Source: Streptomyces sp. TG1A-8 (GTDB lineage Bacteria > Actinomycetota > Actinomycetes > Streptomycetales > Streptomycetaceae). Taken from it: a stretch of DNA of 64,000 nt. A program made the position numbers and the translations under genes. The DNA is taken from the NCBI RefSeq assembly GCF_030499535.1, contig NZ_JASTLB010000001.1:4836001-4900000 (forward strand). The letters are read 5' to 3'. The notes below the pieces were generated by a model. It did not search any database. It saw nothing but the letters and a program-made list of their open reading frames with translations, and was not told the DNA's origin. Positions 1-64,000 of this stretch are shown here, one piece after another; positions within the stretch are counted from its first letter, which is position 1, and every line of letters begins with the position of its first letter.

Positions 1-1016
<1,016 letters not shown>

Positions 1017-1035
1017 CGCCCCTGACCGGCTCTTT

Positions 1036-1073
1036 CGGGGCCCCGGCCGCCGTGCACGGCGGCCGGGGCCCCG
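1036..1073. terminator. Perfect 38-bp palindrome after leuA
   Basis: A gap-free palindrome centred on GTGCAC lies 20 bases after the leuA stop. It would fold as a long GC-only hairpin with no T-tract, the usual form of Streptomyces terminators. Confidence 0.8.
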
Positions 1074-1200
1074 TCGGTTATCGGCCACCGCGCCGACGAG
1101 GTCACGGAAAGGTCTCGTCCGGGGTACTGACTCAGGCTCCGTGGTGTGGCTAACATCACGCCAGCACGGCGATGCTGCCGTGCGGTTACGGAGGTGCGAC

Positions 1201-1896
1201 GTGCTGCCAGTACGGGGACGAGACGGCCGTGCCACCAGGGCTGTGCGCATCCTGGGCACCCGCACCGCGTGGACACCCGTGGGGGACGGCGAGTTCTTCT
1301 GCCCCGGCTGCGGGGGCGACCGCAACTACCAGCGGCTCACCGGCCGCCGCCGCGTCACCCTCCTCGGGCTGCCCGTCCTGCCCCGCGGGTCGGCCGGACC
1401 GGTCGTGGAGTGCGCCGCCTGCCGCCACCACTACGGCACCGACGTCCTCGGCCACCCCACCACCCGTCGCTTCTCCGCGATGCTCCGCGACGCCGCGCAC
1501 ACCGTCGCCCTCGCCGTGCTGGCCGCGGGCGGCACCTCCTCCCGCACGGCCCTGGAGACGGCCGCCGCCACCGTCCGCGCGGCCGGCTTCGACGACTGCA
1601 CGGAGGACCAGCTGGCCGCCCTGGTCGAGGCCCTCGCCGCCGACACCGGCCGGGTCCTGGGCGGGCCGTGCGGGGCCGGCCTGACCATAGAGCTGCACGA
1701 GGCCCTCGACCCGCTGGCCCCGCACCTGGCCCCGGCGGGCCGCGAGTCCCTCTTCCTGCAGGGCGCCCGCATCGCCCTGGCCGACGGCCCCTACACCCCC
1801 GCCGAACGCGGCGCCCTGACCACCGTCGGCGCGGCGCTGACCATCCGCGCCGACGACGTGACCCGGCTGCTGGCCGCCGCGCGGACCCCGTCCTGA
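1201..1896 (+). CDS. TerB-family protein with N-terminal zinc ribbon
   Basis: About 231 residues. I chose the GTG at 1201 because GGAGGT lies 5 bases upstream; an earlier in-frame GTG at 1141 has no such site. The N-terminal part carries two CxxC pairs (CPGC and CAAC, about residues 35-75) that look like a zinc ribbon. The rest is helical, Ala-rich and acidic, resembling the TerB/TerB-like fold (for example ALADGPYTPAERGAL, the acidic helix-loop seen in TerB repeats). TerB proteins are linked to tellurite and stress responses, but the role of this stand-alone family is unknown. It is a single gene between leuA and the convergent aldolase operon. Confidence 0.75.
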   Translation: MLPVRGRDGRATRAVRILGTRTAWTPVGDGEFFCPGCGGDRNYQRLTGRRRVTLLGLPVLPRGSAGPVVECAACRHHYGTDVLGHPTTRRFSAMLRDAAHTVALAVLAAGGTSSRTALETAAATVRAAGFDDCTEDQLAALVEALAADTGRVLGGPCGAGLTIELHEALDPLAPHLAPAGRESLFLQGARIALADGPYTPAERGALTTVGAALTIRADDVTRLLAAARTPS

Positions 1897-2033
1897 CACC
1901 CCGCCGGGCGGTTGCCGCCGCCGGCCGCACCTCCACCCGGCTCCCGGCGCTCCCCGGGCGGCCGGCCGCCCGCTCCGGCCCCGTCCGGCCCCGGCCCGGC
2001 CGGGATCCTGCACCGGACGGGCACGGCGGGCCC

Positions 2034-3005
2034 CTACGACACCGTCGGGTTCCGCCGGCCGGCCGTCCCCGGCGGCCGCTGGAGCAGTCCCGCCCCCGCG
2101 AGGAACCCGCCGACCCGCGCGACCTCGTCCGCCGACAGCGGCACCTGCGGCTCGGCCGTCACCGGGCAGTCGATCACGCCCCGCAGGTGCAGGGCCGCCT
2201 TGAACGCGCCCAGCGCCGAGGAGCTGCCGCCCATGCGCGCCGGGTCCCCGGCCCCGACCATCCCGAACAGCGCGCACAGCCGCTCCTGCTCCCTGCGCGC
2301 GCCGTCCCGGTCGCCGGCCCGGCACAGCCGGTGGAGGCGGACGTAACCGTGCGGGTCGACGTTGGCCAGGCCGGGCACCGCGCCGTCGGCGCCCAGCGCC
2401 AGCGCGGCGTCGACGACCAGCTCGGAGCCGGTCAGCGCACTGAACCCGGCGTGGGCGCGGGCCCCGGTGACCACCTCCCGGAAGGCGGCCAGGTCCCCGC
2501 TGGAGTCCTTCACCCCCGCCAGCACGCCGTCGGCGGCCAGGCCCAGGACCAGCTCGGCGGGGAGCTTGCCGTGCACGGCGGACGGGATGTCGTAGGCGAA
2601 CACCGGGACCGGGCTGGCGGCGGCGATCCGGCGGTAGTGCCGGACGATCTCGGCGGGGTGGGTGCGGGCGTAGAACGGGGCGGTGACGACGACGGCCTGC
2701 GCGCCCGCCGCGGTGACCGCGGCGACGTGGTCCAGCACCCGGGGGGTGGTCATGTCGATGGCCCCGGCCAGGACGGGCAGCTGTCCGCCGACGTGGCCCA
2801 CGACCGCCTCCACCACCCGCGCGCGCCGGCGGTCGGTGAGGAAGGCGGCCTCGGAGGTCGAGCCCAGCAGGAACAGCCCGTGCACCCCGCCGTCGATCAG
2901 GTGGTCGACCAGTCTCAGCAACGAGGGGACGTCCACCTCGCCGTCCGGTGTCAGGGGGGTGCAGACGGGCGGGACGACACCGGTCAGCGGGGCGGGGAAG
3001 CTCAT
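2034..3005 (-). CDS. DapA/NanA-family aldolase (dihydrodipicolinate synthase-like)
   Basis: A 323-residue class I aldolase of the dihydrodipicolinate synthase / N-acetylneuraminate lyase family. Visible features are the pyruvate-binding loop GSTSEA near residue 48, the Tyr in FAYDIP near 140 and the Schiff-base Lys in GVKDSSGD near 167. Its ATG follows the TGA of the upstream ATPase directly, so it is the last gene of a five-gene operon with an oligopeptide-type ABC importer. That context points to catabolism of an imported keto acid, sialic acid-like or peptide-like compound rather than lysine synthesis; the substrate is not determinable from sequence. The GSTSEA loop differs from the GTTGE of true DapA. 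Confidence 0.85.
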   Translation of the reverse strand: MSFPAPLTGVVPPVCTPLTPDGEVDVPSLLRLVDHLIDGGVHGLFLLGSTSEAAFLTDRRRARVVEAVVGHVGGQLPVLAGAIDMTTPRVLDHVAAVTAAGAQAVVVTAPFYARTHPAEIVRHYRRIAAASPVPVFAYDIPSAVHGKLPAELVLGLAADGVLAGVKDSSGDLAAFREVVTGARAHAGFSALTGSELVVDAALALGADGAVPGLANVDPHGYVRLHRLCRAGDRDGARREQERLCALFGMVGAGDPARMGGSSSALGAFKAALHLRGVIDCPVTAEPQVPLSADEVARVGGFLAGAGLLQRPPGTAGRRNPTVS

Positions 3006-4013
3006 TCACTGCTCCTGGGCGGGCTCTGGGCGCACGGGGTCGCGGGTCGGTTGGTCCTCCACGGGATGGTGGCAGCGGTAGCGGTGCCCGGGGTGCGACG
3101 CGGCCGAGAAGTCCGGCATCGACCCGGCGCACACCGCGTCGGCCCGCCAGCAGCGGGTGCGGAACGGGCAGCCGCTCGGCGGGCGGGTCGCCGAGGGCAC
3201 CGGTCCCGTCAGCGGAATCGGCCGGACGGGCTCCAGCAGGCCGGGCGTGGCGGAGAACAGGGCGCGGGTGTAGGGGTGGCGGGCGCCGCCGGTGACCCGG
3301 TCGGCCGGGGTCTCCTCGACGATCCGGCCGAGGTACATGGTGATCACCCGGTCGCTCATCCGCCGTACGGTCCGGATGTCGTGCGAGACGAACACCATGG
3401 CCAGGCCGAGGCGTTCCCTCAGCTCCAGCAGGAGGTTGAGGACCTGCGCGCGGACCGACACGTCCAGCGCGCTGGTCGGCTCGTCGGCGACCACCAGGGC
3501 GGGGTCGAGGGCGAGCGCGCGGGCGATGGCGACACGCTGCCGCTGCCCCCCGGACAACTGGCCGGGCAGCGCGTCGGCGAGGGCCCCGGGGAGGCCGACC
3601 AGGGACATCAGCTCCCGGACCCGGTCCTCCCGTCCGGCCCTCGTGCCGCGGCCGTGCACGTCCAGCGGGTCGCGCAGGACGCGCCGTACCGTCAGCCGGG
3701 GGTTCAGCGCCGTCGACGGGTCCTGGAGGACCAGGCCGGTGCCCGCGCCGACCGTGGACCGGCGCTCGGCGGGCGGCATCGACCACAGGTCGCGGCCCCC
3801 GTACGACACCGTCCCGGAGGTCGGCCGCTGGATCCCCACCAGCACCTTCACCAGCGTCGACTTCCCGCACCCCGACTCGCCGACCACGCCGACCGTCTCA
3901 CCGGGCGCCACGGACAGGTCCGCGCCGGTGAGGGCGTGGACCCGGTCCCGGCCGAACAGGCCGCCGCCGCGGACCCGGTGGACGACGTGGGCGTCCCGCA
4001 CCTCCACGATCAC
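3006..4013 (-). CDS. Peptide/nickel-type ABC transporter ATP-binding protein (DppF-like)
   Basis: ATPase subunit of a family-5 (dipeptide/oligopeptide/nickel) importer, cytoplasmic face of the membrane. It shows Walker [10 protein letters not shown], signature [15 protein letters not shown], Walker B VVADEPTSALD and the switch His in FVSHD, followed by the C-terminal oligopeptide-ATPase extension with cysteines (CPFRTRCWRAD) that can hold an Fe-S cluster in this family. I chose the GTG at 4013, which overlaps the upstream TGA as GTGA and gives 335 residues; a longer reading to 4115 would run into the preceding gene. It pairs with the fused permease-ATPase upstream, giving the two nucleotide-binding domains such importers need. 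Confidence 0.9.
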   Translation of the reverse strand: MIVEVRDAHVVHRVRGGGLFGRDRVHALTGADLSVAPGETVGVVGESGCGKSTLVKVLVGIQRPTSGTVSYGGRDLWSMPPAERRSTVGAGTGLVLQDPSTALNPRLTVRRVLRDPLDVHGRGTRAGREDRVRELMSLVGLPGALADALPGQLSGGQRQRVAIARALALDPALVVADEPTSALDVSVRAQVLNLLLELRERLGLAMVFVSHDIRTVRRMSDRVITMYLGRIVEETPADRVTGGARHPYTRALFSATPGLLEPVRPIPLTGPVPSATRPPSGCPFRTRCWRADAVCAGSMPDFSAASHPGHRYRCHHPVEDQPTRDPVRPEPAQEQ

Positions 4014-5983
4014 CGCGGGCCCCCGCTTCCCGCCGCGGCCAGCCGCACCGCCGGGTGGTGGCAGGCGGCCGTGTGCGCGGGCGTGCCCGCGAGCACGGGC
4101 ACGGTGGTGCGGCACACCCCGGTGGCCGACGGGCAGCGGTCGGCGAAGCGGCAGCCCGCCGGGAAGCCGGCGGGGGCCGGGACGGCGCCCCGGATCTGCG
4201 TCATCCGCTCCTCGGCCGACTCCAGCGACAGCACGCTGCCGAGCAGCCCGCGCGTGTAGTGGTGGGCCGGCGCCCCCACCAGGTCGGCGGTCACGCCCGT
4301 CTCCACGATCCGCCCGCCGTACATCACCGCCATCCGGTCGGTGACGTCGGCGACCAGGGCCAGGTCGTGCGAGACCAGGACCAGCGCGAACCCCAGCTCC
4401 GCGCGCAGCCGCAGCAGCAGTTCCATGACCTGCGCCTGCACGGTGACGTCCAGCGCGGTGGTCGGCTCGTCGGCGACGACCAGGCCCGGGTCCCGGGACA
4501 GGGCCATCGCGATCAGCACGCGCTGGCGCTGGCCCCCGGACAGCTCGTGCGGGTAGCTGCGCAGGGTGCGGTCCGGGTCCAGGCCCACCAGCGCCAGCAG
4601 CTCGCGCGGGTCGCGCCGGCCCCCGCGCCGGACGAGCTGCCGCAGCTGGGCGCGGACGGTCATCCCCGGGTTCAGGGAGGACAGCGCGTCCTGGTGGACC
4701 ATCGCCATCTCGTGCCCGAGCAGCCGGCGCCGCACCCGCGCCGGTTCGGCCAGCAGGTCGCGCTCCCGGAAGCGCACCCGGCCGCTGACGCGCGCCCCCT
4801 TCGGCTGGAGTCCCATCACCGCGAGCGCGGTCAGCGACTTGCCGCAGCCGGACTCGCCCACCAGGCCCAGCACTTCACCGGGGTACACCTCGAAGCCGAC
4901 CCCGTCGACGACGTCCACGCCCCGGTGCCGGTCCGGGAAGCCGACGGCGAGGTCCTCCACCGCGAGCACCGGCCGCGCGCCGGGGCCGGGCAGCGGGCGG
5001 GCCCGGGAGCGCAGCCGCCGGGCGGCCCCGGCCAGGCCGGGCAGCCGCAGCACCTCCCCGGTGCCGGGTTCCGGGGTCTTCCCCCGGTCCCCGGGCGCCG
5101 CCGCCTCCCGGGCGGCCGGGGCGGCCCACGCGTCCGAGACGCCCTCGGACAGGACGTTCAGCGACAGCACGGTGAGCAGGATCAGCAGCCCCGGGAACAC
5201 GGTCGCCCACCAGCCGCCGGTCAGCACCATGTTCCTGCCGTCGGCGATGACACCGCCCCAGGACGGGGCGGGGGGCCGCACGCCCGCGCCGACGAAGGAC
5301 AGCGACGCCTCGAAGACGATGGCCTCGGCGACCTGGACCGTGCAGAACACCAGCACCGGGGCGGCGCAGTTGACGGCCACGTGCCGCAGCACGATGTGCG
5401 CGGTGCGCGCGCCGATCACCCGTTCCGCCGTGACGTAGTCCTCCCCGTACTGGTCCAGCACGTTGGCCCGCACCACCCGGGCCACCGGCGGGGTGAACAG
5501 GAAGGCGAGCGCGCAGACCAGCACGCCGATCCCGCCGCCGAACACGGCGACCAGCACGGCCGCGAGCGCGATGCCGGGGAACGCCATCACCACGTCCAGG
5601 CAGCGCATCAGCGTCTCGTCCACCGCCTTGCGGGAGGTGGCCGCGAGCGCCCCGAGCAGCGCGCCGGCCACCAGTGCCAGCCCGGTCGCGCCCAGACCGA
5701 CCGCCAGGGACCAGCGGGCGCCGTACATCAGCCGGCTCAGGACGTCCCGGCCTAGGCTGTCCTGGCCCATCCAGTGCGCGGCGGACGGGTGCCCGGTGCC
5801 GCCGGCCGGGTCCTGCTGGCCGAGCGGGTCGTCCGGGGCGAGCAGCGGCGCCAGGACGGCGACCAGGACGACCAGCGCCAGGAAGCAGACGGCCGCCCGC
5901 GACCGCAGCGGCAGCCGGCACCGGCCCCGGAGGCGGGCGCCGGGCCGGGAGGGCCGTTCGGTGAGGCTCGCGCGCGTGACCAT
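4010..5983 (-). CDS. Fused permease-ATPase of a peptide-type ABC importer (DppC-DppD)
   Basis: A 657-residue fusion of two subunits that are usually separate. Residues 1 to about 290 are a DppC-like inner-membrane permease with hydrophobic helices and the EAA-type loop [14 protein letters not shown] Pro/Gly/Arg-rich linker of about 50 residues follows. From about 345 comes a full ATPase: Walker A GESGCGKS, signature LSGGQRQR, Walker [12 protein letters not shown] and the DppD-type C-terminal extension with four cysteines (CRFADRC, CRTT, ACHH). Its ATG overlaps the stop of the preceding permease as TGATG. Such permease-ATPase fusions are known in actinobacteria; here the codon flow is uninterrupted, so it is not an assembly artefact. 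Confidence 0.92.
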
Positions 5984-6939
5984 CAGGCCGCCCTCAGTCG
6001 TGGGTTGACGAGCAGGTACAGCAGGTCGATGACGAGGTTGACGACGGCGAACCCGGTGGCCGTGGTCAGCACGACCCCCTGCACGACGGCCGGGTCGCCG
6101 TTCTGCACGGCGTCGATCATCAGCTTGCCCATGCCGGGCAGCGCGAAGACGGTCTCGATGACGACGGCGCCGCCGAGCAGGTAGCCGATCCGCAGCCCGA
6201 GCACGGTCAGCGGGTTGACCAGCGCGTTCACCAGGACGTTGCGCCCGACCACCACCCGGGGCGGCAGCCCGCTGCCGATCGCGGTGCGCACGTAGTCCTT
6301 GTCCAGCTCCTCCACCACCGAGGTCCGTACGATCCGGGTGAGCTGCGCGGCCACCGGCAGCGAGAGCGCGAGGGCGGGCAGCGCCATGGTCCTCAGCCAG
6401 CCGGTGACCGAGTCGGCCGGGTTGACGTAGCCGCCGGTGGGGAACCAGCCCCGGTCCACCGCCAGGTACTGGATCATGAGCAGCGCCAGCCAGAACCCGG
6501 GCGCGGCCACCCCGATCAGCGACACGACCCGGACGGCCTGGTCCGGCAGCCGGTCGCGGTGGACCGCCGCGGTGATCCCGCCCGCCAGTGCCAGCACCAC
6601 CGCGATGCCGAGGCCGAGGAAGGTCAGCTGGAGGGTGAGCGGCAGCGCGGTGGCGACCTGGTCGGCCACCGGGGCGCGGGTCAGGGCGCTGGTGCCGAGG
6701 TCGCCGTGGAGCAGCCCGGCGAGGAAGCGGACGTAGCGCACCGGGAGCGGATCGAGCAGCCCGTTGCGCTCCCGGAAGTCGTGCAGCTGCCGCGGGGTCG
6801 GGTTCGCGCCCTGGAAGAACGCGGACGCCGGGTCCACGTCCGAGAAGCGCATCACCAGGAACACGAACAGCACGATCCCGAGCAGCAGCGGCACGAGCAG
6901 GGCGGTCCGGCGCAGCAGGATGCGCACGACGGCCGTCAT
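5983..6939 (-). CDS. Peptide-type ABC transporter permease (DppB-like)
   Basis: Inner-membrane permease of 318 residues with an N-terminal signal-anchor helix (LLRRTALLVPLLLGIVLFVF), the typical periplasm-facing domain with the motif GLLDPLPVRYVRFL, about five further hydrophobic segments and the EAA loop VRTAIGSGLPPRVVVGRN. It starts four bases after the stop of the binding-protein gene and overlaps the fused permease-ATPase, so all five genes are one transcript. Together with the DppC part of the next gene it forms the membrane channel. Confidence 0.92.
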   Translation of the reverse strand: MTAVVRILLRRTALLVPLLLGIVLFVFLVMRFSDVDPASAFFQGANPTPRQLHDFRERNGLLDPLPVRYVRFLAGLLHGDLGTSALTRAPVADQVATALPLTLQLTFLGLGIAVVLALAGGITAAVHRDRLPDQAVRVVSLIGVAAPGFWLALLMIQYLAVDRGWFPTGGYVNPADSVTGWLRTMALPALALSLPVAAQLTRIVRTSVVEELDKDYVRTAIGSGLPPRVVVGRNVLVNALVNPLTVLGLRIGYLLGGAVVIETVFALPGMGKLMIDAVQNGDPAVVQGVVLTTATGFAVVNLVIDLLYLLVNPRLRAA

Positions 6940-6943
6940 GCGG

Positions 6944-8578
6944 CTAGGCCCACGAGGCCCGCAGGAGGCTGACGCCGGGGTAGGGCTGCGCCCTTATCCC
7001 GGTCAGCTCGCGCGGGTCCCAGGCCGTCATCAGCTCGTTGTGGACGACCGGGTAGAGCACGGCCTGCTCGGCGACGACGTCGACGCAGTCCTGGATCATC
7101 GCCCGCTTCCCCGCCGGGTCCGGTTCCCGGGTCGCCCGGTCCAGGTCCGTGAACAGCCGCCGGGCGACCGGGTCGCCGGCCCACCGGGCGTAGCGCATCC
7201 AGAGGTTGTCGGGCCCGTAGTTGTACCGCATGATCAGGTCCGGGTCGACGCCGAACTGGTTCGGGTTCGAGGCGGCGGCCACGACCTGGTAGTCCTGCCG
7301 CTGGTCCAGCTTGGTGAAGACGGCCGTGGTCTCCTGCGGGGCGAGGGTCGTCCGCACGCCGACGGCGTCCCAGGACGACTTGACGGTCGGCAGGCAGTCC
7401 ACGACCCAGCTGACGTTCACCGCCGTGATCTCGACCTCCAGGTCCTCGGCCCCGGCGGCCCTCAGCAGCGCCCTGGCCCTTGCGGGGTCGTGGCCGTAGA
7501 CGGTCCGGGCCCGCCGGTGGGCGGGGTTGCCCTCGTCCAGGAACGACGTCGACGGCTTCCCGTGGCCCTTCAGCGCGACCCGCACCATCCGCTCGGTGTC
7601 GATGGCGTAGTGCAGGGCCTGCCGCACCCGCACGTCGTCGAACGGCTTGTGCCGGGTGTTGAACATCAGGAACAGGTTGTTCATCCCGGCGCCGCCCGCG
7701 ACCCTCAGGCCGCCCCGCTCCAGGCTCGGGACGTTGGCGTAGGGGATGTTGTCGGCGATCTGCGCGCCGGCGCCCGTCCCGGAGATCCGCGCCACCCGCG
7801 AGGCCGCGTCCACGACCGTCAGCCAGTTCATCCGGCGGAACGCGGGCCTGCGCGGGCCGTTGTAGGCGCTGGACGCCTCGAAGACGGTGTTCGACTTCGG
7901 GTGGTGCGCGGTCTGCCGGTAGGGCCCCGAGCCGACGGCCAGTCCCTTGACCGCGTCGTCCCAGGCGCCGGGCCGGGAGAACACGTGCCGCGGCATGACC
8001 TTGGCCAGGGTGAGCCGGGCGAGCCCGTCGGGGAAGGGGAACCGCAGCACCAGCTCCACGGTGCGCGCGTCGACCGCGCGCGCCTCCTGCAGCCAGCTCG
8101 CGAAGAAGCCCCTGGCGAGGGTCTGGGTGTCCGGGCCGAGGATCCGGTCGAAGACGAACTCCACGTCGTCGGCGGTGACCGGCTCGCCGTCGTGGAAGGT
8201 CGCGCCCGGGCGCAGCGTGAACCGCCACGTGGTGGCGTCCGCGTCCTCGGGCAAGGCCGTCGCCAGCGCCGGGTAGGGCACCCGGGAGATCGGGTCGGTG
8301 TCGAGCAGCCCTTCGTAGACGTGGTTGTTGGCGGCCATCGCGAACGCGGACGCCGTCTGCGTCGGGTCCCAGCTGCCGTCGTTGCCGTACCCGATCACGG
8401 CGGTCAGCGTCCGGTCCCGTCCGGTGCCCCCGCCGCCGGTGTCGTTCGTGGACGGCGGTCCGGCGGAACAGGCCGACAGGGCGGACGGCAGCACGGCCGC
8501 CGCGCCGAGCGCTCCCGCGGACGCGAGGAGGGACCGGCGGGGCGGGGCCGGGAAGCCGCGGGTCACGTCGTCGCGCAC
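6944..8578 (-). CDS. Family-5 extracellular solute-binding lipoprotein
   Basis: A 544-residue substrate-binding protein of the DppA/OppA class (SBP_bac_5). The N-terminus has two arginines in PPRRSLL, a hydrophobic stretch and the lipobox LSAC at about residue 37, so it is a lipoprotein, possibly Tat-exported. The body shows the family's patterns, such as WRFTLRPGATFHDGEPVTADDV and FNTRHKPFDDVRVRQALHYAID. The GTG start has GGAGG four bases upstream. It is the first gene of the operon and sets the importer's specificity, which I cannot predict; the downstream aldolase suggests an amino-acid-, peptide- or sugar-acid-like ligand. Confidence 0.92.
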   Translation of the reverse strand: MRDDVTRGFPAPPRRSLLASAGALGAAAVLPSALSACSAGPPSTNDTGGGGTGRDRTLTAVIGYGNDGSWDPTQTASAFAMAANNHVYEGLLDTDPISRVPYPALATALPEDADATTWRFTLRPGATFHDGEPVTADDVEFVFDRILGPDTQTLARGFFASWLQEARAVDARTVELVLRFPFPDGLARLTLAKVMPRHVFSRPGAWDDAVKGLAVGSGPYRQTAHHPKSNTVFEASSAYNGPRRPAFRRMNWLTVVDAASRVARISGTGAGAQIADNIPYANVPSLERGGLRVAGGAGMNNLFLMFNTRHKPFDDVRVRQALHYAIDTERMVRVALKGHGKPSTSFLDEGNPAHRRARTVYGHDPARARALLRAAGAEDLEVEITAVNVSWVVDCLPTVKSSWDAVGVRTTLAPQETTAVFTKLDQRQDYQVVAAASNPNQFGVDPDLIMRYNYGPDNLWMRYARWAGDPVARRLFTDLDRATREPDPAGKRAMIQDCVDVVAEQAVLYPVVHNELMTAWDPRELTGIRAQPYPGVSLLRASWA

Positions 8579-8609
8579 GGTTCCTCCAGCGGGTCGGGGC
8601 GGCGAGGGC

Positions 8610-8631
8610 GGACATCCGACGTCCTACGTCC
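8610..8631. promoter_or_regulatory. Imperfect palindrome before the peptide-importer operon
   Basis: A 22-bp imperfect inverted repeat (arms GGACATCCGAC and GTCCTACGTCC, central GACGTC) lies 32-53 bases upstream of the binding-protein GTG. Size and position fit an operator for a GntR-type or similar dimeric repressor. No regulator gene is adjacent. Function is inferred. Confidence 0.4.
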
Positions 8632-8857
8632 GGTCGGTCAGCGTGACCATAGGAGGGCTCGCGGGGGCGGTCAAGGCGTCGCGCACGAATGGTGCGGCCG
8701 TCCCGGGCGCACCCGTGGCGGTGGGGCGCCGCGGGGTCCCGGCGGGCCGGCGCCGGCCGGGCGGCCGGGACCCGTCCGGACGTGGTGACGCTGGGCCACC
8801 AGGGGTACGCGAAGAGTGAAACCGCCGCGGGCGGGGGAGCGACCGGGGGTGGACGCG

Positions 8858-9073
8858 ATGAAACTTCCCGTAGGCGCCTGTGCCGTCGACACCCGTACCG
8901 GACGCCTCGGCGTCGTCATGGGGCACGAGGGGCCGTACGTGCAGCTGCGGCCGTTCGGCGGCGGGCGGGAGTGGGACACGAGGCCGCAGGACGCCCGCCG
9001 GGCCACCGCGGCCGAGTGGCAGCGGGCCGCGACGGCCCACGCGGCCGTGCTCAGCCGGGCCGGGACCGCCTGA
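8858..9073 (+). CDS. Small conserved-type hypothetical protein
   Basis: A 71-residue basic protein beginning MKLPVGACAVDTRTGRLG. An earlier ATG at 8816 is in frame, but the one at 8858 sits behind a GGGGGTGG purine run and starts the region with protein-like composition. It looks like a small beta-barrel (alternating V/G, VVMGHEGPYVQLRPFGG), a pattern of many Streptomyces proteins of unknown role. It lies 50 bases upstream of recO on the same strand. I recognise no domain. Confidence 0.65.
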   Translation: MKLPVGACAVDTRTGRLGVVMGHEGPYVQLRPFGGGREWDTRPQDARRATAAEWQRAATAHAAVLSRAGTA

Positions 9074-9122
9074 AGGACCGCCCCGGGCCCGGGCGACTCC
9101 CGCGGGCGGGCAGAATGGAGCC

Positions 9123-9869
9123 ATGAGTCTGTTCCGCGACGACGGCATCGTCCTGCGGACCCAGAAACTCGGCGAAGCGGACCGCATCATCACGCTGCTC
9201 ACCCGCGGGCACGGCCGGGTGCGGGCCGTGGCCAGGGGTGTGCGTCGCACGAAGTCGAAGTTCGGGGCCCGGTTGGAGCCGTTCTCCCACGTCGACGTTC
9301 AGTTCTTCGCGCGGGGCGGCGAACTGGTGGGGCGCGGGCTGCCGCTGTGCACGCAGAGCGAGACCATCGCCCCCTACGGCGGCGGGATCGTGGCGGACTA
9401 CGCCCGCTACACCGCGGGCACCGCCATGCTGGAGACCGCCGAGCGGTTCACCGACCACGAGGGCGAGCCGGCGGTCCAGCAGTACCTGCTGCTGGTCGGC
9501 GCCCTGCGCACCCTCGCCCGCGGCGAGCACGCCCCCCACCTCGTCCTGGACGCCTTCCTGCTGCGCTCCCTCGCCGTCAACGGCTACGCGCCCAGCTTCG
9601 GCGACTGCGCGCGGTGCGGCATGCCCGGCCCGAACCGGTTCTTCTCGGTCGCCTCCGGCGGCTCGGTCTGCGCCGACTGCCGGGTGCCGGGCAGCGTCGT
9701 GCCCTCCCCGCAGACCCTGGTGCTGCTGGGGGCGCTGCTTACGGGAGACTGGGGGACGGCGGACGCCTGCGAGGCACGGTACGTCCGCGAGGGGAGCGGG
9801 TTGGTGTCCGCCTACCTGCACTGGCACCTGGAGCGCGGGCTGCGCTCACTGCGGTACGTAGAGAAGTAA
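9123..9869 (+). CDS. recO: DNA repair protein RecO
   Basis: RecO anneals single strands and loads RecA with RecR in the RecFOR pathway. The 248-residue protein has the N-terminal OB fold (SLFRDDGIVLRTQKLGEADRIITLLT), a helical middle and a zinc site made of CARC and CADC at about residues 160-183. The ATG at 9123 begins the conserved MSLFRDDGIV; the upstream in-frame extension has no RecO-like sequence. It lies 24 bases upstream of uppS, the usual actinobacterial order. Confidence 0.97.
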   Translation: MSLFRDDGIVLRTQKLGEADRIITLLTRGHGRVRAVARGVRRTKSKFGARLEPFSHVDVQFFARGGELVGRGLPLCTQSETIAPYGGGIVADYARYTAGTAMLETAERFTDHEGEPAVQQYLLLVGALRTLARGEHAPHLVLDAFLLRSLAVNGYAPSFGDCARCGMPGPNRFFSVASGGSVCADCRVPGSVVPSPQTLVLLGALLTGDWGTADACEARYVREGSGLVSAYLHWHLERGLRSLRYVEK

Positions 9870-9893
9870 GCAAGGCGAGGAGACGAGGGACAC

Positions 9894-10730
9894 ATGGCCG
9901 TACGCGGATTCCTGGGGCGCCGGCGCCGGGAGTACAGGACGCCGGAACCGCACCCGTCCGGCGCACGGCCGCCGAAGCTCCCCGGCGAGCTGGTCCCGAA
10001 CCACGTGGCGATCGTCATGGACGGCAACGGCCGCTGGGCCAAGGAGCGCGGGCTGCCCCGCACCGAGGGCCACAAGGTCGGTGCCGAGCGCGTCCTGGAC
10101 GTGCTGCAGGGCTCGATCGAGATCGGCGTCCGCAACATCTCCCTGTACGCCTTCTCCACCGAGAACTGGAAGCGCTCGCCCGACGAGGTCCGCTTCCTGA
10201 TGAACTTCAACCGCGACTTCATCCGCCGGACCCGCGACCAGCTCGACGAACTCGGCATCCGGGTGCGCTGGGTGGGCCGCATGCCCAGGCTGTGGAAGTC
10301 GGTCGCGAAGGAACTGCAGGTCGCCCAGGAGCAGACCGAGGGCAACGACCTGCTCACCCTCTACTTCTGCATGAACTACGGCGGCCGGGCGGAACTCGCC
10401 GACGCGGCGCAGGCCCTCGCCGAGGACGTGAAGGCGGGCCGCCTCGACCCGTCCAAGGTCACCGAGAAGACCATCCAGAAGTACCTGTACTACCCGGACA
10501 TGCCGGACGTCGACCTGTTCCTGCGCCCCAGCGGCGAGCAGCGCACCTCCAACTACCTGCTCTGGCAGAGCGCCTACGCCGAGATGGTCTTCCAGGACGT
10601 GCTGTGGCCCGACTTCGACCGGCGCGACCTGTGGCGCGCCTGCCTGGAGTTCGCCTCCCGCGACCGCCGGTTCGGCGGAGCCGTGCCCAACGAGCAACCG
10701 CCGGCGACGCAGGGCGGGTCCGCCTCGTAG
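9894..10730 (+). CDS. uppS: Isoprenyl transferase (undecaprenyl diphosphate synthase)
   Basis: Cis-prenyltransferase making the C50-C55 polyprenyl diphosphate carrier for cell-wall synthesis. The 278 residues contain the catalytic loop [20 protein letters not shown] at about 39-58 (Asp in MDGNGR binds Mg and diphosphate), the FSTENWKR loop and the C-terminal [15 protein letters not shown] signature with the second metal site. The N-terminal 35 residues (Arg-rich) are an actinobacterial extension. It follows recO closely and ends at a terminator shared with the convergent zur gene. Confidence 0.96.
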
Positions 10731-10741
10731 CCGGTGGCCGG

Positions 10742-10771
10742 GGGGTGTCCGGGGGCGCCGCCGGACACCCC
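10742..10771. terminator. Bidirectional terminator between uppS and zur
   Basis: Perfect 11-bp stem (GGGGTGTCCGG / CCGGACACCCC) with an 8-base loop between two convergent genes, ending directly at the zur stop codon. Confidence 0.8.
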
Positions 10772-11182
10772 TCAGCCCGTGGCGCAGTCCGCGCAGGTGC
10801 CGAAGATCTCCACCGTGTGGGCCACGTTCACGTAGCCGTGCTCGGCCGCGATGGCCTCGGCCCACTTCTCCACCGCCGGGCCCTCCACCTCGACCGCCTT
10901 GCCGCAGGCGCGGCAGACCAGGTGGTGGTGGTGTTCGCCGCTGGAGCAGCGGCGGTAGACGGACTCGCCCTCGGCGGTGCGCAGGACGTCGACCTCGCCG
11001 GCGTCGGCGAGGGACTGCAGCGTGCGGTAGACGGTGGTGAGCCCGACCGAGTCGCCCTTGTGCTTGAGCATGTCGTGCAGCTCCTGGGCGCTGCGGAACT
11101 CGTCGACCTCGTCCAGGGCCGCCGCCACGGCTGCACGCTGTCGGGTCGCGCGGCCCTTCACGGGCGGTCCAGCGATCGTCAC
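10772..11182 (-). CDS. zur: Zinc uptake regulator, Fur family
   Basis: A 136-residue Fur-family repressor: N-terminal winged helix (TRQRAAVAAALDEVDEFRSAQELHDML, GLTTVYRTLQSLADAGEVD), then metal sites in HHHHLVCRACGKAVEVEG and the C-terminal pair CADC that holds the structural zinc. The GTG at 11182 has AGGAGG six bases upstream. It lies beside znuBCA on the same strand, and two Zur-like palindromes overlap the znuA promoter, so it most likely represses zinc uptake when zinc is plentiful. Known Streptomyces Zur also controls ribosomal-protein paralogues and a zincophore, not seen here. Confidence 0.93.
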   Translation of the reverse strand: MTIAGPPVKGRATRQRAAVAAALDEVDEFRSAQELHDMLKHKGDSVGLTTVYRTLQSLADAGEVDVLRTAEGESVYRRCSSGEHHHHLVCRACGKAVEVEGPAVEKWAEAIAAEHGYVNVAHTVEIFGTCADCATG

Positions 11183-11244
11183 CGGTTGCCTCCTCACGTC
11201 TGGCGTCTGGCCGGGCCATTGTGCCAGCCCGGGATGCGCGGTGG

Positions 11245-12147
11245 TCAGACGCCGATCCCGTCGCCGGCCTCCCGCGCGGCGGGGACCGGGCCCTGTGCCG
11301 GGCCGTCCGCGGGCTGCGCCGCGGCGGCCGCGCGGGCGCGCCGCCGGGCCAGCGGGGCGGCCAGCGCGGTCAGTACGGCGAACGCGGCGATGGCCAGCAG
11401 CACGATCGTCGCGCCGGGCGGGACGTCCTGGTAGAAGGAGGTGGCCGTGCCGCCGACCGCCACGGTGACGCCGAGGGCGACGGCGATCGCGAGGGTCGCC
11501 GCGAAGCTCCGGGTGAGCTGCTGCGCGGCGGCGACCGGGACGACCATCAGCGCCGAGACCAGGATCAGCCCGACCACCCGCATGGCGACCGTCACGGTCA
11601 CGGCCGCGGTGACGGCCGTGAGCAGGTTCAGGGCGCGCACGGGCAGCCCGGTGACCCGGGCGAACTCCTCGTCCTGGCTGACCGCGAACAACTGACGGCG
11701 CAGACCGAGGGTGACGGCGACCACGAAGGCCGCCAGCACCGTGATCGCGGTCACGTCGGACGGGGAGACCGTCGACAGCGAGCCGAACAGGTACGAGGTC
11801 AGGTTGGCGTTGGAGCCGCCCGGCGCGATGTTCACGAACATCACGCCGCCGGCCATGCCGCCGTAGAAGAGCATCGCGAGGGCGATGTCGCCGCGCGTCC
11901 TGCCGTACCAGCGGATCAGCTCCATCAGCACCGAGCCGAGCACGGAGACGGCCGTGGCCATCCACACCGGCGACGCGTTCAGCAGGAAGCCGAGGCCGAC
12001 GCCGGTCATCGCCACGTGCCCGATGCCGTCGCCCATCAGGGGCTGGCGGCGCTGGACCAGGTAGATGCCGATCGCGGGCGCGGTGATGCCGACCAGGACG
12101 GCCGCGAGGAGCGCCCGCTGCATGAAGGCGTAGTTCAGGAGGTCCAT
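11245..12147 (-). CDS. znuB: Zinc ABC transporter permease
   Basis: ABC-3 family integral membrane protein of 300 residues with about eight hydrophobic segments, beginning MDLLNYAFMQRALLAAVLVG and containing the ABC-3 signature region PLMGDGIGHVAMTGVGLGFL. The C-terminal tail (after about residue 262) is Ala/Arg/Pro-rich and probably cytoplasmic. The start overlaps the znuC stop by one base. With ZnuC and ZnuA it forms a high-affinity zinc importer. About 60 bases separate it from zur, so zur may be co-transcribed. Confidence 0.93.
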   Translation of the reverse strand: MDLLNYAFMQRALLAAVLVGITAPAIGIYLVQRRQPLMGDGIGHVAMTGVGLGFLLNASPVWMATAVSVLGSVLMELIRWYGRTRGDIALAMLFYGGMAGGVMFVNIAPGGSNANLTSYLFGSLSTVSPSDVTAITVLAAFVVAVTLGLRRQLFAVSQDEEFARVTGLPVRALNLLTAVTAAVTVTVAMRVVGLILVSALMVVPVAAAQQLTRSFAATLAIAVALGVTVAVGGTATSFYQDVPPGATIVLLAIAAFAVLTALAAPLARRRARAAAAAQPADGPAQGPVPAAREAGDGIGV

Positions 12148-12962
12148 CAGCTCAGCAGTCCCGTGCGGAAGGGTTCGGCGCCCGTGGGCGCCTGCGGGTC
12201 GAGGCAGTGGTGCGAGGCGCCCCCGCCGAGGGCGGTGACGGCCGCCGGGCCGGCCCGGTCCTGGCCGGACGGGGTGTGCCGACCGGCCGCCGACGGCGGG
12301 CCGTCGTGCAGCACGCGGCCGTCGCGCAGGACGACCGCCCGGTCGATCAGGGGCTCCAGCGGGCCCAGTTCGTGCAGCACGAGCAGGACCGTCGTGCCGG
12401 CGGCGACCTGTTCGCGCAGCGTCCGCGCGAGCACCTCCTGGCTGGTCAGGTCCACGCCCGCCATCGGTTCGTCCATGATCAGCAGTTCGGGCTCGGCGAC
12501 CAGGGCGCGGGCGATCAGCACCCGCTGGTGCTGGCCGCCGGACAGCGCCGTCACCGAGTCCCCGGCGCGGTCCGCCATGCCGACCAGCTCCAGGGCGCGG
12601 TGGACGGCCTCCCGGTCGCTCCTGCGGAAGAGGCCGAAGCGGGTGCGGGACAGCCGGCCCGAGGAGACGACCTCGGTCACGGTGGCCGGCACCCCGCCGG
12701 CGGCGCTGGTGCGCTGCGGTACGTACCCCACCCGCGCCCAGTCCCGGAAGGAGTGGTGCGGAGTGCCGAACAGCTCGACGCCGCCGCCGGTCACCGGCAC
12801 CTGGCCGATGACGCTGCGCACGGCCGTCGACTTGCCGGAGCCGTTCGCGCCGAGCAGCGCGACGACCTCCCCGCGGCGCACGGTCAGGTCGATCCCGCGC
12901 AGCACGGGGCGGGAGCCGAGTTCGGCGCTCACCCGGCGCATCGCGATGACGGGTTCGTCCAT
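12147..12962 (-). CDS. znuC: Zinc ABC transporter ATP-binding protein
   Basis: ATPase of the zinc importer: Walker A GANGSGKST, Q-loop YVPQRT, signature LSGGQHQRVLIARAL, Walker B LLIMDEPMAGVD and switch His in LHELG. I prefer the ATG at 12962 because GGAGG lies six bases upstream, giving 271 residues; an in-frame ATG at 12983 would overlap the znuA stop as ATGA. The C-terminus carries about 55 extra residues with a His/Cys cluster (GGGASHHCLDP), which resembles a small metal-sensing tail; its function is speculative. Confidence 0.93.
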   Translation of the reverse strand: MDEPVIAMRRVSAELGSRPVLRGIDLTVRRGEVVALLGANGSGKSTAVRSVIGQVPVTGGGVELFGTPHHSFRDWARVGYVPQRTSAAGGVPATVTEVVSSGRLSRTRFGLFRRSDREAVHRALELVGMADRAGDSVTALSGGQHQRVLIARALVAEPELLIMDEPMAGVDLTSQEVLARTLREQVAAGTTVLLVLHELGPLEPLIDRAVVLRDGRVLHDGPPSAAGRHTPSGQDRAGPAAVTALGGGASHHCLDPQAPTGAEPFRTGLLS

Positions 12963-12979
12963 GTCGCCCTCCGTACCGG

Positions 12980-13939
12980 TCATGCGGCGCCCAGGGCCTG
13001 CCGCAGGGCCTTGAGGTTGGCCTCCTGGACCGAGAAGTAGTCCTTGCCGCGGGACTTCGCCGTGATGCCCTCGATCGGGTCGAGGACGTCCGTCCGCAGG
13101 TCCGCGTCGTCCGCGATGGTCCGGGCGGTCTTGTCGCTGACCAGCGTCTCGTAGAAGACGGTGGTGACGCCGTCGGCCCTGGTCATCTTCTCCAGGGCCC
13201 GCACGCGCGCGGTGCTGGGCTCGGACTCCGGGTCGAGGCCGTTGATGGCCTCCTCGGTGAGGCCGTAGCGCTCGGCGAGGTAGCCGAAGGCGGCGTGGGT
13301 GGTGACGAAGACCTTGGTCTTCGTGTCCGCGAGCCCCTTCTTGAAGCGGGTGTTGAGGGCGTCCAGCCTCTTCACCAGGGCCGCGGTGTTCTTCTCGTAG
13401 TCGGCCGCGTGGTCGGGGTCGGCCTTCGCGAAGGCCTTGCCGACGCCCTCGGCGACCTGGGCGTAGCGCACCGGGTCGAGCCAGATGTGCGGGTCCTTGC
13501 CCGTCGCCTCCCCGCCCCGGGCGGTGTCGTGCGCCGCCGCGTGGCCGCCGACCTCGTTGCCGTGGTCCTCCAGCGTGGTCAGGGCGGCCGCGTCGATCTT
13601 GGTCGTCACCGCGGACTGGGCCACCGCCTCGTCGACGGAGGGCTGGAGGTTCCTCAGGTAGAGCACGGCGTCGGAGTCCTGGAGCCGGGCGATCTGCTGC
13701 GGGCTGATCTCCAGGTCGTGCGGCTCCTGGCCGGGGGAGGTGAGGGTGGTGACGTGGACGTGGGCGCCGCCGATCCGCTCGGCGAGGAAGGCCATCGGGT
13801 AGAACGACGCGACGACGTCGAACCTGCCCGTGGTGCCCGCGGCGGCGTTGTCGGTGGAGCAGGCGGAGAGGGTGCCGAGCCCGAGGACGGCGACCGCGGT
13901 CGCGGCGGCGGCGGGTATGAGGCGTCGTCGTACGTTCAT
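12980..13939 (-). CDS. znuA: Zinc ABC transporter substrate-binding lipoprotein
   Basis: Cluster A-I (TroA-like) metal-binding protein, about 319 residues, with the signal [20 protein letters not shown] and lipobox LSAC. It shows the ligand region [28 protein letters not shown], a His-rich loop ([15 protein letters not shown]), KDPHIWLDP and [14 protein letters not shown], as expected for zinc binders. Three ATGs are possible at 13954, 13948 and 13939. I chose 13939: a promoter-like pair (TTGACA at 13976-13971, GAAAAT at 13952-13947) would start transcription at that ATG, giving a leaderless message, and no ribosome-binding site precedes any of the three. Confidence 0.93.
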
Positions 13940-13975
13940 GACAGTCATTTTCATCTCATATGGAAACCGTTGTCA
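13939..13975. promoter_or_regulatory. Two tandem Zur-like boxes over the znuA promoter
   Basis: Two 15-bp 7-1-7 palindromes, TGACAGTCATTTTCA (13939-13953) and TGGAAACCGTTGTCA (13961-13975), have centres 22 bases apart, two helical turns. Both resemble the TGAAAAT-N-ATTTTCA Zur site of Streptomyces. One covers the presumed -10 and start codon of znuA, the other the -35, which fits repression by zinc-loaded Zur. Divergent glyS starts 112 bases away. Confidence 0.7.
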
Positions 13976-14087
13976 ACAAGCTTCCGGGCGGCACCGATTT
14001 GGTCGAGGGGGAGCCCTCGCCGGTACCCTGAGTCATTCGCTGGAAGCATCTCGCTTCAACGCCCGTCGTCGTAATGAAGAGAGCACC

Positions 14088-15470
14088 GTGGCCGCCGACA
14101 AGATCGACACCATCGTCAGCCTGAGCAAGCGCCGTGGCTTCGTTTTCCCCTGTAGTGAGATCTACGGTGGACAGCGTGCCGCCTGGGACTACGGACCGCT
14201 GGGTGTCGAGCTCAAGGAGAACATCAAGCGCCAGTGGTGGCGCTACATGGTGACGTCGCGCGAGGACGTGGTCGGTATCGACTCGTCCGTCATCCTGGCC
14301 CCCGAGGTCTGGGTCGCCTCCGGCCACGTCGCCACCTTCACGGACCCGCTGACCGAGTGCACCTCGTGCCACAAGCGGTTCCGTGCCGACCACCTGGAGG
14401 AGGCGTACGAGGAGAAGAAGGGCCACGCCCCGGCCAACGGCCTGGCCGACGTGAACTGCCCGAACTGCGGCAACAAGGGCCAGTTCACCGAGCCCAAGCA
14501 GTTCTCCGGCCTCCTCTCCACCCACCTCGGCCCGACCCAGGACTCCGGGTCCGTCGCCTACCTGCGCCCCGAGACCGCCCAGGGCATCTTCACCAACTTC
14601 GGCCAGGTGCAGACGACTTCGCGCCGCAAGCCGCCGTTCGGCATCGCGCAGATGGGCAAGTCCTTCCGCAACGAGATCACGCCGGGCAACTTCATCTTCC
14701 GCACCCGCGAGTTCGAGCAGATGGAGATGGAGTTCTTCGTCAAGCCGGGCGAGGACGAGCAGTGGCAGGAGTACTGGATGGAGCAGCGCTGGGGCTGGTA
14801 CACCGGCCTCGGTCTCCGTGAGGAGAACATGCGCTGGTACGAGCACCCGAAGGAGAAGCTCTCCCACTACTCCAAGCGCACCGCCGACATCGAGTACCGC
14901 TTCCAGTTCGGCGGCAGCGAGTGGGGCGAGCTGGAGGGCGTCGCCAACCGCACCGACTACGACCTCTCCGCCCACTCCAAGGCCTCGGGCCAGGACCTCT
15001 CCTACTTCGACCAGGAGGCCGGCGAGCGCTGGACGCCGTACGTCATCGAGCCGGCGGCGGGCGTCGGCCGCACCATGCTGGCCTTCCTGCTCGACGCCTA
15101 CGTCGAGGACGAGGCCCCCAACGCCAAGGGCAAGATGGAGAAGCGCACGGTGCTGCGCCTCGACCACCGCCTGGCCCCGGTGAAGGTCGCGGTCCTGCCG
15201 CTGTCCCGCAACCCCGAGCTGTCCCCGAAGGCCAAGGGCCTGGCCCAGGCGCTGCGGCAGCACTGGAACATCGAGTTCGACGACGCCGGCGCCATCGGCC
15301 GCCGCTACCGCCGCCAGGACGAGATCGGCACGCCGTACTGCGTGACCGTCGACTTCGACACGCTCGAGGACAACGCGGTGACCGTGCGCGAGCGGGACAC
15401 CATGAAGCAGGAGCGCGTGTCCCTGGACCAGATCGAGGGCTACCTGGCCGGACGTCTGCTGGGCTGCTGA
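14088..15470 (+). CDS. glyS: Glycyl-tRNA synthetase, alpha2 class II type
   Basis: A 460-residue single-chain glycyl-tRNA synthetase, the form used by actinobacteria and eukaryotes. Visible are motif 1 ([16 protein letters not shown]), a zinc-binding insertion with CTSC and CPNC, motif 2 ([28 protein letters not shown] has the class II FRTREF element), and motif 3 ([14 protein letters not shown]), then the anticodon-binding domain from about residue 360. The GTG at 14088 starts [18 protein letters not shown]; upstream in-frame sequence belongs to the znu intergenic region. The ribosome site GAGAG is weak. Confidence 0.97.
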
Positions 15471-15472
15471 GT

Positions 15473-15496
15473 CCCGGGGCGGTGACCGCCCCCGGG
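15473..15496. terminator. GC hairpin after glyS
   Basis: Stem CCCGGGGCGGT / ACCGCCCCCGGG with one bulged base and a minimal turn, starting two bases after the glyS stop. Confidence 0.5.
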
Positions 15497-15607
15497 GGCC
15501 CCGCCCCCGAACGTGCCCGAGGACGCCCGTCCATCGCCGACCCGGTCGGCCGGTGGGCGGGCGTTCGGGCGCGACGGGCCGCTGCCGTGCCCTCAGCGGC
15601 TCTGCCT

Positions 15608-16105
15608 TCAGCGGCCCTGCAGCGCCTTGACGTGGTCGCCGAAGGTCCGGTCCTTCGAGCCGTCCCCGTCGGCCGACCAGGTCATGAGGCCCTTGAGCGA
15701 GCCGCCGTAGCGGCGCCGGGCCGGGCGGCCGGCGAGGGCGCCGTGTAGCCGCCCGCGCCCGGCCGGGCGGGCGGACCGGGCGCCTGTTTGTCGTACGGCA
15801 CCCTGATCGTCGTGCCCTGCACCACCAGGCCCCGGTCGAGGCGGTCGGTCTGCGCCGTGGAGCCCGCCACGGTGCCCGCCGCGCAGGAGTCGCCGGAGCA
15901 GCCGCACGTGCTGCCGCTGCGGTACTCGTGTCCAGCCACCACGGCCGGCCGTTGTCCGCGTCCTTCTTGACGACCGGCAGGTGCGCGCCCCGGATCGAGC
16001 CGTAGATGGCGTTGCCGCCGGTGACGTACGCCGTCTCCGGGTCCACGGCCGGGCCGAAACCGGGCGGCACCGCGGCGAGGACGCCGTCGACGACGCGGAT
16101 CGGGT
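15608..16105 (-). pseudogene. Decayed secreted hydrolase, GH18 chitinase-like C-terminus
   Basis: On the minus strand three different frames successively carry protein-like sequence. Around 16,100-15,940 there is VVDGVLAAVPPGFGPAVD and YVTGGNAIYGSIRGAHLPVV. From about 15,940 to 15,760 another frame carries GSTCGCSGDSCAAGTVAG and DRGLVVQGTTIRVPYDK. The last 35 codons, ending at the stop at 15,608, are in a third frame with YGGSLKGLMTWSADGDGS, the sequence that closes the barrel of GH18 chitinases. No single frame joins them and the middle parts do not look like a chitinase, so this is a rearranged remnant, possibly of more than one gene. A secreted chitinase gene sits beside glyS in S. coelicolor, from memory. 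The gene 5' end appears to be replaced by the aldo/keto reductase. Confidence 0.6.
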
Positions 16106-16130
16106 CGGCCTGTCGTGCCAGGGTGGTGGC

Positions 16131-17141
16131 ATGACGATGCGAACCCGAACCCTCGGAACCACCGGCCCCCGGGTCTCCGCCCTCGGCCTCGGCTGCATGG
16201 GCATGTCCGCGCTGTACGGCGACGCGGACCGCGCGGAGTCCGTCGCGACCGTCCACGCCGCCCTGGAGGCCGGCGTGACCCTGCTGGACACCGGCGACTT
16301 CTACGCCATGGGCCACAACGAGATGCTGCTCGGCGAGGCCCTGCGCACCGCACCCGCCGCCCGGCGCGAACGGGCGCTGGTCAGCGTGAAGTTCGGCGCC
16401 CTGCGTGACCCCGACGGCAACTGGAGCGGCTACGACGGCCGCCCCGCCGCCGTGAAGAACTTCGCCGCCTACTCCCTGCAGCGCCTGGGTGTCGACCACA
16501 TCGACGTCTACCGGATCGCCCGCCTGGACCCGGACGTGCCCGTCGAGGACACCGTCGGGGCGATCGCCGAACTGATCGAGAAGGGGTACGTCCGGCACGT
16601 CGGCCTGAGCGAGGTCGGTGCCGAGACCGTCCGCCGGGCCGCCGCCACCGCCCCGGTCGCCGACCTGCAGATCGAGTACTCCCTCGTCTCCCGCGGCATC
16701 GAGCGGGAGATCCTGCCCGCCACCCGGGAACTGGGCATCGGCATCACCGCGTACGGCGTGCTGTCCCGCGGCCTGATCTCCGGACACTTCTCCCCCGACC
16801 GGCAACTGCCGGCAAACGACTTCCGCGCCTTCTCGCCCCGCTTCCAGGGCGAGAACCTCCGGCACAACCTGACCCTGGTCGAGGCCCTGCGCGCGATCGC
16901 CGAGCACAAGGGCGTGACGGTCGCGCAGATCGCCGTCGCCTGGGTGCTCTCCCGCGGCGAGGACATCGTCCCGCTCGTCGGCGCCCGCACCCGCGAGCGG
17001 CTGGCGGAGTCGCTCGGCGCACTGGAGGTGACCCTGGACGAGGCCGACCTGGCCGCCATCGAGGAGGCCGTCCCGGCGGACGCGGCGGCGGGCGACCGCT
17101 ACCCGGCCGCGCAGATGGCACACCTCGACAGCGAACGCTGA
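16131..17141 (+). CDS. Aldo/keto reductase
   Basis: A 336-residue NADPH-dependent oxidoreductase of the AKR superfamily, (beta/alpha)8 barrel. It begins MTMRTRTLGTTGPRVSALGLGCMGMS and has the catalytic Asp/Tyr in LLDTGDFYAMGHNE, Lys in LVSVKFG and the C-terminal cofactor-binding run VPLVGARTRERLAESLGAL. The catalytic His normally found in the next strand is absent: the segment reads VDHIDVYRIARLDP. ATG at 16131 follows AGGGTGG. It is followed 80 bases later by a TetR-type gene on the same strand. Substrate unknown. Confidence 0.92.
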   Translation: MTMRTRTLGTTGPRVSALGLGCMGMSALYGDADRAESVATVHAALEAGVTLLDTGDFYAMGHNEMLLGEALRTAPAARRERALVSVKFGALRDPDGNWSGYDGRPAAVKNFAAYSLQRLGVDHIDVYRIARLDPDVPVEDTVGAIAELIEKGYVRHVGLSEVGAETVRRAAATAPVADLQIEYSLVSRGIEREILPATRELGIGITAYGVLSRGLISGHFSPDRQLPANDFRAFSPRFQGENLRHNLTLVEALRAIAEHKGVTVAQIAVAWVLSRGEDIVPLVGARTRERLAESLGALEVTLDEADLAAIEEAVPADAAAGDRYPAAQMAHLDSER

Positions 17142-17224
17142 TCCCGCCCCCCGGTACGGTCTACGCCACGGCACCGTCCAGCGAGACCCGGACCGCCGAG
17201 CGCATCCTCGAGGCGACCGAGGAG

Positions 17225-17767
17225 GTGCTGCGCCGCCACGGCCCGGCCAAGGCCACCGTGGTCGACGTGGCCCGCGCGCTCGGCGTCAGCCACGGCAGCG
17301 TCTACCGGCACTTCCGCACCAAGGCGGCGCTGCGCGAGGCCGTGACCAAGCGGTGGCCGGACCGCACCTCGCAGCGGCTCGCCGGCATCGCCGCCGGGGA
17401 CGGCACCCCGGAGGAGCGGCTGCGGGCCTGGCCGGCCGCCCTGTTCGAGGCCAAGCGGCACAAGGCGGGCGACGACCCGGAGCTGTTCGCCACCTCCTCG
17501 GTGCTGGCCGGCGAGAACGGCGAAGCGGTCGGTGAGCACATGGCCGACCTGACCGTGCGGCTGACCCGGATCGTCGCGGCCGGCGTCGCCTCGGGCACCT
17601 TCGCCGCCACCGACCCGGCCGTCACGGCCCGCGCCGTCTTCCACGCCACCGGCCGCTTCCACGACCCCTTCCACGCCCGCGAGTGGCACGGGCCCGGCAT
17701 CGCGCAGGAGTTCACGGCGGTGGCCGACCTGGTCGTGCGGGGCCTGCGGGCCGGCGCCGGTCCGTGA
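17225..17767 (+). CDS. TetR-family transcriptional regulator lacking a normal start codon
   Basis: TetR-type repressor with the N-terminal helix-turn-helix VDVARALGVSHGSVYRHFRTK and a C-terminal ligand domain. The first available start, GTG at 17225, gives 180 residues but cuts off the first helix: in-frame sequence back to about 17,171 (APSSETRTAERILEATEE) is a typical TetR N-terminus. Upstream of that the frame reads GTC TAC GCC ACG, with no ATG, GTG or TTG before the preceding gene's stop. Either a non-standard start is used or the start codon was lost (GTG to GTC at 17159 would explain it). It faces the MFS exporter gene, which it may regulate. Confidence 0.8.
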   Translation: MLRRHGPAKATVVDVARALGVSHGSVYRHFRTKAALREAVTKRWPDRTSQRLAGIAAGDGTPEERLRAWPAALFEAKRHKAGDDPELFATSSVLAGENGEAVGEHMADLTVRLTRIVAAGVASGTFAATDPAVTARAVFHATGRFHDPFHAREWHGPGIAQEFTAVADLVVRGLRAGAGP

Positions 17768-17785
17768 CCGGCCGGGGTCCCCCCC

Positions 17786-19246
17786 TCAGGCCCCCTCCGA
17801 GGCCCCCACCACCTGGCGGACCTCGACCGACTCCAGCCGTTGCGCCGTGCGCTCCGCGGTGCGGCGGGCCCACGGTCCACTGGTCAGCAGGCCGAGCACC
17901 AGGACCGCGAAACCGCAGGCCGCGAGGATCCACCAGCCGGGCCGGGCGGCCGTGACGAAGGCGTCCCGGTACGGCGACGAGCCCACCCCGGACGCCAGCA
18001 CCGCTCCGACCACGGCCACGCCGAGCGTCTGGCCGAGCTGCCGGCTCGTGGAGGCGACCGCGGCCGCGACGCCGGCCTGGGCCCTGGGCATCCCGGAGAC
18101 GGCCGTGTTGGTGATCGGCGCGTTCACGAAGCCGAAGCCGATGCCGAACAGGACGTACCCGGCGAACAGCGTGACGTTCGAGGTCTCCGCCTCGAAGGCG
18201 GCGAACAGCACCCCGCTCACGGTCATCGCGGCGCCCGCCACCAGCAGCGGCAGCCGCGGACCGCGGCTGCCGACCAGCCGTCCGGACAGCGGCGCGCACA
18301 GGAAGCACGGCGCCGCCATCGGCAGCATCCACAGGCCCGCGTGCAGGGCGTCGAGACCGCGCACGTTCTGCAGGTACAGCGTGGACAGGAACAGGAACCC
18401 GCCGAGCGCGGCGAACGCGCTGACCGCGATCACGGTGGCCCCGCTGAACGGCGCCGACCGGAAGAACCGCAGGTCGATCAGGGGCTCCGGGCGCCGGGGC
18501 TCGTAGCGGAGCAGGGCCAGCAGCGCCACGGCGGCGAGGGCGGCGAAGGGGGCCACCGTGCCGAACCCGGCGTCGGGCGCCTCGATGATCGCGTACGTCA
18601 GCGCGCCGAACAGGGCGATCACCAGCACCTGGCCGACCGGGTCGGGGCGGCGGGCCCTGGGCGCGCGGGACTCCGGGATGAACCGCAGGGTGAGCAGGAG
18701 GGCCGCGAGGCCGACCGGGAGGTTGACCCAGAAGATGGACCGCCAGCCCACCGACTCCACCAGCAGGCCGCCGACCAGCGGGCCGGCCGCCATCGAGATG
18801 CCGACCACCGCGCCCCAGACGCCGATCGCGCGGGCGCGTTCACGGGCGTCGGTGAAGGTGTTGGTGATGATCGACATGGCGACCGGGTTGAGCATCGAAC
18901 CGCCGACCGCCTGCACCATGCGGAAGACGACCAGCAGTTCCAGGTTCGGGGCCAGGGAGCAGAGCAGCGAGCCGGCGCTGAAGACGACCAGGCCCGTCAG
19001 GAAGACCTTCCTGCGGCCGATCCGGTCGGCCGTGGAGCCGGCCAGCATCAGCAACGAGGCCAGGACCAGCGTGTAGGCGTCGATCGTCCACTGCAGGCCG
19101 GAGGTGGTGGCGTGCAGCTCGCGCTGCATCGAGGGCAGGGCGACGTTCAGGGCGGTGTTGTCGAGGCTCACGATCAGCAGGCTCATGCAGCAGACCGCGA
19201 GCACGAGCAGGCGTCGGCGGTGGCTCAGCTCGGGCATGCGTACCAT
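17786..19246 (-). CDS. MFS multidrug-type transporter (EmrB/QacA family, DHA2)
   Basis: Integral membrane drug/proton antiporter of about 486 residues with roughly 14 hydrophobic segments. Motifs: LDNTALNVALPSMQREL in helix 1 (DHA2 signature), GSTADRIGRRKVF in loop 2-3, and GPLVGGLLVESVGWRSIFWVNLPVG in helices 5-6 (motif C). ATGs at 19246 and 19237 are both possible; neither has a ribosome-binding site, and a 19-bp palindrome overlaps the upstream region, so a leaderless, repressed message is plausible. It converges on a TetR gene. Confidence 0.9.
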   Translation of the reverse strand: MVRMPELSHRRRLLVLAVCCMSLLIVSLDNTALNVALPSMQRELHATTSGLQWTIDAYTLVLASLLMLAGSTADRIGRRKVFLTGLVVFSAGSLLCSLAPNLELLVVFRMVQAVGGSMLNPVAMSIITNTFTDARERARAIGVWGAVVGISMAAGPLVGGLLVESVGWRSIFWVNLPVGLAALLLTLRFIPESRAPRARRPDPVGQVLVIALFGALTYAIIEAPDAGFGTVAPFAALAAVALLALLRYEPRRPEPLIDLRFFRSAPFSGATVIAVSAFAALGGFLFLSTLYLQNVRGLDALHAGLWMLPMAAPCFLCAPLSGRLVGSRGPRLPLLVAGAAMTVSGVLFAAFEAETSNVTLFAGYVLFGIGFGFVNAPITNTAVSGMPRAQAGVAAAVASTSRQLGQTLGVAVVGAVLASGVGSSPYRDAFVTAARPGWWILAACGFAVLVLGLLTSGPWARRTAERTAQRLESVEVRQVVGASEGA

Positions 19247-19251
19247 CGTAC

Positions 19252-19270
19252 GTGCATTTCGATAGTGCAC
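19252..19270. promoter_or_regulatory. Palindrome before the MFS gene
   Basis: GTGCATTTCGATAGTGCAC, 5-bp perfect outer arms with partial inner symmetry, lies 6 bases upstream of the ATG at 19246. Another GTGCAC follows at 19285. This is a plausible repressor site between the divergent MFS and dusB genes. Confidence 0.35.
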
Positions 19271-19355
19271 CTAACTAATGAGTCGTGCACGTTTGTTTCC
19301 GCGCACCGTCCGCGGGCCGGGGCGGGCACCGTCACCGGTGCGGGACAATGGGGCA

Positions 19356-20494
19356 ATGTCCACGCTCGAGTCCCCCTGCAGATCGGTTCCCACACGGTCC
19401 GCCCGCCCGTCGTGCTCGCGCCCATGGCGGGGATCACCAACGCGCCCTTCCGCACGCTGTGCCGGGAGTTCAGCGGCGGCAAGGGACTGTTCGTCAGCGA
19501 GATGATCACCACCCGGGCGCTGGTCGAGCGCAACGACAAGACCATGCAGCTCATCAGGTTCGACGCCAGCGAGCGCCCGCGCTCGATCCAGCTGTACGGC
19601 GTCGACCCGGCGACCGTCGGCAAGGCCGTCCGCATGATCGCGGAGGAGGACCTCGCCGACCACATCGACCTGAACTTCGGCTGCCCGGTCCCCAAGGTGA
19701 CCCGCAAGGGCGGCGGCTCGGCCCTGCCGTACAAGCGGAACCTGCTGCGGGCGATCCTGCGCGAGGCCGTCTCCGGCGCCGGTGACCTCCCGGTGACGAT
19801 GAAGATGCGCAAGGGCATCGACGACGACCACATCACCTACCTCGACGCCGGCCGCATCGCCGTCGAGGAGGGCGTCACGGCCATCGCCCTGCACGGCCGC
19901 ACGGCCGCCCAGCACTACGGCGGCACGGCCGACTGGGAGGCCATCGCCCGCCTGAAGGAACACGTCCCGGAGATCCCGGTGCTCGGCAACGGCGACATCT
20001 GGTCGGCCGGGGACGCGCTGCGCATGGTCCGCGAGACCGGCTGCGACGGGGTCGTGGTCGGGCGCGGCTGCCTGGGCCGGCCGTGGCTGTTCGCCGACCT
20101 GGTGGCGGCCTTCGAGGGCCGCACGGACTTCGTGCGGCCCACCCTGCGCGAGGTGGCCGGGGTCATGGTCCGCCACGCCGCCCTGCTCGGCGAGTGGCTC
20201 GGCGACGAGTCCCGCGGCGTCATCGACTTCCGCAAGCACGTCGCCTGGTACCTGAAGGGCTTCGCGGTCGGCTCCGAGATGCGCAGGCGGCTCGCGGTCA
20301 CCTCCTCGCTCGACGAGCTGCGCGCCGGCCTGGACGAGCTGGACCTGGACCAGCCCTGGCCGGCCGGTGCCGACGGCCCCCGGGGCCGTACGTCCGGCAA
20401 CAACCGCGTGGTGCTGCCGGACGGCTGGCTGAAGGACCCGTACGACTGCGCGGGCGTCGCCGAGGACGCCGAGCTCGACACCTCGGGCGGCTGA
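19356..20494 (+). CDS. dusB: tRNA-dihydrouridine synthase DusB, apparent frameshift near start
   Basis: Flavoenzyme reducing uridines in the tRNA D-loop. Conserved DUS sequence is continuous from 19376 to the stop: VVLAPMAGITNAPFR (FMN site), DLNFGCPVPKVTRKGGGSAL with the catalytic Cys, LHGRTAAQHYGG and GNGDIWS. No ATG, GTG or TTG precedes it in that frame nearby. The natural start, ATG at 19356, reads MSTLESP and then falls out of frame at a run of five C (19372-19376); one extra C would give MSTLESPLQIG joined to the conserved frame. So the gene has a one-base deletion or a sequencing error in a homopolymer. If real, translation would have to start elsewhere or slip. Confidence 0.88.
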
Positions 20495-22432
20495 TCAGCT
20501 CCCGCCGGGGTGCGGGGTGGAGCCGTAGGCCGTCAGGAAGCGGTCGCGGAAGGCGCTCATCCTCCACACCGGCGCGTCGTGCGCGGGCCGCAGTCCCTCG
20601 GTCCAGCCCCAGCCGGCGATCGCGTCGAGGACCTTCGGGTCCCTGGCGACGATCGAGACCGGCACGTCCCGGCTGGCGTGGTCGCCGCTGACCCGGGCGA
20701 TGGGCTGGTGGTCGCCGAGGAACACCAGGACCGTGTCGTCGCCGCCGTAGCGCTCCAGCCACTGGGTCAGGGCGGTCACCGAGTACTGGATCGACCTGCC
20801 GTACTCCTGGCGGGACCTGGTGGTGTCGGCGATGACGTCGGCCGGCCTGTTGCCCGCCGCCTCGATGCCCCGGAACACCGAGCCGTCGCCCAGCTCGTCC
20901 CAGCCGACCATCTTCGGGACCGGCGCCCAGGGCTGGTGGCTGGAGGTCAGGATGATCTCCGACATCAGCTGCTTGCCGCCGGTGCGCCGCTTGCCGTGCA
21001 CCCGCTGCTGGAACTGCTCCAGGGCGTACTGGTCGGGCATGGTCGACCAGCTGAACCTGGGCCCCCGGTACCCGAGCCGGAAGGCGTCGTAGACCTTGTC
21101 GAGGCCGTAGAACTCCCGTTCGGGCCAGCTCTTCTGCACGCCCGGCATGACGCCCACGGTGTCCCAGGCACCGGTCTTCCGGAAGGCCCCGGTGAGGCTG
21201 AGGCGGTCGCTCGCCATGACGGTGCGGTAGCGCTGCTGGTTGCTGACCCACAGGCCGGACAGGGCGGTGGAGTGGCCGAGCCAGCTGCTGCCGCCGTAGG
21301 TGGCCGAGGTCAGCCAGCCGCTCCTGGCGTGGAAGCCCGCACGGGCCAGGGCCTCGGTGCGCTCGTCGAGGGTCCTGTCGACGCCGGGGGACATCACCGG
21401 GTCCTCGACGGCGCTGCGGCCGTAGCTCTCGATGAACGTGAAGATCATGTCCTTGCCGCGCAGGCCCGGCACGAGCTGGGAGCCGGGGGTCGCGCCGAAG
21501 GCGTCCACCCCGGCCACCTTCCGGAACTCCGCCTCGTCCCTGAGGGTGTCCCGCACGGTGCGGGCCTGGGCCTTGAGGACGCCGGCGGTGTGCTGCGAGG
21601 CGAGGGGCGCGCCGCCGACCTGCAGACCGAGGGCGGTGCAGGTGATCCAGACGGTGCCGGCGACCAGGGTGGCCCGGGACGCCCGCGCCCGGTGCCCGGC
21701 CAGCAGCCCGCCCAGCCGCACGGTGGCCAGCGCGGCGAGGCCGACCAGCAGGAGCACCAGGACGGCCGCCCCGGCCGAGACGCCGAGTTCGGCCCCGGTG
21801 CCGAGCGTGTCGTCCAGGTAGGCGCGGGCGTCGCCGAGCAGGGCCCAGTCCAGGACGACGTTGAAGGGCCGGCCCAGGTACTCGTTGAAGCCCATGTCGG
21901 CCATGTTCACGACGGTGACGGCGCCCAGCACGGCGCCGGCCAGCGCCGACACCACCAGCCGCGGCCCGCGCGGCAGGCTGAGCAGCACCACGGCCCCCAT
22001 GACCGCCTCGGCCGGCAGCCGCAGGAACTGCCCCGGTCCGAGCTCGCCGAGGGTGCCCGGCATCTGGAGGCAGACGTGCACGAGGAGGACGGACAGGGCG
22101 GTCGCGGTCCCGGACAGGACGCGGGCGGCGGTGGGGTGCCCGGCGCGCCAGTGCTGCCGGACCCGCCGGACGGACCCGCCGGCCCGGCCCCCGGCCCCCG
22201 GCGCGGACGGCCCGTTCGCTCCGGCGGGCACGGAGGGGGGCCCGCCGGGCGCGGGGGCCGGCGCGGCGGCTTCGGACGCGGCGGGCGCGGCGGCGGGTGC
22301 GGCGCCTTCGGGCGCCGCCTTCCCCTGCGCCCCGCCCTCCCCGGCGGGGCCGTCCGCCGCCGGCGGCGGGACCTCGCCCCCGGATTCCCCGGCCGTACCG
22401 GCCGGCTGGCGCGTGTTCGTGTGCTGAGGCAA
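20495..22432 (-). CDS. Membrane-anchored sulfatase/phosphotransferase-like protein
   Basis: 645 residues: an Ala/Pro/Gly-rich disordered N-terminus (about 1-95), four or five hydrophobic segments (about 105-250), then an extracytoplasmic alkaline-phosphatase-superfamily domain with IFTFIESYGRSAVEDP near residue 337 and VLVFLGDHQPIARVSG near 570, the two metal-binding blocks of LtaS/sulfatase proteins. Its stop abuts the dusB stop. The arrangement is that of lipoteichoic-acid-synthase-like or phosphoglycerol transferase-like proteins; the substrate is unknown and true sulfatase activity is unlikely, since the CxPxR maturation motif is not visible. Confidence 0.85.
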   Translation of the reverse strand: MPQHTNTRQPAGTAGESGGEVPPPAADGPAGEGGAQGKAAPEGAAPAAAPAASEAAAPAPAPGGPPSVPAGANGPSAPGAGGRAGGSVRRVRQHWRAGHPTAARVLSGTATALSVLLVHVCLQMPGTLGELGPGQFLRLPAEAVMGAVVLLSLPRGPRLVVSALAGAVLGAVTVVNMADMGFNEYLGRPFNVVLDWALLGDARAYLDDTLGTGAELGVSAGAAVLVLLLVGLAALATVRLGGLLAGHRARASRATLVAGTVWITCTALGLQVGGAPLASQHTAGVLKAQARTVRDTLRDEAEFRKVAGVDAFGATPGSQLVPGLRGKDMIFTFIESYGRSAVEDPVMSPGVDRTLDERTEALARAGFHARSGWLTSATYGGSSWLGHSTALSGLWVSNQQRYRTVMASDRLSLTGAFRKTGAWDTVGVMPGVQKSWPEREFYGLDKVYDAFRLGYRGPRFSWSTMPDQYALEQFQQRVHGKRRTGGKQLMSEIILTSSHQPWAPVPKMVGWDELGDGSVFRGIEAAGNRPADVIADTTRSRQEYGRSIQYSVTALTQWLERYGGDDTVLVFLGDHQPIARVSGDHASRDVPVSIVARDPKVLDAIAGWGWTEGLRPAHDAPVWRMSAFRDRFLTAYGSTPHPGGS

Positions 22433-22589
22433 CCCGGAGGTCCTTCCCTGCGCGACCCGTGATCGACGGCCGTCGAAGACCGGCGGGCCGCGCGAGAGGC
22501 CGGCGCCCGCCGCCCTCCCGTACGGCTCGCTCCCGGCGCCCGTTCAGGGCCGCCGGCAAACACCCGGCAAACGGCGCGTCAACCCACCG

Positions 22590-24527
22590 TCAGGCACCCC
22601 CGACGGCCGTGAGCAGGGCCAGCGGGGCCGCCGCCGACCGGGACTCCCGCACGCACGCGTGCGGGCAGGGGACCGGCTCCGGGTGGGTCCCGCGGCCGTA
22701 GCCCGCCAGGACCCCCGGGAGGCGGTGGCCGGTGGCGGTCGCCGCGTCGACCAGGGCGCGGGCCACCGTGCGGGCCTCGTCGTGCAGGCCGTAGCGGGCC
22801 AGGCCCAGCGCGATCAGCGCGTTGTCGTGCGGCCAGACCGAACCCCGGTGGTGGGACAGCGGGTGGTACGCCGGCTGGCCGGAGGCGAGGGTGCGCACGC
22901 CCCAGCCCGAGAAGAAGTCCGGCTCCAGGAGCCTGCGGCCCACCGCCCCGCCGTACTCCTTGTCCAGCAGGCCGGACCACAGCAGGTGCCCGGCGTCGGA
23001 CGCGAGCGCGTCGACCCGGCGGCCCTCCCCGTCCAGCGCGAGCGCCGGGAAGGAGTGCTCCCGCATCCAGAAGTCCCGCTGGAAGCGGTCCCTGAGGTCG
23101 GCAGCCGCCTGCTCCAGCAGGGCCGCGTACGTCTCGTCGGCCCACACCGTCCGCGCCAGCGCCGCCGTACGGCGCAGCGCGTCGTACGCGTAGCCCTGCG
23201 CGCCCGCCGCCATCACCGCCCCGGTGGGCCGGGTGCCGTCGGCGGAGCAGATCGCGCCGGGGGAGTCCTTCCAGTTCTGGTTGGCGAGGCCGCCCCCGTC
23301 GGCGCGGTAGACCAGGTAGCCGTGCGAGGTCAGCCCGCCGTGGTCCAGCATCCAGCCGACCGCCGCCCGGGCGTGCGGCTCCAGGCGCCGGGCCGTCGCC
23401 GCGTCCCCGGTCCGCTCGACGTACGCGCCGAGCAGGACCAGGAACAGCGGGGTGGCGTCGACCGAGCCGTAGTACCGCCCGTACGGCACCTGCCCGAAGT
23501 GCGCCAGCTCGCCGTGGCGCACCTCGTGCACGATCTTGCCGGGCTGGGCGAGCGGGGAGGCGCCGGACCCGCCGGCCTGGGTGGCGGCGAGCGCGAGGAG
23601 CGTGGCGGCGGCCGGCTGCGGCCGGTACGGCAGCGCGAACAGCGAGGTGAGCAGGGCGTCCCGGCCGAGCAGGGTGAGGAACCAGGGGGCACCCGCCGCC
23701 GGGACGCGTAACTCCTCGCCGTCCGGTCCGGTCGCCGGGACCTGGAGGGTGGCCAGGTCCGCGAGTCCGCGCGCGCAGGCCGCCGCCAGCTCCGGCCAGC
23801 CGGCCGGGAGGGCCACGCCCTGCGCGAACCCGTCCTCCAGCGCCAGGAGCTGGTCGTTCACGGCGGCGGGCGAACGGGGTACGCGCAGGGCCCGGCGGTC
23901 GCCGTGCGGACGGGCCACCACGCGCAGCGTCAGCTCGGTCGTGCCGAGCGGTGCCAGCTCCAGCGTCCACACCAGGCGGCGGGCGCCGGTGCCGGTCTCC
24001 TCGACGGCGTCCGGGGCGGGCTCGGCCGTGATGGCCGTGCAGGCGTGCCACTCGGCCCGCCGGTAGCCGAACTCGATGCCGTCGTCCAGGAGGTGGCGGG
24101 AGCGCACGGCGCCGGCCTTGACGTAGGTGCGGTGGTCGGAGCGGAGCTCGAACTGGTCGGTGAAGTCGGCGTCGGCGGTGATCGCCAGGCGCACGGTGAC
24201 CGGCACCGGGCGGTTGCTGGTCACCCGCAGCAGCTCCACGAAGGAGCTGTCCCCGACCGCCTGCTCACGGAAGACGGTGTACGCGGGCGGCTCCTGCCGG
24301 TCGCCGCGCGGGACGAGCACGCAGCGCGCCGCGCCCCCGTCCGCGACCGGGCTGAGCACCTCGGGCACCGCGCCGTCGACGGTGAGCTGCCAGCGGCTCA
24401 GGTGCCGGGCGTCCCGGACGAACAGCCCGTCCGGTGAACCGCCGCCCCGCACCCCGCTGATGTCGCCCCGGTCCCCCACCGCGGCGAAGGTCGCCCCGTG
24501 CACGAGCAGATGATGCCGGTCCGTCAT
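22590..24527 (-). CDS. Glycogen-debranching-type glycosidase (amylo-alpha-1,6-glucosidase-like)
   Basis: 645 residues. The N-terminal part (about 1-200) is the beta-sandwich found in glycogen-debranching N-terminal domain proteins (GLFVRDARHLSRWQLTVDG, FELRSDHRTYVK). The C-terminal (alpha/alpha)6 barrel shows PWFLTLLGRDALLTSLFALPY, TPLFLVLLGAYVERTGD and HHRGSVWPHDNALIALGLARYG, a GH15/GH63-like catalytic pattern. The ATG at 24527 follows GAGGGG. The next gene upstream (24656-26074) encodes another (alpha/alpha)6 glycosidase, and a ROK regulator diverges from that, so the three probably form a sugar-utilisation unit. The substrate may be trehalose-, sucrose- or glucan-like; not determinable. 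Confidence 0.88.
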   Translation of the reverse strand: MTDRHHLLVHGATFAAVGDRGDISGVRGGGSPDGLFVRDARHLSRWQLTVDGAVPEVLSPVADGGAARCVLVPRGDRQEPPAYTVFREQAVGDSSFVELLRVTSNRPVPVTVRLAITADADFTDQFELRSDHRTYVKAGAVRSRHLLDDGIEFGYRRAEWHACTAITAEPAPDAVEETGTGARRLVWTLELAPLGTTELTLRVVARPHGDRRALRVPRSPAAVNDQLLALEDGFAQGVALPAGWPELAAACARGLADLATLQVPATGPDGEELRVPAAGAPWFLTLLGRDALLTSLFALPYRPQPAAATLLALAATQAGGSGASPLAQPGKIVHEVRHGELAHFGQVPYGRYYGSVDATPLFLVLLGAYVERTGDAATARRLEPHARAAVGWMLDHGGLTSHGYLVYRADGGGLANQNWKDSPGAICSADGTRPTGAVMAAGAQGYAYDALRRTAALARTVWADETYAALLEQAAADLRDRFQRDFWMREHSFPALALDGEGRRVDALASDAGHLLWSGLLDKEYGGAVGRRLLEPDFFSGWGVRTLASGQPAYHPLSHHRGSVWPHDNALIALGLARYGLHDEARTVARALVDAATATGHRLPGVLAGYGRGTHPEPVPCPHACVRESRSAAAPLALLTAVGGA

Positions 24528-24540
24528 CCCCCATCCCCTC

Positions 24541-24630
24541 CCTTGTCGTCCCTTGCCATCCTTTGTCGTCCCTTGCCCGGCCCGACCGTGGCTTGACGTG
24601 GCTTGACGTGGCTTGACGTGGCTTGACGCG
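24541..24630. repeat. Two short tandem arrays between the glycosidase genes
   Basis: Bases 24541-24577 hold two near copies of a 20-bp unit built on CCTTGTCGTC; 24591-24630 hold four copies of the 10-bp unit GCTTGACGTG (last copy ending CG). Both arrays lie in the 128-bp gap between two genes of the same operon. Confidence 0.85.
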
Positions 24631-24655
24631 GCTCGGGGTGACTCGCCGTCGCCCG

Positions 24656-26074
24656 TCATCCCCTGCCGTCCCGGTGGAACGTGCCGGCGGCCGTGGGGGA
24701 GGCGCCGGCCTCCAGCGGCTGGTGCAGCAGGTCGAGCGCCAGCGCGGCGGTCCAGCCGAAACCGGTCGCGCCGCAGGCCTCGCCGGTGTACGGGTCGACG
24801 TACTCGGCGAAGGCGGTGGCGCCGGCGGCGCGCAGGGACTCCTCCCGCAGCGCGTCGGCCGCCGTCCGCTCGCCGTGCGCCCGCAGCCCGCGCTCCAGCA
24901 GCCAGTTCGTGTTGAACCAGGCCGGGCCGCGCCAGTAGCGGCGCGGGTCGAAGGCCTCGCCGAGCAGGTCGTGGCTGGGCACGAGCCGGGTGGTGCCGCC
25001 GAGCCCGAAGTGGGGCCCGCGCAGGGTGCGGACGAGGGCGGCGGCGATCCCGGCCGGCAGGCCGGGCAGCAGCAGGGGGACCAGCCCGGAGACGCTCCTC
25101 ACGCCGATCGGCCCCCCGCCCCGCAGGTCCCGGCACAGGAAGATGCCGCGCACCGGGTCCCACAGGCGCTCCACCAGCGCCGCCGTCAGCCGTTCGGCGC
25201 GCGCGCGGCGGGCCGTGCCCGCCGCGCCCAGTTCCCCGGCGATCCGCGCCAGCGCGTGCTCGGAGGCGATCAGCAGGGCGTTGAACGCCGGGTCCTCCAC
25301 GGCGAACCGCCCGCCCCCGTCGGCGTAGCCGGCGTCGCGGTAGTCGGCGGCCAGCCGCACGTACCGCCCGTAGTCCAGGTCCGTCGGCCGGTCCCCGGGC
25401 GCGCCGTGGGCGAGGTCGGCGCGGCGGAAGGAGCGGGCCGGGGCCGGGGTGACGCGGGCGAGTGGGGCGTCCCAGCAGGGGCTGTTGTCCATGCCCTGTT
25501 CCCAGGGGTGCACCACGGACACCAGGCCGCCCCCGCCCAGGTCCCGCCGGTGCAGCAGGTACCGGTGCCAGGCGGCCAGCCGTGGGTACAACCGGTCCAG
25601 GAAGCCCCGTGCCCGCGAGAGCCCGGGGTCGGCGCGGTGCACCAGCCAGGCCGCCAGGGCGTGCACCGGTGGCTGCACGATGCCGGACGTCTGTACGGTG
25701 CGTGGGGCGCCCGCGGCGCGCCCCGCGGCCGAGGAGCGCCAGAAGTCGGGGCTCGGGAAGTAGGCGTCGAGCGGCACGGAGGGGTTGAAGACGATGTGCG
25801 GGACGCGGCCGTCGGCCCACTGGGCGCCGAACAGGGTCTCCAGCTCGGTCTGCGCCCGCAGCGGCGACAGGTGCCTCAGGCCGATCGCGATGAACGCCGA
25901 GTCCCACGACCACTGGTGCGGGTACAGGCTGCGGGAGGGGACCGTGGAGGCGCCGGTCCAGTTGGCCGCCAGCACCCGGGCGGCCCGGACGTGCAGCGAC
26001 GTGGCCGGGGACGGGGGACCGCATGCGGTCCCGCCCTCCGTCGCACGGGCGCTGAGCTGGGCGGTGCGATCCAC
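24656..26074 (-). CDS. MGH1/GH63-type glycoside hydrolase
   Basis: 472 residues forming an (alpha/alpha)6 barrel of the mannosylglycerate hydrolase / GH63 type: LYPHQWSWDSAFIAIGL near residue 50, HPWEQGMDNSPCWD near 197 (the conserved EQGMDNSP catalytic-acid block), YWRGPAWFNTNWLLERGL near 385 and GFGWTAALALDL at the end. The GTG at 26074 has GGGGAG six bases upstream. First gene of the pair with the debranching-type glycosidase and divergent from the ROK repressor, 114 bases away. Likely cytoplasmic, since no signal peptide is seen. Confidence 0.9.
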   Translation of the reverse strand: MDRTAQLSARATEGGTACGPPSPATSLHVRAARVLAANWTGASTVPSRSLYPHQWSWDSAFIAIGLRHLSPLRAQTELETLFGAQWADGRVPHIVFNPSVPLDAYFPSPDFWRSSAAGRAAGAPRTVQTSGIVQPPVHALAAWLVHRADPGLSRARGFLDRLYPRLAAWHRYLLHRRDLGGGGLVSVVHPWEQGMDNSPCWDAPLARVTPAPARSFRRADLAHGAPGDRPTDLDYGRYVRLAADYRDAGYADGGGRFAVEDPAFNALLIASEHALARIAGELGAAGTARRARAERLTAALVERLWDPVRGIFLCRDLRGGGPIGVRSVSGLVPLLLPGLPAGIAAALVRTLRGPHFGLGGTTRLVPSHDLLGEAFDPRRYWRGPAWFNTNWLLERGLRAHGERTAADALREESLRAAGATAFAEYVDPYTGEACGATGFGWTAALALDLLHQPLEAGASPTAAGTFHRDGRG

Positions 26075-26187
26075 TGGGGGCTCCCCGAAGACGTCCGGCC
26101 GACTGGTTCTGTTGTGACTACCATGGGGTTGTGCCTGCTGAATGCGCAGAACTCAATATGTGACGCAGGACCGGGAAGCACAAGGGG

Positions 26188-27414
26188 GTGCGCGTGACCG
26201 GACGGCCCGACAGGACCGGGAGGGGCGGGAGCCGGGCGAGCGCCGGCGATCTGCTCGAACTGGTGCGCAGCGGACGGGCCGTGACGCGCGGTGCGCTGCA
26301 GCGGGCCACCGGGCTGTCCCGCGCCACCGTCGGCCAGCGGCTCGACCGGCTGTTCCGCGCCGGCTGGCTGCGCGAGGGCGCCGGCGGCCCGGTCGGCTCC
26401 CCGCTCGGCGGCCGCCCGTCCATCACCCTGGAGTTCGACGACTCGCACGCGGTGGTCCTCGCCGCCGACCTCGACACCCGGCACGCCCGCGCCGCCGTCC
26501 TCACCCTGACCGGGGAGGTCCTCGCCGAGCACGCCGGCACCCTGCTGGTCGAGGACGGGCCGGAGGCGGTGCTCGGCGAGCTCGGGCGCTGGTTCGGCGA
26601 GGTGCTGGGGAAGGCCGGGGCCGCGGCGGCGGAGGTCTGCGGGATCGGGCTCGCGGTGCCGGGTCCGGTGGACGGCGGGACCGGCCGGGTGGTGCAGCCG
26701 CCGATGATGCCCGGCTGGGACGGCTACGACATGGGGGGCCGCCTCTCCCGCGCCCTCACCGAGCACACGGGCGCGCCCGCCGTGCCGGTCCTGGTCGACA
26801 ACGACGCCAACCTCATGGCGTACGGCGAACAGCGCACCGGGCACCCCGACTGCTCGGCCTTCGTGCTGGTCAAGGTGTCCACCGGGATCGGCGCCGGCGT
26901 CGTGGTGGACGGCTCGGTCTACCGGGGCGTGGACGGCGGTGCCGGGGACATCGGGCACATCCGGGTGGGCACGGAGGCGCTGTGCCGGTGCGGTTCGCGC
27001 GGCTGCCTCGCGGCCGTCGCCAGCGGCGGTGCCGTGGCCCGGCGGCTCGCGGAGGCCGGGGTGCCGGCCGCGTCCGGCTCGGACGTGCGGGACCTGCTGG
27101 CCTCGGGGCACCCGCAGGCCGCCGCGCTGGCCCGGGAGGCCGGACGCGCGGTCGGCGACGTCCTGGCGACGGTGGTGACCCTGCTCAACCCGGGCGTGCT
27201 GATGATCGCCGGGGACCTGGCCGGCACGCCCTTCCTGACCGGGGTGCGGGAGCTGCTGTACCAGCGGGCGCTGCCGCGTTCCACGGCCCGCCTGGACGTG
27301 GTCACCTCGCGGCTCGGCGAGCGGGCCGCGCTCATCGGTGCCGGGGCGCTGGTCGTGGAGCACCTGTACGCACCGGAGCGGGTGGAGGAGCGCCTCCTGG
27401 CGCTGGGCGTGTGA
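26188..27414 (+). CDS. ROK-family transcriptional regulator
   Basis: A 408-residue ROK protein: N-terminal winged helix (AGDLLELVRSGRAVTRGALQRATGLSRATVGQRLDRL), then a sugar-kinase-like fold with the second domain motif CRCGSRGCL (the ROK zinc site) and VDNDANLMAYGE. Starts at GTG 26188 or GTG 26194, six bases apart. It is divergent from two glycosidase genes and most likely represses them in response to a sugar. The glucokinase catalytic Asp block is partly kept (VDNDAN), so a residual kinase function cannot be excluded. Confidence 0.9.
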   Translation: MRVTGRPDRTGRGGSRASAGDLLELVRSGRAVTRGALQRATGLSRATVGQRLDRLFRAGWLREGAGGPVGSPLGGRPSITLEFDDSHAVVLAADLDTRHARAAVLTLTGEVLAEHAGTLLVEDGPEAVLGELGRWFGEVLGKAGAAAAEVCGIGLAVPGPVDGGTGRVVQPPMMPGWDGYDMGGRLSRALTEHTGAPAVPVLVDNDANLMAYGEQRTGHPDCSAFVLVKVSTGIGAGVVVDGSVYRGVDGGAGDIGHIRVGTEALCRCGSRGCLAAVASGGAVARRLAEAGVPAASGSDVRDLLASGHPQAAALAREAGRAVGDVLATVVTLLNPGVLMIAGDLAGTPFLTGVRELLYQRALPRSTARLDVVTSRLGERAALIGAGALVVEHLYAPERVEERLLALGV

Positions 27415-27826
27415 CGAGGGGGTGTGCCGCCGGGTGCGCCGTCCGCGTCCGCATGGTGGAACCGGACACCGTGTGGCAGCGTGATTCTCGCCACCCTTGA
27501 TAAGGGCTGCGCTCATACGAGCGGATCATGAGCGGCTGCACTTCTCCAAGGGGTGGCACTGGGTGCCACCCCTTGATCGTTCATCGATCGAAATCGGATG
27601 TCCCACTTCCCGCTCATCAGAGCGGAAATCGGCACTGGTGGGCGCGAAGACCTTCAAGAAGTGAACACGGCGGGGTGCCGCCGTCCGTCCCGCCTGGACT
27701 TTCGATCCGCTGGCGGATGGCCGGTTACAGGAGCACGACCACCAAGTGGACGTACTCAGGCGCCTTCGATCTGGGTATGTTCCTCGCCGTCAGGGCAGCC
27801 ACCGCGGCCTCAAGGAGTCGAGACCC
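27415..27826. other. Intergenic region between ROK gene and ppdK
   Basis: 412 bases with no convincing gene. It holds the terminator at 27548-27574 and three copies of CGCTCAT (27510-27516, 27611-27617, and reversed at 27528-27534); the first and the reversed copy form an inverted repeat with an 11-base spacer. CCGCTC-ATCA-GAGCGG at 27610-27625 is a small hairpin. The ppdK promoter must lie here; no clear -35/-10 pair stands out. Confidence 0.5.
27548..27574. terminator. Hairpin after the ROK gene
   Basis: Perfect 11-bp stem AAGGGGTGGCA / TGCCACCCCTT with a 5-base loop, followed by a weak T-containing stretch (GATCGTTCATCG). It separates the ROK gene from ppdK. Confidence 0.8.
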
Positions 27827-30547
<2,721 letters not shown>

Positions 30548-30646
30548 CCCCGGGCGGCGCCGACGCCGCCCGCCCGCCCGGACCCCGGAGCCGTCGCCGG
30601 TCCCCGACCCTCAGACCGATCGGCGGCGGCTGCGGCGCCCAGAAGG

Positions 30647-30679
30647 AGGGGCGGCACCCTGTGCGGGGGTGCCGCCCCT
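30647..30679 (+). terminator. ppdK terminator, interrupted locus of an insertion
   Basis: 13-bp perfect stem (AGGGGCGGCACCC / GGGTGCCGCCCCT) with a 7-base loop, 100 bases after the ppdK stop. The right half of this hairpin is part of the 31-bp direct repeat that recurs at 38256, so the element inserted here and kept the terminator intact at the left end. Confidence 0.85.
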
Positions 30680-30685
30680 TCGCGC
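30655..30685. repeat. attL: left copy of the 31-bp att core
   Basis: Identical to 38256-38286. Begins CACCCTGTGCGGGGGTGCCG and ends CCTTCGCGC; sequences diverge on both sides. The ppdK-proximal flank completes the terminator hairpin. Confidence 0.85.
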
Positions 30686-31005
30686 ATCGTCTGCGGAGAC
30701 TGTCAAGCTACGTCGCTGAACAGGTAAAACGCCGTTTGCTGGCGTTGGCTGCCGTTGAACCTGCGTGATGCCGTTGTGCCCTCGTTGTGCCCTCCGTATG
30801 GGGCTGAGTCCCGTCACGAGCCGTCGCCAAAGGGGTCCCGCACCGATTGGCATCCCCTAGATGGCGGGCAGATGAGCACCGCTTTAGGAGTTCTGTCCGA
30901 CGTCTTCAGCAGTCGGTTGAGGCGAAGCTCGAGCTGATGCCTACGACTGCCCGAGGTTGCTGGCGTCCGGCGCTGTTGATGTCAGGTACCCCCGCCTGGT
31001 TCGGG
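30686..31005. other. Left end of the element without a clear gene
   Basis: 320 bases downstream of attL. Contains two direct copies of GTGCCCT 11 bases apart (30776-30793), possible integrase arm sites, and CTGTCCGACGTCTT at 30893-30906, which recurs at 32195-32208. The only short reading frames (for example 21 codons from 30872) have no protein-like features. Confidence 0.5.
30776..30793 (+). promoter_or_regulatory. Candidate integrase arm-type sites, left
   Basis: GTGCCCT-N4-GTGCCCT, 91 bases inside attL. The same pair with the same 11-base period and orientation stands at 38191-38208 inside attR. Paired short direct repeats flanking the core are typical of tyrosine-integrase arm sites; the assignment is an inference. 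Confidence 0.4.
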
Positions 31006-31203
31006 CTACGGGCGATGGTAGACGGCAGGGTCGGTTCCGGGTGCCGGAGCCCGGGACAGGTCGAGGTAGCACGGGTAATCGGGGTCGCCTACCTCCATGA
31101 GTACGAACTGATCGACGTCGTGGTTGGCGAAGCGATGGAGGTACTGCAAGAAGAGTTCCAGTTCCTCGTCGGAGAGAGGCTCGTCATGTCGGTCGTTTCG
31201 CAC
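31006..31203 (-). CDS. Small acidic hypothetical protein
   Basis: 65 residues from GTG 31203, preceded by GGTGAGGG. The sequence is protein-like: DEPLSDEELELFLQYLHRFA, then DQFVLMEVGDPDYPCYLDLS, acidic with an amphipathic helix followed by predicted strands. It points leftwards toward attL and away from the other element genes. A competing frame on the opposite strand (30847-31236) has poor composition. No known domain recognised; small acidic proteins in such elements can be regulators or inhibitors, but nothing shows that here. Confidence 0.5.
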   Translation of the reverse strand: MRNDRHDEPLSDEELELFLQYLHRFANHDVDQFVLMEVGDPDYPCYLDLSRAPAPGTDPAVYHRP

Positions 31204-31327
31204 GCCCTCACCCTACGGCTGGCCTGGGCGGCATGACCTCTTCGTCCCGAACTACCGGCTGGACGGTCATTGCGGTCCAGCACCCAGGTCGTGGGGTCTT
31301 CGACGGCCTTTGGTGGTCGGTTGCGGT

Positions 31328-31370
31328 TGCGGTGGTTGCTGTACTCCGCTGCTGTACAGCAACCACCGCA
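31328..31370. repeat. Perfect 17-bp inverted repeat between divergent genes
   Basis: Arms TGCGGTGGTTGCTGTAC (31328-31344) and its exact complement (31354-31370) around a 9-base loop. It lies upstream of both the leftward small gene and the rightward unknown gene, so it is placed like an operator or a promoter-proximal hairpin rather than a terminator. Confidence 0.8.
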
Positions 31371-31425
31371 GAAGCCCAGAGACGGCCTCAGGTCGGCGAA
31401 CGTCTACGTCTCTACGATGCAGGCC

Positions 31426-32073
31426 ATGGGGACATCTGATTCCGCACCGCTCATACGCGCCTGTTGGCTTTCATGGCTTGCGGTCGAGACTGTCGATCAG
31501 GCGGAGGTAGTGAAGGCCCTCGGCTTGACGGAGGTACAGGAGACGAGCTGGGCCGAGGGTGTGGCACTCATCGACGAGGTGGCGCACGACGGGGATGAGC
31601 CGTTCTCCACCGTCGTAGTCACGCCGCCCATGCAGGGGTGGACCCTGGTCGTCGGACCGTACTTCGGCCTGCCGTATACCCAGCAGACGGCGCACGTCAC
31701 CAGCCTGTGCCGAGATTTGAGCGCGGTCTTCGGTAAGGCCCAACTCTTCTTCCACAGTCAACAGAACGACGGAGAGGCGTGGCTGATCGCCGAAGGCGGA
31801 CGGATTCTCAGGCGCTGGATCAGTGAGTACCCGGAGTTCGCCATGGGCGAGCCGTTCGGCGTGGAGCGACGGCTCCTCGATGCCTACGGAATCACGGGCA
31901 AGCCCGAGGATCTCGATCCCGACAGCGACCTGGCCGGCGACTGGGCAGCCACTTGGGGGGATTGCTGGGCCACGACGGTCGCGGAGGAATCAAGCATCGA
32001 TCCCACTAGCGCCGCTGCCGACACAGGTTCGATCAGCAGCATGCTGGTGGCAGCCGCTCCGACTTTCGAGTAG
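31426..32073 (+). CDS. Hypothetical protein of the integrated element
   Basis: 215 residues from ATG 31426 (an in-frame ATG lies at 31417; neither has a good ribosome site). Acidic, mixed alpha/beta, with a conspicuous block FGKAQLFFHSQQNDGEAWL IAEGG and then RRWISEYPEFAMGEPFGVER, LDAYGITGKPEDLDPDSD. From memory, similar hypothetical proteins occur in other Streptomyces genomes, often as strain-specific genes. No signal peptide or membrane segment. I do not know its function. It is the first gene of the rightward set that continues with the TCD1-like, ATPase and subtilase genes, but a 357-base gap separates them. Confidence 0.7.
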   Translation: MGTSDSAPLIRACWLSWLAVETVDQAEVVKALGLTEVQETSWAEGVALIDEVAHDGDEPFSTVVVTPPMQGWTLVVGPYFGLPYTQQTAHVTSLCRDLSAVFGKAQLFFHSQQNDGEAWLIAEGGRILRRWISEYPEFAMGEPFGVERRLLDAYGITGKPEDLDPDSDLAGDWAATWGDCWATTVAEESSIDPTSAAADTGSISSMLVAAAPTFE

Positions 32074-32213
32074 GCGTACCGCCTGCCACCGAAGGGGGCG
32101 TCGCCGACCACCGCTTTCGGACTTCGATCCGGGCCTGCTCCGGGAGCTATCGTCGACCGGCGCGGCAGCCGATCAGATGCGTTGAGGTACGCCTCTGTCC
32201 GACGTCTTTGATG

Positions 32214-32387
32214 TCAGCGGTGGATATCGACGCCTTCTGTTGCCAGCTTGGCGGTGTGGTCCTGCAGTCTGTGCCGGCACTCGAGTAGGGCATGCCGTGA
32301 CCTCATGCCGCCATGTGCTGATGTCGCGCTCTGCGCTAGTGCTCCTTGGAGCCGCTGCCAGGGCATAAGTGCCGGTGACAGCAGCAT
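32214..32387 (-). CDS. Possible 57-aa protein in an otherwise gene-free gap
   Basis: ATG 32387 to TGA 32214. The C-terminal half (RHALLECRHRLQDHTAKLATEGVDIHR is split here as RHALLECRHRLQDHTAK and LATEGVDIHR) looks like a charged helix and has mostly G/C third positions; the N-terminal half does not. No ribosome-binding site. It may be a short real gene or the remnant of a longer one. The rest of the 32,074-32,430 gap holds nothing else I can support. Confidence 0.25.
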   Translation of the reverse strand: MLLSPALMPWQRLQGALAQSATSAHGGMRSRHALLECRHRLQDHTAKLATEGVDIHR

Positions 32388-32430
32388 CTTTCGGTCATTG
32401 CGCGATAATCGGCCAAACCCATAGGATGTT

Positions 32431-32823
32431 TTGACTCATCCCTCCGATGAAGACTCTCAGTGCGAGATCATCGAGCTGCAATTGATCAGCCACATGGGGG
32501 CGGATATGTACAAAGCGGTCAAAATCGACGGTAGCGAGTCGGAGTTCCTGGTTGAGGTCACCCCCCTCGCCGAGCAATCAAAGATTCTTCGAGGACGAGG
32601 GACGCCAGAGCAGGCCTTGACCGGCCTGCGCCAAGTGGGAGATGCCATCGTTCAAACTTGCGAAGACGTGTCAGCGGCGATTCGCGAGCGCTTCGCCAAC
32701 ACTGCCCCGAACGAGTTGGAGGTCAAGTTCGGGGTATCCCTCAGTGGGGAGGGGGGTGTCCCCTTGGTGGGCAAAGTCAAGGCTGACTCGACCTTCGAGG
32801 TCAGAGCGCGCTGGACTCGCTGA
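32431..32823 (+). CDS. Trypsin-co-occurring domain 1-like (CU044_2847 family) protein
   Basis: 130 residues. Start TTG 32431 follows AGGATG closely; the next in-frame ATG is at 32494. The N-terminal half is a small beta-rich part (VKIDGSESEFLVEVTP); a helix follows (TPEQALTGLRQVGDAIVQ) and then the block NELEVKFGVSLSGEGG and KADSTFEVRARW. This helix plus ELEVKFG...FEVRARW pattern is that of the CU044_2847 family, described as a trypsin-co-occurring domain in actinobacterial NTPase-protease conflict systems. It lies 107 bases upstream of the AAA+ ATPase, same strand. The family is thought to act as an adaptor or sensor near peptidases; no catalytic residues are seen. Assigned from motif memory, so the family name is likely but not certain. 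Confidence 0.7.
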   Translation: MTHPSDEDSQCEIIELQLISHMGADMYKAVKIDGSESEFLVEVTPLAEQSKILRGRGTPEQALTGLRQVGDAIVQTCEDVSAAIRERFANTAPNELEVKFGVSLSGEGGVPLVGKVKADSTFEVRARWTR

Positions 32824-32892
32824 CCAGCGATGACTCGGTGGTTCATGTAGGCGTCAAGAGTGAACTGCATGTACCAGTTGACGCATGTGGCC

Positions 32893-32922
32893 TGGTCAGA
32901 GGCGTGAACTAGTTGGTAACCT
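32893..32922 (+). promoter_or_regulatory. Possible promoter for a leaderless ATPase-subtilase transcript
   Basis: TGGTCA (32893-32898) and TAACCT (32917-32922) with an 18-base spacer; the A of the ATPase ATG is 7 bases beyond the -10. There is no ribosome-binding site before that ATG, which fits leaderless translation. Confidence 0.35.
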
Positions 32923-32929
32923 ACGCGGC

Positions 32930-34117
32930 ATGAGTAAGCCGGAGGATGGCAGCTGGTCGGGCCTGAGCGACACTGAACACGCACTGCTTGAGCTGATGTC
33001 GGCTGCGCTGAAGGCAGACGAGCGGGCCGCGCAGGAACTATGCCGACGGTGGGTGCGGAAGCCTCCAACAGTCACAGGTCATGCAGTCGCTCTCCGGGCA
33101 GAGCTGAGGGCTTTGCTCACAGCTCTGCCGGGGCGCTCTCCTCTCCGTGGAGGCGCGGTACCTAACACTGACTGGAGGCCGTCGGCGGCCTCCGATTTGC
33201 CGAGAGACCCAGAAACTAACCAAACGTTGCTTCGCTTGGGTGAGCCGCCTACAAGTTCAGGGCCTGTGCTTGACGAGACTTGCAGGGCTCAAGTCGACAG
33301 AATTGTCGCTGAGCGCCCCCTACGCGAGCGTCTCATCGAAGTTGGCCTGCAGCCATCTCGCAGCCTTCTCTTGAGTGGCCCCCCAGGGGTGGGTAAGTCC
33401 ATGACTGCTGCGTACATCGCTGAGCAAATGAAGCAGCCGCTTCTTATCGTGGACCTGGCCGCCGTAATGTCGAGTTACTTGGGGCGGACTGGGCGCAACT
33501 TGAGAGCGGTACTTGATTACGCATCACAAACAGAGTGCGTTCTATTTATAGACGAGTTTGACGCTCTCGCGAAACGGCGAGACGACAACACGGACGTTGG
33601 CGAACTAAAACGGTTGGTTAACGTCTTGCTGTTGGAACTCGATCGGTGGCCTGCTGGAAGCTTTTTGGTCGCTGCCACAAATCACCTAGAGCTGGTTGAT
33701 GCCGCTATCGCAAGACGCTTCGATGTAAAAGTCGAGATGCCTATGCCTGAATGTGAGCAGCGGAAAAATTTGCTAGCTCAAATTCCCGTAGTAGTCGCTG
33801 CGGGTGTTGGCGCAGATTGTATTTCTTTGCTAGCGCTCGCAACTGAAGGAAAGTCGCATTCCGATATCGTCAAGTTCGTGAGTGGCCTGGCTCGTGAAGT
33901 GATCATTCAAGACGGGAACCTGGAGAAGTTCTCAGAGCGGATCGTAGAATACGCGATGGTCACGCTTCGTGAACAGTCGAAGTCGGATTCAGAAACTCGA
34001 TCTCAGATCATCCGTCTTGCCTATCAATCACTCGGTTACTCGCAACGAAAGATCGCCAGCATTCTCGGTGTAAGTCACCCGACAGTGAGTCGAGCCTTGG
34101 CGTCGCAGGAAAAATAA
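32930..34117 (+). CDS. AAA+ ATPase, IetA-like, with C-terminal helix-turn-helix
   Basis: 395 residues, no signal or membrane segment. A helical, variable N-terminus (1-110) precedes a classical AAA+ core: Walker A GPPGVGKS at 150-157, pore-loop-like SSYLGRTGRN, Walker B VLFIDEFD at 204-211, sensor-1 Asn in AATN (251) and Arg-finger pair in AIARRFD (262-263), the spastin/FtsH/26S-like group. The C-terminus (370-391, YSQRKIASILGVSHPTVSRAL) is a helix-turn-helix, which suggests DNA binding or autoregulation. The subtilase gene follows 31 bases later. Adjacent AAA+ ATPase plus subtilase is the composition of IetAS, known from plasmid incompatibility and validated as anti-phage. GC and codon use are clearly lower than in the flanks. 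Confidence 0.88.
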   Translation: MSKPEDGSWSGLSDTEHALLELMSAALKADERAAQELCRRWVRKPPTVTGHAVALRAELRALLTALPGRSPLRGGAVPNTDWRPSAASDLPRDPETNQTLLRLGEPPTSSGPVLDETCRAQVDRIVAERPLRERLIEVGLQPSRSLLLSGPPGVGKSMTAAYIAEQMKQPLLIVDLAAVMSSYLGRTGRNLRAVLDYASQTECVLFIDEFDALAKRRDDNTDVGELKRLVNVLLLELDRWPAGSFLVAATNHLELVDAAIARRFDVKVEMPMPECEQRKNLLAQIPVVVAAGVGADCISLLALATEGKSHSDIVKFVSGLAREVIIQDGNLEKFSERIVEYAMVTLREQSKSDSETRSQIIRLAYQSLGYSQRKIASILGVSHPTVSRALASQEK

Positions 34118-34148
34118 CGACACGTAGGTAATTTCCCGGGGGGGAATA

Positions 34149-36473
34149 ATGAATCGGAAGACAGGCGGGCGAATACTCGTCGGAGGCGAGCAGATGTCCG
34201 AAATGATTGATCGAGTTTCAGGAGGGGGAAATAAGTTCTATCCATTCTCCATGGAAGAGACCAGGGAAATTCTTGGTCCCCAAGCACGATCACTCCGTGA
34301 CTCTGCAGTGCAGATTGATCCGTTACTGCGGGCTGAACATGTAGTCTTCGAGGCCACTCTGTTGCCAAACTTTCTGGCTAACAGTTACTTCCCGGACCGT
34401 CTTGTAAGGCTGCTAGGTCTCACTCCCCTCGGGTCTCGCCCGGCTACGGGGGACTTAACACTTCGCACTGGCACCACACCCGATGTTCCCACTAAATCGC
34501 TGATCGTCGCTGGCGACGATGCTAGCCTGAGTCGCTTGGCCCATATGCTTGAGGGCGGCGACCTGAACCGTGTCGAAAAGGCGGCTGCAGAGGAACTGCG
34601 TCAGTTCTCGCAGATTAACCTGCCGCGTCGCGAGGAAGTTCTGCGGGATTCCCGGGTAGACGACGGTGCTTCAGGCCGTGATCGTGTGGTCTATGAGGCG
34701 GTCCTTCACCCTGACCCCGATAATCCTGGGTCGGGCCGTCAGCCGATGAATAATCGACTTTTCCATAAGTTTGAAGAATACATCGCGAGTCTGGGTGGGG
34801 AAGTAGCGGCTACGCGTCGCGATGTAGTTGGAGGGTTGACGTTCGTCCCTGTGCTGTTGCCCGAGGGACAAGCGGAGCAGGCTGCTGCTTTCAATCCCCT
34901 TCGTTCGATTCGGCGTATGCCGCGGATTCGTCCTGTGCCTACATCGCCGCTCCGGTCAGCGCCGCGGGTAGGACGGCCGGCGCCTCCAGCCGCAGACGCG
35001 ACTGCGCCCGAGGTGCTTATATTTGATGCCGGAATAGATGAGGATGGCGACTACTTCGCTGGTTCTGCTCAGCAAGTGCATTTGACAAGTGAAAATCCCG
35101 AATACGGCTGCATCGAGCATGGCAGTGCTGTTACGGGGGCGGTCCTTTACGGGAATGTGCAACCGGGGGAGAAATTGTCGAAGCCGCCGGTCAGAGCCAC
35201 TCATTACAGGTGCATTCCGGGACCAGCCGAGGACGGAACAGAACTTTACTGGCTTCTGGATCAGATTCAGAAAACGGTAGCGGAAAACGACGCTATGATT
35301 GTGAATCTTAGCCTCGGCCCGGAAGTGTCCGTAGACGATGGAGAGCCGCACCGCTGGACGGCTGTCCTCGATAGCCTGGCCTATGAGCGGGACATTCTTT
35401 TCGTGACCGCCGTTGGGAATAACGGTGAAGCCAGCGATAACCGAATAATGGTTCCGGCTGATATGGTTAATGGGCTTAGTGTCGGAGCGTGTGATCGCCC
35501 CTATCCTGAGGCATTGTGGACACGTGCACCCTATAGTTGCGTGGGTCCAGGCCGACCTGGAGCCCTGATACAGCCGACGGTCGTGGCGTTCGGAGGCGAC
35601 GACCAGCTGCCATTCGCTCGGCTAAGGGCCGACGGAAGGATTTCATACGACTGCGGGACAAGTTACGCAGCGCCTCTGGTTTCGCACGAGCTGGCTGTGT
35701 TGTCTGGTGAGCTCGGGGACCGGGCAAGCGCTTCAGCACTGAAAGCATTTGCCGTTCATTTCGCAGAATCGCATGCTGACCCGGACGTGAGTACAGGGCA
35801 TGGACGGCTTATTAGCGACCATGCTTCCGCACTTTGGTGTGACAGTAATGAAGTCACTGTCATGTACCAGGCGTCCGTTGAGCGGGACCAGGTCCTGGGA
35901 TTCCAGCTTCCGGTACCAGAAGGTCTCGACAGAGGGATGGTGAAAGTTAGGTGGACGCTCGCCTATGCGTCACCCACAGATCCGACTGAGGCGGTGGAGT
36001 ATACGGAATCTGGGCTTGAGTTCACGCTCAGGCCGCATGCGGCAATCTACTCCTTTCGTGATCCGGAAGGCTCATCAGGTGCCGTGAAAGTCAATATTCG
36101 TGATGAACCGGAGCGGGTAGCGGAGTTGGAGGCTGACGGCTGGATCCGCAGCAAGAATCCAGTGTCCCGTTCTCAAGGGAAAGGGCCCAAAGAATCTGAG
36201 GCCAGAAGGCGACGTGGGGGGAAGTGGGAGACGGTTATGCAGGGGCAGGACCGTCTCCGAGCGAAGAGCCTCTGGCTTCCTAGGCTGGATATCGAGTATT
36301 TGACGCGGGCTGGTGGCATCCTCACTCGGGGTGCAGCGCCGGTGGACTTCACGCTGCTGGTTACCGTAACGTCCCTTTCCGGGGTTCCGGTTTATCAGCT
36401 GGCGCAGGCGGAGTTCCCGGTTCTTTCAGTGCTTCCTGTGCCCGTCTCGGCTCAGGTGCGAGCGCAAACCTGA
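34149..36473 (+). CDS. Cytoplasmic S8 subtilisin-like protease, IetS-like
   Basis: 774 residues. Start ATG 34149 follows a run of seven G; a second ATG at 34194 is possible. No signal peptide, so it should act in the cytoplasm. Residues 1-285 are a domain I do not recognise, with a basic Pro-rich linker at about 250-285. The protease domain has Asp293 (LIFDAGID), His324 (EHGSAVTG), oxyanion Asn424 or 425 (AVGNNGE) and Ser505 (CGTSYAAPL), so the triad is complete. A C-terminal region of about 200 residues follows, beta-rich at first. Codons 59 and 103 are TTA, which in Streptomyces needs the bldA tRNA. Function as effector of an IetAS-type defence pair, gated by the upstream ATPase, is inferred. 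Confidence 0.88.
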   Translation: MNRKTGGRILVGGEQMSEMIDRVSGGGNKFYPFSMEETREILGPQARSLRDSAVQIDPLLRAEHVVFEATLLPNFLANSYFPDRLVRLLGLTPLGSRPATGDLTLRTGTTPDVPTKSLIVAGDDASLSRLAHMLEGGDLNRVEKAAAEELRQFSQINLPRREEVLRDSRVDDGASGRDRVVYEAVLHPDPDNPGSGRQPMNNRLFHKFEEYIASLGGEVAATRRDVVGGLTFVPVLLPEGQAEQAAAFNPLRSIRRMPRIRPVPTSPLRSAPRVGRPAPPAADATAPEVLIFDAGIDEDGDYFAGSAQQVHLTSENPEYGCIEHGSAVTGAVLYGNVQPGEKLSKPPVRATHYRCIPGPAEDGTELYWLLDQIQKTVAENDAMIVNLSLGPEVSVDDGEPHRWTAVLDSLAYERDILFVTAVGNNGEASDNRIMVPADMVNGLSVGACDRPYPEALWTRAPYSCVGPGRPGALIQPTVVAFGGDDQLPFARLRADGRISYDCGTSYAAPLVSHELAVLSGELGDRASASALKAFAVHFAESHADPDVSTGHGRLISDHASALWCDSNEVTVMYQASVERDQVLGFQLPVPEGLDRGMVKVRWTLAYASPTDPTEAVEYTESGLEFTLRPHAAIYSFRDPEGSSGAVKVNIRDEPERVAELEADGWIRSKNPVSRSQGKGPKESEARRRRGGKWETVMQGQDRLRAKSLWLPRLDIEYLTRAGGILTRGAAPVDFTLLVTVTSLSGVPVYQLAQAEFPVLSVLPVPVSAQVRAQT

Positions 36474-36515
36474 TCGGGCCATCGCGGGCGGTGGAGCGGC
36501 TTTGGGCTGGAGCTG

Positions 36516-36626
36516 CTTTGGCGCGAGTGATCATGGCCCCGTAAGCTTGCGGCGCGTCGGGCAGTCTGTGGACCTGCCCCGTAAAGCACGACGTTGGGGC
36601 CATGATCTGCGAGGCTCGCGCCAAAG
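36516..36626. repeat. Long interrupted hairpin after the subtilase gene
   Basis: Two 12-bp perfect stem blocks, CTTTGGCGCGAG (36516-36527) with 36615-36626 and GATCATGGCCCC (36529-36540) with 36596-36607, are separated by a 1/7-base bulge. The apical 55 bases contain another 6-bp stem (GGGCAG / CTGCCC). It could end the ATPase-subtilase transcript, or be a palindromic mobile-element remnant. The IS5-like element begins 11 bases further on. Confidence 0.7.
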
Positions 36627-36636
36627 TGGCTGCCTA

Positions 36637-37502
36637 AGACTATGTCCTATGTGGTGGGCTTGAGGAGTCGCTTGTAGCAGCAGAGGACTGCGGCAAGCCC
36701 CAGAAAGGCCAGGTAGTTGCGGGGATTGCGTTCGTAGCGGTGGTTGAGCCGACGGTAGCCGGTCAGCCAGGACATGGTCCGTTCGATCACCCAACGACGC
36801 CGGCCCAGCCGTTCGCTGGACTCGATGCCCTTGCGGGCGATGCGGACGCCGATGCGCTTGCCGCGTACCCATTTCCGCAGCTCAGGGACGTCGTATGCCT
36901 TGTCGGCATGCAGGCGCTGGGGCTTGAAGTACCGGCCGTTGTGCGGGTCGTGTCTCGTTAGGTGACCGAGCACCATGGGCTTCAGGGCCTGGCTGTCGTG
37001 GACGTTGGCCGCGGAGATGCCGACGAGAAGGGGCAGTCCCTTCGCGTCCGACAGGATGTGCATCTTGGAACCCGGCTTGCCCCGGTCCACGGGACTCGGA
37101 CCTGTGTGTTCGCCCCTTTTTAGCCCTCACGTGGGCGGAGTCGAGGACGACACGGGAAAGATCGAGGAGGTCCGTGTCGTCGAGCCGGCGCAGGATCTCC
37201 TCATGGAGCCGGCCCCACACACCGGCCCGCGACCAGATCACGAAACGGCGATGCGCAGTGGACTTCGATATACCGAAGCACGGTGGCAGTGCCCGCCAGG
37301 CGCAGCCGCTGACCAGCACATAGATGATCGCGGCAAACAGCGTCTCATCAGGCGTGTCCTGCGTCCCGCCACCCTGCGGCCGCACCTTTGACGGCGGGAT
37401 CAGCGGCCTCGCGATCTCCCACAGCCCGTCCGGAACAATCCAACTCCACGTACCCCGCCCCATACGCAGCTCAACGAGCCATCACCACATAGGACACGGT
37501 CT
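36637..37502. mobile_element. IS5-family insertion sequence, 866 bp
   Basis: Ends are 20-bp inverted repeats, AGACTATGTCCTATGTGGTG at the left and AGACCGTGTCCTATGTGGTG read from the right, 18 of 20 identical. A TA stands on both outer sides (CCTA left, TAAG right), fitting the 2-3-bp TA-type target duplication of the IS427 group. It carries one transposase in two overlapping frames. The right end cuts into the integrase coding region. Confidence 0.88.
36647..37463 (-). CDS. IS5-family DDE transposase in two frames
   Basis: First frame from ATG 37463: WSWIVPDGLWEIARPLIPPS, a DUF4096-type helical N-terminus (WRALPPCFGISKSTAHRRF) and the first Asp in VVLDSAHVRAKKG. The second frame continues with GEHTGPSPVDRGKPGSKMHI, NVHDSQALKPM (second Asp), and WVIERTMSWLTGYRRL (the DDE Glu). 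The switch needs +1 (or -2) at AAAAAGGGG, positions 37121-37113 on the minus strand. IS427-group elements often use programmed frameshifting, so this may be functional; a simple mutation is also possible. Total length about 270 residues, normal for the group. Confidence 0.85.
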
Positions 37503-38199
37503 TAAGCCGCCTGAAGTGTTCTATCCGGAGATTCACCCGCTCGACCCGGAGGCGGTGAAGGCGCTGATCGCCACAACGTCCCCCCGGTATCGGGCGCTGG
37601 TGCGGCAGGCGGCTTCCACCGGACTCCGCCAAGGCGAGCTGTTCGGCCTGGAAGACGAGGAGCCGGCCGGGATCGTCGCGGTCAAGCAGCAGTTGATCGG
37701 CCCCGACAAGGGTGTGCCGTACCTGGGCGAGCTGAAGACCAAGCAGAGTTACAGAGCAGTGCCTCAAGGACAGTCTGTCGTCAACGAGATCGAGCTACAC
37801 CGGAAGGCTTTCCCGCCCAGGGTCGTGCACATCGAGGACCGGACGAACCCGCGTAAGCCAGTGTGGCGGCATGCTCGGCTGCTGTACACGAGCGAGACGG
37901 GCGGAGCGATCCGGCGCGGCAGCTGGGCGAAGGTGTGGGCCCGTAACATCAAGCGGGCGAACGCCTACTTGGCGAAATCCGGCAGCAAGGTACGCGTCCC
38001 CGCGGGCACCACGCTTCACGACCTGCGCCACTTCTACGCCTCCGTGCTGATCAAGAACGGGGCGACGCCGAAGCAGGTTCAGATGCGTCTCGGCCACGCC
38101 AAGCCATCGATCACGCTGAACGTCTACACGCATCTGTGGGAGGCGGAGGCGGACCGGACCGCCGACATGATGGAAGCTGCCCTGAACGATGTGCCCTGA
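37503..38199 (+). pseudogene. Tyrosine integrase, catalytic half only
   Basis: About 232 codons from the IS right end to the stop. Present are Arg in TGLRQGELFGL, the LGELKTKQSYRAVP block, the HxxR box LHDLRHFYAS, LGHAKPSITL and the nucleophile Tyr in NVYTHLW, so all catalytic residues of a phage-type integrase are there. The arm-binding and core-binding N-terminal domains (about 150-180 residues) are missing; the sequence left of the IS is not integrase-like, so a deletion went along with the insertion. It lies 57 bases from attR, the usual place. The stretch GLEDEEPAGIVAVKQQL also seems to lack residues found in relatives. Inactive unless a start was created inside the IS. Confidence 0.85.
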
Positions 38200-38208
38200 G
38201 AGTGCCCT
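38191..38208 (+). promoter_or_regulatory. Candidate integrase arm-type sites, right
   Basis: GTGCCCT-N4-GTGCCCT across the integrase stop codon, 48 bases before attR, with the same period and orientation as the pair at 30776. A related TGCCCTGA precedes it at 38179. Confidence 0.4.
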
Positions 38209-38255
38209 GAAGGCATGAGGAACGGCTGACTTCCCAGGTAGGGGGGTCAGCCGTA

Positions 38256-38286
38256 CACCCTGTGCGGGGGTGCCGCCCCTTCGCGC
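38256..38286. repeat. attR: right copy of the 31-bp att core
   Basis: Identical over 31 bp to 30655-30685. The left flank here (GTCAGCCGTA) cannot pair to form the terminator hairpin, unlike at attL. Beyond it normal high-GC chromosomal sequence resumes. Confidence 0.85.
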
Positions 38287-38392
38287 GCCCGCCGGCGGTG
38301 CGGGCCACACACGGCCGCAACACCCCTTTCGTAATCACGGTGCATGGTTGATCGTTGGGCCGTGCATCGATGACGAACGCCAGGGGGTACAG

Positions 38393-39634
38393 ATGACGAT
38401 CAGCCGCAGGGCGCTGCTGGCGGCCGGCGCGGGCGCCGGGCTGCTCACGGCATGCGGGTCTAACACCGGGCGCGGCGACGGCTCCGGACCCGGGCTGTCG
38501 CAGTGGTACCACCAGTACGGCGAGGCCGGCACCGAGCAGGCCGTCGAGCGGTACGCCGCCGCCTACCGCGAGGCGGACGTCGAGGTGCAGTGGCGGCCCG
38601 GCAACTACGACCAGCAAACCGCCGCCGCCCTGCTCACCGGCTCCGGGCCGGACGTGTTCGAGGGCAGCCCGACCCTCGACCAGATCCAGGGCGGCCAGGT
38701 CGCCGACCTCACCGGCCTGCTGGACGGGGTCAGGGACGACTTCAATCCCGCCGTGCTCACCCCGAAGACGTACGACGGGAGGGTCTGGGGCATCCCGCAG
38801 GTCATCGACACGCAGCTGCTGTACTACCGCAAGAGCATGCTGCGGGAGGCGGGGGTCGAACCGCCCACCACCCTGGACGCCCTGGTCGACGCCGCCCGCA
38901 GGCTCACCGGCGGCAGGGTCAAGGGGCTCTTCCTCGGCAACGACGGCGGAGCCGGGGCGCTGGGCGGGACCCCCCTCCAGGCGGCCGGACTCCGGCTCGT
39001 CACCGACGACAGCAAGGTCGGCTTCGACGACCCCGCCGCCGCCCGCACGCTCGGCAAGCTGCGCCGGCTGTACACCGACGGCTCGCTCCTCCTCGGCGCC
39101 CCCGCCGACTGGTCCGACCCGTCCGCCCTCCTGCAGGGCCTGACGGCGATGCAGTGGTCGGGCCTGTGGGCGCTGCCGCGGGTGCGCGAGGAACTCGGGG
39201 ACGACTTCGGGGTGCTGCCCTTCCCGAAGGACGGGCCCGGCGGCCGGCCCTCGGTCCCCGTGGGCGCCTACGGCGCCGCCGTCAGCGCCCGCAGCAGGCA
39301 CAAACGGGCCGCCATGGAGTACGTGAAGTGGCTGTGGGTCGAACGCACCGACTACCAGGAGGACTTCGCCCTCTCCTACGGCTTCCACATCCCCGCCCGG
39401 ATCTCGCTGGCGAAGAAGGCGGCCAAGCTGAAGTCGGGCCCGGCCGCCGACGCCGTCCGCTTCACCACCGATCACGGTTACGCCCAGCCGCTGCTGTGGA
39501 CCCCGGCGAGCCAGACCGCCTACCAGGACGCGCTCAGCCGGATCATCAGGAGCGGCGCGCACCCGGACGGCGAACTCCGGTCGGTCGTACGGAAGGTGTC
39601 GGCCGAACTCGACCGCGTGAAGAAGAAGCCGTGA
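38393..39634 (+). CDS. Sugar ABC transporter substrate-binding lipoprotein
   Basis: Family-1 solute-binding protein of 413 residues. N-terminus SRRALLAAGAGAGLLTACGS has twin arginines and the lipobox LTAC, so it is probably a Tat-exported lipoprotein. Typical family-1 patterns: GSGPDVFEGSPTLDQIQGGQ, IPQVIDTQLLYYRKSMLREAG and AAMEYVKWLWVERTDYQE. AGGGGGT precedes the ATG. The next gene's GTG overlaps its stop as GTGA. With the two permeases it forms a CUT1-type importer that lacks its own ATPase and probably uses a shared MsiK-type one. Ligand unknown. Confidence 0.92.
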   Translation: MTISRRALLAAGAGAGLLTACGSNTGRGDGSGPGLSQWYHQYGEAGTEQAVERYAAAYREADVEVQWRPGNYDQQTAAALLTGSGPDVFEGSPTLDQIQGGQVADLTGLLDGVRDDFNPAVLTPKTYDGRVWGIPQVIDTQLLYYRKSMLREAGVEPPTTLDALVDAARRLTGGRVKGLFLGNDGGAGALGGTPLQAAGLRLVTDDSKVGFDDPAAARTLGKLRRLYTDGSLLLGAPADWSDPSALLQGLTAMQWSGLWALPRVREELGDDFGVLPFPKDGPGGRPSVPVGAYGAAVSARSRHKRAAMEYVKWLWVERTDYQEDFALSYGFHIPARISLAKKAAKLKSGPAADAVRFTTDHGYAQPLLWTPASQTAYQDALSRIIRSGAHPDGELRSVVRKVSAELDRVKKKP

Positions 39635-40551
39635 GCCGCGCGACGGCCAGGACCCGGCGCGACGCCCTGTGGTTCTGGGTCTTCGTCGGGCCCTTCGCCC
39701 TCGGACTCGCCGTGTTCACCTACGTTCCGCTGCTGTGGAGCGTGGCGCTCAGCTTCTTCGACGCGCACAACACGGTCACGCCCACGCGCTTCACCGGCCT
39801 GGACAACTACGCGGCGATGCTGGGGGACGACGCGTTCGTCGACAGTCTGCGGACCTTCCTCGTCTTCACCGCGTTCATCGTGCCCCTCACCCACCTGTCC
39901 TCCCTCGCCCTCGCCCTGATGGTCAACCGCGTCGGGCGCGCCCGGGCCTTCTTCCGGTCGGTGTTCTTCCTGCCCGCCGCGTGCAGTTACGTCGTCGCCG
40001 CCCTGATCTGGAAGATGTCCCTCTTCAGCGGCGTGCGGTTCGGGTTGGTGAACACCGTGCTGGGGTGGTTCGGCGGCGATCCCGTCGCCTGGCTGTCCAC
40101 CACCGACCCGCCCTGGTACTGGCTGGTCGTCGTCACCGTACGGCTGTGGCTCCAGGCGGGCTTCTACATGATCCTGTTCCTCGCCGGGCTCCAGCGGATC
40201 GACCCGGTGCTGTACGAGGCGGCCGCCGTGGACGGGGCCCGGCCCGGCTGGAGCGTGCTGCGGCACATCACGCTGCCGCAGCTGCGCGCCACCTCGGTCG
40301 CGGTGCTGCTGCTGCTCGTCGTCAACGCCTTCCAGGCCTTCGACGAGTTCTACAACCTGCTGTCGGACGCGCGGGGCTACCCGCCCTACGCCCGGCCACC
40401 GCTGGTCTACCTCTACTACACGGCCCTCGGGCAGGGGCAGGACCTCGGCCTCGGCAGTGCGGGCGCGGTGATCCTCGCCCTGGTCATCGCCGCCGTCACG
40501 GTGGGCCAGGCCCGCTGGCTGCGCCTGGGAAGGACGGACACCGATGGATGA
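39631..40551 (+). CDS. Sugar ABC transporter permease (MalF-like)
   Basis: 306-residue inner-membrane protein with six hydrophobic segments (first WFWVFVGPFALGLAVFTYVP) and the EAA loop YEAAAVDGARPGWSVLRHITLP of CUT1 permeases. GTG 39631 overlaps the binding-protein stop and the end overlaps the next gene by 8 bases, so translation is coupled through the operon. Confidence 0.93.
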   Translation: MSRATARTRRDALWFWVFVGPFALGLAVFTYVPLLWSVALSFFDAHNTVTPTRFTGLDNYAAMLGDDAFVDSLRTFLVFTAFIVPLTHLSSLALALMVNRVGRARAFFRSVFFLPAACSYVVAALIWKMSLFSGVRFGLVNTVLGWFGGDPVAWLSTTDPPWYWLVVVTVRLWLQAGFYMILFLAGLQRIDPVLYEAAAVDGARPGWSVLRHITLPQLRATSVAVLLLLVVNAFQAFDEFYNLLSDARGYPPYARPPLVYLYYTALGQGQDLGLGSAGAVILALVIAAVTVGQARWLRLGRTDTDG

Positions 40552-41377
40552 CGCCCTGGTGCGGGCCGGGCGGGCACTGCGGCTGGTGCTGCTGATCGCG
40601 CTCGCCCTGCTCTTCCTCGTCCCCTTCTACCTGCTGGTCCGCAACGGCCTGGCCGGCGAGCAGGACATCACCTCGCCCGAGTGGACCTTCTTCCCCCGCC
40701 AGGTGCGGTGGGGGAACGTCCGGGAGCTGTTCGACGACCCGTCCGTCCCCTTCGCCCGCTCCCTGCTCAACTCGGCGCTGATCGCCGTCGCGACCACCCT
40801 GGGCACCCTGCTGCTGTCCTCCCTGGCCGGCTACGGCCTCGCCCGCATCCCCTACCGGCACGCGGCCAAGGTCTTCTACGGCGTCCTGGGCACCCTGCTG
40901 GTCCCGGCCGCCGTCACCTTCGTGCCCAGCTTCGTGCTGGTGTCGTCGCTGGGCTGGATCTCCACGCTGCGCGGGCTGATCGTGCCGACCCTCTTCCCGG
41001 CCTTCGCCTGCTTCGTGTTCCGGCAGTACTTCCTCGGTTTCCCCCGGGAGCTGGAGGACGCGGCACAGGTAGACGGGCTCGGCCCCTGGCGGACGTACTG
41101 GCGGGTCGTCGTGCCCAACGCGCGGCCGGTGTTCGCGGCCGTCGGCACGATCGTCTTCCTCGGCGCCTGGAACTCCTTCCTGTGGCCGCTGGTCATCGGG
41201 CAGGACCGCAGCGCCTGGACCGTGCAGGTGGCGCTGTCCTCCTTCACCACCTCCCAGGTGGTCCGGCTGCACGAACTGTTCGTGGCGGCGGCCGTGTCGA
41301 TCCTGCCGCTGCTGGTGGTGTTCCTGTGCTTCCAGCGGTGGATCGTGGCGGGGGTGGAGCGCTCGGGGATCGACTAG
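40544..41377 (+). CDS. Sugar ABC transporter permease (MalG-like)
   Basis: 277 residues, six hydrophobic segments beginning LRLVLLIALALLFLVPFYLLV and the EAA loop LEDAAQVDGLGPWRTYWRVVVP. Partner of the MalF-like permease. Its TAG stop is the first base of a 58-bp perfect palindrome, the terminator of this operon. Confidence 0.93.
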   Translation: MDDALVRAGRALRLVLLIALALLFLVPFYLLVRNGLAGEQDITSPEWTFFPRQVRWGNVRELFDDPSVPFARSLLNSALIAVATTLGTLLLSSLAGYGLARIPYRHAAKVFYGVLGTLLVPAAVTFVPSFVLVSSLGWISTLRGLIVPTLFPAFACFVFRQYFLGFPRELEDAAQVDGLGPWRTYWRVVVPNARPVFAAVGTIVFLGAWNSFLWPLVIGQDRSAWTVQVALSSFTTSQVVRLHELFVAAAVSILPLLVVFLCFQRWIVAGVERSGID

Positions 41378-41434
41378 GGTCCTTCGTCCGGATCCTGCCG
41401 GCCCGCGGGCCGGCAGGATCCGGACGAAGGACCC
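41377..41434. terminator. Perfect 58-bp palindrome
   Basis: A gap-free palindrome with 29-base arms, starting GGGTCCTTCGTCCGGATCC, overlaps the last base of the permease stop codon. It lies between the sugar operon and the convergent nir operon and should end transcription in both directions. Confidence 0.9.
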
Positions 41435-41473
41435 CGGGTCCGGCGCCGGCCGGGCCCGGGGGGCGCGTGCCCG

Positions 41474-41824
41474 CTACCGCGCGCGCACCCGGTAGGCCGC
41501 CACCCGCACCGACGGGTCGTCCAGGCACTGCCCGGTCTCCAGGTCGAAGCGCTGCTTCAGCAGCGGGGACGCCACGAACGGGCGGCCCCGGTGGGTGCCG
41601 ATCAGACCGCGGGACAGGACCGCCGCACCGCTGAACGGATCGCGGTTGTCGATGCCGTACAGACGGCCCGTCCGGTCGCGGAAGAGCGCCACCTGACGGC
41701 CGTCCGGCAGCAGGGCGGCCACCCCGCGGCCCGGCAGCAGCGCGCCGGCCCCGCACACCGGCAGCCAGTCGTCCGCCAGCCGGAGTTCCACCTTCAGGTT
41801 GGTCGTCTCAAGGGTCTGGGTCAT
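41474..41824 (-). CDS. nirD: Nitrite reductase small subunit
   Basis: 116-residue Rieske-like small subunit of assimilatory NADH-nitrite reductase. It has the Rieske fold (VAALLPDGRQVALFRDRTGRLYGIDNRDPFSGAAVLSRG) but lacks the Cys-His ligands of true Rieske proteins, as NirD does. ATG overlaps the nirB stop as TGATG, so the two are made together. Last gene of the three-gene nir operon. Confidence 0.93.
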   Translation of the reverse strand: MTQTLETTNLKVELRLADDWLPVCGAGALLPGRGVAALLPDGRQVALFRDRTGRLYGIDNRDPFSGAAVLSRGLIGTHRGRPFVASPLLKQRFDLETGQCLDDPSVRVAAYRVRAR

Positions 41825-44442
41825 CACGGGGCGCTTCCTTCCAAAACGTCGTCGGCGGGCCGCGAGCCGAGGGACAGCAGCGGCAGGTCGGGCTTGATCT
41901 GGTCGCGCTCGGGGACGAAGGCGACGACCGGGTCGGGGGTGTCCGGGGCGTTGACGAAGGACATGAACCGGGCCAGCCGCTCGGGGTCCTCGACGGTCTG
42001 CGCCCACTCGTCCCGGTAGTGGGAGACGTGCGCCCGCATGAGCCGCTCCAGTTCGTCGCAGATGCCGAGCGAGTCGTGCACCACCACGTCCCGCACGTGG
42101 TCCAGGCCGCCCGGGATCCGCTCCAGCCACGCCGAGGTGCGCTCCAGGCGGTCGGCGGTGCGGATGTAGAACATCAGGAACCGGTCGATCAGCCGGACCA
42201 GTTCCGCGTCGGACAGGTCCTGCGCCAGCAGGTCGGCGTGGCGCGGGGTGGCGCCGCCGTTGCCGCCGACGTACAGGTTCCAGCCCTGGGAGGTGGCGAT
42301 CACGCCGAAGTCCTTCGACCGGGCCTCCGCGCACTCGCGGGCGCAGCCGGAGACCCCCGACTTGAGCTTGTGCGGGGACCTGAGCCCCCGGTAGCGCAGC
42401 TCCAGGTCGATCGCCATGCGCACGGAGTCCTGGACGCCGTAGCGGCACCAGGTCCGCCCCACGCACGACTTCACCGTGCGCAGCGCCTTGCCGTAGGCGT
42501 GCCCGGACTCGAAGCCGGCGTCCACCAGCCGCGCCCAGATCAGCGGCAGCTGCTCCACCCGGGCGCCGAACATGTCGATCCGCTGACCGCCGGTGATCTT
42601 CGTGTAGAGCCCGAAGTCCCGGGCGATCTCCCCGATGACGATCAGCTTCTCCGGCGCGATCTCCCCGCCGGGGATGCGCGGCACGACCGAGTACGAGCCG
42701 TTCCTCTGCAGGTTGGCGAGGAAGTGGTCGTTGGTGTCCTGCAGGGCCGCCTGCTCGCCGTCCAGCACGTAGCCGCTCGCGCCGATCGCCGGGGCGAGGG
42801 AGGCGATGATCGAGGCGACGGCCGGCTTGCAGGTCTCGCAGCCGTCGCCGCCCCGGGCGCCCTCGCGGCCGTGGTGGTCCAGCAGTTCCCGGTACGAGGT
42901 GACGCGCAGGGCGAGGACGATCTCGTACAGCTCCTCGCGGGTCTGGGAGAAGCAGCCGCACAGGCCCCTGTCGACCTCGACGCCGCCGGCCTCCAGCTCG
43001 GCGGTGACGAGCTGTTCCAGCACCTTGACGCAGCTCCCGCAGCCGGTGCCGGCCTTGGTGCACTTCTTCACCTCGGGCACGGTGGTGCACCGGTGCTCCG
43101 TCACCGCGCCGCGGACCGTGCCCTTGCTGACGTTGTGGCAGGAGCAGACGACGGCGTCGTCCGGCAGCGCGGCCGGGCCCAGCCGTTCGCCCGGGCCGGC
43201 CCCGGCCGGCAGCACCAGCGACTCCGGTGCGACGGGCGGCACCGAGCCGGTGAGCGCGCGCAGGGTGCCGTACTGCTCCGCGTCACCGACCAGGACGCCG
43301 CCGAGCAGCGTGCCGTCCCGGGCGATGACCAGCTTCTTGTACAGGCCCGCGCGGGAGTCGGAGTAGACGACGTCCAGGCAGCCCTCGGCGGTGCCGTGCG
43401 CGTCGCCGAAGGAGGCCACGTCGACGCCGAGCAGCTTCAGCTTGGTGGAGAGGTCGGCGCCGGTGAAGGACGCCTCGTCGGCGGCGATGGTGGCCGCCGC
43501 GGTCTCCGCCTGCTCGTAGCCGGGGGCGACCAGGCCGTACACCCGGCCGTCCGCCGCCAGCGCGCACTCGCCGATCGCGAACACGTGCGGGTCGCCGACG
43601 GTGCGGCACTGCTCGTCGACGGTGATGCCGCCGCGCTCGCCGACCGTGAGACCGCAGTCGCGGGCCAACTGGTCGCGCGGGCGGACGCCGGCGCTGAACA
43701 CCACCATGTCCACCGCGAGTTCGGACCCGTCGGACAGCCTCATGCCGGTGACGGCCCCGTCGGCGCCGGTGACGATCTCCTGCGTTCCCGTACCGGTGTG
43801 GACGCGCAGGCCCATGCCCTCCACGGTCCGCAGCAGCGCCGCGCCACCGCCCCCGTCCACCTGCGCCGGCATCAGGCGCGGCGCGAACTCCACGATGTGG
43901 GTGGCCAGTCCGAGGCCCTTGAGGGCACCGGCGGCCTCCAGGCCCAGCAGGCCGCCGCCGACGACCGCGCCCACCCGGGCCCGTGACGTCGCGTACTCCT
44001 CGATGGCGAGCAGGTCCTCGATGGTCCGGTAGACGAAGCAGCCCTCGGCGTCCCGGCCCGGCACCGGCGGCACGAACGGGTAGGAGCCGGTCGCCAGCAC
44101 GAGGACGTCGTAGCCGACGGTGAGCCCCGAGCGCGCGGTGACCCGGCGGGCCGCCCGGTCGACGCCCACCGCCGGGTCGCCGAGGTGCAGCTCGATGCCG
44201 TGCTCCGCGAGGAACGCGGGGTCCGTCAGGGACAGGTCCCCCGGGGTCCGGCCGGAGAAGTACGAGGTGAGCTGGACGCGGTCGTAGGCCGGACGCGGCT
44301 CCTCGCACAGCACGACCACGCGGTGCGTGGCGGTCAGGCCGCGCCGGGCGAGCGCTTCGAGGAAGCGCTGGCCGACCATGCCGTGGCCGACGAGCACGAT
44401 CGTGGGGCGGGGCCGGTCCCCGGCGGGTGCGGTCGTGGACAT
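41824..44442 (-). CDS. nirB: Assimilatory nitrite reductase large subunit
   Basis: 872 residues reducing nitrite to ammonium with NAD(P)H, cytoplasmic. Order of domains: FAD/NAD(P) oxidoreductase (VLVGHGMVGQRFLEAL, GGGLLGLEAAGALKG), a BFD-like [2Fe-2S] domain with CSCHNVSKG near 431 and CTKAGTGCGSC near 465, a second Cys pair region (CGCF, CETCKPA), and the siroheme/[4Fe-4S] domain with CVGRTWC near 659 and GCAREC near 699. ATG overlaps the upstream stop as TGATG and has GGAGG. Siroheme would need the chelatase encoded at 51.8 kb. Expected to be under GlnR nitrogen control. Confidence 0.95.
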   Translation of the reverse strand: MSTTAPAGDRPRPTIVLVGHGMVGQRFLEALARRGLTATHRVVVLCEEPRPAYDRVQLTSYFSGRTPGDLSLTDPAFLAEHGIELHLGDPAVGVDRAARRVTARSGLTVGYDVLVLATGSYPFVPPVPGRDAEGCFVYRTIEDLLAIEEYATSRARVGAVVGGGLLGLEAAGALKGLGLATHIVEFAPRLMPAQVDGGGGAALLRTVEGMGLRVHTGTGTQEIVTGADGAVTGMRLSDGSELAVDMVVFSAGVRPRDQLARDCGLTVGERGGITVDEQCRTVGDPHVFAIGECALAADGRVYGLVAPGYEQAETAAATIAADEASFTGADLSTKLKLLGVDVASFGDAHGTAEGCLDVVYSDSRAGLYKKLVIARDGTLLGGVLVGDAEQYGTLRALTGSVPPVAPESLVLPAGAGPGERLGPAALPDDAVVCSCHNVSKGTVRGAVTEHRCTTVPEVKKCTKAGTGCGSCVKVLEQLVTAELEAGGVEVDRGLCGCFSQTREELYEIVLALRVTSYRELLDHHGREGARGGDGCETCKPAVASIIASLAPAIGASGYVLDGEQAALQDTNDHFLANLQRNGSYSVVPRIPGGEIAPEKLIVIGEIARDFGLYTKITGGQRIDMFGARVEQLPLIWARLVDAGFESGHAYGKALRTVKSCVGRTWCRYGVQDSVRMAIDLELRYRGLRSPHKLKSGVSGCARECAEARSKDFGVIATSQGWNLYVGGNGGATPRHADLLAQDLSDAELVRLIDRFLMFYIRTADRLERTSAWLERIPGGLDHVRDVVVHDSLGICDELERLMRAHVSHYRDEWAQTVEDPERLARFMSFVNAPDTPDPVVAFVPERDQIKPDLPLLSLGSRPADDVLEGSAP

Positions 44443-45656
44443 CAGGAGCCTCCGTGGTGGGTGAGCAGGTGCAGCGGGGGGCCGTCGCCGGGCAGCGGCT
44501 CCGCCCCCTCCCAGGCGCGGGCCAGGGCGCCGACGGTGCCGAGTTCGCCGACGAGGACCCCGCCGACCAGGCGGTCGTCGCGGACGACGACCTTGCGGTA
44601 GGTGCCCCGGGTGGCGTCGGCGAGCCGCACGACGTCGTCGCCGGGCCGGGCCTCGGTCTCCCCGAACGCGGCGAGGTCGAAGGGGGAGTCCGGGCCGGCC
44701 AGGGTCAGCCGGGTCAGGGAACGGGTGCCGGTGTAGCGGGCGGCGGTGCCGCCGGTGAGCAGCGCGGCGAGGACGTCCGCCTGGTCGAGCGCGGGGGCGG
44801 CGAGGCCGTAGACCGTGCCGTTGTGCTCGGCGCAGTCGCCGATGGCGCGGACGTGCGGGTCGCTGGTGCGCAGTGCGTCGTCGACCAGGACGCCCCGGCC
44901 GACGGCGAGGCCGGCCCGCTCGGCGAGGCCGGTGCGCGGACGCACCCCGCAGGAGAGGACCACGAGGTCGGCGTCCAGGGCGTAGCCGTCGGCCAGCTCC
45001 ACCGAGCGGACCGCCCCGCCGGGGCAGCGCACGTCCCGCACCCGGCACTCGGTGTGCACCTCCACGCCGAGCGACGTCAGGTGCCGCAGCACCAGCCGGG
45101 AGGCGTCCGGGTCGAGCTGGCGCTCCATGAGCCGCTCGGACTGCTGGGCGAGGACCACCTGCGCGCCGCGCGCGGCCAGCGCGCGGGCCGCGGACACCCC
45201 GAGCAGGCCACCGCCGACGACGACCGCCCGCACGCCCGGGCGCACCGCCTTGGACAGGCCCAGGCAGTCGTCCATCGTGCGGAACGCGTGCACGCCCTCG
45301 GGGAGCCGGTGCCCGGAGGCGAACAGGCCGCGCAGCGGCGGCAGCACGGGATTGGAGCCGGTGGCCAGGACCAGCGTTCCGTAGCCGATCGGCGGGCCGT
45401 CGGCCAGCGTGACGGTCCGCGCGGCCCGGTCGATGCCGGTGACCCGGCCCCGGACCAGCCCGGCGGGCGCCGGCAGGGCGATCACCTCCGGGGCGTACCG
45501 CCCGGCCAGCACCTCGGCGAGCAGGACCCGGTTGTACGGCCGGTGCTCCTCCTCGCCGACGAGCAGGGCGGGCGTGCCCAGCTCCGCGAGCCGCCGGGCG
45601 AGCCGTATGCCCGCGAGGCCGGCGCCGATCACCACCACACGCGTGTCCAAGGTCAT
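44442..45656 (-). CDS. FAD-dependent pyridine nucleotide oxidoreductase of the nir operon
   Basis: 404-residue flavoprotein with two dinucleotide folds (VVVIGAGLAGIRLARRL; VVVGGGLLGVSAARAL) and LRTSDPHVRAIGDCAEHNG, resembling the N-terminal third of NirB and rubredoxin/ferredoxin reductases. It is the first gene of the nir operon and overlaps nirB. It probably feeds electrons to the nitrate/nitrite pathway, for example to the nasA nitrate reductase, which has no reductase domain of its own here. This is inferred from position. Confidence 0.88.
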   Translation of the reverse strand: MTLDTRVVVIGAGLAGIRLARRLAELGTPALLVGEEEHRPYNRVLLAEVLAGRYAPEVIALPAPAGLVRGRVTGIDRAARTVTLADGPPIGYGTLVLATGSNPVLPPLRGLFASGHRLPEGVHAFRTMDDCLGLSKAVRPGVRAVVVGGGLLGVSAARALAARGAQVVLAQQSERLMERQLDPDASRLVLRHLTSLGVEVHTECRVRDVRCPGGAVRSVELADGYALDADLVVLSCGVRPRTGLAERAGLAVGRGVLVDDALRTSDPHVRAIGDCAEHNGTVYGLAAPALDQADVLAALLTGGTAARYTGTRSLTRLTLAGPDSPFDLAAFGETEARPGDDVVRLADATRGTYRKVVVRDDRLVGGVLVGELGTVGALARAWEGAEPLPGDGPPLHLLTHHGGS

Positions 45657-45679
45657 GCGACCGAGCGTGCTGCGTGGAC

Positions 45680-45717
45680 ATTACCCGGCCGCATCACCGC
45701 TGTTTCCCGCGGGGAAC
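45680..45717. promoter_or_regulatory. GlnR-like box before the nir operon
   Basis: Four 5-mers with exact 6-base spacers on the plus strand: ATTAC, GCATC, GTTTC, GGAAC. Read on the minus strand the first pair is GTTCC-N6-GAAAC, a close match to the GTnAC-N6-GAAAC GlnR site; the second pair is weaker. It lies 24-61 bases upstream of the first nir gene. S. coelicolor nirB is a known GlnR target. Confidence 0.6.
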
Positions 45718-45808
45718 GCTGCCCTCAGCAGGGGAGGGCCGGGGGTGTGAGGGCGCCGCGCGAAGAGGAAGTGGACGGCGCGGGCCTCCCCTCCCTAGGG
45801 TCGCGATC

Positions 45809-46591
45809 ATGCCCGACATACCGCTGACCGTCGTAGCCCTGCTGTGCCTGGCCGCCCTCGCGGCCGGGTGGATCGACGCGGTGGTCGGCGGGGGCGGACT
45901 GCTGCTCCTGCCGACGCTGCTGCTCGGCCTGCCGTCGGCGACACCGGCCGCGTACGCGCTGGGCACCAACAAGGCGGTCGCCATCGTCGGCACGGCGGGT
46001 GCGGCGGTGACGTACACCCGCAGGGCGCCGGTGGACGTCCGCACCGCCGTGCGGATCGGCCTCGCCGCCGTGGCCGGCTCCTCGACGGGCGCCTTCTTCG
46101 CGGCCGGCATGAGCACGGACGTCCTCAAGCCGGTGATCATGGTGGTGCTGCTCGCGGTCGCCGCCTTCGTGATCCTGCGCCCCGCCTTCGGCACGGCCCC
46201 CGCGACCGGTCCCGCCGGCCGCCGCCGGATCCTCGCCGCGATCGGCCTCGCGGGCCTCGGCATCGGCTTCTACGACGGCCTGGTCGGCCCCGGCACCGGC
46301 ACCTTCCTCGTCCTGGCCCTCACCGCCGTCCTCCACCTCGACCTGGTCACCGCCTCCGCCACCGCCAAGATCGTCAACTGCTGCACCAACGCGGGCGCCC
46401 TCGCGACGTTCGCCTGGCAGGGCACGGTGCTGTGGCGGCTGGCGGCCGTGATGGCCCTCTTCAACCTCGCGGGCGGCACCCTGGGCGCGCGCACCGCGCT
46501 GAAGAAGGGCAGCGGCTTCGTCCGGATCGTGCTGCTGACGGTGGTGTTCGCCCTGGTGGCGAACCTGGCGTACGAGCAGTGGGTGGCCTAG
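45809..46591 (+). CDS. TauE/SafE-family membrane permease
   Basis: 260 residues with about eight hydrophobic segments: AGWIDAVVGGGGLLLLPTLLL is the N-terminal TauE repeat, echoed by IGFYDGLVGPGTGTFLVLAL in the second half, the internal duplication of this family. The family exports sulfite, sulfonates or related anions. It is divergent from the nir operon, 152 bases away, and so may share its regulatory region and handle nitrite or sulfite; substrate not known. Confidence 0.9.
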   Translation: MPDIPLTVVALLCLAALAAGWIDAVVGGGGLLLLPTLLLGLPSATPAAYALGTNKAVAIVGTAGAAVTYTRRAPVDVRTAVRIGLAAVAGSSTGAFFAAGMSTDVLKPVIMVVLLAVAAFVILRPAFGTAPATGPAGRRRILAAIGLAGLGIGFYDGLVGPGTGTFLVLALTAVLHLDLVTASATAKIVNCCTNAGALATFAWQGTVLWRLAAVMALFNLAGGTLGARTALKKGSGFVRIVLLTVVFALVANLAYEQWVA

Positions 46592-46704
46592 GACCCGTCG
46601 TCCGGGCGGGAACGGGTGCCGCAACGCCGGGGGCGGCCCGCCGGCCGCCGGGCGGGGAGACGGTCGCGCCGGGCCGCCTCCTTTCCCAGCGGGTGCCGCC
46701 CCCT

Positions 46705-47325
46705 TCAGCGGCTGCCCGTCAGGTGGGCGAACACCACCACGTTGCCCTGGTAGCCGGTCGTCCGGGAGTAGCCGCCTCCGCAGGTGATGACCCGCAGCTC
46801 GGGGCGGCGTGCGGCGCCGTACACCTTGTCGTCGGGGAAGTCGCGGGCCGCGTACACCTCCACCGCGTCCACGGTGAACACGGCCACGGTGCCGTCCCGG
46901 CGGTCCACCTCGACGCCCGCGCCGCGCTTGAGGGCGCCGAGGCCGTAGAAGACGGCCGGGCCCTCCTCGTTGTCGACGTGGCCCGCGACGATCGCGGTGC
47001 CCGTCTCGCCGGGCATGGTGCCGGACTCGTACCAGCCGGCCAGGTTCTTCTGCTCCACGGGCGGCACGTCCAGGCTGCCGGCGGCGGTGAGCGCGAGGCC
47101 CATCAGGGGGGCGTCCACCCGGATCGCGGGGATGCGGATGCGGGTGGGCGGTGACGGCGGCAGCGCGGGCAGGGTGCCCCCCCCTCCGCCCGGCTCGGGC
47201 CGGCCCTCGGCGGCCGGCGGCTGCGGCGGCGCGTGCGTCCCGGTGCCACCGCCGAGCAGCCACACCCCGGATCCGAGGGCGACGACGGTGACGGCGGCTA
47301 TCGCGGTGTCCCCGATCCTGCGCAT
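46705..47325 (-). CDS. Class F sortase
   Basis: 206-residue membrane-anchored transpeptidase. N-terminal anchor MRRIGDTAIAAVTVVALGSGVW, a Pro/Gly-rich linker, then the sortase barrel with catalytic His in IVAGHVDNEEG, Cys in RVITCGGGYS and the Arg-containing end of the barrel after GYQGNVVVFAHLTGSR. I chose ATG 47325, which follows GAGAGGGG. The neighbouring secreted protein may be its substrate or partner, although no clear LPxTG-like motif is seen there. Confidence 0.88.
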   Translation of the reverse strand: MRRIGDTAIAAVTVVALGSGVWLLGGGTGTHAPPQPPAAEGRPEPGGGGGTLPALPPSPPTRIRIPAIRVDAPLMGLALTAAGSLDVPPVEQKNLAGWYESGTMPGETGTAIVAGHVDNEEGPAVFYGLGALKRGAGVEVDRRDGTVAVFTVDAVEVYAARDFPDDKVYGAARRPELRVITCGGGYSRTTGYQGNVVVFAHLTGSR

Positions 47326-47517
47326 GCGAACCCCTCTCCCGGAGCCGGGCCGCCGGCGCGGCGGGCGTCCTGTGCGGCGGGTCTCCACGACGGCGGCGGC
47401 CCCCGTGGGCGGTCCTCCGCAGGGGACGGCCCCTTCCCCCTCCGGGCCACGAGGGGCATCGGACCCGGAGGGGGCGGGACGTGCGGTACCGGCGGGACGG
47501 ACAGCGGAGGATGCCCG

Positions 47518-48039
47518 TCAGATCCCGTCGCCTCTCGCCCGGCGATGCAGGAGCCAGGTACCGCCCGCGGCGGCGACGGCCAGTGCCGCCACACCCGCCG
47601 CGGTCTGCACGGGGTCGGGGCCGAGTGCGCCGCCGACCCCCGTCTTCAGGCTGCCCCGCGGCTGCACCTGTCCGTGCGCCGCGTTCAGCGCGACCATCAG
47701 GTCGCCCTTCAACTGCCGGTCCCCCTCGGCACAGCGGGCGACGATCTCGTACGTCCCCGGCTGCGCGCTCGGCGGCACCCGGAACTGGCCGACCGCCTCG
47801 CCCTTGTGCGTGCTGGGCGCCAGCGCGAAGGTCCCGGCGCCGACCGCGCCCGCGTCCCCGAGCGCCGTGCCCCGCTGCCCGCACCCCGCCGTGTTCACGG
47901 TGACCTGGCTGCCCGGCACCGCGGTGAACGGGTACACCGACAGGCTCCCGGGGTCGCCGCCGTACGCGGGCGCGGCGGCCAGGGCGGCCGTGACCGCGGT
48001 GAACGCGGTTCCGGTCAGCAGGCGGGCGGTGCGGCGCAT
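47518..48039 (-). CDS. Secreted protein with C-terminal membrane anchor, sortase neighbour
   Basis: 173 residues. Signal peptide RRTARLLTGTAFTAVTAALAAAPAYG, a beta-rich domain (VYPFTAVPGSQVTVNTAGC; GTYEIVARCAEG, one Cys pair likely disulfide), then SLKTGVGGALGPDP and a final hydrophobic helix with an RRARGDGI tail. The layout is that of Streptomyces cell-surface proteins next to sortase genes. The segment before the helix resembles a sorting signal loosely but has no LPxTG or LAxTG. It precedes the sortase gene in the transcription direction. Confidence 0.8.
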   Translation of the reverse strand: MRRTARLLTGTAFTAVTAALAAAPAYGGDPGSLSVYPFTAVPGSQVTVNTAGCGQRGTALGDAGAVGAGTFALAPSTHKGEAVGQFRVPPSAQPGTYEIVARCAEGDRQLKGDLMVALNAAHGQVQPRGSLKTGVGGALGPDPVQTAAGVAALAVAAAGGTWLLHRRARGDGI

Positions 48040-48250
48040 GATGCTCCCCGGAGCTTGTCCGACTCGTGCATTCGACTCGTCCAGGGGGCGCGCCCCTGCT
48101 CTACCGAGATAAGTGGCACTTCGGCCCGGCCGCCTCCTGAGGTGGCGTCAGGAACGCGCCGAACGGGTGGTGTCCACGGCCCCCACACGGCCCAGCGGCC
48201 CCGGATTCCGGCAGGTCACGGGCGGGCACCGGGACATGGGAGAGGAAAGT

Positions 48251-48295
48251 ATGAAAAACGCACGAATGGAGCGGCCGATGTCGGTGAACGGGTGA
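48251..48295 (+). CDS. Possible 14-aa micro-peptide with strong ribosome site
   Basis: ATG 48251 to TGA 48293-48295 encodes MKNARMERPMSVNG. It is preceded by AGAGGAAAGT, a better Shine-Dalgarno than most genes here, and followed 8 bases later by a 13-bp-stem hairpin. An in-frame ATG at 48236 would add five residues. It could be a translated leader, a small regulatory RNA with a short frame, or chance. No plus-strand gene follows. Confidence 0.35.
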   Translation: MKNARMERPMSVNG

Positions 48296-48302
48296 CCGCA
48301 GA

Positions 48303-48332
48303 GCGCCCTCCGCCCCGCCGGGCGGAGGGCGC
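48303..48332. terminator. Perfect 13-bp hairpin
   Basis: GCGCCCTCCGCCC and its exact complement around a 4-base loop. Ends the possible micro-gene on the plus strand or, on the minus strand, the nasA transcript 400 bases after its stop. Confidence 0.65.
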
Positions 48333-48729
48333 CCCCGTGCCGGAGGGGAACCCGCGTCGCCGCCCGCAGCGCCGCGTGCGTGCGCGGACGTGCCCGGGCA
48401 CCGGGAAGCCGAGCGCCTCCGGGGTCCGCCGCACCGGCGTGTTGTGCTCGTGGCCGCCGTGGCCGCCGTGCCCGTCGCGCACCGGTTCGGCCGTCGGGCC
48501 GGCCGGAGCGGGGAGGGGGCGTGCGGCGCAGGGGGCCGGGGTTCCCGAAGGGGACGCGCTGGGTGTGCGCCAGGCGCACGCCCCGCAGGTCGCGGGGCCG
48601 GCCCGCCTGCCGTCCCCGGCCGGTGCGCCGCGGGCGGGCGCCGGGGCCGAACCGTCCGGTGCCGTCGGGCGGGCCGCGAACCCGCGCGGGCCCCGGCGGC
48701 ACCCGCCGCGTCCCGGGGACGGCGCCGGG
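48333..48729. other. Gap downstream of nasA
   Basis: 397 bases with no gene I can support. A minus-strand frame (GTG 48482) encodes a His/Gly run, GHGGHGGHEHN, but has no ribosome site and its remainder is Arg-rich shadow-like sequence. Confidence 0.4.
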
Positions 48730-50913
48730 CTACTCCCGGGGTCCCAGCGCCTCCACCCGCACCGCGCACACCTTGAACTCGGGCATCCCCGACACCGGGT
48801 CGAGCGCCGGGTTGGTGAGGGTGTTGGCGCGGCCCTCGCCCGGCCAGTGGAACGGCATGAAGACCGTGTCCGGGCGGATGGTGCCGGTGATCCGGGCGGG
48901 CGCCACCGCCCGGCCCCGCCGGGAGACCACCGCGACCCGGTCGCCCTCGGCCGCCCCGAGCCGGGCCGCGAGCCGCGGGTGCAGCTCCACGAACGGGCCG
49001 GGCGCGGCGGCGTTCAGCTCCGCCACCCGCCGGGTCTGCGCACCCGACTGGTACTGCGCCACCACCCGGCCGGTGGTCAGCAGCAGCGGATACTCCGCGT
49101 CCGGCTCCTCCGCGCCGGCCCGGTGCGTCACGGCGGCGAACCGGGCCCGCCCGTCCTCGGTGGCGAACCGGTCCAGGAAGAGGCGGGGCGTGCCGGGGTG
49201 GACGGTGCCGGCGCCCGCGGGCGGGCCACCGCCCTCGTCCGCCCCGTCCGCCCCGTCCGCCCCGTCCGCCCGGGCCGGTCCGTCCGGCCGGGCGCCGGCG
49301 GGGGCGGGCGCGGGGCACGGCCAGAAGACGCCGTTCCCCTCGCGCAGCCGCCGGTAGCTGATCCCGGAGTAGTCCGCCGGGCCGCCCGCGCTCGCCCGGC
49401 GCAGCTCCTCGAAGACCTCCTCGGGATCGGTCGGGAAACCCTTGTCCACACCGAGGCGCGCCGCCAGCCCGTGCAGCACCTCCAGGTCGCTGCGGACCCC
49501 GGGGGGCGGGTCGACCGCCCGCCGGCGCAGCAGCACCCTGCCCTCCAGGCTGGTCGTCGTGCCCGTCTCCTCCGCCCACTGGGTGACCGGCAGCACCACG
49601 TCCGCCAGTTCCGCCGTCTCCGACAGGACGACGTCGGCCACCGCCAGGAAGTCCAGCGAGCGCAGCCGCTGCTCGACGTGCGCGGCGCGCGGCGCGGAGA
49701 CGACCGGGTTGGAGCCCATCAGCAGCAGCGCCCGGACGTCCCCGCCGAGGGCGTCCAGCAGCTCGTAGGCGCTGCGCCCGGGACCGGGCAGGCTGTCCGG
49801 GTCCACCCCCCACACCTCGGCCACGTGCCGTCGCGCCGCCGGGTCGTCCAGCTTGCGGTAGCCGGGCAACTGGTCGGCCTTCTGGCCGTGTTCGCGCCCG
49901 CCCTGCCCGTTGCCCTGCCCGGTCAGGCAGCCGTACCCGGACAGCGGGCGGCCCGCGCGGCCCGTCGCCAGGCACAGGTTGATCCACGCGCCCACCGTGT
50001 CGGTGCCCTTGGCCTGCTGCTCCGGTCCGCGCGCGGTGAGCACCATCGCGGCCTCGGGCTCGCAGAACATCCGTACCGCTTCCCGCAGCAGGGGGACGGG
50101 CACGCCGGTGATCCGCTCCACGTACTCCGGCCAGTGCGCCATCGCGGCGGCCCGCGCCTCCTCCCAGCCGGTGGTCCGCTCGCGGATGTACTCCTCGTCG
50201 GTGCGGCCCTCGGCCACCACCAGGTGCAGCAGCCCCAGGGCGAGGGCGAGATCGGTGCCGGGCCGGGGTGCCAGGTGCAGGTCGGCCTGCTCGGCGGTCC
50301 TCGTGCGGCGCGGGTCGACCACGACCAGCGTGCCGCCGTTGTCCCGCAGTTCGCCGAAGAACCGCAGCGAGGGGGGCATGGTCTCGGCGAGGTTGGAGCC
50401 GACGAGGATCACGCACCCCGTCCTCGGGACGTCCTCCAGCGGGAACGGCAGCCCCCGGTCCAGGCCGAACGCCCTCGTGCCGCCGGCCGCCGCCGACGAC
50501 ATGCAGAAGCGGCCGTTGTAGTCGATCTGCGAGGTGCCGAGCACCACCCGCGCGAACTTGCCGAGCGCGTACGCCTTCTCGTTCGTCAGCCCGCCCCCGC
50601 CGAACACCCCCAGCGCGTCGGCGCCGCGCTCGGCGCGGACCGACGACAGCGCCCCGGCGATCCGGTCCAGCGCCTCGTCCCAGCTCGCGGGTTCCAGCGT
50701 GCCGCCGGGGGAGCGGACCAGCGGTGAGGTGAGCCGCACCGCCGGGGACAGCACCTCGGCGGCCGTGCGGCCCTTGCCGCACAGCGCGCCCCGGTTCACC
50801 GGGAAGCCGGTCCGTCCGCTCACCTCGACGCCTCCCCGCGGCAGGGGCGTGACGTCCATCCCGCACTGCAGGGCGCAGTACGGGCAGTGCGTGGGTGTCG
50901 GGGCGGTTTCCAT
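48730..50913 (-). CDS. nasA: Molybdopterin oxidoreductase, assimilatory nitrate reductase-like
   Basis: 727-residue catalytic subunit reducing nitrate to nitrite, cytoplasmic (no Tat signal). Cys10, Cys13, Cys17 (HCPYCALQCGM) and Cys45 (ALCGKGR) bind one [4Fe-4S] cluster; then the molybdopterin domains with GSNLAETMP, KGTDTVGAWINLCLATG and MGSNPVVSAPRA, and the C-terminal molydopterin-dinucleotide barrel (YPLLLTTGRVVAQYQSGAQTRR). An Ala-Asp-Gly low-complexity insert (ADGADGADGAD) from a 9-bp repeat splits the protein near residue 550. Unlike many NasA it has no C-terminal BFD domain, so electrons must come from a separate reductase. Belongs with nirBD to nitrate assimilation. A periplasmic or formate-dehydrogenase role is unlikely. 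Confidence 0.88.
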   Translation of the reverse strand: METAPTPTHCPYCALQCGMDVTPLPRGGVEVSGRTGFPVNRGALCGKGRTAAEVLSPAVRLTSPLVRSPGGTLEPASWDEALDRIAGALSSVRAERGADALGVFGGGGLTNEKAYALGKFARVVLGTSQIDYNGRFCMSSAAAGGTRAFGLDRGLPFPLEDVPRTGCVILVGSNLAETMPPSLRFFGELRDNGGTLVVVDPRRTRTAEQADLHLAPRPGTDLALALGLLHLVVAEGRTDEEYIRERTTGWEEARAAAMAHWPEYVERITGVPVPLLREAVRMFCEPEAAMVLTARGPEQQAKGTDTVGAWINLCLATGRAGRPLSGYGCLTGQGNGQGGREHGQKADQLPGYRKLDDPAARRHVAEVWGVDPDSLPGPGRSAYELLDALGGDVRALLLMGSNPVVSAPRAAHVEQRLRSLDFLAVADVVLSETAELADVVLPVTQWAEETGTTTSLEGRVLLRRRAVDPPPGVRSDLEVLHGLAARLGVDKGFPTDPEEVFEELRRASAGGPADYSGISYRRLREGNGVFWPCPAPAPAGARPDGPARADGADGADGADEGGGPPAGAGTVHPGTPRLFLDRFATEDGRARFAAVTHRAGAEEPDAEYPLLLTTGRVVAQYQSGAQTRRVAELNAAAPGPFVELHPRLAARLGAAEGDRVAVVSRRGRAVAPARITGTIRPDTVFMPFHWPGEGRANTLTNPALDPVSGMPEFKVCAVRVEALGPRE

Positions 50914-51016
50914 GCGGCCCAGCGTGCGCCGGCCGTGTTACGGCCCGTGCCCGCTCCCGGTTACGCGGTCGGGAAGCCCGCCTCCCCGCGCCGCCCCCGC
51001 CACCGTGAGGTCGCGT

Positions 51017-51694
51017 TCACCGCCCCGCGGCGAGCGCCCGCGCCACCCCCGGCTCCTTCGGGCCGAGGAAGCGCGGATCCGGCCGCAGCACCGCGTCCAG
51101 CACCGCCTTGCCCGCCGCGAACACCTCCCGGGCGCCGCCGTAGTACCAGGTCAGGTCGTGTGCGGCGGGAACCCCCACGCCGTACGGGTCCACCCCCGCC
51201 GCCTCGCACAGCGCCACCGCCCGCCGGATGTGGAAGCCCTGGCTGATCAGCACCGCCCGGTCCACCCCGAAGATCCGCCTGGCCCGCGCGCAGGAGTCCC
51301 AGGTGTCGAAGCCGGCGTAGTCGACGACGATCCGCGCGTCCGGCACGCCCTGCTTCCTCAGGTACGCGCGCATGGCGTCCGGCTCGTCGTAGTCCTCGCG
51401 GCTGTTGTCCCCGGTGACCAGCACGACCCTGATCCGGCCCGCCCGGTACAGCCGCGCCGCCGCGTCCAGCCGGTGCGCGAGGTACGGCGACGGCTCCCCG
51501 TCCCACAGGCCGGCCCCGAAGACGACGGCCACCTCGGTGCGCGGCACGTCGGCCGGCGTCCGCAGCCGGTCCGCCGTCGACACGAACAGCCAGGTGGCCG
51601 GCAGCAGCGCCAGCACGCAGCCGGCCATCACCCCCTGCACCAGCCGCCGCCACCCCCGGCGGGTCCGCGGCAGCCCCGGTCGACGGATCCCCAT
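51017..51694 (-). CDS. SanA/YdcF-like DUF218 membrane protein
   Basis: 225 residues: one N-terminal membrane helix (VQGVMAGCVLALLPATWLFV) and an extracytoplasmic DUF218 domain with VAVVFGAGLWDGEPSPYLAHRLDAA, VVLVTGDNSREDYDEP and ISQGFHIRRAVALCEAAGV. SanA of enteric bacteria affects envelope permeability to vancomycin at high temperature; the biochemical role is unknown. ATG 51694 follows GAGGGGGG. Confidence 0.88.
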   Translation of the reverse strand: MGIRRPGLPRTRRGWRRLVQGVMAGCVLALLPATWLFVSTADRLRTPADVPRTEVAVVFGAGLWDGEPSPYLAHRLDAAARLYRAGRIRVVLVTGDNSREDYDEPDAMRAYLRKQGVPDARIVVDYAGFDTWDSCARARRIFGVDRAVLISQGFHIRRAVALCEAAGVDPYGVGVPAAHDLTWYYGGAREVFAAGKAVLDAVLRPDPRFLGPKEPGVARALAAGR

Positions 51695-51847
51695 ACGCCC
51701 CCCTCGCTCGCTTCCGGCCGGGTGAAGGACGCGCGGGACGGCGCCCCGGTTCACCTCACACCGGACACCGGCACGGGGTGAAGGCGCCGTAAAGACCCGT
51801 GACGGCCCGGCAACGGCGGCGCAACGCGGCGCCGTCAGGATCCTGCC

Positions 51848-52666
51848 ATGACGGCGCCGAACCCCTTGCCCGACGAGCCCCGCGTCCACCCCGGCGGCAC
51901 GGCACCCCTCGCGGACGGCGGCAGCGGCCGGCCCGGGGCCGGACCGCCCGCCCTCGTCCTGGTCGCCCACGGCAGCCGCGACCCGCGCGCGCTGGACACC
52001 GTACGGGCGCTGCGGGACCGCGTCCGCGCACTGCGCCCGGCACTCCCCGTCCGCCTGGGCCACATCGAACTGAACGAGCCGCTGCTCCCCGACACCCTCG
52101 CCTCCCTCGGCGACCACCCGGCCGTCCTGGTGCCGCTGCTGTTCGGGCGCGGCCACCATGTCAAGCGGGACATCCCCGAGATGGCCGCCGCCGCGTCCGC
52201 CCGCACCCGCGTGGCCGCCCCGCTCGGCCCGCACCCGCTGCTCGCGGAGGCCCTGTGCGCCCGCCTCACCGAGTCCGGCTGGCGCACCGCCATGGACGAC
52301 ACGACCCGCCGCGCCAGCGCGGTCGTCCTCGCCGCGGCCGGCTCCCGGGACCCCGACTCGGCCGCGGACACCCGCCGCACGGCCCGTCTCCTGGCCGGCC
52401 GCCTGGGCGTCCCGGTCGTCCCCGCCTACGCCTCGGCGGCCGCCCCGACGGTCCGGGCGGCACTGCGGGAACTGGCCGCCCGCGGCCGGCACAGGGTGGC
52501 GGTGGCCTCCTGCTTCACGGCACCGGGACGCTTCGCGGCCCAGTGCGCGCAGCAGGCGCCCTGGATCGCCTCGGCTCCCCTGGGCGCCCATCCGGCGATG
52601 GTCCGCCTGGTCCTGCACCGCTACGACCGGACGCGGGCGGCGGCACCGCGACCGGCGCCGGCCTAG
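51848..52666 (+). CDS. Sirohydrochlorin chelatase, CbiX type
   Basis: 272 residues with two CbiX-like halves: ALVLVAHGSRDPRAL with the catalytic His and LVPLLFGRGHHVKRDIPEMA in the first, VVLAAAGSRDPDSAADTRRTA and VASCFTAPGRFAAQCAQQA in the second, where the His is replaced by Ala. It inserts iron (or cobalt) in sirohydrochlorin, which would supply siroheme to NirB. The N-terminal 30 residues are Pro/Gly-rich and disordered. Confidence 0.9.
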   Translation: MTAPNPLPDEPRVHPGGTAPLADGGSGRPGAGPPALVLVAHGSRDPRALDTVRALRDRVRALRPALPVRLGHIELNEPLLPDTLASLGDHPAVLVPLLFGRGHHVKRDIPEMAAAASARTRVAAPLGPHPLLAEALCARLTESGWRTAMDDTTRRASAVVLAAAGSRDPDSAADTRRTARLLAGRLGVPVVPAYASAAAPTVRAALRELAARGRHRVAVASCFTAPGRFAAQCAQQAPWIASAPLGAHPAMVRLVLHRYDRTRAAAPRPAPA

Positions 52667-52837
52667 GACCTCCCGTCCGGATCCCGCCGGGCCCGCGGGG
52701 TCCGGCCCGGTCCGAACGGAAGACCCGAACGGAAGACCCGGGCGGCGGGGCAGGGCGGCGGGACCGGGCGGCGGCCGCACGGCCGGGGCCGCCCCCGGCG
52801 CCACCCCGCTGTCACAGCCGCCCCGTACTGTCGACCC

Positions 52838-54112
52838 ATGGAAGGCACCGCACCCCACGCGCCCTACGACCCGGCGTCGGTCGACCGCTGGGCACCCGAA
52901 CCCGACAAGCGCCCGGGCCGCACCGCCTTCCAGCGCGACCGCGCCCGCGTCCTGCACTCCGCGGCCCTGCGGCGCCTGGCCGGCAAGACCCAGGTGGTGA
53001 CCCCGGGGACGCGCAGCCTGGCCTGGGACGCCAGCCCCCGCACCCGCCTCACCCACTCCCTGGAGTGCGCCCAGGTCGGCCGGGAGCTGGGCGCGGCCCT
53101 CGGCTGCGACCCCGACCTGGTCGAAGCGGCCTGCCTCTCCCACGACCTCGGCCACCCGCCCTTCGGGCACAACGGCGAACAGGCCCTGAACGAGTTCGCC
53201 GACGACTGCGGCGGCTTCGAGGGCAACGCCCAGTCCCTGCGCCTCCTCACCCGCCTCGAACCCAAGCGCTTCACGCCCGGGGGCTCCGTGGGCCTCAACC
53301 TCACCCGCGCCGCCCTCGACGCCGCCACGAAGTACCCCTGGCCGCGCGGCGCCCACCCCGCCGACCCGGCGTCCTCGAAGTTCGGCGTGTACGACGACGA
53401 CCGCCCGGTGTTCGACTGGGTCCGCGAGGGCGCCCCCGGCACCCGCACCTGCTTCGAGGCCCAGGTCATGGACTGGGCGGACGACGTCGCCTACTCGGTG
53501 CACGACGTCGAGGACGCCCTGCACGCCGGCCACGTCGACCCCGGCTGCCTGCACGCCGAGCCCGAGCGGCGGGCGGTGTTCGAGGCGGCCGCCGGCCGGT
53601 ACGTCCCGGCGGGGACCGACCCGGCCGAACTCGCCGCCGCCCTCGACCGGCTCCAGGCCCAGGAGTGGTGGCCGCACCGCTACGACGGCACCGCGGCCGC
53701 CCAGGCCCGTCTGAAGGACGCCACCAGCCAGCTCATCGGCCGCTTCTGCCTGGCCGCCGAGGCCGCCACCCGGGCCGCCCACGGCGGTGGCCGGCTCACC
53801 CGCTACGCCGCCGAACTCGTCGTACCCCGCGAGGTCCGCATGGAGTGCGCGGTGCTCAAGGCGGTCGCCCACCGGTACGTGATGCAGCGGGCCGAGCAGG
53901 AACTGCTGCGCGCCGAGCAGCGGGTGGTCGTGGCCGGACTGGCGCGGGCGCTCACCGACCGCGCCCCGGACGGCCTCGACCCGCAGTTCCGGGCACTGTT
54001 CGACGAGGCGCCCGACGACCACACGCGCAAGCGGGTGATCGTCGACCAGATCGCCTGCCTCACCGACGCCTCCGCGCGCTCGCTGCACGCGAGACTGACG
54101 GGACACATGTGA
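52838..54112 (+). CDS. dgt: Deoxyguanosinetriphosphate triphosphohydrolase-like protein
   Basis: 424-residue HD-domain dNTPase that splits dNTP into nucleoside and triphosphate. Key parts: [41 protein letters not shown] (first His) and [18 protein letters not shown] (HD pair and following His), then [16 protein letters not shown]. Full family length. It lies upstream of the flavoprotein and dnaG, the usual Streptomyces order. Confidence 0.94.
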
Positions 54113-54215
54113 ACGGAATGTGACCCAAGTGGCCTGATCGGGTCACTCCCCCTTCCCGCGGCACGCCGCGTGCGGGACGCTCGCATGTGGCGGCAACCTG
54201 ACGAGGAGGCATCAA

Positions 54216-55481
54216 GTGGTCGACGCGGATCAGACATTCGTCATCGTCGGAGGCGGTCTCGCCGGTGCGAAGGCGGCCGAGGCGCTCCGGGCGGAGGGCT
54301 TCACCGGCCGGGTGATACTGATCTGCGACGAACGGGACCACCCCTACGAGCGCCCGCCGCTGTCCAAGGGCTACCTGCTCGGCAAGGAGGGACGCGACAG
54401 CGTCTTCGTGCACGAGCCGGCCTGGTACGCCCGCAACGACGTCGAACTGCACCTCGGCCAGACCGTCGACGCGATCGACCGGACCGCGAGGACCGTCCGC
54501 TTCGGCGACGACGGCACCCTCGTCCACTACGACAAGCTCCTGCTCGCCACCGGTGCCGAGCCGCGCCGCCTCGATGTCCCCGGCACCGGCCTGGCGGGCG
54601 TCCACCACCTGCGCCGCCTCGCCCACGCCGAGCGCCTCAAGGGCGTCCTCGCCGCCCTCGGCCGCGACAACGGGCACATCGTGATCGCCGGCGCGGGCTG
54701 GATCGGCCTGGAGGTCGCGGCGGCGGCCCGCGAGTACGGCGCCGAGGTCACCGTGATCGAGCCCGAGCCGGCCCCGCTGCACGGCGCCCTCGGCCCCGAG
54801 CTGGGCAACGTCTTCGCCGAACTGCACCGCGCGCACGGGGTCCGCTTCCACTTCGGGGTCCGGCTCACCGAGATCATCGGCCAGGACGGCGTGGTCCTCG
54901 CGGCCCGCACCGACGACGGCGAGGAGCACCCCGCGCACGACGTGCTGGCGGCCATCGGCGCGGTCCCGCGCACGGGCCTGGCCGAGGCGGCCGGGCTGGA
55001 GCTGGCCGACCGCGCGCACGGGGGCGGCATCGCGGTGGACGCCCGGCTGCGGACCTCCGACCCGGACATCCACGCGGCCGGTGACGTGGTGTCCTTCCCG
55101 CACGCCCTGGCCGGCACCCGGCTGCGGGTGGAGCACTGGGCGAACGCCCTGAACAGCGGCCCGGCGGCGGCCCGCGCGATGCTCGGCAGGGACGTCACCT
55201 ACGACCGCGTGCCCTACTTCTTCACCGACCAGTACGACCTGGGCATGGAGTACAGCGGATGGGCGCCGCCGGGGTCGTACGACGAGGTGGTGATCCGCGG
55301 GGACGCCGGGAAGCGGGAGTTCATCGCCTTCTGGGTGAAGGAGGGACGCGTGCTGGCCGGGATGAACGTGAACGTGTGGGACGTCACAGAGCCGATCCAG
55401 CGGCTCATCCGGTCCCGGGCCCACGTCGACACCGAGGCGCTCGCGGACCCGCGCGTACCGCTCGGCAGCCTCGTCCCCTGA
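54216..55481 (+). CDS. Ferredoxin reductase-like FAD/NAD(P) oxidoreductase
   Basis: 421 residues: FAD fold FVIVGGGLAGAKAAEALR, ERPPLSKGYLLGKEG, NAD(P) fold HIVIAGAGWIGLEVAAAARE, and the FAD-closing DPDIHAAGDVVSF, followed by the reductase C-terminal domain (DQYDLGMEYSGWAPPG). These are the marks of putidaredoxin-/rubredoxin-type reductases that feed ferredoxins and P450s. GTG 54216 has GAGGAGG. No ferredoxin gene is adjacent. Confidence 0.9.
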   Translation: MVDADQTFVIVGGGLAGAKAAEALRAEGFTGRVILICDERDHPYERPPLSKGYLLGKEGRDSVFVHEPAWYARNDVELHLGQTVDAIDRTARTVRFGDDGTLVHYDKLLLATGAEPRRLDVPGTGLAGVHHLRRLAHAERLKGVLAALGRDNGHIVIAGAGWIGLEVAAAAREYGAEVTVIEPEPAPLHGALGPELGNVFAELHRAHGVRFHFGVRLTEIIGQDGVVLAARTDDGEEHPAHDVLAAIGAVPRTGLAEAAGLELADRAHGGGIAVDARLRTSDPDIHAAGDVVSFPHALAGTRLRVEHWANALNSGPAAARAMLGRDVTYDRVPYFFTDQYDLGMEYSGWAPPGSYDEVVIRGDAGKREFIAFWVKEGRVLAGMNVNVWDVTEPIQRLIRSRAHVDTEALADPRVPLGSLVP

Positions 55482-55527
55482 CGGCGGCGGGCACCGCCGC
55501 CGTTCCCCGCCCCCGTAGAATCCACGC

Positions 55528-57447
55528 GTGGCAGGACGGATCAACGACGACGACGTGAAGGCGGTACGGGACGCGGTCCCGATCGACGCCGTGGTCTCCG
55601 AGTACCTCCAGCTGCGCAACGCCGGTGGCGGCAACCTCAAGGGACTGTGCCCCTTCCACGACGAGAAGTCGCCGTCCTTCCAGGTCAGCCCCGGCAAGGG
55701 ACTCTTCCACTGCTTCGGCTGCCAGGAGGGCGGCGACACCATCACGTTCGTGATGAAGATCGACCACCTCACCTTCTCCGAGGCGGTCGAGCGCCTCGCC
55801 GCCCAGGCCGGCATCACCCTGCGCTACGAGGAGGGCGGCTACAACCCCGCCCACCAGCGCGGCGAACGCATCCGCCTGGTCGAGGCGCACAAGATCGCCG
55901 CCGAGTGGTACGCCGAACAGCTCGCCACCGGCCCCGAGGCCGAGGCCGGCCGGGTCTTCCTCGCCGAACGCGGCTTCGACCAGGCCGCCGCCCTCCACTT
56001 CGGCGTCGGCTACAGCCCCCAGGGCTGGGACCACCTCACCCGCTACCTGCGCGGCAGGGGCTTCACCGACAAGGAGCTGGTCCTCTCTGGCCTGTCCCAG
56101 GAGGGCCGCCGCGGCCCCATCGACCGGTTCAGGGGCCGGCTGATGTGGCCCATCCGGGACATCGGCGGCGAGGTCGTCGGCTTCGGCGCCCGCAAGCTGT
56201 ACGAGGCGGACAACGGCCCCAAGTACCTGAACACGCCCGATACGGCGATCTACAAGAAGTCCCACGTCCTCTACGGCATCGACCTCGCCAAGCAGCACAT
56301 CGCCAAGACCAGCCGGGCCGTCGTCGTCGAGGGCTACACCGACGTGATGGCCTGTCACCTGGCCGGCGTGACCACGGCCATCGCCACCTGCGGCACCGCC
56401 TTCGGCGGCGACCACATCAAGATCCTGCGCCGGCTCCTCATGGACAACGGCTCGGCCCGCGTGATCTTCACCTTCGACGGCGACGCGGCCGGCCAGAAGG
56501 CGGCCCTGCGCGCCTTCGAGGACGACCAGAAGTTCGCCGCGGAGACCTACATCGCCATCGCGCCCGACGGCATGGACCCGTGCGACCTCAGGCTCGCCAA
56601 GGGCGACGAGGCGGTGGCCGACCTGGTCGAACCCCGCACCCCCCTGTTCGAGTTCGCGCTGCGGCAGGTCGTCGGCCGCTACGACCTCGACACCCCCGCC
56701 GGCCGCGCCGCCGCCCTGGACGAGGCCGCCCCCATCGTCGCCCGCATCAAGAACAGCGGTGCCCAGCACGAGGTCGCCGTCGAGCTGGCCGGCATGCTCG
56801 GCATCCTCGACACCCAGTTCGTGGTCAAGCGGGTGGCGCAGCTGGCCCGCTGGGCCCGCGAGCGCGGCGGCAGCGGCGGCAGGGGCGGCCCGCAGCAGCG
56901 GCCCCCCGGGCCCCGGCAGCAGTGGGACGCCGGTCCCCGCCCGGCCGGCCCCTCCGGCCCCGCCCTCACCCTGCGCAACCCCGTCTACGCCGCCGAACGC
57001 GAGCTGCTCAAACTCGCCCTGCAACGGCCCGAACTGGTCTCCCCGGCCTTCGACGCCTACGGCGTGGACGAGTTCACCGCCCCGCCCTACGCCGCCGTGC
57101 GCCGGACCATCGCGGAGGCGGGCGGTGCCGAGTACGGCGTCCCCGACCCGCAGGAGTACCTGGTCCGGGTCCGCGAGGCAGCCCCCGACGACGCCGTCCG
57201 CGCCATGGTCACCGAGCTGGCCGTCGAGCCGATCCTGCGCCGCACCGTGGACGAGACCTACGCCGGCACGGTCCTGGTGCAGATCCGCCGCCGCGCCGTG
57301 GAGCGCCGCATCCACGACATCCAGTCCCAGCTGACCCGCCTGTCCACCGGCGGCGACCCGGCCCAGCTGGCCGCCGTGCAGAACGAGATGTGGGTCCTCC
57401 AGCAGTACGACCAGGCACTGCGCGAACGCGGGGCCACCGCCCTCTAG
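55528..57447 (+). CDS. dnaG: DNA primase
   Basis: 639-residue primase making RNA primers at the fork. CHC2 zinc finger [12 protein letters not shown] ... [12 protein letters not shown] at about 37-66, RNA-polymerase domain with Toprim ([13 protein letters not shown] near 264; [13 protein letters not shown] near 313), and a C-terminal DnaB-binding helical domain (from about 490) after a Gly/Gln/Pro-rich linker. GTG 55528. It starts 46 bases after the flavoprotein stop. In Streptomyces dnaG stands before hrdA, as here. Confidence 0.96.
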
Positions 57448-57459
57448 GCCCTGTCGTCC

Positions 57460-57500
57460 GCCTCCCGCCGTCCCCCCGGAGGGCGGGTCGGGCGGGAGGC
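57460..57500 (+). terminator. Hairpin after dnaG
   Basis: 10-bp perfect stem GCCTCCCGCC / GGCGGGAGGC around a C- and G-rich inner part that can pair further. It lies 13 bases after the dnaG stop. Confidence 0.6.
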
Positions 57501-57710
57501 CGGCGGCGGAGCCCGGACGCCGTCCCCCGGGACCACCGCGCCGTCACGGTCCGGATGCAAAAAGTCACCGCACGCCCCTCGTGGCAGGGACATGTCGTAC
57601 TCCACACTGGAGGGCGGTGCCGAGTCCTCGGAGCGCAGGCCGCCGACTCCCCGCTCCGAAGTACCGCTGCGGCCCGTGCCGAGCAGCGATCACCCTGGAG
57701 GTCGCCCCCC

Positions 57711-58892
57711 GTGCAGCCCCGGACCCTCACCCAGACCGACAGCACCACCAGCACCGACAGCACCGGCAGCGCCACCGTGGACGTGCCGGACGCCGAGCGC
57801 GACGGCCTGCCGGCCGGGGCCCCGCGCAGCCGCGCCCCCCACCCCGCGCGGACGCTCCCCGCGGCGGACCCCGCGCGGTCCCCGGAACCATCCGCCGAGG
57901 CGCCGGCGGAGGAGGCCGACGACCCCGACGCGCCGCAGGAGGCCGACGTCCCGGCGGCGGCCCCGGCCGCCGGCGCCGCCGGCCCCTCCTCGGACCTGTT
58001 CCGCCAGTACCTGCGCGAGATCGGCCGCATCCCGCTGCTCACCGCGGCCGAGGAGGTGGAACTGGCCCGCCGGGTCGAGGCCGGGCTGTTCGCCGAGGAG
58101 AAACTGAGCACCGCGCCCGACCTGGACGGCCGGCTCGCGCTGGACCTGGACCGGCTCGTCGTCAGGGGCCGGATGGCCAAGCGCCGCCTCATCGAGGCCA
58201 ACCTGCGGCTCGTCGTGTCCGTGGCCAAGAGGTACGTCGGCCGGGGCCTGACCATGCTCGACCTGGTCCAGGAGGGGAACCTCGGGCTCATCCGGGCCGT
58301 GGAGAAGTTCGACTACGCCCGCGGCTACAAGTTCTCCACCTACGCCACCTGGTGGATCCGGCAGGCCATGTCCCGCGCCCTGGCCGACCAGGCCCGCACC
58401 ATCCGCGTCCCCGTGCACGTCGTGGAACTCATCAACCGCGTCGTCCGCGTCCAGCGGCGCATGCTGCAGGAGCGGGGCTGCGAACCCAGGCCCGAGGAGG
58501 TCGCCGCCCACCTGGACCTGCCGCCCGAACGGGTCAGGGAGGTGCTGCGGCTCGCCCAGGAACCGGTGTCCCTGCACGCCCCGGTCGGCGAGGAGGACGA
58601 CGTGGCCCTCGGCGACCTCATCGAGGACGGCGACGCGGCGAGCCCCGTGGAGTCGGCCGCCTTCCTGTTGCTGCGCGAGCACCTGGAGGCCGTGCTGTCC
58701 ACGCTCGGCGAACGCGAGCGCAAGGTCGTCCAGCTCCGCTACGGCCTGGCCGACGGCCGCCCCCGCACCCTGGAGGAGATAGGCCGCCTCTTCGGGGTCA
58801 CGCGGGAACGGATACGGCAGATCGAGTCCAAGACCCTCAGCAGGCTCCGGGACCACGCCTTCGCCGACCAGCTGCGCGGCTACCTCGACTGA
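57711..58892 (+). CDS. hrdA: RNA polymerase sigma factor, group 2, HrdA-like
   Basis: 393 residues. A low-complexity Ala/Pro/Asp-rich N-terminus (1-95), then region 1.2 ([32 protein letters not shown] split as [15 protein letters not shown] and [12 protein letters not shown]), region 2 with [19 protein letters not shown] and [14 protein letters not shown], region 3 and region 4 with [17 protein letters not shown]. It lacks the long region 1.1 of the principal factor HrdB. Start GTG 57711 has GGAGG nine bases upstream. The position behind dnaG is that of hrdA in S. coelicolor, from memory; hrdA is dispensable there. Confidence 0.9.
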
Positions 58893-58894
58893 GC

Positions 58895-58922
58895 GGGGCC
58901 GCTCACGCGCGTGAGCGGCCCC
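58895..58922. terminator. Bidirectional 28-bp palindrome
   Basis: Perfect palindrome GGGGCCGCTCACGC and its complement between the convergent sigma factor and ABC exporter genes. Confidence 0.85.
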
Positions 58923-58927
58923 CGGCC

Positions 58928-60856
58928 TCAGTCCACCTCGGCCACCGCCTGCGCGAACTGGGCCTGGTACAGCCGGGCGTACGCCCCGCCCGCCGCCAGC
59001 AGCTCGGTGTGCGCGCCCTGTTCCACGATCGACCCGTTCTCCATCACCAGGATCGTGTCCGCGTCCCGGATCGTCGACAGCCGGTGCGCGATGACGAACG
59101 ACGTGCGCCCGTCGGCGAGTTTGGCCATCGCCTTCTGGATCAGCACCTCGGTACGGGTGTCGACGGAACTCGTCGCCTCGTCCAGCACCAGGATCACCGG
59201 CTCGGACAGGAACGCCCGCGCGATCGTGATGAGCTGCTTCTCCCCGGCGCTGACCCCCGAGCCCTCGTCGTCGATCACGGTGTCGTAGCCCTCGGGGAGC
59301 GTACGGATGAACCGGTCCGCGTGGGCCGCCCGCGCCGCCTCCTCGATCTCGCCCCGGGTGACCTCGCGCGAGGCCCCGTAGGCGATGTTGTCCGCGATGG
59401 TGCCGCCGAACAGCCAGGTGTCCTGGAGCACCATGCCGATCGCGGCCCGCAGGTCGTCCCGGGACATCCGCCGGACGTCCACGCCGTCCAGGGTGATCCG
59501 CCCGCCGGAGACGTCGTAGAACCGCATCAGCAGGTTGACCAGCGTGGTCTTGCCCGCACCCGTCGGGCCGACGATCGCCACCGTCTGCCCGGGCCGCACC
59601 ACCAGCGACAGGTCCTCGATCAGCGGCTTGTCCGGGTCGTACCGGAAGGACACGTGCTCCAGCTCCACCCGCCCGCGCAGCTCGGCCGGCCGCTCGCCCG
59701 GCACCGGGTCCGCCTCCTGCTCCTCGGCGTCGAGCAGTTCGAAGACCCGCTCGGCCGAGGCGACGCCGGACTGCACCAGGTTGGCCATCGACGCGACCTG
59801 CGTGAGCGGCGTCGAGAACTGCCGGGAGTACTGGATGAACGCCTGCACGTCACCGATGGACAGCGCGCCCGAGGCGACCCGCAGCCCGCCGACCACGGCC
59901 ACCAGCACGTAGTTGAGGTTCGACACGAACATCATCAGCGGCTGCATGACGCCGCTGTTGAACTGCGCCCGGAACGCCGCCTCGTACAGGGCCTCGTTCT
60001 GCTCGGCGAACTGCCGCGCCGACTCCTCCTGCCGTCCGAACACCTTCACCAGGGTGTGCCCGGTGTACATCTCCTCGACGTGCGCGTTCAGCTTGCCGGT
60101 GGAGCGCCACTGCTGCACGAAGTGCGGCTGCGACCGCTTGCCGACCCGGGTCGCGACCACGAACGACAGCGGCACGGTCACCAGCGCGACCAGCGCCAGG
60201 ACCCAGGAGACGTAGAACATCATCGCGAGCACGCCGATGATGGTCAGCAGCGAGTTGATCAGCTGGCCCATCGACTGCTGGAGCGTCTGCCCGATGTTGT
60301 CGATGTCGTTGGTCGCCCGGGAGAGCACCTCGCCGCGCTGGCGCCGGTCGAAGTACGACAGCGGCAGCCGCGACAGCTTCGACTGCACGTCCTCCCGCAG
60401 CCGGTACATCGTGCGGTTCACGGTCCGGTTGACCATCCGCGTCGCCACCGCCATCAGCACACCGGCCACCAGGAACGTGCACAGCGCCAGCAGCAGCACG
60501 TGACCGACGGCGCCGAAGTCGATGCCCTCGCCCGGCGTGAAGTCGGTGCCCCTGAGCATGTCCGCGACGGAGCCCTGGCCCCGGGCGCGCAAGGAGTCGA
60601 GCACCTGCTCCTTGCTCGCCCCGGCCGGCGTCCGCCGGCCGATGATCCCGGCGAACACCAGGTCGGTGGCCCGGCCGAGGATCTTCGGGCCGATCACGTT
60701 CAGCGCCACGCTGAGGACCACGCACAGCAGCAGGGCGCAGATCGTGACCCGTTCGGGGGCGAACCGGGTGACGAGCCGCTTGCCCGACCCCTTGAAGTCC
60801 ATCGAGCGCTGGTCCGGCCCGCCCCCGGCCATCATGCGTCCCATGGGCCCGGCCAT
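58928..60856 (-). CDS. ABC exporter half-transporter, second subunit
   Basis: 642 residues: six-helix exporter membrane domain after a short Met/Gly-rich N-terminus, then a nucleotide-binding domain with Walker [10 protein letters not shown] near 427, a non-standard signature VSAGEKQL near 537 and standard Walker [12 protein letters not shown] near 555. Its ATG overlaps the upstream subunit's stop as TGATG. The pair shows opposite deviations (see the other subunit), the hallmark of heterodimeric multidrug or lipid exporters such as TM287/288 and BmrCD. Confidence 0.93.
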
Positions 60857-62655
60857 CAGGCGGCCTCCGCTTCCGTCAGCTGGGAGAGCACGATCTCCCG
60901 GTAGGTCTCGTTGCCCGCCATGAGCTCGTGGTGCCGGCCGCTGCCGACCACCCGTCCCTCGTCCAGCACGATGATCCGGTCGGCGTCCCGGATGGTCGCC
61001 ACCCGCTGCGCGACGATGACGACGGTCGCCTCGGCCGTCTCCCGGGCGAGCGCCGCGCGCAGCAGGGCGTCCGTCTTGTAGTCGAGCGCGGAGAAGGAGT
61101 CGTCGAAGAGGTAGATCTCCGGGCGCTGCACCAGCGTGCGGGCGATGGCGAGGCGCTGGCGCTGACCGCCGGACACGTTCGTGCCGCCCTGCGCGATCGG
61201 CGCGTCCAGGCCGCCCTCCAGCGCCGACACGAAGTCCTTGGCCTGCGCGACCTCCAGGGCGTGCCACAGCTCCTCGTCGGTGGCGTCCGGGTTGCCGTAG
61301 CGCAGGTTGGTGGCGACCGTGCCCGCGAACAGGTACGGCTTCTGCGGCACCAGCCCGACCGTTTCGGCCAGCAGCCTCCGGTCGAGCTCCCGGACGTCGA
61401 CGCCGTCCACCAGCACCTGGCCCTCGGTGGCGTCGAACAGCCGCGGCACCAGACCGAGCAGCGTCGACTTGCCGCTGCCGGTCGAGCCGATCACGGCGGT
61501 CGTCTCGCCCGGCCGGGCCACCAGCTCGACGGACTTCAGCACCGGCTCCTCGGCGCCCGGGTAGCGGAAGCCCGCCCCGCGGACCTCCAGGTGCCCGTGC
61601 CGGCGCAGCGCGGTGACCGGTGCCACCGGGGGCACCACGCTGGAGTCGGTGTCCAGCACCTCCTCGATGCGCTCGGCGCACACCTCGGCGCGCGGCACCA
61701 TCATGAACATGAAGGTGGCCATCATCACCGACATGACGATCTGCATCAGGTAGGAGAGGAACGCGGTCAGGTCGCCGATCTGCATCCCGCCGCTGTCGAT
61801 GCGGTGCGCGCCGAACCAGACCACCGCGATGGAGGACAGGTTCACCACCGTCATGACCATCGGGAACATCAGCGCGAGCATCCGGCCGGTGGCCAGCTGC
61901 ATCCGGGTCAGGTCACCGTTCGCCCGCCCGAACCGGCCCTGCTCGTAGGCGTCGCGGACGAAGGCGCGGATCACCCGGTTGCCGGTGATCTGCTCGCGCA
62001 GCACCCGGTTGACCGTGTCGAGCCGGACCTGCATGGACCGGAACAGCGGCCGCAGCCGGCGCACGATCAGCGTCACGCAGACGGCGAGCACGGGGACCAC
62101 CGCGACCAGCACCCCGGACAGCGGCACGTCCAGGCCGAGGGCCAGCACGACCCCGCCCACGCACATGATGGGCGCCGACACCATCAGGGTGAACGACATC
62201 AGGGCCAGCATCTGGACCTGCTGGACGTCGTTCGTCGTACGGGTGATGAGCGTGGGCGCCCCGAAGTGACCGACCTCGCGGGCGGAGAAGGACTGCACAC
62301 GGTCGAAGACGGCACCGCGCACGTCTCGCCCGAGCGCGGAGGCGGTCCGGGCGCCGAAGAACACGGCACCGATGTTGCACGCGACCTGGACCAGCGAGAT
62401 GCCGACCATCAGGGCGCCGGAGGACAGGATGTAACCCGTGTCACCCTTCACCACGCCGTTGTCGATGATGTCCGCGTTGAGCGTGGGCAGGTAGAGGGTG
62501 GCGCAGGTCTGCAGGAACTGCAGCAGCACCAGGAGGGCGATGGGTTTCTTGTAGGGCCTGAGATAAGTGCGCAGGAGTCGTATGAGCACGCTGGGTCTCT
62601 CGGAGTCGGCGGTGGGGGCGGTCGGTGTGTGCCCCTGGCCCCCATCGTCGGGCAC
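60856..62655 (-). CDS. ABC exporter half-transporter, first subunit
   Basis: 599 residues with an exporter membrane domain ([20 protein letters not shown] at the start) and a nucleotide-binding domain: Walker [10 protein letters not shown] near 388, signature [14 protein letters not shown] near 492, and Walker [12 protein letters not shown] near 515, where the catalytic Glu is Asp. GTG 62655 follows GGGTGGA. With its partner it would form one standard and one degenerate ATP site. Confidence 0.93.
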
Positions 62656-62733
62656 TCCACCCGCGTTACCCCAACCGATTAACCCAACAGGCGGGTTCCC
62701 CGAGCCGGGGGCGGAGCGTTCCCGGGAGCGGGG

Positions 62734-62768
62734 AGCGGGGAGCGGGGAGCGGGGAGCGCCGGCGGGCG
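62734..62768. repeat. Five tandem copies of GGGAGCG
   Basis: A 7-bp unit repeated five times without change in the gap between the exporter and the kinase genes. Confidence 0.85.
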
Positions 62769-62796
62769 ACGGCCCGGCCGGCCGCGCGCCGGCGGG

Positions 62797-64000
62797 TCAC
62801 GGGCGGAGCGCCCCCGGGTGGGTCTGCTCGCGCACGGACACGAACTGCTGGCGCACCGCCTGACCCACGGCCAGCTCGTCGCCGGGCTCCAGCACCTGCG
62901 CCGCCGCCCCCTGCCAGGCCGGCGGGGTGCGCGGGTCGAGCGTGCCCCGCGACACCCCGAGCGCCCAGGCCGCCTGCCGGGCGGCGCCGATCGCCGCGTA
63001 GTCGGCGGGCTGCGGCACGACGACCTGCGCGCCGAACAGCGCGGGCGCCGCCGCCTGTACGGCGGGCAGCTCCGCGGCCGGTCCGAGCAGGAAGATCCGC
63101 CGCACCTCCACGCCCCGTCCGCGCAGCACGTCGAGGGCGTCGGCTAGTCCGCACAGCATGCCCTCGAAAGCGGCCCGCGCCAGGTGTTCGGGCCGCATCG
63201 ACTCGCGCCGCAGCCCGGCGAGGGTGCCCGCGGTGTGCGGCAGGTGCGGCGTGCGCTCGCCCTCCAGGTAGGGCAGCAGCACCAGCCCGTGCGCCCCCGG
63301 CGTGGACTTCATCGCCAGCTCGGAGAGGGTCTCCAGATCGGGCAGGCCGAGCAGTTCGCAGGTGCCGCGCAGGGTGCGCACGGCGTTGAGGGTGGTGACG
63401 ACCGGCAGGTGCATCCCGGTGGCGTCGGCCAGCGAGGTGATCATCCCGGACTGGTCGGCGAGCGCCTCCGGGTGCACGGCCATCACCGAGCCCGAGGCCC
63501 CGAGCGAGACGACCGCGTCCCCCAGGCCGAGTCCCAGCCCGAACGCGGCGGCCATGGTCTCCCCGCTCCCGGCGGAGATCAGCAGGCCTTCCGGGGTCGT
63601 CCCGGCCGCGTCCGACGGGCCGATGACCTCCGGCAGCACCGCCTGGTGACCGAGGGCCAGTTCGATCAGGTCGGGCCGGTAGCCGCCGGTGGCGGCGGAC
63701 CAGTACCCGGTGCCCGAGGCGCCCCCGCGGTCGGTGGTCCGCCGCACGGGCCGCCCGAGCAACTGCCACACCAGCCAGTCGTGGGCCTGCAGCAGCACGG
63801 CCGTGCGCAGCGCGTTCTCGGGTTCGTTCTTCGCGAGCCAGCGCAGCTTGGTGACGGGCTGCGCGGCCTGCGGCACACAGCCGACCGCCTGCGCCCAGGC
63901 CTCCCGGCCGCCGAGCGCGTCGACCAGGTCGGCCGCCGCCACCTGCGCCCGCTTGTCGCCGCCGACCAGCGCCGGGCGCACGGTGTTGCCCTGCGCGTCG
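62797..64000 (-). CDS. xylB: FGGY-family carbohydrate kinase, xylulokinase-like (5' end outside window)
   Basis: About 401 residues of an FGGY sugar kinase are visible, continuing past the right edge of the window. Present are VTKLRWLAKNEPENALRT and HDWLVWQLLGRPVRRTTDRGGASGTGYW from the first domain, the ATP-binding SLGASGSVMAV, LNAVRTLRGTCELLG, and the C-terminal FLLGPAAELPAVQAAAPALFGAQVVVPQ with ADYAAIGAARQAAWAL. This pattern is closest to D-xylulose kinases. Only about the first 80-90 residues are missing. No xylose isomerase or transporter is seen in the window, so the substrate is only likely. Confidence 0.85.
   Translation of the reverse strand, partial: DAQGNTVRPALVGGDKRAQVAAADLVDALGGREAWAQAVGCVPQAAQPVTKLRWLAKNEPENALRTAVLLQAHDWLVWQLLGRPVRRTTDRGGASGTGYWSAATGGYRPDLIELALGHQAVLPEVIGPSDAAGTTPEGLLISAGSGETMAAAFGLGLGLGDAVVSLGASGSVMAVHPEALADQSGMITSLADATGMHLPVVTTLNAVRTLRGTCELLGLPDLETLSELAMKSTPGAHGLVLLPYLEGERTPHLPHTAGTLAGLRRESMRPEHLARAAFEGMLCGLADALDVLRGRGVEVRRIFLLGPAAELPAVQAAAPALFGAQVVVPQPADYAAIGAARQAAWALGVSRGTLDPRTPPAWQGAAAQVLEPGDELAVGQAVRQQFVSVREQTHPGALRP

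Follow-up and report, generated by a model that had tools for sequence, protein, structure and literature searches.

The closest described systems are pairs of an AAA+ ATPase and a subtilisin-like protease. In IetA/IetS of pTiC58 and SgiA/SgiT of SGI1, the protease is described as the toxin and the ATPase as the antitoxin, and these homologues are presented as stability and incompatibility systems (PMC5006074). Loss of the ATPase alone from the Mycoplasma AAA-ATPase/subtilisin-like toxin-antitoxin (TA) pair A132/T133 was reported to be lethal in a minimised cell; the pair was confirmed as a TA in E. coli, and the E. coli and B. subtilis data were overall rather inconclusive (PMC8562856). An IetAS pair borne by a Pf phage was linked to phage resistance among isolates; this link rests on one Pf phage, whose lysogenisation test yielded no lysogens, and the same 2025 paper states that the mechanism of action of IetAS is still unknown (PMC11878078). 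Trypco1 is described as accompanying trypsin-like proteases within VMAP ternary conflict systems (PMC7159879), and the one mention of subtilisin in the main text of that paper concerns NucA systems, not Trypco1. Full-text searches of open-licence papers, supplements aside, listed none that mentions both Trypco1 and IetAS, or both IetAS and Streptomyces.

We analyzed a window of 64,000 nt from Streptomyces sp. TG1A-8 (NZ_JASTLB010000001.1, forward-strand positions 4,836,001-4,900,000; Table 1). We propose, with a probability of about 0.6, that its Trypco1, IetA and IetS would form a three-gene IetAS-type module for TA-like (abortive) defence and element maintenance. Like IetAS as defined by PADLOC and NCBIfam (IteA/IteS), the locus encodes an AAA+ ATPase and then an intracellular subtilase, in the same order and with matches to both profiles, whereas it adds a Trypco1 gene and scores below the equivalog cut-offs. 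With the pTiC58 and SGI1 pairs, compared by description and not by alignment, it would share an ATPase antitoxin, a subtilisin-like toxin and a location on mobile elements, whereas Trypco1 is not mentioned in the account given there (PMC5006074). The Mycoplasma system, also compared by description, is likewise a two-gene ATPase/subtilase and is described as a gene pair (PMC8562856). The VMAP systems resemble the locus in that a small Trypco1 protein neighbors a serine protease and an NTPase; however, they carry a trypsin-like protease, MoxR, vWA and VMAP, whereas the window has a subtilase and IetA (PMC7159879). No trypsin-like peptidase was found beside Trypco1, i.e., the neighboring protease is a PF00082 protein and no trypsin occurred among the scanned ORFs, and a Pfam scan of 20 hand-picked ORFs (20495-47884) revealed no MoxR ATPase, vWA or VMAP. 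Finally, sister actinobacterial IetAS loci (L048, L049, L051-L054, L205) have the same IetA-IetS core, whereas Trypco1 was not found in them and other genes lie downstream of ietS.

Table 1. Positions of the locus and island features within the window
Feature	Positions	Strand	Basis or remark
Left 31-bp direct repeat copy, att-like	30655..30685	+	Overlaps hairpin after PPDK-like gene
Hypothetical ORF of island, not counted with proposed system	31270..32073	+	Streptomyces plasmids carry weak homologues
Trypco1 gene, 105 aa, proposed third component	32506..32823	+	PF19493, NF041216
ACCA-N16-TGGT inverted element, candidate operator	32873..32896	+	Between trypco1 and ietA
TAACCT, -10-like TANNNT hexamer	32917..32922	+	Ends 7 nt before ietA ATG
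IetA, 395 aa: N-terminal region, AAA+ domain, C-terminal helix-turn-helix	32930..34117	+	PADLOC, Pfam; ATG at 32930, stop ends at 34117
IetS, 774 aa: long N-terminal region, subtilase domain, C-terminal beta domain	34149..36473	+	PADLOC, Pfam, AlphaFold2; ATG at 34149, stop ends at 36473
IS5-family insertion element	36628..37511	-	PF01609, PF13340; annotated IS5 family transposase
Tyrosine-integrase ORF	37324..38199	+	PF00589 4.4e-13 (residues 73-271); PHROG integrase 1.9e-29
Right 31-bp direct repeat copy, att-like	38256..38286	+	Identical to left copy

The IetA and IetS proteins

An earlier note, made from the sequence alone, had described two adjacent low-GC genes. Its coordinates hold; ietA and ietS lie on the same strand, ATPase gene first and 31 bp apart, with G+C contents of 55.7% and 57.8% versus 69.6-77.8% in three flanking genes. 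The IetA start was set at 32930 because relatives align from there, despite an in-frame ATG 45 bp upstream. The profile searches that the note had proposed yielded PADLOC similarity for both IetA (PDLC02196, 5.8e-81) and IetS (PDLC02197, 2.2e-38), and the PADLOC IetS profile matched all 63 IetS scanned. However, the cut-offs of the NCBIfam equivalogs IteA and IteS (NF042959 and NF042956) were missed, IetA scoring 231 bits (cut-off, 510) and IetS 105.8 bits (cut-off, 900). The suggested IetAS identity is thus upheld by PADLOC and not by the equivalogs; since PADLOC calls both proteins, yet both score far below the NCBIfam cut-offs, the pair is by these scores a divergent subfamily of IetAS. The single annotated iteS protein examined, L198, was very distant in the IetS tree.

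IetA matched PF00004 (3e-29) and PF13384 (2.1e-07). We take its motifs to be Walker A (G150-K156), Walker B (D208-E209), sensor-1 (N251) and Arg-finger (R262/R263). D208, E209, N251, R262 and R263 were unchanged in 66/66 aligned IetA and the Walker A positions were invariant or almost so, in keeping with the complete ATPase that had been claimed. The C-terminal helix-turn-helix was also recovered, as HTH_23 at residues 354-390 (31.0 bits; cut-off, 24.6). At 1e-30, the IetA profile matched unrelated AAA proteins in 60 of 61 genomes and 14 of 14 controls; therefore, it was left out of counting.

IetS matched PF00082 (9.1e-22), and its triad D293/H324/S505, reported as intact by the note, was unchanged together with the oxyanion-type N424 in all 63 aligned IetS. 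These are the rows of the tree described below without L198, L169, L163, L172, L007, L008, L009 and L199, of which the last four are annotated-record rows. Inspection of the N-terminus by eye found no hydrophobic leader, which agrees with the claimed lack of a signal peptide. The AlphaFold2 model reached a pLDDT of 90.2 and a pTM of 0.91. In this model, residues 179-256 follow the order strand-helix-strand-strand-helix-strand, which is that of subtilisin propeptides, and the top Foldseek match was the pro-form 3afg. Profile comparison of this segment with 18 I9 domains, drawn from 33 matches listed, gave a probability of 5% and an E of 0.0074 in a plausible register; residues 60-165 gave 0.1% against the same 18 domains, and Pfam I9 did not match IetS. 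We hypothesize that the N-terminal region may include an I9 propeptide.

The island and its genomic setting

The note's placement of the pair in an integrated element was borne out by a truncated integrase, flanking direct repeats and relatives without the insert. The island is 7.6 kb in size and its edges form a perfect 31-bp direct repeat (31/31 identical, spacing 7601), of which an exact search found two copies within the window. Left synteny with four relatives stops at 30679-30737 and right synteny restarts at 38307-38326; these four genomes lack the island at the same site and have other DNA of 0.7-3.9 kb there instead. The integrase is truncated by an IS5-type element, whose transposase is split over two frames and whose inverted repeats (36628-36656/37483-37511) are 86% complementary. 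The first ~63 codons of the integrase ORF derive from the IS, so that the original N-terminal part is missing. The hypothetical ORF of the island had matches in 18 plasmid records, reaching at best 30.6% over 75%, and had no Pfam or PHROG profile match and had no tblastn match among 126 IetAS loci.

Such a setting raises the alternative that the locus is an addiction or incompatibility module that stabilizes the island, with phage protection being incidental. The pair lies on an integrated island, IetS matches occur in 76 plasmid records (22 covering at least 80% of the query), and the roles described for the pTiC58 and SGI1 homologues point the same way. However, the three genes are intact even though the integrase is truncated, one relative adjoins a Shedu gene and others sit on phages, and the Pf phage-borne pair was tied to resistance. 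We consider this alternative rather unlikely, although it survives better than the others.

Linkage of Trypco1 to one IetS clade

For the IetS tree, 123 sequences were thinned at 80% identity to 71, with six Streptomyces rows force-kept; L075, L077-L079, L081, L082, L179, L184, L185, L201 and L206-L208 had been dropped as partial, broken or weak. The distinct actinobacterial branch suggested by the note is real (14 rows, support 100); however, its proposed markers, i.e., the C-terminal helix-turn-helix and the long IetS N-terminal region, were rejected as both are spread across the family. HTH_23 matched 33 of the 66 IetA, at most 14 of these from the branch, and the N-terminal region could be aligned in relatives of other phyla and in those borne by plasmids and phages. 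IetA and IetS show only small clade-specific insertions, which were not decisive. Within the branch, the part that holds the window locus is marked, as far as the scanned loci go, by the upstream Trypco1 gene, which the earlier note had not listed (32506-32823).

The Trypco1 protein, whose start codon was picked from an alignment of relatives, matched PF19493 (1.5e-14; 54.8 bits versus a gathering cut-off of 24.6) and NF041216. PF19493 was found at E<=0.001 in 8/8 members of one IetS clade, from Streptomyces, Microbacterium and one phage-like contig, and in 0/131 other scanned loci (in 21 of which the upstream was cut short or ietA was lacking). On the IetS tree, Trypco1 maps as one change at a node with support of 99, and the Trypco1 proteins of the clade loci form one group (93/97) whose inner groups match those of IetS. 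That is, the tree indicates a linkage that is inherited and not repeatedly gained, in a small clade of eight loci with a single origin. A tblastn search with P0003 gave no match in plasmids or phages, nor, when used as the only query, in viral contigs.

DNA homology with the two closest relatives was confined to the three genes (32403-36481 with L041; 32461-36473 with L045). The right edge varies in sharpness, since homology with L042-L044 extends 106-164 bp beyond the ietS stop. The dN/dS values versus L041 and L045 were 0.03 and 0.05 for Trypco1, 0.08 and 0.10 for IetA, and 0.04 and 0.05 for IetS, indicating by this measure that all three genes are under purifying selection. The Trypco1 structure model was poor (pLDDT 58.5), and no significant match (E<=0.001) came from a fold search.

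The gap between trypco1 and ietA is 106 bp. The ACCA-N16-TGGT element was equally placed in 6/8 clade loci (6/6 Streptomyces, 0/2 others), and its chance per shuffled region was 0.003-0.004 for a motif picked post hoc in related loci. A TANNNT hexamer starts 12 or 13 nt 5' of the assumed ietA start in 8/8 clade loci, and the position of TAACCT suggests a leaderless ietA start; a sigma-70 scan gave no flag on this hexamer. Given the gap and the possible separate ietA promoter, trypco1 and ietA may not share one transcript.

These last features, together with the frequency of Trypco1 in the genus (35/41 genomes), would suit a plain two-gene IetAS in which Trypco1 is a linked passenger with no role in the system. 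Moreover, Trypco1 is absent from 63 of the 71 tree rows, of which 50 have at least 1 kb of upstream sequence; therefore, the IetAS core presumably works without it. However, at an IetS identity of 43-46%, the linkage holds across Streptomyces, Microbacterium and a viral contig. The DNA shared with L041 and L045 is just the three genes and these are under purifying selection, the linked Trypco1 proteins form their own group, and no AAA or subtilase motif was seen within 1.5 kb at any of 31 other Trypco1 loci examined. The passenger reading is accordingly less probable still. The reading of Trypco1 as a chance neighbor was rejected on three grounds: its linkage throughout the clade, the DNA shared with L041 and L045, and the comparison with the 31 other Trypco1 loci.

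Proposed mode of action

For the three-gene module, we postulate that IetS would be a latent protease toxin, held by its own N-terminal region and by IetA, an AAA+ ring that would exert ATP-dependent restraint. By way of its C-terminal helix-turn-helix, IetA may repress transcription from its promoter at the inverted element upstream of ietA, and Trypco1 may set the trigger, serving the protease as an adaptor or an inhibitor. Once a phage takes over or the element is lost, the restraint would be gone and IetS would digest cell proteins. The cassette is thus probably of the abortive-infection type, with a putative anti-phage activity and a putative role for Trypco1. The defence role that the note had suggested is plausible. 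The three-gene cassette is favored by the PADLOC calls, the invariant catalytic residues, the clade-specific Trypco1 linkage, the shared DNA and purifying selection, as well as by the operator-like and -10-like elements, the clade member on a phage-like contig and the TA behavior of homologous pairs. It is weakened by the small single-origin clade, the poor Trypco1 model and the missing operator-like element in 2/8 loci. The truncated integrase, the IS insertion and a 4-residue Trypco1 deletion relative to the nearest relatives might suggest that the locus is a decayed remnant on an element now dead; this is highly improbable given three open frames, intact catalytic residues and dN/dS well below 1.

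More tentatively, and at somewhat less than even odds, Trypco1 may serve bacterial conflict systems in general as a protease-coupling module that is not bound to trypsin; here, it would be an obligate third subunit gating IetS with IetA, making a tripartite IetAS linked to VMAP-type ternary systems. The ATPase/subtilase anti-phage pair was already known, and what is new here is Trypco1 as the predicted third gene of one IetAS clade. Kept in every examined member of this clade, Trypco1 offers a handle on what restrains IetS. If Trypco1 binds IetS, this would also inform its role in the trypsin-containing conflict systems.

The ietA–ietS pair and its products

The earlier note had described adjacent genes for an AAA+ ATPase (IetA) and a subtilase (IetS), and both were confirmed from the sequence as intact at those positions. 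In a Pfam scan, IetA matched the AAA family (PF00004, 3e-29) and, at its C-terminal end, a helix-turn-helix family (PF13384, 2.1e-07); IetS matched the subtilase family (PF00082, 9.1e-22). Residues D293, H324, S505 and N424 were invariant in 63/63 aligned IetS proteins, as were the positions that we take to be Walker B, sensor 1 and the Arg finger in 66/66 aligned IetA proteins. G+C was 55.7% in ietA and 57.8% in ietS; three flanking genes ranged from 69.6 to 77.8%. Besides the window gene, the IetA search of the window's own genome returned just four weak AAA matches (27–35% identity).

Coordinates of the features in the window
Feature	Position	Strand
31-bp direct repeat, left copy	30655–30685	
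trypco1	32506–32823	+
ietA (395 aa)	32930–34117	+
ietS (774 aa)	34149–36473	+
IS5-type element, inverted repeat	36628–36656	
IS5-type element, inverted repeat	37483–37511	
31-bp direct repeat, right copy	38256–38286	

The proposed likeness to IetAS held in a profile search, in which the PADLOC models matched IetA (5.8e-81) and IetS (2.2e-38); the PADLOC IetS profiles matched all 63 IetS proteins scanned. Scores for the NCBIfam anti-phage equivalogs were far under the cut-offs (231 of 510 bits and 105.8 of 900 bits), and the single examined protein with the NCBI name iteS (L198, on an Acidovorax plasmid) had a very long branch in the tree of IetS proteins. Therefore, by sequence comparison, the pair is IetAS broadly defined, and its subfamily is far removed from that named protein.

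The IetS model (pLDDT 90.2, pTM 0.91) showed an N-terminal region and a unit at residues 179–256, followed by the catalytic domain and, at the C-terminus, a beta domain. The predicted strand and helix order of residues 179–256 was propeptide-like, and profile comparison of IetS with I9 propeptides was marginal only. The top Foldseek match was the Tk-SP pro-form (3afg, E 3.8e-20), with alkaline protease KP-43 (1wmd) ranked third.

A Trypco1 gene linked to IetAS

Directly upstream of ietA, on the same strand, is a gene overlooked by the earlier note, encoding a 105-aa Trypco1 protein (PF19493, 54.8 bits, cut-off 24.6; NF041216 also matches). Its start codon was picked from an alignment of relatives; its predicted model was poor and a fold search gave no significant match. 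Trypco1 was named in 2020 by Kaur and colleagues, who describe the genes as adjoining those for trypsin-like peptidases within VMAP ternary conflict systems (PMC7159879); a later paper terms Trypco1 an adapter domain (PMC10907252).

Loci were collected from GTDB genomes (the best 80 of 243, with 47 loci, L041–L087, matching IetS in full or in large part), from plasmids and phages, from viral contigs (74) and from further genomes. A broad profile that includes the eight linked proteins detected Trypco1 in 8 of 139 scanned loci, the next score being noise (E 1.4). The 139 include near-copies and three weak loci (L206–L208), 21 have less than 1 kb of sequence before ietA or no ietA in view, and the survey is partial because pattern-based scans miss relatives. 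The S. atriruber locus (L044) was identical over 5325 bases to a copy in another genome of the genus (G105).

Trypco1 lay upstream of the pair on the same strand in all eight loci, which formed one clade with support 99 (71-row IetS tree, quick method, SH-aLRT). The window grouped with S. lanatus and Streptomyces sp. V4I2, followed by S. tricolor, S. niveus and S. atriruber, and then by Microbacterium ureisolvens and a viral contig. Among the 63 rows without Trypco1, at least 1 kb of upstream DNA was present in 50. In a tree of 38 Trypco1 proteins, the linked ones fell together (93/97, with a long-branch warning) in the same inner groups as IetS. Homology between the window and two clade relatives was confined to the three genes (32403–36481 with L041, 32461–36473 with L045); with L042–L044, weaker homology extended to 36579–36637, 106–164 bp beyond the ietS stop. 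Against L041 and L045, dN/dS was 0.03 and 0.05 for Trypco1, 0.08 and 0.10 for IetA, and 0.04 and 0.05 for IetS (Nei–Gojobori, synonymous sites near saturation).

As a control, patterns for AAA, subtilase and trypsin-type motifs were run on 31 other Trypco1 loci: L234–L262, one per genome, plus two from the window's own genome (L195 and L196). An AAA or subtilase motif occurred within 1.5 kb of Trypco1 in 0/31, and a trypsin-type motif nearby in 9/31. Trypco1 is common in the genus (35/41 genomes); IetS of the window's kind is rare at E≤1e-40, being found in 3/150 genomes of the genus and 5/197 of the class, the window's own included in each. Linkage and selection in this small clade (8 loci) suggest that Trypco1 has a part in the system.

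The trypco1–ietA gap measures 106 bp. ACCA-N16-TGGT, a motif chosen after inspection of the loci, was kept in 6/6 Streptomyces clade loci and 0/2 others, and a TANNNT hexamer preceded the assumed ietA start by 12–13 nt in 8/8; a consensus promoter scan flagged no promoter in the gap. We read the gap as a putative leaderless ietA promoter with a candidate operator, perhaps for IetA's own helix-turn-helix.

Trypco1 was not found in seven sister actinobacterial loci (L048, L049, L051–L054, L205), which share two ORFs directly 3' of ietS (about 323 aa and 301–321 aa); four of these downstream proteins were scanned and had no Pfam match. They also share a third downstream ORF, which has a metallopeptidase-like motif and is annotated ImmA/IrrE in L006, the plasmid that also carries L205. 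In this part of the IetAS family, accessory genes may be a recurrent feature.

Other neighbours were also observed. Multiubiquitin and ThiF-family genes are found close to IetAS on two unrelated plasmids, of Mycolicibacterium crocinum (L006) and Rhizobium leguminosarum (L199); a Shedu gene adjoins the pair on the Acidovorax plasmid; and a TIR-domain gene (PF13676) is 3' of ietS in actinobacterial-branch locus L047 (10827–11450). On a Paenarthrobacter aurescens plasmid (L201, 2778–3925), ISAau1 lies between ietA and a shortened ietS frame.

An integrated island

The suggested mobile-element setting was borne out by a direct repeat, an integrase and collinear relatives without IetAS genes at the site. 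The perfect repeat overlaps a hairpin 3' of a PPDK-like gene; ARAGORN found no tRNA genes in the window. Five related genomes were fetched, of which four were collinear with the window to 30679–30737 and again from 38307–38326, the two parts being separated by different DNA of 0.7, 1.1, 2.2 and 3.9 kb; in the fifth, only the right side matched. IetAS genes gave no blastn match in the four gaps, and tblastx returned only short, low-identity pieces. A tyrosine-integrase ORF (PF00589; PHROG integrase) adjoins the right repeat, its N-terminal part replaced by the IS5-type element. Given the repeats, the relatives' sites and the truncated integrase, the island is a real integrated element, probably immobilised.

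The stretch 3' of the PPDK-like gene (the left repeat in the window; L226, L228, L229 and L230) holds differing DNA of 0.7 to 3.9 kb among Streptomyces, and for this reason the site looks like an insertion hotspot.

Possible mode of action

In two homologous pairs, the subtilase is the toxin and the ATPase the antitoxin: SGI1 sgiAT (PMC5006074) and mycoplasma A132/T133, where loss of the ATPase alone was reported lethal (PMC8562856). For one IetAS-bearing Pf phage, a study reports an association with phage resistance among isolates; its lysogenisation test yielded no lysogens, and it calls the IetAS mechanism unknown (PMC11878078). Because homologous pairs join a toxin protease to an antitoxin ATPase, and given the Pf phage association, we read the three genes as an abortive or addiction system built on a protease: IetA would restrain IetS, and Trypco1 would act at the protease.

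Complete IetAS-like pairs also occur on Paenibacillus phage Dash and Enterobacter phage phiT5282H, where one protein is annotated RecA-like protease or FtsH and the other S8 peptidase or hypothetical protein. In the record of Pf phage PfAC08 (216–3526), the usual names are swapped, the ATPase being called IetS and the peptidase IetA.

Within the Trypco1 clade, the member on an IMG/VR contig (L121) has PHROG matches in 5/8 ORFs scanned, including an anti-repressor and SSB, a phage-like setting in keeping with a temperate phage defending against superinfection.
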